From positions 1-37,337 of IMG/VR virus record IMGVR_UViG_3300050343_000109: a stretch of DNA of 37,337 nucleotides. One strand, written 5' to 3'. Position numbers and translations under genes: made by a program. Positions 1-37,337 of this stretch are shown piece by piece. Source of the stretch: a virus. Each line of letters opens with the position of its first letter. The stretch's first letter is position 1. Under the pieces are notes generated by a model. The model saw only the letters and a list, made by a program, of their open reading frames with translations. It ran no database searches and was not told where the DNA came from.

Positions 1-456
1 ATCATCAGCATCAGCAAGAGCTACAACTGGGGTATTGCCAGAAATACCAGAGACATAGACCACTTCGCCTTTATCAATAGCTTCACCGGCTTGGGCTTTA
101 AAAATTACAGCACCACGTAAGTCACCAATAAACTCTGTAGCAGTTATTTCACCAGCATCTAGTTGTGGGAAAGTTTCAAGAACAGCGGCAGTCAACCTTT
201 GCTCAACAATATCTCCGGAAGAAAAAGTTTGTGCGGTTGTGTTGTCCTGCTCTCTTACAATAGTAAGGGTGTTACTAGAAACTCCAGTAACTTTTACTAT
301 TTCAATATTAGAACCATCGTCAATGCTGCAGAAGAAGTATTCATCTCCTGTAATACTTGGCAGTTTAGTAGCATCAGCAACAGTTATACTTGTTGCAGAG
401 CTAGATAAAGCCGCTGACAGAGTAGTACTAGCATTGTTTTTAAAGACAATTGCCAC
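1..456 (-). CDS. Phage tail/structural protein, C-terminus cut by window edge
   Basis: The minus-strand frame is open from a GTG at 456 to the left edge, giving 152 residues without a stop. The GTG is chosen because AGGAGG lies at 463-468, 6 bases upstream, and no ATG is available there. The visible protein starts VAIVFKNNASTTLS, is rich in Ser, Thr, Ala and Val, and later reads GDLRGAVIFKAQAGEAIDKG then VVYVSGISGNTP. This Gly/Val-rich beta pattern resembles fibre or decoration-type structural proteins of marine phages, but I cannot name a family. It lies last in the visible late gene run, after two other fibre-type genes, which supports a tail or receptor-binding role. Confidence 0.6.
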   Translation of the reverse strand, partial: MAIVFKNNASTTLSAALSSSATSITVADATKLPSITGDEYFFCSIDDGSNIEIVKVTGVSSNTLTIVREQDNTTAQTFSSGDIVEQRLTAAVLETFPQLDAGEITATEFIGDLRGAVIFKAQAGEAIDKGEVVYVSGISGNTPVVALADADD

Positions 457-473
457 ACTTTCCTCCTTTTAAA

Positions 474-900
474 TTAAGAAACTGTAACAGTCCAAGTGAT
501 TGTCATAGAGTCAGAAGCACCTTTATTAACGACTGAAAAAACTGTTCTACACAATAAAGTACCGCTAGAAGAGGCATTAAATATACCAGCTTCTGTAATA
601 GATCCTGTACCTTCTCCAGCGCCAAAAAGTAGCAACATACACTATGTCAGTCCCTGAAACAGTGGTAGAAGTCAAAGAGTTCCTATCAGCCTCACCGCCT
701 AAAGCGGTATCAGATGCAGCTGCGGTTGTAGAACCGGTACCTATCGCCATGTGCGACATAGCGGTAGCAGCAGTATCTTTCATTCGAGAAGCTACATACT
801 CTTTTCCATCAGTAACAACTACGTTGTCTACATATTTGACGACTTGATCATTAATTGCGATAGCTAATCTACCTTTTAATCTAAAATCATCTTTTAACAT
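474..900 (-). CDS. Tail fibre-type protein, frameshifted
   Basis: The gene starts MLKDDFRLKGRLAIAINDQV at 900 with a nearby AGGAG site. The first frame ends near 577, but shifting frame at the A5 run at 624-628 gives a sensible continuation (ATFGAGEGTGSITEAGIF, then SGTLLCRTVFSVVNKGASDS) ending TVTVS at the TAA at 474-476. The corrected protein is about 141 residues. The segment MAIGTGSTTAAASDTALGGE followed by an Arg and a Ser/Thr stretch is a common arrangement in phage tail fibre or tail-collar proteins. It sits between a repeat-rich fibre-like protein and another structural gene. The frameshift is most likely a homopolymer miscall. The role is inferred from pattern and position. Confidence 0.65.
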
Positions 901-909
901 TTATTTCTC

Positions 910-2116
910 CTAGTTTAATGCATTAGTATTTAGGGCCGCGCTATTAATAGTTCTACTTTGTATAAACTTAAGAGCCAACGACTCTGTTATTGTAGCACTA
1001 TCTGAGGCAGATGTACTAAAACTATAAGCATGGAATTCAGATATTCCCACAGAATCTGTTTTAACGGGGTTAAAAACTCTAGTTAAAGTTTCTGCAATAG
1101 AAATTGAGTCTGTTTTTCCTAAAGTAGAAAGTATAGTAGAAACTTCATTTAATGCAAATGTGTCCAAAAAGGGTTTACTAAAAATATATAGAAGCTCTTC
1201 CGACATAAAAGTAACATTTTCTTTATCTAAATCTACGTCGGTTTGTAGGGGGTCTTGTACAGAAGCCAAATCATCTAAAGTAAAAGTGTCACTAAAGACC
1301 CTGTTAAATGTAACAACTCTTGCAAGAACTTCAGACAAGGAAACAGAGTCTGATTTAGCTAGACCAAAATTGCTTGTATAATTCTCTGAAATAGAAATGC
1401 TGTCAATTGTAACTACACCCTCGCTTATAATTAAACTTTCTGAAATTGATACAGTTTCTGCACCAGCAAACACATCTATAAAAAAGTCTGTATTCTCAAT
1501 AAGACCAAAGGTATCTGTTAAAGAAGTAGATGCACTAAAAAAGAGGTCTTCAGCTAAACTAAGGTTATCTTGTTTTATAGTATTAAGGTTAAATATAGAA
1601 TTTTCCCCTAAAGAGACAATGTCTGAGCTTGCAGTTTCAAACAACAACTGAGGTACGTCAGAGATACTAGCAGTGTCAGAAAAACTTCTTAAGAACTCAA
1701 GTAAAATGTCTAAATCTTCCGACAAGCCTATGTTTTCAGAAACTACACTAAAACTAGTAGACTTTGCTATAGCTTCTAAAATAGATACTGTATCTGTTAC
1801 TTGTTTACCAAAAGTTACTAAATGTTCTTCCTGCATTGTCACAGAAACAGCATTAGGACTACCTGTTGTAAAATAAACATTTTTAGAGTCAGGGTCTAAT
1901 CGTACATTTACAGCAGATAAATTTACATACAGTAACGTAGATTGTAACTCTGTAAATGTAAGTGCAAATTGTGCAAGGCTATACTGAGAATCTGCGCTTG
2001 CTTCTACAAAAGTCGTAACAGATTTAGGCTCAGCTTTAGATAAACTAGCTTGAGATGACGGTAAATCTACCGTCGCTTTAAGGTTTTTATACGATACTAA
2101 AAGTCGAAAATGCCAT
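910..2116 (-). CDS. Repeat-rich fibre/adhesin-like virion protein (18-residue repeats)
   Basis: About 400 residues. From roughly residue 90 to the end it consists of some 15 degenerate copies of a motif of the type (S/T)D(S/T)-hydrophobic-S-hydrophobic-(S/A)E, most exactly 18 residues apart, for example TDSISIAETL, TDSVGISEFH and SDSATITESL. Such regular hydrophobic/Ser alternation suggests a beta-solenoid or a stalk, as in phage fibres. The start is placed at ATG 2116, which overlaps the stop of the upstream gene as TAATG. Reading on from that ATG needs one extra T in the T4 run at 2099-2102 (plus-strand A4). Without it the first usable start is near 1842. The N-terminal part (KNLKATVDLPSSQASLSKAE) is not repetitive and may attach to the tail. 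Confidence 0.65.
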
Positions 2117-2491
2117 TAATCAAAATCATCACGCACTTTAAACTTTACTAAATCTTGTACTGTTTGGATATTACCATCATTTTTTGTAAACTCTAGTTCG
2201 CCTTCAAAAGTACCAGAAGTAGTCCACGTGCCAGAGGGAAACAAACACGTACATACGCCCCCTGTAGGATTTGTAACTGTACAAAGTATTGTTGTTAATA
2301 CTGTAGAAGACCCTATTTTCTCTAATTCTAAGGCGTACTGCGCCATTTGATAAATCTATAGCAGCCCAAGTGTTACTGTTTTCTGGGTCTAAAGTTTGCC
2401 CAGTAGCAGCAGTGTTGCTGTCTTTTAGGGTAAAAGTTAGCTCAGGAAGAGTGTCTCCTGTTACTAATTTTATTGTATCTGAATATGCCAT
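2116..2491 (-). CDS. BppU-like baseplate/fibre N-terminal domain protein, frameshifted
   Basis: About 125 residues once two overlapping frames are joined at the T4 run at 2316-2319. The first half reads MAYSDTIKLVTGDTLPELTF with LSNGAVRLRIRE. The second continues KIGSSTVLTTILCTVTNP and ends with GTFEGELEF and LVKFKVRDDFD. The order (target DTLPELTFTL, AVRLRIR, G-x-F/Y-E-G-E-L-E, KFKVR..FD) matches the pattern of BppU-type or DUF2479-like N-terminal domains that link receptor-binding proteins to phage tails. The stop overlaps the next gene as TAATG, and a GAGG site precedes ATG 2491. The family call rests on motif memory, not a search. Confidence 0.6.
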
Positions 2492-2508
2492 ATGTACCTC
2501 ATTATATA

Positions 2509-4362
2509 CTAAAATGGATAGATATCATTAAATCTAAACTCTCCATCAATTAATAAATCTTCTAAACGTTCTGCTGTTGGTCCAAAAGCTGGTGTAAACC
2601 ACGCATCACCAAACTTAGGACTATCTGCCATAGGGAATATCATACCAAAAGGTCCAAAATATCCTGCCCTATCAAACAATTCTAACGTATATTCATTCCA
2701 CGGCATACCATCAGTTCTAAAAGCAGTAGAATAAGCAAATGTATCTTGTACTTGTACTCCTCTAAGAGGTTTTTCTAAAAACCCAGGAGTTACGCCCCTA
2801 CCTAAATATTTAATAAATTCTCTAAGTTCTAAACCTACTGCAGCTAAAGGTAGCAACACACTGGCACCTAAAAGCAACGGATATGCGGCTGAAGGTATAC
2901 CTTTATTGTTATAAGCATTTTGACTTTGTCTTAATAAACCACCCATAATGTTTACACCAAAAGCATAAAAGAAAGATTTAAGCTGGAATATTAAAGCAGT
3001 ATAAGGGTTAGAAGCCCAAGCAGGCCTTTCAGCTGCATTAGGTCTAATAATAGATTCTTCTACAAACCTAGACAGAGCATCAGCTACTTTTGCGTCACTA
3101 ACATTTAATTGACCTGTAGTTTTATCATATGCACTAATAACGTCTTGTCTAGTTAACCCTAGTTCTTTTAATGACTGATTACTTTGTGTATCATTAGCTT
3201 CAGCTAATCTAATTAAAAACTTTTGCCCCATACCAGCTGCAAAAGTCCTAGTAAACTTAGTATACCAATCAAGCCCAATGCCATTAAAAAACTTATCGGC
3301 AACAGCTTTAGAGCCTTCAGTCATAAACCCTAGTTCATAAGCATTTACATACATAGTATGGATAGAGTCATGAGTAGTTAACCCTAAATCTCTAGCAAAC
3401 TGTTCAGCTTGTTCTTTGTTTTTCATGTAGTATTGAATTTCTGCAAAAGAATCTTTCCAACCCAACATGCCTTTAGAACGTAGCATAGGTCCACCCATAT
3501 CAGGAATAGAAGCAATAGTAGCTAAAGGCAATAACGTAAGCATGTTAACCAATAAACCATAGCTGTTTAACCTTCTCATTAATGGGCTCATATCATGGCC
3601 AGTCTTACCCAACATGTTTTCAACAGCGTTTCTTGCTCCTTGTTTTTTAATCGGATCTTTTATCCTATTGACCATAACTTCAGAGGCCACATGTGCGTTA
3701 ACCACGTCCCCCGGTTGTGCAGTTTTAGGTAATAACTCTTTAAGAGCAGGGTTTGCGATATCTTCTGCTGTTAATTTAGTTGTTACATTTTTATGATATT
3801 CAACCTTTTTAACAGTGTTATCAACGTATTGAAACAAAGCGTTGCCGGGTTCAAGTAACACCCCTACATCTCTAGCTGCTTTGTTTGGTATGTTAGTAAA
3901 ATATTTTTGTCTTTCTGAAGATAACCCAACAGATAACTTAGTCGTATCTAATGATTCATCATTAGTTAGCCAAGTATTAACAAAAGAGTCCCAATCAGCA
4001 AAATCCTTACCATAGAGCCTAGGGTTTTCAATACCTGGGTTATATTGACGTAAAAGTTCAACTACTACAGCTCTTGCTTCTGTATTATGTATTAACTTAT
4101 TAAAGTCCCATTGTCTGGTAAAGAAGTTTGTTTGTTTACCAATATCAATCCCAGAAGGTCCTATATATTCATCATAGAATTTATCTAACCATTCTCTTAG
4201 AGCTTTTGCTCCTGGGTCTTTAATGTCTGCAGTAGCAACTGTATCATCTTCTGCAATTTTTGCTGCTTCATTAAACTTATCTAAATCTAACTTGCCATCA
4301 GTCCTAAAAACAAACTGGCCATTTACTTTTATATCTAAGGCTTCATTTCTTTTTTGGTTCGT
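2509..4362 (-). CDS. Giant internal virion protein, C-terminal segment (part 3 of 3)
   Basis: The frame is open from 4362 to the TAG at 2509. Its first part (ALDIKVNGQFVFRTDGKLDL) has no start codon or ribosome site and joins the preceding segment by a one-base change in the T6 run at 4350-4355, so I read it as the C-terminus of the protein that starts at 8882. It contains hydrophobic stretches that look membrane-active: one around LLVNMLTLLPLATIASI and another, AAYPLLLGASVLLPLAAVGL, followed by LREFIKYLGRG. T7 gp16 and similar ejection proteins enter the host envelope, which would fit. An internal GTG at 3861 could give a 450-residue product but has no good ribosome site. Confidence 0.6.
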   Translation of the reverse strand, partial: TNQKRNEALDIKVNGQFVFRTDGKLDLDKFNEAAKIAEDDTVATADIKDPGAKALREWLDKFYDEYIGPSGIDIGKQTNFFTRQWDFNKLIHNTEARAVVVELLRQYNPGIENPRLYGKDFADWDSFVNTWLTNDESLDTTKLSVGLSSERQKYFTNIPNKAARDVGVLLEPGNALFQYVDNTVKKVEYHKNVTTKLTAEDIANPALKELLPKTAQPGDVVNAHVASEVMVNRIKDPIKKQGARNAVENMLGKTGHDMSPLMRRLNSYGLLVNMLTLLPLATIASIPDMGGPMLRSKGMLGWKDSFAEIQYYMKNKEQAEQFARDLGLTTHDSIHTMYVNAYELGFMTEGSKAVADKFFNGIGLDWYTKFTRTFAAGMGQKFLIRLAEANDTQSNQSLKELGLTRQDVISAYDKTTGQLNVSDAKVADALSRFVEESIIRPNAAERPAWASNPYTALIFQLKSFFYAFGVNIMGGLLRQSQNAYNNKGIPSAAYPLLLGASVLLPLAAVGLELREFIKYLGRGVTPGFLEKPLRGVQVQDTFAYSTAFRTDGMPWNEYTLELFDRAGYFGPFGMIFPMADSPKFGDAWFTPAFGPTAERLEDLLIDGEFRFNDIYPF

Positions 4363-4667
4363 TTACTATAGGCCTTCTGTTTAAATAAGCAGAAGTATCT
4401 TCGGATGTTGACCTAGAATAAAAAGTAGAGGCTAGTTCTTGGTTTATATCTTTTAAATAACCATAAGCAGGCCTTAAAAGATACGAAACACTCCAATGTT
4501 TTTTGTCAGCCGGCATAAAGGTAAAGTCAGCTGATAGCATTTCTATGGCTTTGTTTTTAAAGTACCTCATAGTCTTTTTATCAAGGCCAAACTTATTCAT
4601 ATTTTCTACAATAACTTCAGCTTCTTCTACAATTTGATATTTTTGCGCTAGAGTTAGTGGGTCTTGT
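4343..4667 (-). CDS. Giant internal virion protein, middle segment (part 2 of 3)
   Basis: This short frame links the N-terminal and C-terminal segments. Shifting by one base in the T4 run at 4667-4670 turns the upstream end into EAKQDPLTLAQKYQIVEEAE, followed by VIVENMNKFGLDKKTMRYF. At its left end it joins the next segment through the T6 run at 4350-4355. An ATG exists at 4600 but has no Shine-Dalgarno sequence, and the residues before it read naturally as protein. It could be mistaken for an 85-residue gene. No domain is recognised in it. Confidence 0.5.
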
Positions 4668-7600
4668 TTTAGCCTCTACACTCTTTAAAACACTACCTAT
4701 AAACTCTTCAAACCTAGGGTTTAAAAGCTCTGGGCTAAGTCTATTCTTATACAGTGTGCCAATGACTTCATCAAAGAAGGTTTTTAACTTAGTAACTAAA
4801 TTTTTAAAATAAACTTCGGCTCTGTTAGTAGCTTTGTATTTAGGGTCTTCTGCTATCTTTCTAACAGCGATAGCAAATTGGTCAGCAAAATATTCATCAA
4901 AACCGTTATCAGGATCGCTGTATTTATTGCTACCTGTTTCTTCTAATCTTTTTTGCGCTTTTTCAAAGTCTTTGTAAATTAACTTACCTAAAGGAGTCCC
5001 TAACAATGAGGACTTGTAGCCTTCAAGGAACACGTGCCCCGCTTCATGTGATATCTCAAGGACAGCTTTAGCACGACTTGCATTGTCAGTAATTTTAGCT
5101 GGGTCAATAATAATTACATCAGAATCGCCAAAACCTATATATCTAGCAGAAGCATCAGAAGCTTTTAAATCATCTAATTGAGCTTGGTAAGCTTCTTGGT
5201 GTTGTTCTGAAAAATTAGGGATACTCCAACCTTGTTGGTTTGGAACCCCATCATCTACAGTTTTAAAATATAAAGTTCTTTTGTAGCCTAGTTTTTGTAA
5301 AATATTTTTGTAAGCCTTGCCTATATTGTTTCCTACTGAGGTTGTAAAAGACTTTGAAAAAAGTACAGCACCAGAACCAATATTAGATAAAGGTTTTTCT
5401 TTTTTACCTTTATTTGATAGATAAGTTTTGTTATCCCCCTCTTCAATATTCATTCTTGTAAAAGGCAGACCTTGTCTAGTAAGGTCGGACTCAATGTAAT
5501 ATTCAGGTTCAAACCTGCCTTCAGCTTCAGGCTCAGTGTTTCTTTCACTTATACCTTCTACTGAATCTATATCTACTCCGTTTCTAGCGGCTAAGTCATC
5601 TAAATACCTTCCATATTTTTGTGGAGTGTTTAAATCTCCAGTAGACTTATATGGCAATACTTCAACACCCGCTTCTTTAATAAGTTCAACTTTTTTTCGG
5701 TTAATCCCTGCATCTTCGTACTCTCGGTCTTTAAAAGTTTTTTTAGGTTCTCCTATTTTTCTTTTGGCAACAACCCTACCTTGTGCGATTACATCTGCAT
5801 CTACTTGAGCAAACTGTTGGTCAGTTAAGGATAATAAAGGTGTACCATTATAATCAATAGTTTTTCCTACCAGTGCAAGGCTACCAATCAATTCATTAAA
5901 CTGTGCTTGTAGACGTGCTCGTGGCCCTAACCCAGGGTCGGTTTGTACTAGTTCTCTGTTTTCTAATAGAGTTGTAATATCAACAGGTTTTCCATCTATT
6001 TTGAACCTTTGAGCCAAGGGTGTATTTAATTTGTTTTTACCGCCAAATTTATTTGCTAAAGAATCTTCAGCATTCTTAAGGGCTTCTGCCGCTACAACTG
6101 CAGGGTCTGCTTCAACTGGGCCTTCTGAGAATATTTTATAACCTTTGGCTGTTTCTCCTGGTTTCTTTATAGAGGGTTCAGTTGATTGAACAAGTCTAAA
6201 ACTAGTAGTAGGATATTTTTTACTTAAGTCAATATAATCTTTTAAGGCGCTAACGGGTACATTATCTATTTCTCTTTTACCTTCATTAGTAATATCTCTT
6301 TTTGTAAAGAAAGCAACATCATCTTTAGCCTGTTCGCTGCCTCCTAGTATTCTTAAAAATTCTTCTATTATATTTTTTTCTACAGCTTTAGGTTTACCTT
6401 GTTGTTCACTACGAGAAGCATAGAATTGATCTTTTGTTTTACCTGGAGTTGCAGAGTCTGGCACTTGAGTAAAAGCTGATTCAGAGGTAACAATATTTAT
6501 CCCAGAGTCTTGTCTTGTTTCAAAGTCTAACCCAGTGTCTTTTTGTTCTTCTGAAGAAATAGGGTCAGTCGTAGGTTGAGGACCTGCTGATTCTTCTTCT
6601 ACTTTCCTTACTTTTAAATCTCTATCAGCAAGTGCTTCTTCTTTAGTTTGTTGCTGAATAGTAAACTCTGGGTTGTTTCTATACCTTTTTTTAGCTGAGA
6701 TAACAGCTTTAGTAATGTTTTTATCTGAAACAGTTTGTCTTTCTATAAGGTTACCAGCTGCATCTTTTACACTTATTACATTGTTGTGATCCGGAGTTTG
6801 TGTTTCAACAAAACCTAGAACTTCAGCTAATGCTGTATCTGTAGCACCTTCATTTTGTATTCTTTTTGCAATGTTATTACCTTCAGGGGTATTGGGGTAA
6901 AGGAGAACACCTTTACTACCACCGTTTTCAGTAGTTTGTACTTCAGTTGCATTTACTCCATCTAGCCCTGTTCTATCTATAATTTTAGGGTCACTGAGTT
7001 GTTCTACAGAAATGTTAGGAATCCATACCGCAGGCTTTATACCTGCATTCATAGCTTTTACTTGGACATTTAAATCTTGCGGAGATTCGGGTTGAGGAAT
7101 TCCGTCCCCTATATCCATATCTTCTACATTTTGTCTTTCTGGTCCGAACAATAAGTTATAAGCTTTACCCATGACATTAGCTGGAGCACCTCTAGCGCCA
7201 CCAGCAATAGATCCAATAAATGCAGCTTCTGCCCTTCTTAAATTAGCCTCTTCTTGGCTGTAGGTTGGGTCAATAGCAAATCTTTGTTGTAGAACAATCT
7301 CTTCTTGTAAAGCTTCAGTAGTACCTTCGGCTACGCCACTTGTAACTAAGCCATAACCAGCAGCTTTGCTTAAACTCTTTATTACTTCTCCAGCACTAGC
7401 ATCACCTTTTACTAAGTCTTTTGCTGCTGTTTTAAATACCATGCCATAAAAAACTTTTTCTCCTAGAACATCTAAAAGAGCTTGAGGTACACCTAATGCT
7501 AAGGCTGCTTTTGCTTCATCTGCAGTTAACTCATATCCTGCATCTCTAAATTCTTCTAGTGATTGCGAAGAACCTACGGTTAAACTTTGTACACCAGAAC

Positions 7601-8882
7601 CTGTCCAAAAACCTAATTGCCCTAAAGGTATGCCTGCTATTTTATTTCTAGTTTGCAGTTGTTTATTAGCCACGGCCAATGGTAGTCCTTTTTGGCTAAA
7701 GTAGTATTTGTTTGCACTTACACCCTGGTAAGCTTGTTGTAAGTAATCCTTTTCTAAGTCAGTTAATTTAGGGCCTTTTCCTTGTCTAGCTAAATGGAAT
7801 TTATTAACAAGGTTATTTGTTTTGTTTGATACATACTTTTTAGCACCTGCATTTAAAGTAGCTTTACCTACACCACCAACAAGAGCGCCACTAAAACCAC
7901 TAGCTATAGAGGCAAGAGCTTGGGGGGTAACCATACCAATGCCTTTTGTAGCTTGAGTAAAAAATTTATCTAAAGTTGGTTCGTCCGCAAAATCAGCAAA
8001 AGAACCCATAGGTTCTAATACAGCTGCGGCACTTGCTCTAAATACATCTGCATTTCTTATCTTAGCTTCTGCAGCAGCTTGGTCTCCTTTTATGTAATCA
8101 AAGATAGCACCAAAATTAGAAATATCTGCCGTCATCTGGTCTGTACCAGCTTTGACAGCATTATCAAGAGTTTCTAACAAAGTAGCAGGGGGTGCAGGTT
8201 GATCAATAACTCTAGGCCCAAGTTTAGCGGCACTTGCAGCTTGCCCCGCTACAGTTTGTTTTAAAACAAGTTTTTCAATAGGGTTAAGAGGCGGCTCGTC
8301 AGAGACAGGCTTTTCATAAGAATCTGCGTCAGCAATCGCAGGGCCGGGACTGGGGGGCGGGTTTTTATCCCTAATTGCTTGGAGTTCTGACAAAAATAAA
8401 TCATCATCTCTTGTAGAGTTTTTTGCTAAATTCCTTATAGCATTAGAAAAATCATCCACACGTGTCGGTGTTTGTTTAGCCCAAGCAGAGTCATAAACTT
8501 CTTCAGCTGCTTTAGTGTAATCTCCGTCTGATAAATACTGCCAAGTTTTTTTGTGAGCATCTGGGTTAACGGACTCGTCCCACCAGTTTTCGCCAAGTTG
8601 AAAATTAACAGAAAAAAGAGCGTTTACAAAATCTGGATCTTCTTCTCCTAATTGTTTTGCTTGGGAAATAGCAGCATCATAGGCTTTTTGCCCATCCGCA
8701 TTAAACCAAAGATTTAATTTGTCTGAGTCTACTAAATCATTTTCTTTGTATTGAAGCTTTTCGTCTTCAGTTAATTTGTGACCATATCCAGCTGTAAGAA
8801 TGCCTCGGGAATCGCGATAAACTTTATTACGAAATCCTTCTCTATTCTTTAAATGATCAAGGGCGCTTTGAGGAATCGACAC
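4617..8882 (-). CDS. Giant internal virion protein, N-terminal segment: lysozyme plus zincin motif
   Basis: This 1,421-residue frame starts at GTG 8882, one base after the TAG of the upstream gene, with GGGGAG inside that gene as ribosome site. Residues 1-160 look like a T4-type (GH24) lysozyme: E15, D24 and T30 in REGFRNKVYRDS and GILTAGYGH have the same spacing as T4 lysozyme E11, D20 and T26. A hydrophobic, Gly/Ala-rich region lies around residues 320-350. Near residue 1279 is HEAGH, an HExxH zinc-peptidase motif, with E1330 in DEYFADQFA as a plausible third ligand. The gene position after gp14- and gp15-like genes is that of T7 gp16, the ejected peptidoglycan-cutting core protein. The total reconstructed length is about 2,120 residues with the next two segments. 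Confidence 0.8.
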   Translation of the reverse strand: MSIPQSALDHLKNREGFRNKVYRDSRGILTAGYGHKLTEDEKLQYKENDLVDSDKLNLWFNADGQKAYDAAISQAKQLGEEDPDFVNALFSVNFQLGENWWDESVNPDAHKKTWQYLSDGDYTKAAEEVYDSAWAKQTPTRVDDFSNAIRNLAKNSTRDDDLFLSELQAIRDKNPPPSPGPAIADADSYEKPVSDEPPLNPIEKLVLKQTVAGQAASAAKLGPRVIDQPAPPATLLETLDNAVKAGTDQMTADISNFGAIFDYIKGDQAAAEAKIRNADVFRASAAAVLEPMGSFADFADEPTLDKFFTQATKGIGMVTPQALASIASGFSGALVGGVGKATLNAGAKKYVSNKTNNLVNKFHLARQGKGPKLTDLEKDYLQQAYQGVSANKYYFSQKGLPLAVANKQLQTRNKIAGIPLGQLGFWTGSGVQSLTVGSSQSLEEFRDAGYELTADEAKAALALGVPQALLDVLGEKVFYGMVFKTAAKDLVKGDASAGEVIKSLSKAAGYGLVTSGVAEGTTEALQEEIVLQQRFAIDPTYSQEEANLRRAEAAFIGSIAGGARGAPANVMGKAYNLLFGPERQNVEDMDIGDGIPQPESPQDLNVQVKAMNAGIKPAVWIPNISVEQLSDPKIIDRTGLDGVNATEVQTTENGGSKGVLLYPNTPEGNNIAKRIQNEGATDTALAEVLGFVETQTPDHNNVISVKDAAGNLIERQTVSDKNITKAVISAKKRYRNNPEFTIQQQTKEEALADRDLKVRKVEEESAGPQPTTDPISSEEQKDTGLDFETRQDSGINIVTSESAFTQVPDSATPGKTKDQFYASRSEQQGKPKAVEKNIIEEFLRILGGSEQAKDDVAFFTKRDITNEGKREIDNVPVSALKDYIDLSKKYPTTSFRLVQSTEPSIKKPGETAKGYKIFSEGPVEADPAVVAAEALKNAEDSLANKFGGKNKLNTPLAQRFKIDGKPVDITTLLENRELVQTDPGLGPRARLQAQFNELIGSLALVGKTIDYNGTPLLSLTDQQFAQVDADVIAQGRVVAKRKIGEPKKTFKDREYEDAGINRKKVELIKEAGVEVLPYKSTGDLNTPQKYGRYLDDLAARNGVDIDSVEGISERNTEPEAEGRFEPEYYIESDLTRQGLPFTRMNIEEGDNKTYLSNKGKKEKPLSNIGSGAVLFSKSFTTSVGNNIGKAYKNILQKLGYKRTLYFKTVDDGVPNQQGWSIPNFSEQHQEAYQAQLDDLKASDASARYIGFGDSDVIIIDPAKITDNASRAKAVLEISHEAGHVFLEGYKSSLLGTPLGKLIYKDFEKAQKRLEETGSNKYSDPDNGFDEYFADQFAIAVRKIAEDPKYKATNRAEVYFKNLVTKLKTFFDEVIGTLYKNRLSPELLNPRFEEFIGSVLKSVEAKTRPTNSSAKISNCRRS

Positions 8883-8883
8883 A

Positions 8884-11043
8884 CTACTTACTCCCCATTA
8901 AACTTTGATAGAAAAGTATTTGAGACATATCTACTCCGAAAGCTCTATCTAGTTGAGACCTAGGAATTTTATTACCTACAACCTCGTCTCCTACTCCAAC
9001 ATTTCTAAAGTAGCTAATTTTGTTTGCATCCTCTAGGTTAGTAATTTCATTTTCTTGACCATCAAAAGCTCGGACTTCAGGGGGAAGCTGTAGTTCTCTA
9101 GCTGGAACATCCCTAAACATCCAACCCGTAATAGGGCTATTATTCCAAAAACTTTGGTTAGATAAATTTTGAACAGCTTTACTTACATAGATGTTAAGAG
9201 CATCTTGGGCGTTTGACCTATCAAGCTCACTGCCACCTTTAACTGCTCTATTTAAAATATTAGATACCCTTTGTCCATAGCCCTTACCAGTAAGCTCTGC
9301 TGGATCAATTTTTGCTATTTCCTCAAAAACATCAACAGCATCTTTAGATATTTCTCCTTCGTCTACCCTTGTTCTCGTTTCTGTAAAATCCTGTTTTCTT
9401 TGGTCTAGTAGTATCTTTGCTTGGTCAGTGGCTACTTTGTCGCCTTCAAAATTTAACCTTCCTGTGTCTGCAAACCTCATTAAATAGGGCATAAACTGTC
9501 CAAGACTTTTATCACTTAAACTTGCAGCCATGTCTCCAACAATCGCTAACCTAGTAGACTCACTAGCCCTTTGGAAATTGTTGTTATATTGTTGTAGTAC
9601 AGAAGCTAATGTTTGCTGGCCTGTTTCACTTAACTTACCGCCAGATATTAACCCTTCTATTTGCTGCCTAAAAGAGACGATGTCTTGGTTGTTTGCGGCA
9701 AGCATAATAGAACTAACGGTACTTTGAGACAATTTAGTAGAAGGTACTACAGTTTCCTTTTGTAAAGTTTTTATATCTTTAGGTGCAACAGGGTTTCCAA
9801 AAAGTTCAGTTTGTTTCATTTCAGAATACTTTTTGACAAACTCATAAGGATTGGCATTAAATTCTTCGTAAAGTTGTGGGTCTTGCATAAAAGATTTTCT
9901 TAAGCTGTCTTTATTAGTCTTATAATAATTTTTTACTTTCTCTAAATTTTCAGGTTGGTTAATTGCTTTATCTGCACTCTTCATTACTGTGCTTACAGTT
10001 TCATTCTGCAAAGCTTTTTCATATTTAATAGCATTATTCTGCTCTGCAGGAGTCATATTTTCCCAATCTGCATCACTAAAGTTGAGGGCATGAGTGTCTT
10101 TATTAGGTACATAAGTAGGGTACTTATCTTTAATCTCTTTAGGAACTCTAACTGCGCCTGGTGCCTCCGGGCCGCCCATTGCTTGGAAACCTGTTAAAGT
10201 TTTATACTGACTTTTAAACTCTTCTACGCTACCAAAAACAGGGTTAGACTCAAAGGTGGGTGTACTAGGTTGGCTAGGTTTAGGTGCGCCGCCAACTACC
10301 TCTGTTGGAGCTCCAGCAGCTTCTAAATCTTGGGCATCTTGAACTTGTTGGGTTTCGAGCATACCCTCAGACTGTAAAAGTGGCAATAAGTCAGTTCTTG
10401 CTTCTGGGTCATACCAATTTACAGGTTTTTCATATCCCACTGCTTCCGCAAAAGCCTCGTTTTGCGGTCTTTGGTATATGTCTGTTTTAAACTTAGCAAA
10501 AACAGGGTCTAACCTATTTAAGTTTATAGTCAGTTCTTCATCATCAGGCATACGGCCTGGTCCAAATTCTTCTGCTACTTCACTAAACTTTCTACCATCT
10601 ACAGTAAAAGGTGCAGAGTAAAATCTACCTTGTTCAGCGTCCGCAACTCTTACATAGGGTACTAACTCCCCATCGTCTGTTAAATAAGAGTTTAAAGGAT
10701 CTAATTGTTTACCCATTCCAAGTATGGCTTGTCCAAAACCTAGCTCGTTTAGTTTCTGTATGCCTACTTCTTTACCATAAGCAAAAATATAATCTTTTGG
10801 GGTTGGCCTATTTGGGTTATATGTAGCTTTCCAGTTATTGTATTCTTCTTGGTCTTTTACGTTTATAGTGCCCTGTCGTTCGAATTCTTTGATATCATTA
10901 TTAAGGTTTATTTCATAAGTAGCTAATCTATCATTTTGTTTTTGAATATCTTGTTGTTCTTCTTTTTTAAGCACAATGTCAGCTCTTGAGCCTGCTTTTA
11001 CACCTGGGCTAAAAATATTTGATAGTCTATCTAGTATAGCCAT
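8884..11043 (-). CDS. Internal virion protein, T7 gp15-like by position
   Basis: 719 residues, intact. It starts MAILDRLSNIFSPGVKAGSR and overlaps the stop of the upstream gene as TAATG at 11043. The protein is hydrophilic, largely predicted helical, with a Pro/Ala/Gly-rich linker around residues 245-265 (EVVGGAPKPSQPSTPTF). It has no recognised enzymatic motif. Its length is close to T7 gp15 (747 residues) and it lies between a 167-residue gp14-like gene and the giant lysozyme protein, the order of the T7 ejectosome genes 14-15-16. That assignment is by position and size, since I see no sequence motif proving it. Confidence 0.65.
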   Translation of the reverse strand: MAILDRLSNIFSPGVKAGSRADIVLKKEEQQDIQKQNDRLATYEINLNNDIKEFERQGTINVKDQEEYNNWKATYNPNRPTPKDYIFAYGKEVGIQKLNELGFGQAILGMGKQLDPLNSYLTDDGELVPYVRVADAEQGRFYSAPFTVDGRKFSEVAEEFGPGRMPDDEELTINLNRLDPVFAKFKTDIYQRPQNEAFAEAVGYEKPVNWYDPEARTDLLPLLQSEGMLETQQVQDAQDLEAAGAPTEVVGGAPKPSQPSTPTFESNPVFGSVEEFKSQYKTLTGFQAMGGPEAPGAVRVPKEIKDKYPTYVPNKDTHALNFSDADWENMTPAEQNNAIKYEKALQNETVSTVMKSADKAINQPENLEKVKNYYKTNKDSLRKSFMQDPQLYEEFNANPYEFVKKYSEMKQTELFGNPVAPKDIKTLQKETVVPSTKLSQSTVSSIMLAANNQDIVSFRQQIEGLISGGKLSETGQQTLASVLQQYNNNFQRASESTRLAIVGDMAASLSDKSLGQFMPYLMRFADTGRLNFEGDKVATDQAKILLDQRKQDFTETRTRVDEGEISKDAVDVFEEIAKIDPAELTGKGYGQRVSNILNRAVKGGSELDRSNAQDALNIYVSKAVQNLSNQSFWNNSPITGWMFRDVPARELQLPPEVRAFDGQENEITNLEDANKISYFRNVGVGDEVVGNKIPRSQLDRAFGVDMSQILFYQSLMGSK

Positions 11044-11546
11044 TATATTAAACTCCCTACAAGAGCGCCTACTTTACCGCCTATACTACCTAAGAATCCA
11101 TAGTGTTGACTAGCTGAAGCGGCTCTAGCACTTTCGTATGCATTTTTTCTAGAACTTGCTAAACCGGCAAGAGAGCCTAAAGCACCAAATGCTGATTGTC
11201 TCTCAGAGCTAAATATATCAGATAACGTTGAAAGCCTTTGTAAATTTGCTTCTTCATCCCTTCTTCTTGCAAAGTTCATTGACCCTGCTACATTTGACTG
11301 CCCAGATATCTGTGAAAGCTTAGATTGTTGCTGTCTTTCGGCTGGTGTTAATTGTATGCCATATCTCTCTTGGTTCCTAGCAACTTGAGCCTGTGCCCTA
11401 GCATTAGCCTCAATTGCATCTTGTTCGGATTCAGCAACAGTGTCGACAGGCGTTTGTAACTGCTTAATAATATCTTGAAAAGGTACTATATCCTTTTCAT
11501 AAGACTGTGCTGATTGTTGTATTAAAATGTCGTCTGCTAGTGCCAT
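11043..11546 (-). CDS. Small internal virion protein, T7 gp14-like by position
   Basis: 167 residues starting MALADDILIQQSAQSYEKDI. The middle is Gln/Ala/Arg-rich and predicted helical (NARAQAQVARNQERYG). The C-terminus is Gly/Ala-rich and hydrophobic (FLGSIGGKVGALVGSLI), as in small phage ejection proteins that insert in membranes. T7 gp14 is 196 residues and forms the outer-membrane part of the ejection channel. The stop overlaps the start of the next gene (TAATG). The function is inferred from composition, size and the neighbouring gp15- and gp16-like genes. Confidence 0.6.
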   Translation of the reverse strand: MALADDILIQQSAQSYEKDIVPFQDIIKQLQTPVDTVAESEQDAIEANARAQAQVARNQERYGIQLTPAERQQQSKLSQISGQSNVAGSMNFARRRDEEANLQRLSTLSDIFSSERQSAFGALGSLAGLASSRKNAYESARAASASQHYGFLGSIGGKVGALVGSLI

Positions 11547-11555
11547 AGTTAATTA

Positions 11556-12293
11556 TTAAAAAAGTTTAAATTTAGTTTTTTGCCCTGTTTGTGTGGCATC
11601 ATTTTCGATTTGTGGGGCTCTAATTTGAGACAATGGTGAAGTGCCACCAAAGACCCCCGTTGTGTAATATTTACCTTTTTGCAACATAGTGCCATCTGTT
11701 AATTGTTTTCCTCCAGGGTCTGTAACTTGATAAGGACCTTTTTGAAACATACTCCCCGTATCAGCTACATTTTGAGCCATAGCGCTCGTAGCCCCACTTA
11801 CAAACCCACCTAGAGTAGCTTGAGCAGCGCCCCTTTTAGCTCTAGCTTTAGTTTCTCCAGCTGAAAACTTACCTATATCTTGTTTAGCGCTTTCACCAGC
11901 AGCTCTTACACCGGCACCAGTAGAAATTTGTTTATCTTTTGTTAGCATACCTGCTACAGTGCCTAGCCTGCCACCTTCTAACTCAGAAGAGACATCTTTA
12001 ACGCCAGTAGAAACAGCAACAGCGTTAGAGGCTAAAGCAGCTGCGGTTTGTATATCAGTAGCAGCGTCGTACCCGCCTACCCCGGCTCCTGCTTCACTAA
12101 TAGCTTTATCTGCAGAAGCAATCCCGCCTATTTCAGCTTCGGTGTCTTGAGTTGTAAGTTTTGTTATTAACTCATCTCGATCACCACGTAAAGATTCTGC
12201 AAACTTTAAATCAGACTCAGCTCGCATCTTTGCGCCTTTTTCAGCGTCTGTTTCTCTTACGATATTTTGTCTTTTTACTTTTCGTCTTCCCAT
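11556..12293 (-). CDS. Unrecognised virion-module protein, Ala/Gly-rich
   Basis: 245 residues starting MGRRKVKRQNIVRE. The N-terminus is strongly basic, and the rest is low in aromatic residues and rich in Ala, Gly, Thr and Ser. A long stretch of small residues in the middle has no clear membrane helix. The last third contains MFQKGPYQVTDPGGKQL and a second, similar MLQKGKYYTTGVFGG, a possible internal duplication. No family is recognised. It sits directly after the GNAT-like gene and before the gp14-like gene, so a structural or assembly role is likely. Confidence 0.55.
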   Translation of the reverse strand: MGRRKVKRQNIVRETDAEKGAKMRAESDLKFAESLRGDRDELITKLTTQDTEAEIGGIASADKAISEAGAGVGGYDAATDIQTAAALASNAVAVSTGVKDVSSELEGGRLGTVAGMLTKDKQISTGAGVRAAGESAKQDIGKFSAGETKARAKRGAAQATLGGFVSGATSAMAQNVADTGSMFQKGPYQVTDPGGKQLTDGTMLQKGKYYTTGVFGGTSPLSQIRAPQIENDATQTGQKTKFKLF

Positions 12294-12740
12294 TTATATT
12301 TCTTTCCTATAAACGTATGATACAAGGTCAAACCCATAGTGAGGAACAACTTTGGACCAGCCTGTTCTTCTAGTTTCAAACTCTATTGCAGATACTTTTT
12401 CTTTTTCTGCTAATTTATCTAAGAATAAAAAACCAGCATCTTTATAATTATACTCTGATTTAGAGTAAGTTGCCCATACATATAAAGTAGTTTCTTCAGT
12501 TAGATTATCTTGTGCTAGCTGTGTAATAAGGAACCCCCCGCACACATCTCCGCTATAAACTAAATGTAATTGTGCAGACTCTTCTTTTAAAGAAGTGTAT
12601 ACATCTGCAATGGACCAGTTAGCGTATGTTTTTTCTTTTATTTTAAAAAGGTCGTTTTCAATTAAAGCAAAGTTATATTTTAACTCTTCAACTGGTACGG
12701 TTTCAAAAGAAGCCTCATTAATAGTCAATCTCTCTACCAT
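12294..12740 (-). CDS. GNAT-like protein, T7 gp13 position
   Basis: 148 residues if started at ATG 12740 (MVERLTINEASFETVPVEEL). An upstream start at 12791 would lie well inside the previous gene and is less likely. The pattern LHLVYSGDVCGGFLITQL, then a beta strand with TLYVWATYS, then DAGFLFLDKLAEK and a C-terminal WSKVVPHYGFDLVSYVYRKE follows the order of a GNAT acetyltransferase fold, with the closing sequence typical of GNAT ends. In T7-like phages gene 13 between the tail and core genes encodes a small protein needed for core assembly, and this gene has the matching place. Enzyme activity is not shown. It overlaps the preceding gene by 23 bases. Confidence 0.55.
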   Translation of the reverse strand: MVERLTINEASFETVPVEELKYNFALIENDLFKIKEKTYANWSIADVYTSLKEESAQLHLVYSGDVCGGFLITQLAQDNLTEETTLYVWATYSKSEYNYKDAGFLFLDKLAEKEKVSAIEFETRRTGWSKVVPHYGFDLVSYVYRKEI

Positions 12741-13401
12741 AACGTTTGTACCTTTTTCTTGGGGAGATTCCAACACCTTTATACTTAACAAGCCTTTTTA
12801 CGCCTAGGTCCCCGCCCCTAGCACGAAGTTCTGCTTGTTGTACTTCTTGATTAAACAAAGCTAAATAGTCTCTAGCGGCCATCGGGTCGCTCCATTCTCT
12901 ACTTGGCATGCGGAGTAAACGATACAAAGTGCCATAAATAATACCGTCTCTGTAATCATTTGAAAAAGTAGTATCGATATTATTAGAAGTCCTAGTGGGC
13001 TTTAAAGCTACACTTAATTGAATAGCATTACTTTTTGTGGCGTTTGGTATGGGTACGAGCCAAAAGGTATCTGGGTTTTTTTGTAAATATACATGAGGTT
13101 TACTAGACCTTTCTCTCCAGTCTGCATAATTAAGTTCTAAACTACGTGGACTAGTTGGGTCTAGATCATCTCCATCATAGGTTAGCCACAGTATTTGATG
13201 TACAGAAGTTCCAGTTGGTTGGTCAAAATCATACTCAAAAACCCCACTTATAGAAGTTATTGGGTCTAAATCAAGAACATAAGCTTTAGATTTTTCACAG
13301 AGTTCAATAGTAGCCGAACGTAAATTAGATTCAACTAAGGAATCAGGACAAGTAGGAACATATGGTAAAATTTCTTTTACTAGTGAACTATAACTTGCCA
13401 C
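12718..13401 (-). CDS. Head-tail adaptor/neck-type protein
   Basis: 227 residues starting MASYSSLVKEILPYVPTCPD. The first part, with LVESNLRSATIELCEKSKAY, resembles the helical N-terminus of phage connector and neck proteins. The middle includes YADWRERSSKPHVYLQ and a FWLVPIPN strand, and a later helix reads RDGIIYGTLYRLLRMPSREW. This arrangement (recruiting helices, a small beta domain, then a helical block with MAARDYLALFNQEVQQAE) is familiar in phage adaptor proteins encoded just after the capsid gene. It follows another adaptor-like gene by 3 bases. The identification is by general pattern and place. Confidence 0.6.
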   Translation of the reverse strand: MASYSSLVKEILPYVPTCPDSLVESNLRSATIELCEKSKAYVLDLDPITSISGVFEYDFDQPTGTSVHQILWLTYDGDDLDPTSPRSLELNYADWRERSSKPHVYLQKNPDTFWLVPIPNATKSNAIQLSVALKPTRTSNNIDTTFSNDYRDGIIYGTLYRLLRMPSREWSDPMAARDYLALFNQEVQQAELRARGGDLGVKRLVKYKGVGISPRKRYKRYGREIDY

Positions 13402-13404
13402 TTA

Positions 13405-14124
13405 CTATACTCCTGAAGTTGGGATTTGGGGAGTGCCTCCTATTACTTTAGTCCCAGCATAATCAAAATTTGGATTTAGTAAATTTTGAGCTTGTCCGCC
13501 TTGGGCTAAACTATTTACAAATAGTTGATAATGAGTACCAGCTCTTTGCGCATTCCCAGCATATTCTGAATCTTTTTGGTAAGCTCTATAAAGTACAAAG
13601 TCAATTATTGCATTAGCAAAAATATCATCTACAGAAATAGTACCGCTACCCGCAGTTAAATCGGTTGGGCCTGCAGAATATACTAACTCCACATAAGCGT
13701 CCCCAGAAATACCTGGGTACACATAGAAATTTTTAGGGTCATCTGGGTCAAAAGAATAGTGCTTAACAACAGTGCCATGAGAAGCATCTCCTGCTACTGT
13801 TGGGTCGTGCCAATTAGGCTCTTGAGTGTTTAAAATGTCCACATCTACAATTCTAATTGCTCTAGCGCCCGTACCACCAGATGCAGCAGACATGTTTCTT
13901 GTAAGTTTGATTAGCCTTAGCCCCGCAGAGGGTAAAGCCTGTTTAGTGCCATCTACTAAAGTGATTGTATCAGTTGTAGCAGAAGCTTCTGGCCTGAAAT
14001 TAACAATCTCTCTTTGAGCATCATTAATATATCTAAGAAGCTCGGCTTCCGGCCAACGTACACTAGTTGTATCTTGTAGAGTATCTTGTATACGGTTTAT
14101 TAAATTTGTACCTGTTAGTGCCAT
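13405..14124 (-). CDS. Phage adaptor protein, DUF6682-like
   Basis: 239 residues, intact. The N-terminus, LINRIQDTLQDTTSVRWPEA then ELLRYINDAQREIVNFRPEA, is the hallmark of DUF6682-type phage adaptor proteins, which sit between portal and tail. A beta domain follows (TITLVDGTKQALPSAGLRLI) and then a helical end with IDFVLYRAYQKDSEYAGNA. It starts at 14124, overlapping the previous gene's stop by one base (TAATG). The next adaptor-like gene begins 3 bases after its stop, so the two are probably co-translated and may assemble on adjacent rings of the neck. Confidence 0.7.
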   Translation of the reverse strand: MALTGTNLINRIQDTLQDTTSVRWPEAELLRYINDAQREIVNFRPEASATTDTITLVDGTKQALPSAGLRLIKLTRNMSAASGGTGARAIRIVDVDILNTQEPNWHDPTVAGDASHGTVVKHYSFDPDDPKNFYVYPGISGDAYVELVYSAGPTDLTAGSGTISVDDIFANAIIDFVLYRAYQKDSEYAGNAQRAGTHYQLFVNSLAQGGQAQNLLNPNFDYAGTKVIGGTPQIPTSGV

Positions 14125-14327
14125 TATTTAGTTTTCTTTTTAGGTGGTGCTTTCTTCTTCACCACAGGTTTTTCCTCGACCTTTGGTTCGATGTACTCCT
14201 CACATCCTTCCTGTAAACATAATAGTGCTAAGTCTTTCCCAACTTCTCTTGGTTCTCCTGCTTTTAATCTTATAGCAGCTCCCCAAGTAGTAGAGATATA
14301 CTTATCTTCTTTTGAAACTATTAACAT
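14124..14327 (-). CDS. Small Lys-rich-tailed protein of the head module
   Basis: 67 residues with a strong ribosome site (AGGAGG) just before ATG 14327. The N-terminal part (MLIVSKEDKYISTTWGAAIR) looks like a small beta domain. The C-terminus is a charged tail of Glu, Val, Pro and Lys ending KKKAPPKKKTK, able to bind nucleic acid or an acidic partner. Small proteins of this kind are common just downstream of phage capsid genes, but I do not recognise the family. It is the first gene after the capsid terminator. Confidence 0.55.
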   Translation of the reverse strand: MLIVSKEDKYISTTWGAAIRLKAGEPREVGKDLALLCLQEGCEEYIEPKVEEKPVVKKKAPPKKKTK

Positions 14328-14345
14328 TGTTCCTCCTTGTTATTC

Positions 14346-14373
14346 AAAAAAGTGGGTGGTCCTAAGACCACCC
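14346..14373 (-). terminator. Rho-independent terminator behind the capsid gene
   Basis: Read on the minus strand, a perfect 8-bp stem GGGTGGTC/GACCACCC with a 4-base loop (arms 14366-14373 and 14354-14361) is followed two bases later by T6 (14346-14351). It starts 17 bases after the capsid stop codon, so it should stop or attenuate transcription after the capsid gene and lower expression of downstream tail genes. Confidence 0.85.
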
Positions 14374-14389
14374 GTTCAATATATCACAA

Positions 14390-15541
14390 TTAGTATGCAA
14401 CATCCAATCTAATGACACCAAAGTCTTCAACGCCACCATTGTAGTCGCTGTTAAACTTAGGCTTCTTAAGACCAAAAATCTTACCAATGGAAATACCATT
14501 TTGGTTACCATAGTCAAATGTATCTTCAACTATTTCTGGTAGACCAATATCAGCCATAGCTAATGCTTGAGCACCTGCAGAAAATACATGCAGAACCGTT
14601 AACGTCAGCATCAGCTCCCCATTTATATCCAGCAGAACCAGCGTTTGAAGATGTTCCAGTTGTTGCGTTAGCTGTATTAAACACATGTCTGAACTCATGG
14701 ATCATAACACCGTCAACCATTAGGCTTGAAGAACCTGAGAACAAGCTTGATTATTTGGTCCTCTTATTCCAGCATTTCTTACGTTAGCCAAGAAATCTGA
14801 ATCAAGTTTAAGGTCAGCCATTACTTGAGGTGATACAAATAAATGATATACCTCATCTCCACCTGCGCCTCTTACTACCTCTAATGTAGTTGTCTTTAGC
14901 ATAAGCTTTTAAGAGCAACAATACACTTGTAAGTAATGGTGTCAGCTGCTGCAACTGCAGTAACGTCACCAGCAACAAGTTTACTAGTAGCATCCCATCT
15001 TCTATGTCTATTAGAAGTTGGAGCTGTTACATCTGAACCAAAAGCAGATCGCCAAGATTTTGTCCTGAAGTCAGAACAGGTCTAAAGCACCACTGTTTTT
15101 AAGATTATAGTAAGAAATACCAGAAAGCGTTAAGAACGCTAATTGGTCAATACGATCTGCCATTGCATAAGCAAGTGCATCTCTTGAGTTCTCACTAAAA
15201 TTAACAACTGATTTTTGATCAGCTAATCTACCAGAAAGTCTATTAGCAAATCTTAATTGATCAAGTTGTACAACAATGTCGTAGGCTCTTAGTGCCTCTT
15301 CATTACCTTCTAAGGTGTTGTCTCCAACGATACCGTCACCAGTCATGTCAGCTAAAAGTGTTAATACAGCTCTAGCTCCTTTTTCTGATTGAGTAAGTTC
15401 AGATATTCTCTGAACCATAGCGTTAGATCCGCTACCTGCGAATTGGTTAATGAAGGACATATTCCTAGCGACACGCCAAAAATCACTAGACCAGATAGTT
15501 AATTGTTCACTGGTCAACGCGCTAAAGTTTGTGTTAGCCAT
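14390..15541 (-). CDS. Major capsid protein, N4-gp56/DUF4043 type, multiply frameshifted
   Basis: About 384 residues after joining frames. ATG 15541 (MANTNFSALTSEQLTIW) is chosen because GGAGG precedes it by about 8 bases. The first 155 residues are clean and carry the family pattern: VARNMSFINQFAGSGSN, QSEKGARAVLTLLADM, GDNTLEGNEEAL, VVQLDQLRFANRLSGRLADQ and ALAYAMADRIDQLAFLTLSG. After about 15075 the frame breaks at least three times, but pieces of the rest are clear: GGDEVYHLFVSPQVMADLKL, then VDGVMIHEFRHVFNTAN, and QALAMADIGLPEIVEDTF, ending VIRLDVAY at 14390. This is the main shell protein, HK97-fold in known relatives. The breaks are probably sequencing errors, as a phage needs this gene intact. 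Confidence 0.85.
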
Positions 15542-15749
15542 TGGGCTATCCTCCAAAAAAAATAATACCTAGCCAACTTATTGGAGCGGCTATTTACCCG
15601 TATACCCTTTTTCGTTGGGGAGACGCTTTCATAATTTTACGAACATGACCTCGATCAGTTTTACGCCGTGATAGGCGAAAACGTTTTTCAGTGGAGCGAC
15701 CACACTAATTATCGTATTAGCACCGAATTCTTATATCTTATACCAAGCC
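15542..15749 (-). other. Gap between scaffold and capsid genes
   Basis: 208 bases without a gene between the scaffold stop (15750) and the capsid ATG (15541). It probably holds the capsid leader and possibly a late promoter. A GGCG/CGCC hairpin flanked by A and T runs lies near 15660-15685. T8 at 15554-15561 (plus-strand A run) lies just before the capsid ribosome site. I cannot identify a convincing -35/-10 pair. Confidence 0.4.
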
Positions 15750-16826
15750 TTAACCAAAGTCACCACGCATTCTGCGCAATGTCTCGGCTGGAAGAGCATC
15801 AAACTCCTCACTTGATAACAATGATAAATCTATTTTCTTCTCACCTTTTGAATTTGACCCCTCACCTTTCATTGCAGGGGGTTGAGATTCAGCGGCTTGA
15901 AGTTTTTTATTAACTGTTGCTGTAATTTTTTTCTTAGCTTGAAGCTCCGGATCAACTTTTGCTACCGGCGCCGTCTGCAGGTTGTAATAATTCTGGTTTT
16001 TTGCTGCTAAAGTGTAATTTGTAGCTTTTGCTAACGCATCGGCTGCAGAATAACCCTGTACAGTAAACGCATCTCTAAGATCTATAACTTCAGCTTGTAA
16101 ATCTGCATCAAAATCAGCACTATTTTCGTTTAAAACAGGAAAAGTTGCTTCAATTTCAGCTGCTTTAGCTTGTAATTCAGTCATTTCTTGGCTTTGTTGC
16201 ACTGTTTGGCCCATTTTTGCTTGAACTTCAAACATAAATTGCTCTTTTTCAGCATTTCTTATCTCATTTCTAAGATCTACAGCCTTTTCAGTCTCTCCAT
16301 TAAGCACTAAATCCTGATATTCAACTTCTTTTGCATTAAAATCATATTCCGGCAGCATTTTCTAAAGCTTTTTGCTCTGCTTCTGTAGCTTCTTGTAGCT
16401 TTTTTTGCATAGCTTTTTTTTAGCCAAGACTTCATCAAGTCTAGACTTAGGCACCATAGGTGCTTTTTGTTCAGTTACTTCTTCACTAGCTGCTTCAACT
16501 GGTTGAATATCTGGTTGTGCAAGGCTTGTGTCTTGATTTTCCACTGTTTCTTCGCTTCCAGTTTCTCCTGTCTCAACACTTTCTGTTTCTGCTTCCGCAT
16601 TTGCGCTTGCTTCCACTTCTTCAACTGTAGTCGTGAGTTCATTTTCGTTGACTTCTTCAATTTCTGTCTCCTTTGGAAATTCAACTTCTTCTGTTTCTAC
16701 AGAATCGTCCATAAAGTTTAAATTGGCTTCAAAGCCTTTTGTATCTTCAGTGGACATTGGATCAGAACCCGGCATCCTGTCCATAATTACTTCTTTATTC
16801 TCAGCTTTCGCTTTTTTCTTCGCCAT
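15750..16826 (-). CDS. Scaffolding protein, frameshifted
   Basis: About 355 residues across two frames. It starts at ATG 16826 (MAKKKAKAENKEVIMDRMPG) with AGGAGG at 16832-16837. The first half is a long acidic stretch rich in Glu, Thr and Val. Correcting the T8 run at 16414-16421 continues VPKSRLDEVLAKKKAMQKKL and QEATEAEQKALENAA, and a second shift near 16350 leads into YDFNAKEVEYQDLVLNGETE, ending TLRRMRGDFG. An acidic N-terminus, a coiled helical middle and a short basic C-terminus are typical of scaffolding proteins, which guide capsid assembly and then leave. Its place between portal and capsid genes agrees. Confidence 0.75.
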
Positions 16827-16838
16827 AATAACCTCCTA

Positions 16839-18699
16839 TTAATTAGATGTTGGCTTTTTTACCATAGCCGCAGCTGCTATTTTAGATGCTGCTGCTTGTT
16901 CTGGAGTTGGTGGTTCAGTACCCTGCATAATGTCTAATACGTGTGCAATATTTGCTTTCGTGCTAAATGTGAGTACTCAACAATTAAATCATCTGGTATT
17001 GGTACTCCAGCTTTTCTAAGTTCTACTGCTTCTGCAAATTGTACTTCATCAAAGTTATCTCTAGCATGGAGCAGTTGCAATAACTACGTCATACTCGCCC
17101 AAAGTTAAATCATTAACAATTTGACCTTCTGGAGTAACTTCATTTACTGCCATAGGCTCTCTTGGTTTGAAAGGGTCGTTTCATCTGTAATTTGTATAAT
17201 TCTTTCTTCTGTGTAATACCTTTGTACTAAGTTTAAAACTTTTTCTGCTAAGATATTGTCTAGTTTTAGTTAAATTATCTAATGGCACTTGAATCATTAA
17301 TACGCCACTATTTTGTTTTGCTTGAATAGCAATACCAGAAACCTCTGCCCCATCAGTACCTAACATAGCGTCACTTATGCCACTAATTTGTTTTATATTA
17401 ATAGCAGCTTTTTGTGCAATTCTATCTAGACCGGTGGGAATCTGATTTGGGGGTATTTTCCAGGGGGAGTAGAACCTCTATTAAACTCGAGTACTAAACC
17501 AGTTTCCGCACCGTGTTCTTCTAAATCATCTGCTGTCATACCAGTTAGAGAACCTGACTCTACAATCCAACCACTATTAGCAGTTGTGTTTACAATATGT
17601 AGTTCTTGAGATGAAATTTTATTTAATTGTTCTTGTGGTGAAATTAAATTCTCACCATACCAAAAGGTTTTCCTCTTCTAAAATATGGAAAGTAAGGTAC
17701 TAAAGTAAAATGGTCATATGGGGACCAGTCATCGAATGCAGCACTACGGTGTCAGCTGTTACTGTCCAACGAACCTTTCGCATTTTTTGGTGTGTATATA
17801 TAAACCATACTCATCAGCAAACTTTTTCTTTTCTTTTTGCCCCATTCATAAGGAACAGGTCTTCGTCCCCTGTTACTGGGTCAACATAAAACATACAATC
17901 TTTTAACCTATAGTATTGCCTTTCTATAACTCGTATAGATCTTACAGCTCTGTGCCTCATCCGGATTGTTCGGATAATCACTACTGAACTCACCATGATA
18001 ATTAATCAGTATCGCCATAAGTTTCTTCTTCATATTCCATAGAATCTGCACCTAGCACTGAACCTACTTCAGCAATCATTCTTAACTTATCTGCTTTGTC
18101 TTGTCCGTATTGTTTCTTCTATTTTCTAGGCTCATCCACTTAGTTTCAAATATTTCATTCCAAGTTTTTGGATCATATTCTTTTGCATCTGGGTCAATAA
18201 TAATATCTAAAGGATCTTTAGTTTAATCTAACTTCACCATTGAATATGATCAGAAAAATCTATACGAACATCAAACCAACCTCTGTCTTGAATCAACCCA
18301 TCAGTGAAAACTTGTGCTTTCTACCCATTCTAATTTATTGTTATCAGCAATTTGCATGTACACTTTAGTAAGTACATCTGCTGTTTCTTGTTACCCGAAC
18401 CCCTAGGTTTAAATTGTACATCTGCTCTTCGCGTACTTTGTTCGCCAAGAACTGTGTTAACTGTTGGTAAAATAGTGTTGATTGTTAATGCTGGTCGACC
18501 CTGATCGTCTAAGCGTTGCAATATGTCAGCTTCGTCCCATTGTTCGCCCCTATAAAATGCGTCGCATTGTTTTGCCATCTCTATATAGTCTGTATGGCCA
18601 TGGTCTCTGGCTCGGGTGTAAGCTTCCCACTGTCTTTTGCAAGAGTTTAACTCTTCAGCTTCGTTTAGCTTTTTTTTTGGTATTTTTATATTTTGCCAT
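16839..18699 (-). CDS. Portal protein, P22-like, multiply frameshifted
   Basis: About 620 residues in the intact gene. The start is ATG 18699, overlapping the terminase stop as TAATG. A9 (plus-strand T9 at 18670-18678) must lose one base to continue KLNEAEELNSCKRQWEAYTR. Clear portal pieces follow: YIEMAKQCDAFYRGEQWDE, GRPALTINTILPTVNTVLGE, STRRADVQFKPRGSGN, DAMLGTDGAEVSGIAIQAKQ and DNFDEVQFAEAVELRKAG, and it ends AAAMVKKPTSN at the TAA at 16839-16841. This is the dodecameric DNA gate of the head. At least five frame breaks are present, which I take as sequencing errors. The scaffold gene follows 12 bases later. Confidence 0.8.
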
Positions 18700-20353
18700 T
18701 AAGCGCTCATTGATGATTTACGTTTTCCGTCTTTTACTAAATGTTTTAATCCATCTCTCCACGACGGAACATGCTCAGGTCTTTCATAAAATGTAGCAAA
18801 TTCTGTCATCATTAAACCGATCCACGCCAAGGCATCCACTTGGTCGTCATGTGTACCATTTGGAAAACGTAATAGTTCTGCAACCAACGGACCAGTCCAA
18901 ACAGCATCTTGTGGAAAGTATACCATACCTTGTTGCATTCTACCCTGGATTGCACGTGCACGTAACTCCTTATCTCGCCTACCAACTTTTAGGTCTTTAA
19001 AGTATGCTTCAGATAGGCTTCGTTCTCTTGTTCTTTTTTCTAGAAACGGCCCCAGGGCCATTTCAATATGACCTCTTTCTATTCCCACTATACCCGGACG
19101 CCATAGTTCGTACAAGTCTAAAATTTGTTCTACTAAGCTCAAAGCCATCGTACTTACCGCGAACGACGTCAACAACAAATAAATTATCGTATTCATCGAC
19201 ACCGACAACAATACCAACTGAGTAATCGTTCCGGTCACGCTGTCCGATAGCAAGATCCCACGCGCAGTAGTAACGAAGTTTTGAAGTATCTATTTCATCC
19301 GAAGTCATAATATGCGATCATGTCGCGGTTAAAGTAATCGCCTTCGTCAGATACTGGATTCTGTTGGTATAGAGCAGACCAATCGCGCGGGCCGATGGCT
19401 TGCCTTATCTGCTCGAGAGCGTCTACATTATATCTCTCTGGGTGTAAACTTTCACCTGTTTTTCTAAAACTTTCGTCTTCTTCTGCAATGGCTGGGTAGC
19501 GAATGACTTCCCACTGATCTGCGCCTTCTTCTGCTTGGGTCAACAAGCGACCGGCTAGGTCGTCGTCGTGCCAACGCGTAAGAATTACAAGTATGCCTCC
19601 ACCTGGGGATAACCTTGTATAAGCTGTGGATGTATACCAATCCCAGGTTGCATCTCTGTTGTTATCTGATTCTGCATCTTCTCTGTTTTTTACTGGATCA
19701 TCGATCACCATTACGTGCGCACCTTTACCAGTAATACCACCACCAACACCCGCTGCTACATAACCGCCGCCTTGAGTTGTTTGCCATGATTCTACTGACT
19801 GAGAATCTTTATCTAGTCTAGATTTTTCAAACACATTTTTGTATACTGGTTCTCTAAGCAGTTGACGTACTTTTCGTGAAAAGTTCATAGCCAAAGAGCC
19901 TGAATAAGAACAACTTATAAACTCATGCTCGGGATGCCGGCCCAAGTGCCAGGCAGGGAAAGCAATACTAGCTAACGTAGATTTACCATGTCGAGGCGGC
20001 ATAAAAAGCATCAGTCTTGGTGATTCTTTATTCGCAACCTGTTCGCTAAATTTCTCTAGTCGTTGACAAATATCTTTGTGTACCCAACCTGCTTGATAGT
20101 CTGTATTAAATCGTTCAACAAATGGGAGTAAGACTTTTACGTGCTAAGACTCTTTTCGCTAATTCTTGTTCTGCTTTTGCTTGAGCAGAAAGTTCTGCTT
20201 TTTTTGTCTTCTGATCAGCCTCAGTTGCTTTGGGGCTCGGGTATTGCTTCAACTTCGTCAGCTCGACAATATACGCAAATTTCGTCAATAAGAACTAAGT
20301 TCTCCGGATAGAGCCCGCGACATCTTATTACATTCAGTCTTCGTTACTTCCAT
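18699..20353 (-). CDS. Terminase large subunit, frameshifted
   Basis: About 550 residues. The proposed start is ATG 20353 (MEVTKTECNKMSRALSGEL), inside the end of the small-subunit gene. A stretch with CVYCRADEVEAIPEP is then followed by a helical region and YQAGWVHKDICQRLEKFSEQ. The ATPase has Walker A-like PPRHGKST and Walker B MVIDDPV; LVILTRWHDDDLAGRL is the coupling motif region. The nuclease includes YYCAWDLAIGQRDRNDYSVG and HDDQVDALAW near the end. It packages DNA into the prohead through the portal encoded next. At least four frame breaks occur (about 20225, 20135, 19305 and 19110). The N-terminal 100 residues, with a CxxC, are less certain. Confidence 0.85.
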
Positions 20354-20859
20354 CTGGCTCCAAGTAGTTCGTATCGTTACCGGCAAGTTTCAAAAGTTGC
20401 GCATCAGTTAATTTTTCTAACTGTTCTACTTTTCTACATTTATATTAATCATGGTCGCTTGTTGGGGAATGTGTAGACCGTGGAGCTTGCACAACGAATC
20501 GACAACATTCTTTTCTTCCGTCGAGTTGGCTGCTTTTGAATGAGCTTCTAAATACATGCCAGTTGCTGTGTTCTTATCGAACTTTACTTCTTCTACGCAT
20601 TTCATTACGTAGATAGGTTAGAGCTTTTTGCATATTTGGGGGTTTTTAATACTTGATAAACACGGTCCATGTCCTTGTACCCCGCAGCACGTCCGGCGGC
20701 TGCTTTGCTCATTCCCCGTAGATGAAACAAAATTAATCTTTCTTCTTGAACAGACAGCTCCCCCAGGTGGACACCTGCATATGGGAAATGGGATTGTAAC
20801 TCCGCTCTATCCCCCTCTGTAATTATAGTAGCTTCTTCTTTTTCTTTTAGTAAAGACAT
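20334..20859 (-). CDS. Terminase small subunit, frameshifted
   Basis: About 174 residues. The start MSLLKEKEEATIITEGDRAE at 20859 lacks a strong ribosome site. ELSVQEERLILFHLRGMSKA followed by AAGRAAGYKDMDRVYQVLKT is a helix-turn-helix-like unit found at the N-terminus of small terminases and would bind the packaging site. After a break near 20625 the frame continues YLRNEMREEVKFDKNTATGM, EAHSKAANSTEEKNVVDSL and LHGLHIPQQATMINI, and ends LEPDGSNED at the TGA at 20334-20336. That middle region is typical for marine phage small terminases. It overlaps the large-subunit start by 20 bases. Confidence 0.7.
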
Positions 20860-20873
20860 ATGTTCGAATTATA

Positions 20874-21317
20874 TTAAAAATCTTCCTTAGTTGTCACTAT
20901 ATTCTTGCACCACCAATATAACTCATGATCAGTTAGTATGTTTCATGATGTTAACACGATAACATACAAGTTGGATATTAATTCGTTCATAACGGCCCGA
21001 GGGTGAAATCCTATCGATACTCACATTATAGTCTGAATACCCTTCGCCCTTTTGCCACGTCATGAAGTTCCCGGACAACGCACAACGGCCGGGTTTTCAT
21101 CCCAGTCACACTTTTGCTTTTTTCTTTTAGATTTTAAACTGTTAAAGAGTTGTCCAAGGAATGTGTGTAAATTAGCGCTGCTTTTTATTTGCCTGTCTTT
21201 GACAACACATGCTTTGCAAATGTTTCGGGGATAGGGCTTTCCAGAGTTGGGTTTCTCCGTAGAAAAGTTAGGTAGCGGTAGATCTTTTTTACATCTATCG
21301 CATACTTTTTTTGCCAT
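20874..21317 (-). CDS. HNH endonuclease-like protein next to terminase, frameshifted
   Basis: About 147 residues. The N-terminus, CDRCKKDLPLPNF and YPRNICKACVVKDRQ, forms a four-Cys zinc knuckle. One break near 21065 and one near 20935 must be corrected to read FMTWQKGEGYSDYNVSIDRI, SPSGRYERINIQLVCYRVN, IMKHTN, then DHELYWWCKNIVTTKEDF, ending at 20874. The series DRI, G-Y, N-Q-L-V-C and N-x-M-K follows the HNH beta-beta-alpha metal core, with Arg where many members have His. In several phage groups an HNH protein next to the terminase is needed for specific packaging cleavage, so the place fits. It is the first leftward gene after the divergent region, 14 bases before the small terminase gene. 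Confidence 0.65.
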
Positions 21318-21384
21318 AAATTTTTTGTGAAAATTTTTTTTATAAAAACACTATACCATATCGCTCATTCATCTTCTCCTCCCC

Positions 21385-21397
21385 CGCTGTCAGCGAC
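21385..21397. promoter_or_regulatory. Operator-like odd palindrome CGCTGTCAGCG, copy 1
   Basis: CGCTG-T-CAGCG is a perfect 11-base palindrome around one central base, followed by AC. It lies 15 bases upstream of the candidate -35 box at 21411. A 13-base copy in inverted orientation occurs at 22541-22553. Two copies at the heads of two transcription units suggest a binding site for a dimeric regulator. The regulator is not identified. Confidence 0.45.
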
Positions 21398-21410
21398 CCC
21401 CCTTCCCCGA

Positions 21411-21440
21411 TTTACAATTTGGAACCTTGTTTCATATTAT
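21411..21440 (+). promoter_or_regulatory. Candidate sigma70-type promoter for the right arm
   Basis: TTTACA at 21411-21416 and TATTAT at 21435-21440 are separated by 18 bases. Each matches five of six consensus bases. The predicted start is near 21447, about 80 bases ahead of the first rightward gene. It is a visual match only. Confidence 0.45.
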
Positions 21441-21458
21441 ACGACCTTGGAACCTTGT
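21419..21458 (+). repeat. Two copies of a 12-base direct repeat TTGGAACCTTGT
   Basis: The identical 12-mers are at 21419-21430 and 21447-21458, 28 bases apart. The first covers the promoter spacer and the second begins at the predicted transcription start. They could bind a repressor or activator on nearly the same helix face (2.7 turns). Confidence 0.6.
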
Positions 21459-21500
21459 CCAAAAGCAGACGGACTGGGTCCGACTGTTATGTGTCACTGA

Positions 21501-21515
21501 GTGTTATTAACTTTA
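21501..21515 (+). repeat. 15-base leader repeat GTGTTATTAACTTTA, copy 1
   Basis: An identical copy lies at 21863-21877. Each copy is in the leader of an early gene, 12 and 22 bases before the start codon respectively, upstream of the ribosome site. A shared promoter element or RNA signal is possible. Confidence 0.55.
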
Positions 21516-21527
21516 TAGGAGATTATT

Positions 21528-21800
21528 ATGAACAAACGATGGAAACTAAAAGACGATGTAACTGCAGAGCTTTATACATTCTCATCTGGTCAGCATAAGT
21601 ACTGCACAGTTAAAGTGCGAATAGTCTGGTCTAAGAAACTAGGGCTAGAGTTGAAGCATGACTTCGGTCAAGGTCAAGAAGCTGTGAACAAAGCTTCCAA
21701 AGTAATTGATGCTATTAACAAAGCTGGAAGCATCGACCCATCTTTATGGAACAGCGATTTCTATCCACATAAACACTATACAGAATCATGTGGAGATTAA
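21528..21800 (+). CDS. Unrecognised first rightward gene
   Basis: 90 residues starting MNKRWKLKDDVTAELYTFS with AGGAG 8 bases upstream. The N-terminal half alternates hydrophobic and charged residues (YCTVKVRIVWSKKLGLELKH), suggesting beta strands. A helical middle (EAVNKASKVIDAINKAGSID) follows, and the C-terminus is Tyr/His-rich. No family is recognised. As the first gene after the divergent promoter it is probably expressed early and may act on host functions. Confidence 0.6.
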   Translation: MNKRWKLKDDVTAELYTFSSGQHKYCTVKVRIVWSKKLGLELKHDFGQGQEAVNKASKVIDAINKAGSIDPSLWNSDFYPHKHYTESCGD

Positions 21801-21899
21801 CCAAGGTTCAGGTTCACCTTTCAAAGCAACCTCGACGGGGCTCGGTTGATACGAGTCCTGTTGTGTTATTAACTTTAGTCTAAACCATAGGAGGTACAT
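21801..21899 (+). promoter_or_regulatory. Leader with hairpin and second 15-base repeat
   Basis: Between the first two early genes. It contains a 7-bp RNA stem GGGCTCG (21838-21844) / CGAGTCC (21852-21858) with one G-U pair, then GTGTTATTAACTTTA at 21863-21877 and the AGGAGG site of the next gene. There is no T-run after the hairpin, so it is not an evident terminator. Confidence 0.4.
21863..21877 (+). repeat. 15-base leader repeat GTGTTATTAACTTTA, copy 2
   Basis: Identical to 21501-21515. It lies 22 bases before the ATG at 21900, upstream of the ribosome site. See copy 1. Confidence 0.55.
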
Positions 21900-22115
21900 A
21901 TGACTACATTATATACAGTAAAAGTAAAACGCCCATTCACTAAGAAGGATGAGCACGGCGAGATGGTCGAGCAAGCAGGCTGGACTGACCTCGGCATAGC
22001 TAACAACGGAGGCAAAGGTATTACAGTATATCCTAACTTCCAACCGTTAGTCGTCAACGGAAAGGTAGAACCTATCTACTTATTTCCAATTGAGAAAAAG
22101 AAGGAGGCTTCATAA
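21900..22115 (+). CDS. Unrecognised small early protein
   Basis: 71 residues starting MTTLYTVKVKRPFTKKDEHG, with AGGAGG 6 bases before the ATG. Short beta strands are suggested by the N-terminus and by GITVYPNFQPLVVNGKVEPI. The C-terminus is basic (IEKKKEAS). No motif is recognised. The stop overlaps the next gene's start as TAATG, so the two are likely co-translated. Confidence 0.6.
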   Translation: MTTLYTVKVKRPFTKKDEHGEMVEQAGWTDLGIANNGGKGITVYPNFQPLVVNGKVEPIYLFPIEKKKEAS

Positions 22116-22318
22116 TGGCTAAGCAATTAGAACTCCCATTCGGTAGAACAACACCTAAGACAACAGTCTTGGGTGTTACACGTTCAGCGATTAGTCTTAC
22201 AGCAAAAGCTAGTGGACTAACACTAAGAGGTATCGGCAAGCTCATGGCTTATGGTCACGATGCAATCGATGAAGTTGGTAAAGGATATGTTAACAAAAGG
22301 AATAAACCTAATGGATAA
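22115..22318 (+). CDS. Unrecognised basic small early protein
   Basis: 67 residues starting MAKQLELPFGRTTPKTTVLG. It has a net positive charge and a Gly/Lys-rich C-terminus (EVGKGYVNKRNKPNG). The middle (RSAISLTAKASGLTLRGIGK) is amphipathic. It is translationally coupled to the previous gene by TAATG and overlaps the next by 8 bases. No family is recognised. Confidence 0.55.
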   Translation: MAKQLELPFGRTTPKTTVLGVTRSAISLTAKASGLTLRGIGKLMAYGHDAIDEVGKGYVNKRNKPNG

Positions 22319-22487
22319 CATGGATAAACTACTACGAGGGCTTTCATTAGTCCTCGCTTCTTTCTTAATCTTCTATTCAATTAAAACTATAGGCACTGGA
22401 TATCATGTATCCATTGTCCACGGTTCATCTTTATTAATCTCCGGAATGTTCATTCCAACTCTACTCAAACATTACTTCGAACAGTAA
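22311..22487 (+). CDS. Small two-helix membrane protein
   Basis: 58 residues (MDNMDKLLRGLSLVLASFLI) with two hydrophobic stretches separated by a short loop around IGTGYHVSIVHG, and FEQ at the end. ATG 22311 is used because it overlaps the upstream stop and a weak AAGG site precedes it; ATG 22320 is an alternative. It could be an inner-membrane host-takeover protein or a holin-like protein, but the early place argues against lysis. It is followed by a terminator. Confidence 0.5.
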   Translation: MDNMDKLLRGLSLVLASFLIFYSIKTIGTGYHVSIVHGSSLLISGMFIPTLLKHYFEQ

Positions 22488-22507
22488 CTACTATCACTAC
22501 TATCATA

Positions 22508-22528
22508 CCCCCGCAATGGGGGTTTTTT
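22508..22528 (+). terminator. Rho-independent terminator of the first early operon
   Basis: CCCCC (22508-22512), loop GCAAT, GGGGG (22518-22522), then T6 (22523-22528). It stands 21 bases after the membrane-protein stop and closes the unit of four small genes. Confidence 0.85.
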
Positions 22529-22540
22529 ATTAAATAGTTT

Positions 22541-22553
22541 GTCGCTGACAGCG
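22541..22553. promoter_or_regulatory. Operator-like odd palindrome, copy 2
   Basis: GTCGCTGACAGCG is the exact reverse complement of the 13 bases at 21385-21397. It sits 12 bases after the terminator and just before the next gene, where a second promoter would be expected. I see no good -35/-10 pair beside it. Confidence 0.45.
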
Positions 22554-22561
22554 AATCTAGT

Positions 22562-23283
22562 ATGCCAATCGGTGAAAAATCTGTTACAGATGTTACACGT
22601 AATAATCAGCCATTGCAGACACAAACGGCGATCCAGAAGGCTCTGAAAAGAGATCTACTCCGGATGCAATACAACTACCAGACTATTTCTACAAGAAATA
22701 CAGTTTGGACGTTGATAACAAACCAACCTTCAATAAATCTCGTGTAGACGGGATGATGAAGATATTCGACGCAAAGAAAGGAACACCAATTGCTTTCTTA
22801 GGCGACGATGAAGAAAAACAAGCCAAGGAACAAGAGTTGTTTGATACTCAAGTTCAACAGGTAGTAGACGGTCTAATGCCACTGCTCGAAGTTGACCCGC
22901 AGACAACTGGCATCAACTTTCTACAGTTGACCACTAGAACCTGGGCTGAGTTTGTAGCTATTGCATATGAGTACAAGGAAGACGCTGAAGGATCTAATCC
23001 TAAAGATGCACTACCAACGTGGCTCATCGAACGTGAAGATAAAATGTTCGACCTCGGTAGGAAAGCAAGGATGTTGTCAGCAGCTGTAGATAAAGCTGAT
23101 ACTCACTTTGGTCTTTCGAAAACTAATCTTGACTCTAACAGAGTTAGAACAGAGATTGAACGCAGGCTTCAAAGACTAGCTGAATGGAACTACAACAACG
23201 TAGTAGATAAATCCATCAAGGTAGCAATTGACCTGAACAAGCAGACTAAAGAGCATACAAAGAGTATGTTTGATCTGGCTTAA
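22562..23283 (+). CDS. Unrecognised early protein, frameshifted near its start
   Basis: About 240 residues. The clean part, in frame from 22609, reads AIADTNGDPEGSEKRSTPDA, IQLPDYFYKKYSLDVDNKPT and continues to SMFDLA at 23283. ATG 22562 begins MPIGEKSVTDVTRNNQ in another frame and needs one shift near 22605 to join it. No ribosome site is visible there, so the start is uncertain. The C-terminal half is helical and charged, with RTEIERRLQRLAEWNYNNVV. No family is recognised. It is the first gene after the terminator and second palindrome, and its stop codon overlaps the first stem of the structured RNA. Confidence 0.55.
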
Positions 23284-23448
23284 TACCTAGTGAGTTATTC
23301 ATCAAACTCGTCTTAAAGTGTAACTAGGTATTATGGTCATTCCGAGGACCTACTAAAGCTCGGGACGGTGGTTACGGAAAGCTCGCGCGGAGATGAAAAG
23401 CTTCGCACTAAGGCTAGATTGCTCCCTAAAAGTATCTAGCCTTTTTTT
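23281..23448 (+). ncRNA. Candidate structured RNA with intrinsic terminator
   Basis: The stretch has no gene. P1: TAATACCTAGT (23281-23291) pairs perfectly with ACTAGGTATTA (23323-23333) and encloses GAGTT/AACTC (23292-23296, 23305-23309). P3: 23340-23346 with 23359-23365, seven pairs with one G-U. P4: GCGGAG (23387-23392) with CTTCGC (23401-23406), one G-U. It ends in a terminator at 23411-23448. The five helices and defined 3' end suggest a stable small RNA, perhaps released from the upstream mRNA. It matches no class I know. Confidence 0.5.
23411..23448 (+). terminator. Rho-independent terminator
   Basis: AGGCTAGAT (23411-23419) pairs perfectly with ATCTAGCCT (23434-23442). The last T begins a run of seven T (23442-23448). 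It closes the structured RNA and probably the transcript of the gene before it. Confidence 0.85.
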
Positions 23449-23621
23449 ATGTCAACTTATGTGTCGTTTGGCGAAATCCATGTCTCCACATGTAAATAAA
23501 ATTGACTAAAACTACAGGCATTGGAGTAGTAAGCGTAAGAGAGTGAACTCAATAAAACTCAATATTTAATTAACCTTCACTACTCCTGCCGACTTTTAAC
23601 CATTAACTACAGGAGGTAAAT
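23449..23621 (+). promoter_or_regulatory. Leader with competing helices at the next ribosome site
   Basis: 173 bases without a gene. GGCATTGGAGTAGT (23517-23530) pairs with ACTACTCCTGCC (23579-23590), 12 pairs with a TT bulge. CTCCTG (23583-23588) in the right arm is also complementary to CAGGAG (23610-23615), the Shine-Dalgarno of the gene at 23622. The two pairings exclude each other, so translation could be switched. ACTACAGG occurs at both ends of the element. No promoter is clear. Confidence 0.4.
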
Positions 23622-24179
23622 ATGGGAATGGATGTATACGGAGAAAATCCAAAACTAATATCTGCAAAACCGGTACAACCGGACTTTGGAGATGCTACAC
23701 AAGAAGAAAAAGATCAATACTTTAATGATCTAGAAGAATTCGAAAGGACTAATGTAGGTTACTACTTTAGAAACAACGTATGGTGGTGGCGTCCCCTATG
23801 GATGTATGTAGCCGACGTTTGCTCGGATGTCCTCTCGGAAGAAGAAATAGAAGCAGGTCATAGCAAATAGTGGCTATTTATATTGACTGAAGAACAAGCC
23901 GAAAAGATAGCTCAATTACTTCAACGCGAGTTAATTTTGGGTAATACACTTGAGTACCAAAAAGAGTACCAAGACGAATTAGATAACTTAGAACAAGTAG
24001 ATTGTGACCTTTGCAATACTACAGGTATACGAAACGATAAGTATGTACAAGGGCAATGTAATGGTTGCGCTGGTACAGGTAAAAAAGATTCTTTTGCTAA
24101 GTCATATCCATTTGATGCTGAAAACGTTCAAGAGTTTCAAAGATTCGTACAAGCCAGCGGGGGGTTTAGAGTATGTTAA
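23622..24179 (+). CDS. Conserved GMDVYG/WWWRPL-type phage protein, interrupted
   Basis: About 185 residues. It starts MGMDVYGENPKLIS with AGGAGG 6 bases upstream, and has GYYFRNNVWWWRPLWMYV, typical of a widespread uncharacterised phage and bacterial family. An in-frame TAG at 23868-23870 ends the first 82 residues, but the same frame continues with EEQAEKIAQLLQRELILG, a CDLCNTTG/CNGC zinc-ribbon-like part and the family-like end FQRFVQASGGFRVC. Removing one A at 23865-23867 and adding one T near 23881 gives HSNSGYLYLTEEQAEK, so two compensating read errors are the simplest reason. Two separate genes (second start TTG 23883) are possible but less likely. Function unknown. Confidence 0.6.
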
Positions 24180-24505
24180 TAACAAAGTTTCATTTACGTC
24201 TTTCAACTGATTATCATGACACGACGGACCGTGATCCGAAGGACGTAAGCGAAGAAGCAATGGGCTGGGAATGTGAAGTAATGCCAAATCTCGGTGACCA
24301 AGTCACAGATTTAGAAGCGTTAAATCACCAGCTTATTGGTTGTATCGAGGCGTATCGTGGTTCTATGACACACACTGAACCTAATGCGCCTTTGTACGTT
24401 GGTATTTGGTTTGAATCAAATGCCGAAGACGGTGAGTTTGAAATCGTGTTCGAACCAGATAAGAAACCACATTTAACTGTCATTCAAGGAGGTAAAAATG
24501 ATTAA
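24173..24505 (+). CDS. Unrecognised acidic early protein
   Basis: 110 residues starting MLITKFHLRLSTDYHDTTDR. The start overlaps the end of the previous gene. The protein is acidic, with a likely helical middle (QVTDLEALNHQLIGCIEAYR) and a beta end (FEIVFEPDKKPHLTVIQGG). No family is recognised. It overlaps the next gene by 8 bases and shares its tail with that gene's AGGAGG site. Confidence 0.55.
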   Translation: MLITKFHLRLSTDYHDTTDRDPKDVSEEAMGWECEVMPNLGDQVTDLEALNHQLIGCIEAYRGSMTHTEPNAPLYVGIWFESNAEDGEFEIVFEPDKKPHLTVIQGGKND

Positions 24506-24686
24506 ATGGAGGTCTACATTTGTAGACAAAACTAACCCACATCAGCAGATAACTATTGAGTTTGACGCACCAAAGTATAACAGCGGGTTTAATTACAAGC
24601 TGTTAGCAAAACTTGCTTTTGTTAAGAAATTAACTTTTAACGAGCAAATTAAAGTAACCAATGTAGAACCAATCGAAAGGAGGTAA
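24498..24686 (+). CDS. Unrecognised small protein
   Basis: 62 residues starting MIKWRSTFVDKTNPHQQITI, with AGGAGG 6 bases upstream. Strand-helix-strand pattern with a basic middle (NYKLLAKLAFVKKLTFNEQI) and a C-terminal strand. No motif. It directly precedes the AAA ATPase gene and probably shares its transcript. Confidence 0.55.
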   Translation: MIKWRSTFVDKTNPHQQITIEFDAPKYNSGFNYKLLAKLAFVKKLTFNEQIKVTNVEPIERR

Positions 24687-24691
24687 AGTTC

Positions 24692-25720
24692 ATGCATCAA
24701 ATTAATCCACAAACACTTATATCAGAAATCAAGTCTAATATGCGTGCCGGAATCAACACCATGGTATGGGGTGGTCCTGGCATCGGTAAGTCAGACATTC
24801 CACAACAAGTTGCCGATCAAATGGGTCTCAACCTAATTGACTTTCGTGCAAACTTGTTTGATCCAGTAGACGTAAGAGGTATACCTCATATCGTCCAAGT
24901 AAAGAAACTGGCAAACGTTTTACACGCTGGGCTGTACCAGATGTGTTTCCAATACCACAACGGGACGGGGACCGTGGTATCTTGTTCATTGACGAGTTAC
25001 CTACTGCACCACCGGCAACACAGAATGCTTTCTTACAATTGCTACTTACCAGAGAAGTTGGTGATTACGTTTTACCAGATGGCTGGTCAATCATGGCTGC
25101 AGGTAACAGACTAACTGATTCCGCAGCAGTATATCAAATGCCTTCACCTGTTCGTAACAGGCTTGCTCACTACGAGTTGTCTCCAAATATAGACTCGTGG
25201 TCTGATTGGGCTTTTGCTAATGCTATTGAATCATCCATCATTTCTTTCTTACAGTACAGACCTAACCTGTTGTACAGTTTCAAAGCTGACGAGTATGCAT
25301 TCCCTACTCCTAGATCCTGGGCTTTTGTAGACAAAAAAATCAAAGTTCAAGACGATAGGATTTCAGAAGAAGATTTCTTTTATGGCGTCTCATCTCTTGT
25401 AGGTGACGGACCAGCAGGTGAGTTTGTTGCGTTCAAACAAATAGCAGACAAATTGCCTGACATAGACAAGCTTATTGCTGACCCAAGTACTTATTCTTAA
25501 AACAAAAGATGAAAACCCAGCTGTATTGTTTGCTCTATCTGGCGCACTTGCTACAAGAGCAGAAGATTCTAAGATGGAAAACATTATGAAAGTTACATCT
25601 AAACTACCTGTTGAGTTCCAAGTTGTAGCCGTCAAAGGTTGTATGTCCAAAGACAAACAACTTAAAACGCATCCAGATGTAAAATCTTGGATTGTCAAAA
25701 ATGCTAATGTTATTTTATAA
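24692..25720 (+). CDS. MoxR-type AAA ATPase, frameshifted
   Basis: About 342 residues after two shifts (near 24893 and 25497). Walker A is GGPGIGKS, Walker B GILFIDELPTA, and sensor 1 lies in SIMAAGNRLTD. The segments FRANLFDPVDVRGIPH, TGKRFTRWAVPDVFPIPQRD and MPSPVRNRLAHYEL are typical of MoxR/RavA-like AAA proteins. The C-terminus reads ENPAVLFALSGALATRAEDS and ends KNANVIL. Such ATPases usually act as chaperones on metal- or cofactor-dependent targets together with a VWA-domain partner, and one lies 1.6 kb downstream at 27278. It has a strong ribosome site (AGGAGG) and no regulatory feature of its own. Confidence 0.85.
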
Positions 25721-25729
25721 GGAGGTTAT

Positions 25730-25930
25730 ATGAAATTAGATAACATCACACCCGCAGATATTCTTGAGTTCAAAGCTGCTAATGAAGCTAAGATAAAAGA
25801 AATATATGCAATCGACAACTTATCTATGGAGGAAAAGTCTCAACAAGCTTTACCTTTCTATAGAAATGTAAATTTAATACTTGAACTTGTAGGTTTGATT
25901 CAAACTTACAAGTCTAGCCAATCATTATAG
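25730..25930 (+). CDS. Unrecognised small acidic helical protein
   Basis: 66 residues starting MKLDNITPADILEFKAANEA, with AGGAGG 6 bases upstream. Nearly all helix-compatible, with a hydrophobic C-terminal helix (VNLILELVGLIQTY). It lies between the ATPase and a longer unknown gene of the same unit; a role as an adaptor of that module is possible but not shown. Confidence 0.55.
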   Translation: MKLDNITPADILEFKAANEAKIKEIYAIDNLSMEEKSQQALPFYRNVNLILELVGLIQTYKSSQSL

Positions 25931-25939
25931 GAGGTTATT

Positions 25940-26599
25940 ATGGCTACAGTACGAATGTCTATGCGTTTAGTTGATGAAATTGAAAGCGCAGCAAAAACAA
26001 AATTTAACAACACTCATGATTTTAAAGAGCAAACTGTGGAGATAGGCGATGTCGCCTTTGATACTCATATCAAACCAAATCTTTCAAAGTTTATCTCAAC
26101 TACAAAAGAATGTTTCCAAGATACTATTAATATATCTATGAAAGAAATAAATAGCATACAATTACATTCTTCTGTACACGATGACGATGACGATAGAGAG
26201 TACAACAAATCTTTTGAAATACCTTTGTCAACACCTTACACTGTTCCTAAGTTTATGTGTGCAAGTTACTATTCAGATTCACTTGATATCCATGTAACAC
26301 CCACTGATCCTAGTTTTATCAAAGCATTACAAATTGATATTCACAATAACAATCTTGCATTAAAACGTAGACAGTTTACTAAAAAAATTACTGATACTTT
26401 AAATAGTTTTACAACCTTAAATCAAGCACTTAAAGCTTTCCCAAGCTTATCAGATTTAGTTAAACCTGAATACATTCAAAAAGTTAATGAGAAAGTTAAT
26501 AGAACTCAAAAAGCAAAAGAACAAAAAGAATTTGCTCAAGACCAACTTAGTGAGCTTAATGAAGTATTACTAACTGACAAATTATTAGGAGATGACTAA
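25940..26599 (+). CDS. Unrecognised helical protein within the ATPase-VWA unit
   Basis: 219 residues starting MATVRMSMRLVDEIESAAKT, with AGGAGG upstream. An acidic run HDDDDDREYNKS lies near residue 80. The second half is a long helix with KITDTLNSFTTLNQALKAFP then LSDLVKPEYIQKVNEKVNRT. The phrase with TLNQALKAFPSLSDL resembles a piece of phage Nmad5-like proteins of unknown function, but that is weak. The stop overlaps the ATG of a 28-residue gene (TAATG). It could supply a scaffold or substrate protein for the ATPase. Confidence 0.55.
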   Translation: MATVRMSMRLVDEIESAAKTKFNNTHDFKEQTVEIGDVAFDTHIKPNLSKFISTTKECFQDTINISMKEINSIQLHSSVHDDDDDREYNKSFEIPLSTPYTVPKFMCASYYSDSLDIHVTPTDPSFIKALQIDIHNNNLALKRRQFTKKITDTLNSFTTLNQALKAFPSLSDLVKPEYIQKVNEKVNRTQKAKEQKEFAQDQLSELNEVLLTDKLLGDD

Positions 26600-26685
26600 T
26601 GGACCTACAACTATTACCAATATTAATGTTTATGGCTTTCTCTCTTTACGCTGTTGCATTAATAATTAAGGATAAAGAAAAATGA
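26599..26685 (+). CDS. 28-residue membrane microprotein
   Basis: A very short gene: MDLQLLPILMFMAFSLYAVA followed by LIIKDKEK. One hydrophobic helix of about 20 residues is followed by a basic-acidic tail, so a single-pass membrane peptide is likely. ATG overlaps the previous stop (TAATG), AGGAG lies 7 bases upstream, and its TGA overlaps the next ATG (ATGA). The two-sided coupling argues that it is a real gene. Function unknown. Confidence 0.55.
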   Translation: MDLQLLPILMFMAFSLYAVALIIKDKEK

Positions 26686-27281
26686 ATAATACTCAATTAA
26701 TGTACAAACCAGGTGACTGGGTACAATATAATTTTTGCGGCGGTAGAAGTTATGCCAGACTAAATAGTTACAAATGGTATGTACCTAGACCTTGGACCGA
26801 TAACAATGATGTTACACATTATTCAGATCCAAAGATTGTGTACAACGCTACTAAAATTTATGGCTTAAACCAAGGCTATCCTTCTGTTAGTAAGAAGTGG
26901 TCTAGAGAAGGTTGGGAACCTCTTAGTGGTTATAACTTAGAAGCTTCTAAAAATTATCCTGATTCTTTTCAAAGGGTCGCAAACGATTGGCCAGATGGCA
27001 TGCAACCTAAAGTAGTTCGCCGTACTCATACTTTTTTACCTGTATGGCAACAAGATATTATAGGCAAAATAGATTTTGATTCTTTACTTATACCACGGTA
27101 TCCAACTGATCCTAATGGTTGGAAAGTAGGAAATATTATGGCGTGGCTAGATACAAATAAATTAGAAGCTATGTGCTGTCCTGAACTTTCAAAAGATCCA
27201 GACAGAGCTAAACATCAATGGTTTATTGAACGTTTTGAACAACGCAAGGCCGAAGTACTAACAAGGAAACTAGAACTATGA
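26682..27281 (+). CDS. Unrecognised protein coupled to VWA gene
   Basis: 199 residues starting MNNTQLMYKPGDWVQYNFCG. Rich in Trp, Tyr and Pro, including KWYVPRPWTDNNDVTH and WKVGNIMAWLDTNKLEAMC. The first residues could form an SH3-like or KOW-like barrel (KPGDWVQYN), as is common for binding domains. It is joined to neighbours at both ends by ATGA overlaps, so it is probably made together with the VWA protein and may bind it. No family is recognised. Confidence 0.6.
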   Translation: MNNTQLMYKPGDWVQYNFCGGRSYARLNSYKWYVPRPWTDNNDVTHYSDPKIVYNATKIYGLNQGYPSVSKKWSREGWEPLSGYNLEASKNYPDSFQRVANDWPDGMQPKVVRRTHTFLPVWQQDIIGKIDFDSLLIPRYPTDPNGWKVGNIMAWLDTNKLEAMCCPELSKDPDRAKHQWFIERFEQRKAEVLTRKLEL

Positions 27282-28381
27282 CAAATGAACTATTCACAAA
27301 AGCAAGATCAAGACTTATTCTTGACCAACCTTTCTTTGGCACTTTGTGCTTAAGACTTAAACCTGTTGAGTGGGAAGACCAAACAGGTGCCACTGACGGT
27401 GTGCATTTATTCTACAATTTAAAATGGTTTACTAAATTATCAGAAGCACAACGTATTGGTTTTCTAGCTCACGAAGTTATGCACTGTGTACTTATGCATC
27501 ACACACGTAGGCAAGAACGTCACCCAAGTAAATGGAATGTAGCTGCTGACCATGCTATTAACCTTTTACTTTTACAAAACAATTTTGTACTTCCAGATGG
27601 GGGTTTACATGACTCTCAATATGCCAGCATGTCTACAGAACAAATCTACAATCTCCTGCCTGAACCTCCTCTAGGTTGGGACGATGTTAATGTAGATTCT
27701 GGTGGATGTGGTGGTGTGTTAGATCACCCCCATATGGATGGCACTACTCAAAAACAATCAGCAATTGAAGCACAAGAAACTGTTGCAATAAATCAAGCTG
27801 CAGAATCTGCTAAAGCTGCTGGTAAACTACCTGGTAATTTATCTACTATTATAGAAGCTGTCAATGAATCTAAAGTAGATTGGCGTTCTGTACTTGCAAG
27901 ATTCTTGCGTGCTAATAATACTTCTGATTATTCGTGGTCTCGACCTAACAGACGGTTTATAGGCCAAGGTATGTTTTTACCTTCTGCATACAATCCTTGC
28001 TTAGAAGAAATTGCAATTGCAGTTGATACTTCAGGTTCTATATCAGATGAAGAGCTGCAACAATTTACTTCAGAAACTACAGCAATCTTACATGACTTGA
28101 ATCCAAATCATATTCATTTCTTGCAATTTGATACTAGCGTACAAGAATATACTCAATACGCACGCGAAGACTTACCACTTAAAGTTACATATCAAAGTAG
28201 GGGCGGTACTTGTTTTAGCCCTGTTGTAGATTACATTAACGAGAAGTTACCTAATGTAGCTGCGTTAGTTTATCTGACTGATCTTGAATCAAACGACTTT
28301 GCAGACCAACCATCTTATCCAGTTCTTTGGGTTACAACTTATGCTGAGGAGGCACCTTATGGCGAAATTATCAAAATGTAA
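27278..28381 (+). CDS. DUF2201-type metallopeptidase-like/VWA protein
   Basis: 367 residues, intact. Residues 1-130 form the DUF2201 N-terminal part: FYNLKWFTKLSEAQRIGFLA, then HEVMH at 65-69, an HExxH zinc motif, then MHHTRRQERHPSKWNVAADH. From about residue 240 comes a VWA domain with the MIDAS motif DTSGS (250-254) and later TYQSRGGTCFSPVVDYINEK and LVYLTDLESNDF. In known pairs, a VWA protein of this type works with a MoxR ATPase, and such pairs are encoded by N4-like and some marine phages. The ATPase gene is 1.6 kb upstream in the same unit. The substrate is unknown. Confidence 0.85.
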   Translation: MTNELFTKARSRLILDQPFFGTLCLRLKPVEWEDQTGATDGVHLFYNLKWFTKLSEAQRIGFLAHEVMHCVLMHHTRRQERHPSKWNVAADHAINLLLLQNNFVLPDGGLHDSQYASMSTEQIYNLLPEPPLGWDDVNVDSGGCGGVLDHPHMDGTTQKQSAIEAQETVAINQAAESAKAAGKLPGNLSTIIEAVNESKVDWRSVLARFLRANNTSDYSWSRPNRRFIGQGMFLPSAYNPCLEEIAIAVDTSGSISDEELQQFTSETTAILHDLNPNHIHFLQFDTSVQEYTQYAREDLPLKVTYQSRGGTCFSPVVDYINEKLPNVAALVYLTDLESNDFADQPSYPVLWVTTYAEEAPYGEIIKM

Positions 28382-28538
28382 TAGACTTCTAAAAGATTAC
28401 GGAAAGTCTATTCTTACCGGTTCAGTAGTGATGCTTATGCTCATTGCTATTGCTGTTTCATTACAGCATTTCTTAACACTACTTAGTATTGCCGTACTTT
28501 GTGGTGTAGCAACTTATCTTATATGGAGGTTAAACTAA
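28359..28538 (+). CDS. Small two-helix membrane protein
   Basis: 59 residues from ATG 28359 (MAKLSKCNRLLKDYGKSI), with GAGGAGG 6 bases upstream inside the VWA gene. Two hydrophobic helices (GSVVMLMLIAIAVSLQHFL and SIAVLCGVATYLIW) separated by a short turn, with a basic N-terminus. The stop overlaps the next ATG (TAATG). Role unknown; two close helices resemble holins or stress-type membrane peptides. Confidence 0.55.
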   Translation: MAKLSKCNRLLKDYGKSILTGSVVMLMLIAIAVSLQHFLTLLSIAVLCGVATYLIWRLN

Positions 28539-28690
28539 TGGCACAACTTATATCAGCTGCAACAACAGCTCTTTGGATTCTTATTGAACTTATTCAATTT
28601 GGTTATATGGCATATCTTATGTGGCAAAGGAGGAATGATGATACTAGTAGGCATACTCAGCGCGCTAGGACTGCTCTTTCTTGCGCTTAA
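28538..28690 (+). CDS. Small single-helix membrane protein
   Basis: 50 residues (MAQLISAATTALWILIELIQ). One hydrophobic helix of about 25 residues continues through FGYMAYLMW and is followed by a positively charged tail rich in Arg, ending LSCA. ATG overlaps the previous stop and GGAGG lies 8 bases upstream, so translation is coupled. The end runs 53 bases into the next gene in another frame. Confidence 0.5.
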   Translation: MAQLISAATTALWILIELIQFGYMAYLMWQRRNDDTSRHTQRARTALSCA

Positions 28691-28964
28691 AGTCGGTGGC
28701 CGTAAGGCCATCGGTCACGATGTTTTTGTAGATGTAATTATTACTATTACATTGTTGCTTTGTTTTTATGGCACTTTTTCTGGCACTACTGCTGCTATGG
28801 TAGGTGGCTTGTGCGCATCGATTGTTTTGTTTATTATGAAGAAAACAATGATGCACGAAAAGCTTACAGTAAAACAAAAACCTGTTCGTGTTTTCAAAGT
28901 AAACTTTAATCGCCCTGCATTTGAATGGGAAGAAGTAAAACCTGATTGGCGTAAGACAGACTAA
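28638..28964 (+). CDS. Small membrane protein with three helices
   Basis: 108 residues from ATG 28638 (MILVGILSALGLLFLALKVG), with AGGAGG 4 bases upstream; ATG 28635 would be too close. Three hydrophobic segments: residues 1-18, about 30-50 (VFVDVIITITLLLCFYG) and about 53-72 (AAMVGGLCASIVLFIM). The C-terminal 35 residues are charged and predicted to face the cytoplasm, with KVNFNRPAFEWEEVKPDWRK. Unknown function. It ends the run of tiny membrane genes. Confidence 0.55.
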   Translation: MILVGILSALGLLFLALKVGGRKAIGHDVFVDVIITITLLLCFYGTFSGTTAAMVGGLCASIVLFIMKKTMMHEKLTVKQKPVRVFKVNFNRPAFEWEEVKPDWRKTD

Positions 28965-28974
28965 GGAGGTAACA

Positions 28975-29157
28975 ATGTCATACAGCGAAGAAGAATTTAA
29001 TTACAATATAAAAGAAACTTATAAAGATAATTTTATGCTATGGCACAGAATGTCAAATGATGAACGACGTTTCTATAAAGAAGAACCATTAACAACGAAA
29101 GAAGCACTTAAACAATTTATAAAACTATTTGGTACCAGAAAACTTAAGGAGAAATAA
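28975..29157 (+). CDS. Unrecognised small charged protein
   Basis: 60 residues starting MSYSEEEFNYNIKETYKDNF, with AGGAGG 6 bases upstream. Acidic at the start and basic at the end (IKLFGTRKLKEK), mainly helical. No motif. It is followed one base later by the next gene of the cluster. Confidence 0.55.
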   Translation: MSYSEEEFNYNIKETYKDNFMLWHRMSNDERRFYKEEPLTTKEALKQFIKLFGTRKLKEK

Positions 29158-29158
29158 T

Positions 29159-29329
29159 ATGGGCGCACTAAAAAAATGGATGCATTCCGTTTACGATGAT
29201 TGTTTTGAACTTGGCGTCTCTGCCACAGCAGAAAAATACAACATACCTGAACAAGAAGTAAAACAAGTTACTATGACTTGGGACGATTTTGACGGTCCTT
29301 GGGAAGATTATGTTGAATCTGCAACATGA
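29159..29329 (+). CDS. Unrecognised 56-residue protein
   Basis: [20 protein letters not shown] from ATG 29159, with AGGAG 8 bases upstream. The middle, [17 protein letters not shown], looks like a helix-turn-helix or recognition helix pair, and the C-terminus is acidic with three Trp/Asp groups ([14 protein letters not shown]). It overlaps the NrdR-like gene by ATGA. A DNA-binding helper is possible, but not proven. Confidence 0.5.
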
Positions 29330-29475
29330 AATGTAGAGATTGCAATTCAAAAACAAAAGTAATCGATTCCAGAACTGTATTAGACGAACTTGTTTATCGA
29401 CGTAGGAAATGTTTAAATTGTGGAACTACGTTTACAACGTACGAGGAACGGGAAACAAAACCCTCTAAAAAATAA
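29326..29475 (+). CDS. Stand-alone NrdR-like zinc ribbon
   Basis: 49 residues: [20 protein letters not shown], then [20 protein letters not shown] and a basic tail ending KPSKK. This is nearly the complete N-terminal zinc ribbon of NrdR: CxxC, KVIDSR, RRR-x-C-x-x-C, FTTYE. The ATP-cone that senses dATP/ATP in NrdR is absent. NrdR represses ribonucleotide reductase genes in bacteria. A free zinc ribbon could occupy host NrdR boxes or compete with NrdR and change nucleotide supply during infection. It sits between small regulatory-type genes and just before the polymerase. Coupled by ATGA to the previous gene. The role is inferred; the sequence similarity is strong. Confidence 0.75.
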
Positions 29476-29494
29476 AATAGTCCAAGGAGGAACT

Positions 29495-29662
29495 ATGAGT
29501 GATAACAATCTTATAGCAAAGCTATTAAACAGTATTATTGATGATGTAGAAAGCGGTAATTACCAGGAACTTGATTCATTATTACGTTTACTAATAGCCT
29601 TTGAAATACCAAGAAAAATAATGGAAGACCATGTAGGAGTCTATGATGCCACCAACCCTTAA
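29495..29662 (+). CDS. Unrecognised small helical protein before the polymerase
   Basis: 55 residues starting MSDNNLIAKLLNSIIDDVES, with AGGAGG 6 bases upstream. Predicted helical throughout: QELDSLLRLLIAFEIPRKIM is an amphipathic helix. Its end overlaps the polymerase start. No family is recognised; small acidic helical proteins at this place sometimes help the polymerase. Confidence 0.55.
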   Translation: MSDNNLIAKLLNSIIDDVESGNYQELDSLLRLLIAFEIPRKIMEDHVGVYDATNP

Positions 29663-31457
29663 AAAATTATATTTAGATTTTGAAACTTATTATGATACTA
29701 ATGTTTCTTTATCTAAAATATCAACTGTTCAGTATGTCACTCACCCTCAGTTTAAAGTATGGGGCGTAGGTGTTCGACTAGAAGATGAACAAACAACCTG
29801 GATCACAGGTGACGAATGTCATGATTTCTTTGCACAAGTTGATTGGGATGAAATAGCCCTTGTTTGTCATAATACTTTATTTGATGCTTATATACTTACT
29901 CAGTATTACGGATACCAACCCGCATATTATTATGACACAGCGGCCATGGCTCGTGGTACAAACCCAAATGAATCTGCACGTTTGATGCATGTAGCTGAGC
30001 GTTTATTTCCAAATGACGATACGATGCGTAAAGGAGACGAACTTGTACAAGCAAAGGGCATAGTTGATTTACCACCTAACGTAGAAGAATCTATTGCTGG
30101 TTATTGTATACAAGATGTAGATCTTACTTATGCAATCTTTAAAAGATTACTTACAAGTTATCCACAGGAAGAGTTAGATTTGATTGACTTAACTGTTCGA
30201 CTTTTTGTAGAACCTAAACTTATGTTAGACACTGACATGTTAATAGAGCATAGAAAAAACATCCTTGAAAACACAAAGAACTTAATAGAAAAAAGTGGAC
30301 TAACCAGAGAAACTTTAGCCTCTCAAGTAAAGTTTGCTACGTACTTAACTGAGGATCTAAACCTTGTAATACCTAAAAAGAAAAGTGTTGCAACTGGTAA
30401 AATGATACCTGCTTTTAGTAAAACTGACGGTGGTTACATACAAATGTGTAGAGCTCACCCAGAGTACAATCATATTTGGGAAGCTAGAGAAGCTGTAAAA
30501 TCACGTATTGAAGAAACACGTGCTGAACGTATGATAAACGCAACAAATCCAGACGGTACCTTTAGTGTACCACTTAGATATTACGCTGCACACACAGGTA
30601 GGTTTGGGGGTTCAGATAAAATTAACTTACAAAACTTACCTCGGGGCTCTGCGTTACGTACTGCAATTATAAGTCCACCTAATCGTACTATGTACATTGC
30701 TGATTTATCTAATATCGAAGCTCGTATGTTAGCTTGGCTAGCAAAAGAAGCTGATTTGATTGACGCTTTTGCTGCTGGCAGAGATGTGTACAGCGAATTT
30801 GCTTCTGATATATATGGACGAACAATAACAAAAGCTGACAAGCTAGAAAGATATGTAGGTAAAACAGCTATACTCGGTTTGGGGTACGGAATGGGGCCTG
30901 ACAAATTTAAGTTAACACTTAAGTCAGGTTCTCCCTCCGTTGAAATTACAGACTCGACAGCCATGGCTATTGTTAGTCAGTATCGAGCTAAGTACCCAAA
31001 CATTAATCGTTTATGGAACGCTTCTAAACAACTACTATTTTACATGTTGAACCGTAGTTCGGATGGCATGACTTACGGACCTTTAACTGTACGCTACAAA
31101 GCACTAGAGCTGCCAAATGGTATGCAACTACAATACCCACAACTTGCATATATACAAAATCAATTTATGTATATGTCTGGTAAAACACAAATCAGGACAC
31201 ACGGACCTCGTTTAACAGAAAATATAGTTCAAGCTTTAGCTCGTATAGTTATTACTGAGCAAATGTTAGAAGTGCACAGACAGCCTGATCTAGATGTTGT
31301 ACTGCAAATACATGACGAAATTATTTCTCTTGGCTCATCAGTACAACCAAACGAGACATTAGATAAGATCCTAGGTATAATGAAAACAGCACCAAATTGG
31401 TGTTCTGATTTACCGCTAGATGCAGAAGGCAACCACAGTACAAGATATGATAAATAA
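29646..31457 (+). CDS. polA: Family A DNA polymerase with 3'-5' exonuclease, Leu at position 762
   Basis: 603 residues, intact. The start is set at ATG 29646 (AGGAG 6 bases upstream); ATG 29643 is the alternative. Exonuclease motifs: LYLDFET (Exo I), CHNTLFDAYI (Exo II) and YCIQDVDLTYAIF (Exo III). Polymerase motif A is DLSNIEARMLAW, motif B RYVGKTAILGLGYGMG and motif C LQIHDEII. In motif B, aligned with E. coli RRSAKAINFGLIYGMS, the residue equivalent to F762 is Leu (codon 30873-30875). Tyr is found in T7 and Phe in E. coli. No DnaJ-like insertion is seen. It replicates phage DNA with the primase-helicase and helicases downstream. The stop overlaps the csrA start (TAATG). Confidence 0.95.
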   Translation: MPPTLKKLYLDFETYYDTNVSLSKISTVQYVTHPQFKVWGVGVRLEDEQTTWITGDECHDFFAQVDWDEIALVCHNTLFDAYILTQYYGYQPAYYYDTAAMARGTNPNESARLMHVAERLFPNDDTMRKGDELVQAKGIVDLPPNVEESIAGYCIQDVDLTYAIFKRLLTSYPQEELDLIDLTVRLFVEPKLMLDTDMLIEHRKNILENTKNLIEKSGLTRETLASQVKFATYLTEDLNLVIPKKKSVATGKMIPAFSKTDGGYIQMCRAHPEYNHIWEAREAVKSRIEETRAERMINATNPDGTFSVPLRYYAAHTGRFGGSDKINLQNLPRGSALRTAIISPPNRTMYIADLSNIEARMLAWLAKEADLIDAFAAGRDVYSEFASDIYGRTITKADKLERYVGKTAILGLGYGMGPDKFKLTLKSGSPSVEITDSTAMAIVSQYRAKYPNINRLWNASKQLLFYMLNRSSDGMTYGPLTVRYKALELPNGMQLQYPQLAYIQNQFMYMSGKTQIRTHGPRLTENIVQALARIVITEQMLEVHRQPDLDVVLQIHDEIISLGSSVQPNETLDKILGIMKTAPNWCSDLPLDAEGNHSTRYDK

Positions 31458-31636
31458 TGAGTAATTTAGTATTAACAAGAAAGAAAAAAGATTCAGTCAT
31501 AATTTATGATAAGAATAAACAATTGTGTAAAATTACTATTACTTCTTTAGGTCCTCGACAAGTTAAGCTTGCATTTGAAGCTGATAATGATGTTAAGATA
31601 GACCGTGAAGAAATTTATAAAGCTAAAAATATTTAA
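31457..31636 (+). CDS. csrA: CsrA/RsmA-like RNA-binding translational regulator
   Basis: 59 residues: MSNLVLTRKKKDSVIIYDKN, then KITITSLGPRQVKLAFEADN and DVKIDREEIYKAKNI. It aligns with CsrA (LILTRR..., ITVLGVKGNQVRIG, APKEVSVHREEIY): L4, R6 and the QV and REEIY motifs are kept, including the Arg equivalent to R44 that binds RNA. The extra loop residues (DKNKQL) lengthen the first turn. CsrA binds GGA in mRNA leaders, blocks or stabilises transcripts and is a global regulator. Here it is translationally coupled to the polymerase by TAATG, followed by a 31-base gap to the primase gene. It may redirect host carbon metabolism or tune phage mRNAs. The short length hides it from cut-offs of 60 codons. 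Confidence 0.85.
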   Translation: MSNLVLTRKKKDSVIIYDKNKQLCKITITSLGPRQVKLAFEADNDVKIDREEIYKAKNI

Positions 31637-31667
31637 ACTTAGCTTTCATTAACAAAATGGAGTTGTT

Positions 31668-34041
31668 ATGAAAATTACTTTTTTAAAAGCAAAACACCCT
31701 CTTGTAAAAGAGATAACTAAAAATGGTACAAAACCTTATCCTTTAGTTAAAAAATTTACATCCAACGAATTTGAAATAAACAAATCTCAAAAAGGTTTAA
31801 AAGAATTATTTGAACATTTACAAACTGCAGCAGACGCTGGTGCTTGTTTACACAAAGGTCCTTTAAAAACACCATTAAAAAATGAATCAAGAGCCTTTGT
31901 TGCAGACAGACTTGCACCAGCTGATTTACTTGTAATAGATATAGATGGATTAGAATTACCTATTTCTAAAATTACAAACGTACAATCTGTAGCTGAAAAA
32001 GTTATTGCACAATTACCTGAATACTTTCAAGATGTTAGTTACATTGCTCAAGCTAGTGCATCTTTAGGTTTAAAGAAAAATAAAATTAGTTTACATTTCT
32101 TTTTTCTTTTAAAACAATCTGTTAACCCTAAAACATTAAAAGAATGGTTACGTATGTTAAATTACGAAACCGACATATTAGCTGACCAATTAAAATTGTC
32201 AGCAAACGGACAAAGTTTGTGTTACATACTTGACCCATCAGTAGCAGACAATAGTAAATTAATTTATATTGCTCCTCCAAAGTTTGAAGGTGTACAAGAC
32301 CCTATAAAAGATCAACGTTTTGTATTAGTAAAACGAAGCCAAGCTACTTTAGACTTAGCTACTTACACTCATAACCCTGAACGTGTACACAATTTAGGCA
32401 TACAAATAAAAGACAACTTACGTAAAAAACAAAACTTACCGAAGAAAACTGGTAAAGTTACAACACTAAGCGTAGCTGGCGAAGCTCAAGATGTTTTACA
32501 AAACCCAGATAAAATGACTATTGAAGTTTCTAGAGTAGCTGAGCCTTATGTTAATTGTAATGTAAATGGAGGCGACAGCGGAGCGTATTACTTTGTATTA
32601 GACAACCCTCATTATATGTATAACTTTAAAGGCGAGCCTATTTGGGAAATACAAAAAGCAGATCCTGACTTTTATAAAAACATATTTGAAATCTTTGCAG
32701 ATAAAATTAATAACAATCAAAAACTAAAACCTGTTGTACTAAGAGACTTTCATACTGACACTTATTACAATGGCGTCTTTAACGATGTAACCCAACAGTT
32801 TTCAGATGATTACCCTTTAACTCCTACTAATAAAAACTCTCTTGAAGATTTTATGCGAACTCATAATAGAGCATTACCTGATTTTGTTCCAGATGCACGC
32901 GTTGTGTTTGACCCTTCCTCAGATAAAGGTATTGAACTTGAAGAAGCTCCTTATTTTGTTAATTTATTTAGACGTACACAATACATGTTACAAGCTAAAG
33001 AAACACAACAATTAGAATATGGCACAGCAACTAAATTAAAAAATTAACACCAAATATACGCACTCTTATTTCTCACGTACTTGGAAATGGTAAAACAGAG
33101 TTTGAACACTTTATTAATTGGTTAGCTTATATTTATCAAAACAAAAGAAAAACAATGACAGCTTGGATTTTTACAGGCGTACCAGGCACTGGTAAAGGTT
33201 TGTTAATACATAAAGTACTTAAAACCTTTATTTGGTGAACAACAAGTTCCAATGCGTTCTTTAGAAAATATAGAAGAACAATTTAATTTATACATGCGAA
33301 CAGCGCTTTTTCTTGTTGTAGATGAATTTCGAATGGCAGATTCAGGTTCTGTAGGCAAAATGGCTGACAAGTTAAAACACCAATTACAGAACCAACTCTC
33401 ACCATTAGAGCTATGCGTACAAACCAAGTTGAGCTGCCGAGTTTTTGTAACTTTATATTCTTAACTAACAGAGGAGATGCTGTAAAAATAGAAGACGGTG
33501 ACAGACGTTACAATGTAGGGCCCCAGACAAGAAATTAAAGTTAGAAAAACACCCTGAGTACTTAATAACATTGACACTCTTTCTCAAGAACTTTATACAT
33601 TTGCAGGAGTTCTTAAATCAAGTTTAAAGTAGATCAACGTATGGCACACACTAGCTTTAGAAAATGAAGCTAAATCTCAAATGAAAGAAATATCTATGTC
33701 TGTACTTAGAAGAATTTGCATTCGCAGTACGACAACGAAACTTAGAATACTTTATAGACATTTTAGAAATACCACTTACAAATACATTTGAAGCTGGCCC
33801 TATTAGTACAGCACAAAGATATATAAAAGATTGGATAGCAAAGCAGGACAAGAAACTTGCATACCTATGTCTCAATTAAAATTAACATATGATGTACTTA
33901 CTGACAGTCGTAATAAACTTTCTACAAAGAGACTTTACAAAAGCAATGTCTACGATTAAATATTACTACTGCTGAAAACGTATAAAAGATAAAACAGTAA
34001 GAGGGGTTGTATTAACTTGGAAATTAGACAATAATGTATAG
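31668..34041 (+). CDS. AEP primase-helicase (DUF5906-like), frameshifted
   Basis: About 790 residues in the intact gene. The N-terminal half resembles an archaeo-eukaryotic-type primase: LLVIDIDGLELP is the acidic catalytic pair, and SLGLKKNKISLHFFFLL the later His strand. A frame break lies at A6 (33038-33043), after which come Walker A GVPGTGKG, Walker B FLVVDEF and the sequence RAMRTNQVELPSFCNFIFLT, NRGDAVKIEDGDRRYNVGPR, typical of SF3-like DUF5906 helicases of phages. The end near 34000 reads TVRGVVLTWKLDNNV. At least eight breaks occur after 33040. It would prime and unwind DNA at the phage fork. A GGAG site precedes ATG 31668. Confidence 0.75.
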
Positions 34042-34105
34042 AGAAGATTCTTTAATAGAAAGTCATTTTGAAGAAACTGATTTAAACTTATTAAAGAAAG
34101 CATAG
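34034..34105 (+). CDS. Possible 23-residue microprotein
   Basis: MYRESLI-type open stretch, acidic, ending LLKKA at a TAG. It starts inside the end of the primase-helicase gene and stops 11 bases before the nuclease gene. No strong ribosome site is seen, and the region has read errors, so it may be noise. Confidence 0.25.
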   Translation: MYREDSLIESHFEETDLNLLKKA

Positions 34106-34116
34106 CTAGGAATTAT

Positions 34117-34876
34117 ATGTCTAAGCTTGTACAAAACAAGCGTCCAGATCTAGAGAATGTAATAGCGACGGACAAAGAAACGGAGTTGGGTCTTATCCCT
34201 GCGTGGTCCCACTCGGCTTTAAAAACTTACGAAACTTGCGCTTACCGTTCTTATATATCTAAAGTAAAACGTGTACAAGAAGACTATGGTCCAGCAGCTG
34301 CACGTGGTACTGAGATATCACCATGACAAGCTGAAGACTATGTTAAAGGAGATCTTAGCTGAATTACCTGATACACTTAAAAAATTTGAAAAGAGTTTGA
34401 AAACTCGAGAAGAATTTTATAATGCTAAGTAGAACTTGAAGGTGAATGGGGTTTTACAATTGATTGGGAACCTTGTGGTTGGATGGAACCCTGTGTATGG
34501 GCACGTATCAAATTAGATGCTATATGTACCATGAAACAGAAACATCAGCACGAGTTATTGATTACAAAACAGGCAAAAATTTGGTAATGAAATAGCTCAT
34601 ACGCACAGCAAGCATTACATATGCAATTGGTAGTTTTTTAGCTACCCAGATTTACAAAGTATACAGAGTTGTGGTATTTAGATCAAACGAAACTACAACA
34701 AACATATACTAGAGACCAAGCTATGATGTTTATGCCAAAACTACATCAGCGAGCAATAGCTATGACTACAGCTACTAAATTTCCACCTAACCCTTCAATT
34801 ACAATTGCAAGTGGTGTTCATTTGGTAAAGGAGAGTACCCTATTGCGAATGGGCTATAAATAAGTATAATAACTAA
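34117..34876 (+). CDS. PD-(D/E)XK nuclease, RecB/Cas4-like, frameshifted
   Basis: About 250 residues. Clear pieces: GLIPAWSHSALKTYETCAYR, SYISKVKRVQEDYGPAAARG, ARIKLDAI with VIDYKTGKK (the D...D-x-K core), ALLYAIGSFLATPDL, YTRDQAMMFMPKLHQRAIAM, and a final CKWCSFGKGEYPIANGAINK. These are the RecB/Cas4-type exonuclease motifs found in phages. The last Cys pair (CxxC), together with the Cys in YETCAYR, could be part of a 4Fe-4S site, but a fourth Cys is not visible. It may process DNA ends for recombination or packaging. Several frame breaks are present. Confidence 0.75.
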
Positions 34877-34945
34877 ACTTATACATTCAACCAACTAACA
34901 CAGAATACTAACAACAGAATTAAATAACGAATACATGATTAACGA

Positions 34946-36314
34946 ATGAAATATACCGCCTGCCTATGAGCATCAAAGCTAATACCACTAACTTTATTCT
35001 AACCACCCAAGATGTCTTATTACATCAGACCCTGGTACAGGTAAAACACGTTCTGTTCTTAGACGCTATTAGTGCAAACTAATCAGGTAAAACTCTTGTC
35101 TTAGCACCCTCTATCTATACTTAGAAGCTAGCTTGGGCAGAAGATATACAAAAATTTCAACCCAATATTAATTATGGAGTAGCTTATGCTAAAAACCGTA
35201 AAAAAATATTTGAAGACAGATACTGAACTTGACATGGTCATTACTAATTTCGAAGCTGTTAACTTTCTACGTAAAAATCCACATTACCTTAAAAGGATTT
35301 TCTACAATCGTTATTGACGAATTTACTGCTTTTAAAAACAATCAGCTAAACGTCAGTAAAAATCTTAGAAAGATTATCTCACAGTTTGACTAATAGGATT
35401 GCCATGTCTGGTACTCCTAATAGTAATACTATTCTAGACCTCTGGCACCCAGTATACCTTAATTGATGACGGCGAGCATTTAGGCAAGCGTTTCTGGGTC
35501 TTTCGTAGATCCCAAGTTTGTACACCACATTTTAATGGCTTTGCAAACGAATGGATTGACAAACCAGGTATCGAAGAAGCAGTAGCTGATAAACTAAGCG
35601 ACATACCATTCGTTATGCACTTAGAAGATTGTATAGACCTTCCTGACAATATTGTACGAACTGTATACACAAACTTTGTCCCCAAAGTTCAAGATGTACA
35701 AATCTTTGTTAGAAGAGTCTGTGTTGTATACAAAGCTGGCACTATTAACGCAGTACATGCAGGGGCTCGTGTTAAAAAGTTATTACAACTAGTATCAGGT
35801 GGCGTGTACGACGAAGAAGGCAAGTTCAATACTTACATCAAGAACGCTACGATATAGTTATGACATTAGTAGCATCACGTAAACATTCTATTGTAGCTTT
35901 TAATTGGAAACACGAACGTGATGCCTTATAGAAATAGCAGAAAAACAAAACATATCATACGAACTTATTGATGGTCAGTACCTGCACATAAAACGCAAAG
36001 ATATTGTAGAACGCTTTCAAGCCGGCCAATACAAGTACTTTTTTGTCATCCACAATCAGCTGGTCATGGTCTTACTCTTACAAAAGCTACCACAGCTATA
36101 TGGTGTTCACCTACGTACAATGCTGAACATTTTCAACAATTTAACAAACGTATACATAGAGCAGGTCAAAAAAGCAAAAAACAGAAACAATTCTTATTGC
36201 TGCACAAAAAACCTGGGAAGAAGATGTATACAAAAAACTAGACATGGCAAATTAGGCAAAATGGAAAACTTATTACACATACTAACGGAGGCCAAAAACA
36301 ATGGACCCAAATGA
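34946..36314 (+). CDS. SNF2-type helicase, strongly frameshifted
   Basis: About 455 residues. The start MKYTAYEHQ at 34946 is the first sensible ATG. Pieces: SDPGTGKTRSVLDAIS (Walker A), SGKTLVLAPLSILEASWAED, MVITNFEAVNFLRKNPHYLK, FSTIVIDEFTAFKN (Walker B, DEFT), YRIAMSGTPNSNTILDLWHP, EWIDKPGIEEAVADKLSDIP, HSIVAFNWKHERDAL, FFVHPQSAGHGLTLTKATTA and FNKRIHRAGQKSKTETILIA (motif VI), ending LTEAKNNGPK. It belongs to SNF2/DEAD-like superfamily 2 DNA translocases common in marine phages, next to the nuclease, perhaps for replication or repair. Many stops in the raw frames are probably sequencing errors. Confidence 0.8.
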
Positions 36315-36561
36315 ACGCGCACTTATTTTTTTAACTGAACAAATGCAAGATCTTATACAAGAGATTGTAAAACGAGAACCAGCAGCTATCGCAACTGCAT
36401 TAATCTTTGCAATGAGTGAAGTGACTATGAGGCGAGCTATTGAAGAGCCTTCGGGCGTTAACTTAGCTGACATTATGGAACAGTCTGGACAAGAAGCATT
36501 ACGCTTAGTAGACAGTGTCCACATGTCAGTATCTACCAACACTAAGGAGGTGTTACATTGA
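36301..36561 (+). CDS. Unrecognised acidic small protein
   Basis: 86 residues starting MDPNERALIFLTEQMQDLIQ. It starts 14 bases inside the helicase gene, with GGAGG about 10 bases upstream. Helical and acidic, with IVKREPAAIATALIFAMSEV and a small Gly/Asn loop. It overlaps the next gene by 4 bases. No family is recognised. Confidence 0.55.
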   Translation: MDPNERALIFLTEQMQDLIQEIVKREPAAIATALIFAMSEVTMRRAIEEPSGVNLADIMEQSGQEALRLVDSVHMSVSTNTKEVLH

Positions 36562-36932
36562 AATTAGAAAATATGGATGATTTATTATCAGAACTACATA
36601 GAGTTCGTTTAGAAATTAGAGAGCTATCAGAACAAGAATCAGCTCTTAAAAAAATCAAAAACGAACTCGAAGCAAAAATTGTGAGCAACTTGGAAGATCA
36701 AGGCATTGACCAAGTAGCAAACAACAAGGCTACAGTTTCTATTAAAAAAGAAATTGTACCGACTGTAGAAGATTGGGATGCACTGCAAACTTACATTGCT
36801 GAAACAGGTATGTTTGAGTTAATGCAAAAACGTGCGTCTGCAACCGCCTACAGAGAACTACAACAAATGGGACAGGACGTTCCAGGAGTTAGAGCGACCG
36901 AGTTAACACGTGTTAACTTTAGGTCTAAATAA
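36558..36932 (+). CDS. Gp157-like/coiled-coil replication-associated protein, TTG start
   Basis: 124 residues from TTG 36558, chosen because AGGAGG lies at 36545-36550, exactly 7 bases upstream, and the preceding stop overlaps it. Residues 5-50 form a charged coiled coil (LSELHRVRLEIRELSEQESA, LKKIKNELEAKIVSNLEDQG), followed by NKATVSIKKEIVPTVEDWDA and a C-terminal TELTRVNFRSK. This plan (coiled coil plus small beta part with KATV and DW) is typical of small phage proteins of the Gp157/Gam-like kind, some of which bind DNA ends or help recombination. The assignment is tentative. Confidence 0.55.
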   Translation: MKLENMDDLLSELHRVRLEIRELSEQESALKKIKNELEAKIVSNLEDQGIDQVANNKATVSIKKEIVPTVEDWDALQTYIAETGMFELMQKRASATAYRELQQMGQDVPGVRATELTRVNFRSK

Positions 36933-36963
36933 ATAATAACATTAAAAAAACGGAGAATGATCT

Positions 36964-37337
36964 ATGAATGATGTTGTATTAGTATCGAAAAGTGTGCCAG
37001 CGCACGCTAACAAAGGCGAAGGATTAGGTAATGAGTTTGTCACTACCGACCACCTTCAAACACCACGTGTAAAACAGCTGCAACAGTTGTCAAACGAAGT
37101 GGATGAAAACCATAGTGAATATATATCAAGCGCCAAACCTGGCGATTTTATTAACACTATAACCAGAGAAAACTACGGTAAAGATATGTATGTAATAAAC
37201 ATAAAATTTACCGAAGAGTTTGTTATCTGGAGAAAGCGAGAAAAAGGCGGAGGGTTAGTTGGTACATTTAAAACTAACATCGAAGCTTTGGATCATCTCA
37301 AAGGTCAAGACTTACCAGTTGATGACTATGATATTAT
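36964..37337 (+). CDS. Unrecognised conserved phage protein, 3' end beyond window
   Basis: At least 124 residues from ATG 36964, with GGAG upstream. MNDVVLVSKSVPAHANKGEG, LGNEFVTTDHLQTPRVKQLQ, QLSNEVDENHSEYISSAKPG, DFINTITRENYGKDMYVINI and VIWRKREKGGGLVGTFKTN. The pattern GNE-x-V, a PR-x-K-Q-L-Q-x-L-S stretch, GDF-x-N-T-x-T and a W-x-x-R/KREKGGG turn recurs in an unnamed phage family found beside recombination and replication genes. An ssDNA-binding role is possible, but not shown. Confidence 0.6.
   Translation, partial: MNDVVLVSKSVPAHANKGEGLGNEFVTTDHLQTPRVKQLQQLSNEVDENHSEYISSAKPGDFINTITRENYGKDMYVINIKFTEEFVIWRKREKGGGLVGTFKTNIEALDHLKGQDLPVDDYDI

Follow-up and report, generated by a model that had tools for sequence, protein, structure and literature searches.

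In an environmental phage, the gap between two early genes contains a structured RNA of 72 bases, which is composed of two consecutive H-type pseudoknots (PK1 and PK2) and a closing hairpin (H), and which recurs with the same architecture in phages of several kinds. On comparative grounds, the existence of this family and its double-pseudoknot-plus-hairpin fold are near certain. Its function is read, with a probability of about 35%, as that of a cis-acting module of early mRNAs that may resist nucleases in the manner of viral xrRNAs.

The IMG/VR virus record is a single sequence of 37,337 bases and was analysed whole (hereafter termed the window). Minus-strand genes, with a terminase-like frame among them, fill its left part, and plus-strand early genes are found in its right part, including a MoxR/VWA-type pair (DUF2201), a family A DNA polymerase and a CsrA homologue (31457-31636). 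A 44-nt direct repeat (70%) at 21472-21515 and 21834-21877, upstream of the early genes and ending both times in the identical GTGTTATTAACTTTA, may represent a phage promoter or operator. Between 33000 and 36300 the plus-strand frames appear split into many short ORFs, as if broken by frameshifts from sequencing errors or by decay. As stated in the initial annotation, the stretch holding the RNA harbors no gene: the gap 23284-23621 is gene-free and, together with its flanks, comprises the following features.

22705..23283, plus strand: upstream early gene (192 aa, no known family), conserved marker for finding relatives
23281-23291/23323-23333, plus strand: P1, 11-bp stem TAATACCTAGT/ACTAGGTATTA with an inner 5-bp stem; not conserved
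23335-23338/23347-23350, plus strand: PK1 helix S1, GGTC/GACC; paired in 90% of cells
23339, plus strand: PK1 linker A, between S1 and S2
23340-23346/23359-23365, plus strand: PK1 helix S2, TTCCGAG/CTCGGGA, crossing S1; 98.7% paired, 7/7 pairs change on both sides
23351-23358, plus strand: PK1 A-rich loop TACTAAAG
23366-23367/23375-23376, plus strand: PK2 helix A, CG/CG; first pair CG30/GC22/AU3
23370-23373/23380-23383, plus strand: PK2 helix B, GGTT/AGCT, crossing A; 4 pairs, each changed on both sides, also read manually
23377-23379, plus strand: PK2 loop GAA
23387-23392/23401-23406, plus strand: hairpin H, GCGGAG/CTTCGC, 6 bp; 96% paired
within 23387..23406, plus strand: H loop AU-GAAA-AG, with GNRA tetraloop, U-A closing pair and A.G mismatch; nearly invariant
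23410-23419/23434-23443, plus strand: terminator-like hairpin, 10 bp with a 14-nt loop, and T7 (T-run 23442-23448); lineage-specific
23622..23870, plus strand: downstream early gene (MGMDVYGENPK..., no family)

The stretch folds at -54.9 kcal/mol as compared to a shuffle mean of -42.9 kcal/mol (z -3.33), and is thereby more stable than 200 out of 200 dinucleotide shuffles. In combination with the pairing retained in homologues, this confirms the multi-helix RNA between early genes that the initial annotation had predicted. Since neither pseudoknots nor the parts that matter can be shown by a single-sequence fold, relatives were gathered via the upstream gene (7 loci at first, then 80) and their downstream gaps were read. 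Only the middle part of these gaps recurs among the relatives. All stems of the original proposal are present, but the conserved part is limited to positions 23335-23406, and the two "further stems" of that proposal belong to pseudoknots.

A descriptor search over the gaps yielded one architecture, in which S1 is followed by usually one A, S2, the second strand of S1, an A-rich loop and the second strand of S2. Both helices of PK1 differ wholly in sequence among phages, S1 being formed for example by GGTC/GACC, CGAC/GTCG, AGCT/AGCT or ACTGTT/AACAGT, and S2 by CCCCGAG/CTCGGGG, CCATGTG/CACATGG or TGTATTG/CAATACA. Directly 3' of S2 lies the tighter PK2, composed of CG..CG or GG..CC crossed by a helix of 3-4 bp, variants of which are TGTT/AGCA, GGTT/AGCC, GATG/CATC, GCTG/CAGC and GTC/GAC. 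The closing hairpin usually displays 6 bp and the loop AU-GAAA-AG or AU-GAGA-AG. Family members thus measure about 72-85 nt, with a hairpin of nearly fixed length.

In 22 aligned sequences, 98.8% of the pair cells are occupied by standard pairs, compared to 78.5% in shuffles and 32-44% with slid partners, and both sides have changed in 17 of the 23 pairs. A search model restricted to S2, B and H (R1) retrieved 66 distinct phage sequences, many of which are related, so that counts are not independent and correspond to about 25 effective sequences after down-weighting. Here 94.7% of the pair cells are paired, in comparison to 62.1% after shuffling and 36-48% with slid partners. The two helices left out of R1 still pair, S1 in 90% and A in 93% of cells, and the outer S1 pair occurs as CG28/GC18/AU10/UA3. 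The compensatory stem changes which the initial annotation had named as a test of its own proposal are therefore present. One pair of helix B is UG in 30, UA in 23 and CG in 10 sequences; this U-G/U-A/C-G exchange, together with the location of the genes on the same strand, argues for action at the RNA rather than the DNA level. When the window and its closest relatives were held out of model building, the resulting model (R3) still recovered window positions 23334-23409 (E=2e-19); no further credible match was seen in the window.

PK2 contributes the inner pair of helix A, one U and the AA of the crossing loop to the positions that are near-invariant after weighting; they are joined by the C 3' of helix B and, in H, by the closing G-C and the loop bases AUGA-AA. 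A GNRA tetraloop is found in 60 of the 66 distinct sequences (39 GAAA, 21 GAGA), and in 46 of these 60 the stem of H has 6 pairs. A hairpin which is near-constant in length and free in sequence but conserved at its tip suggests tertiary docking of the loop. GGA occurs in the hairpin in 31/66 sequences, where it occupies paired stem positions and changes to GAA with compensation.

Comparison of close relatives reveals a different behavior of the first pseudoknot. Between L038 and L033 both flanks are 94-95% identical, whereas identity amounts to 46% in PK1 and 80% in the segment from PK2 to the hairpin. Likewise, identity between L049 and L044 is 96% upstream and 98% in the PK2-hairpin segment, but just 59% in PK1. 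As short unrelated sequences often align at 45-60%, PK1 has been swapped as a block, with retention of its pseudoknot form. PK1 is the replaceable part of the RNA, while PK2 and the hairpin are its constant core.

The outer elements do not belong to the family. P1, the 11-bp stem with inner stem of the initial annotation, is there and overlaps the TAA stop codon at 23281-23283, but is not conserved; the terminator hairpin with T-run exists as well, as 10 bp, but is lineage-specific. Both are shared only with a near-identical relative (L002/L013) and were found neither in L003/L014 (83% protein identity) nor in more distant relatives, and for their absence beyond the near-identical relative they were dropped as family members. 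In L014, H directly precedes a T7 tract without a terminator-like hairpin. The suspected link to the 3' end of the preceding gene is general among homologues; however, it is not established through the P1 stem.

Further downstream in the window, a module of about 140 bp (ATGTGTCGTTTGGCGA...CTTCACTACTCCTGCCG, 23457-23596) with partly complementary ends is missing from the 99%-identical relative L002, but reappears, with a DNA identity of 90-95%, in phages that otherwise differ (L004/L066, L290, L291). The copies in L290/L291 are again located shortly 3' of a stop codon. This stretch is a mobile structured module.

Carriers of the tandem-pseudoknot RNA include phages of about 58 kb like that of the window, T4-like phages, and records of 66, 86, 146 and 153 kb. 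Most records contain one copy. The carrier L260 possesses a T4-type major head protein, and L252, which is T4-like by its phage families, holds two copies bracketing a cold-shock-protein gene. The T4-like contig L260 additionally contains a glutamine riboswitch (RF01739, 45 bits) at positions 7349-7491 of the minus strand. Of the 18 carrier-type records scanned, 11 have a csrA gene; these consistently belong to the class of about 58 kb, and no csrA was detected in the larger or T4-like records. A nucleotide search of 50,697 phage records gave no match, and the RNA was not found in six related T4-like marine phages (cultured or single-cell). Across 563 sampled bacterial genomes (274 + 289), a thin sampling, the model detected no genuine copy; the sole match, situated inside a lon-like gene, was discounted. 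A pattern scan of cellular genome contigs gave 28 matches, seemingly due to chance or coding sequence, and the many matches of a looser viral pattern represented a coding motif and were discarded.

In 65 of the 66 distinct sequences the RNA is preceded by a co-directional open frame, and the distance from its stop codon is at most 15 nt in 34/66 and 5-9 nt in 28/66. The upstream genes are unrelated to one another. So are the downstream genes, none of which is fixed and which differ even between close relatives. Often the next start codon lies 13-35 nt 3' of the RNA, and many copies run directly into the ribosome-binding site of the next gene; some are followed by a terminator-like hairpin or, no more than about 35 nt away, by a ribosome-binding site. 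In the window, the next start codon is 212 nt away, behind the terminator-like hairpin, and the RNA is located about 2 kb into the early operon. Many copies have neither a promoter nor a terminator of their own. In L093, L096, L104, L117 and L122 a sigma70-like promoter, identified by eye, is located some tens of bases 5' of the RNA, H is followed by a T-run in L014, L039, L011 and L251, and terminator-like hairpins are located both upstream and downstream of the RNA in the early operons. A discrete small RNA is possible, but promoter-like sites lie directly upstream in some lineages only.

Larger gaps between stop codon and RNA are often filled by other hairpins or modules, such as P1 in the window, M2 in L047/L053/L060/L063 and M3 in L039/L044/L049. 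In relatives that carry the RNA behind another gene, the original gap has just a plain G+C-rich hairpin containing UUCG. M2 is a second recurrent RNA-like family, in which an outer stem encloses TATCT-stem-AGACTAAGTAACG...TGCAAGACAAAGC (L012:3395-3465, L015:4210-4275, L040:3920-3980, L047:555-650, L068:4070-4140); it occurs stacked with the tandem-pseudoknot RNA or separate from it and has no match in Rfam. A third such family, M3 (GACGGTGAATCTGGGGGA...CTACCCAGCACCGTC), displays complementary outer arms that differ between loci (L041:4400-4465, L039:4395-4460, L090:5690-5760, L070:4965-5040, L091), and no credible Rfam match was obtained for it. Moreover, a hairpin CGATAATACCGGGGAGCTCGTAACTCCCC is repeated 3' of the RNA at the same sites (L044, L047, L053, L054, L015).

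At the gathering threshold no family of Rfam 15 matches the RNA, and scans at low threshold returned chance-level matches only, in agreement with the initial annotation, which had been able to name no class. Its exclusion of a tRNA likewise stands, as neither ARAGORN nor Rfam gave a tRNA or tmRNA match. The known ribozyme classes in Rfam (hammerhead, HDV, twister, pistol and others) and the xrRNA models held there did not match either. Compensatory mutations preserve the fold in over 60 distinct sequences, and no description was found in the open-access literature; the RNA constitutes a real family, which appears to be new.

Several assignments fit poorly or were rejected. In a CsrA-binding sponge RNA, unpaired GGA would be conserved in several loops; here the GGA bases covary as stem pairs. 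A type III toxin-antitoxin RNA (ToxI-like) would form tandem repeats upstream of a ToxN-like toxin gene, whereas the RNA is usually present in one copy per record; for the adjoining proteins there was no PADLOC match and no toxin family in Pfam. The downstream genes are unrelated and not of the constant class that marks a riboswitch. A T-run right after H is confined to some lineages, so that the RNA is not an intrinsic terminator in all members. No open frame fits the element and indels in relatives break every frame, which excludes a coding sequence. Stop-codon read-through, considered because of the short spacing between stop codon and pseudoknot, was dismissed since the frames close within the element.

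The position of the RNA on the same strand directly behind stop codons, without a fixed downstream gene, favors a self-contained element within the mRNA, as does the fact that it often lacks its own terminator, is exchangeable with plain hairpins and can be stacked with other modules. On the preferred reading, the RNA would fold at once into a rigid rod once the ribosome has cleared the stop codon immediately 5' of it, and the GNRA hairpin would dock back onto this rod. The resulting mechanical block could shield the upstream segment from exonucleases or define its 3' end. However, a core so conserved is not obviously needed for a nuclease barrier, as simple hairpins serve at the same sites; copies behind sigma70-like promoters would be located at the 5' end of the transcript; and the fact that PK1 is replaced as a whole may point to a specific partner. 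The invariant core renders self-cleavage, antitermination and a stable trans-acting RNA serious rivals. A new self-cleaving ribozyme, which would cut early phage mRNA between genes with PK2 and the GNRA hairpin as catalytic part and PK1 as periphery, is unlikely, albeit with a chance worth considering. The compact build of two pseudoknots, the small number of invariant bases located at PK2 and H or close by, the freely replaceable PK1, the spread over unrelated phages without partner gene or fixed neighbor and the clustering of other structured modules at the same sites are consistent with such an activity, but no known ribozyme model matches, the helix order differs from that of HDV, twister and pistol, and nothing points to a cleavage site. 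Similarly tentative, and improbable to the same degree, is a catalytic or partner-binding RNA class in which the hypervariable pseudoknot cassette, swapped between near-identical phages, would be attached to the constant PK2-hairpin core, perhaps giving the RNA its specificity when it competes with a host or rival factor, the RNA being one of the exchangeable modules behind stop codons.

Antitermination, in which the RNA once transcribed would modify RNA polymerase for read-through of downstream terminators as does put of HK022, has a rather low probability. Several intrinsic-terminator-like hairpins in the early operons, some of them just 3' of the RNA, and, in two kinds of phage, its position immediately 3' of sigma70-like promoters would fit this role; terminator-like hairpins upstream of the RNA, its place far inside the operon in the window and the build of put as two plain stem-loops do not. 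An equally low chance is assigned to a stable trans-acting RNA (sponge, decoy or inhibitor of a host factor such as CsrA) cut from or co-transcribed with the early mRNA. Promoter-like sites of its own in some lineages, the four loci with a T-run after H and csrA in carriers of about 58 kb point in this direction, but a promoter and terminator are missing in many copies. The action on CsrA suggested by the initial annotation is not supported: the GGA is paired and present in only 31/66 sequences, and csrA was not found in the larger and T4-like carrier records. Least probable, with a slight chance, is a riboswitch or other leader controlling translation of the next gene: the pseudoknotted, globular shape, the invariant core and the frequent spacing of 13-35 nt to a start codon are compatible with it, whereas the genes that follow have no relation to one another and differ among close relatives, and in the window the next start lies 212 nt away behind the terminator-like hairpin.

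Environmental phages, T4-like ones and some above 100 kb among them, are hereby shown to carry a structurally well-supported RNA family. The exchange of PK1, and the fact that other structured modules follow the same stop codons, point to small folded RNAs as interchangeable parts of early mRNAs. As the double pseudoknot rests on covariation, its fold is directly testable.

Among known systems, the xrRNAs of RNA viruses are compact pseudoknotted domains behind stop codons, sometimes more than one, with a conserved core and an exchangeable periphery. The phage RNA resembles them in all these respects: compact pseudoknotted domain, core, periphery and position. For xrRNAs, a ring-like pseudoknot fold is described in PMC8571300. 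In contrast, the phage RNA belongs to DNA phages and combines tandem H-type pseudoknots with a GNRA hairpin without forming a ring. Consecutive pseudoknots also occur in tobamovirus 3' UTRs, upstream of a tRNA-like end. Common to both are tandem H-type pseudoknots after a stop codon, but the phage RNA lacks the tRNA-like end and has a GNRA hairpin of fixed length; no sequence relation is claimed. With small self-cleaving ribozymes (HDV-like, twister, pistol) it shares the compactness of a double pseudoknot, variable outer helices and scattered contexts, while helix order and conserved bases are different and no Rfam match exists. Hairpins sometimes carrying GGAUG, and the many carriers encoding CsrA, recall the CsrA sponges of the CsrB/RsmZ type; unlike these, the phage RNA has one hairpin only, with a GGA that is paired and not conserved. 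The put RNA of phage HK022, finally, consists of two simple stem-loops and modifies RNA polymerase for terminator read-through. Like put, the phage RNA is transcribed in cis within an early operon, just behind promoters in some lineages, but it is built of two pseudoknots and a hairpin.
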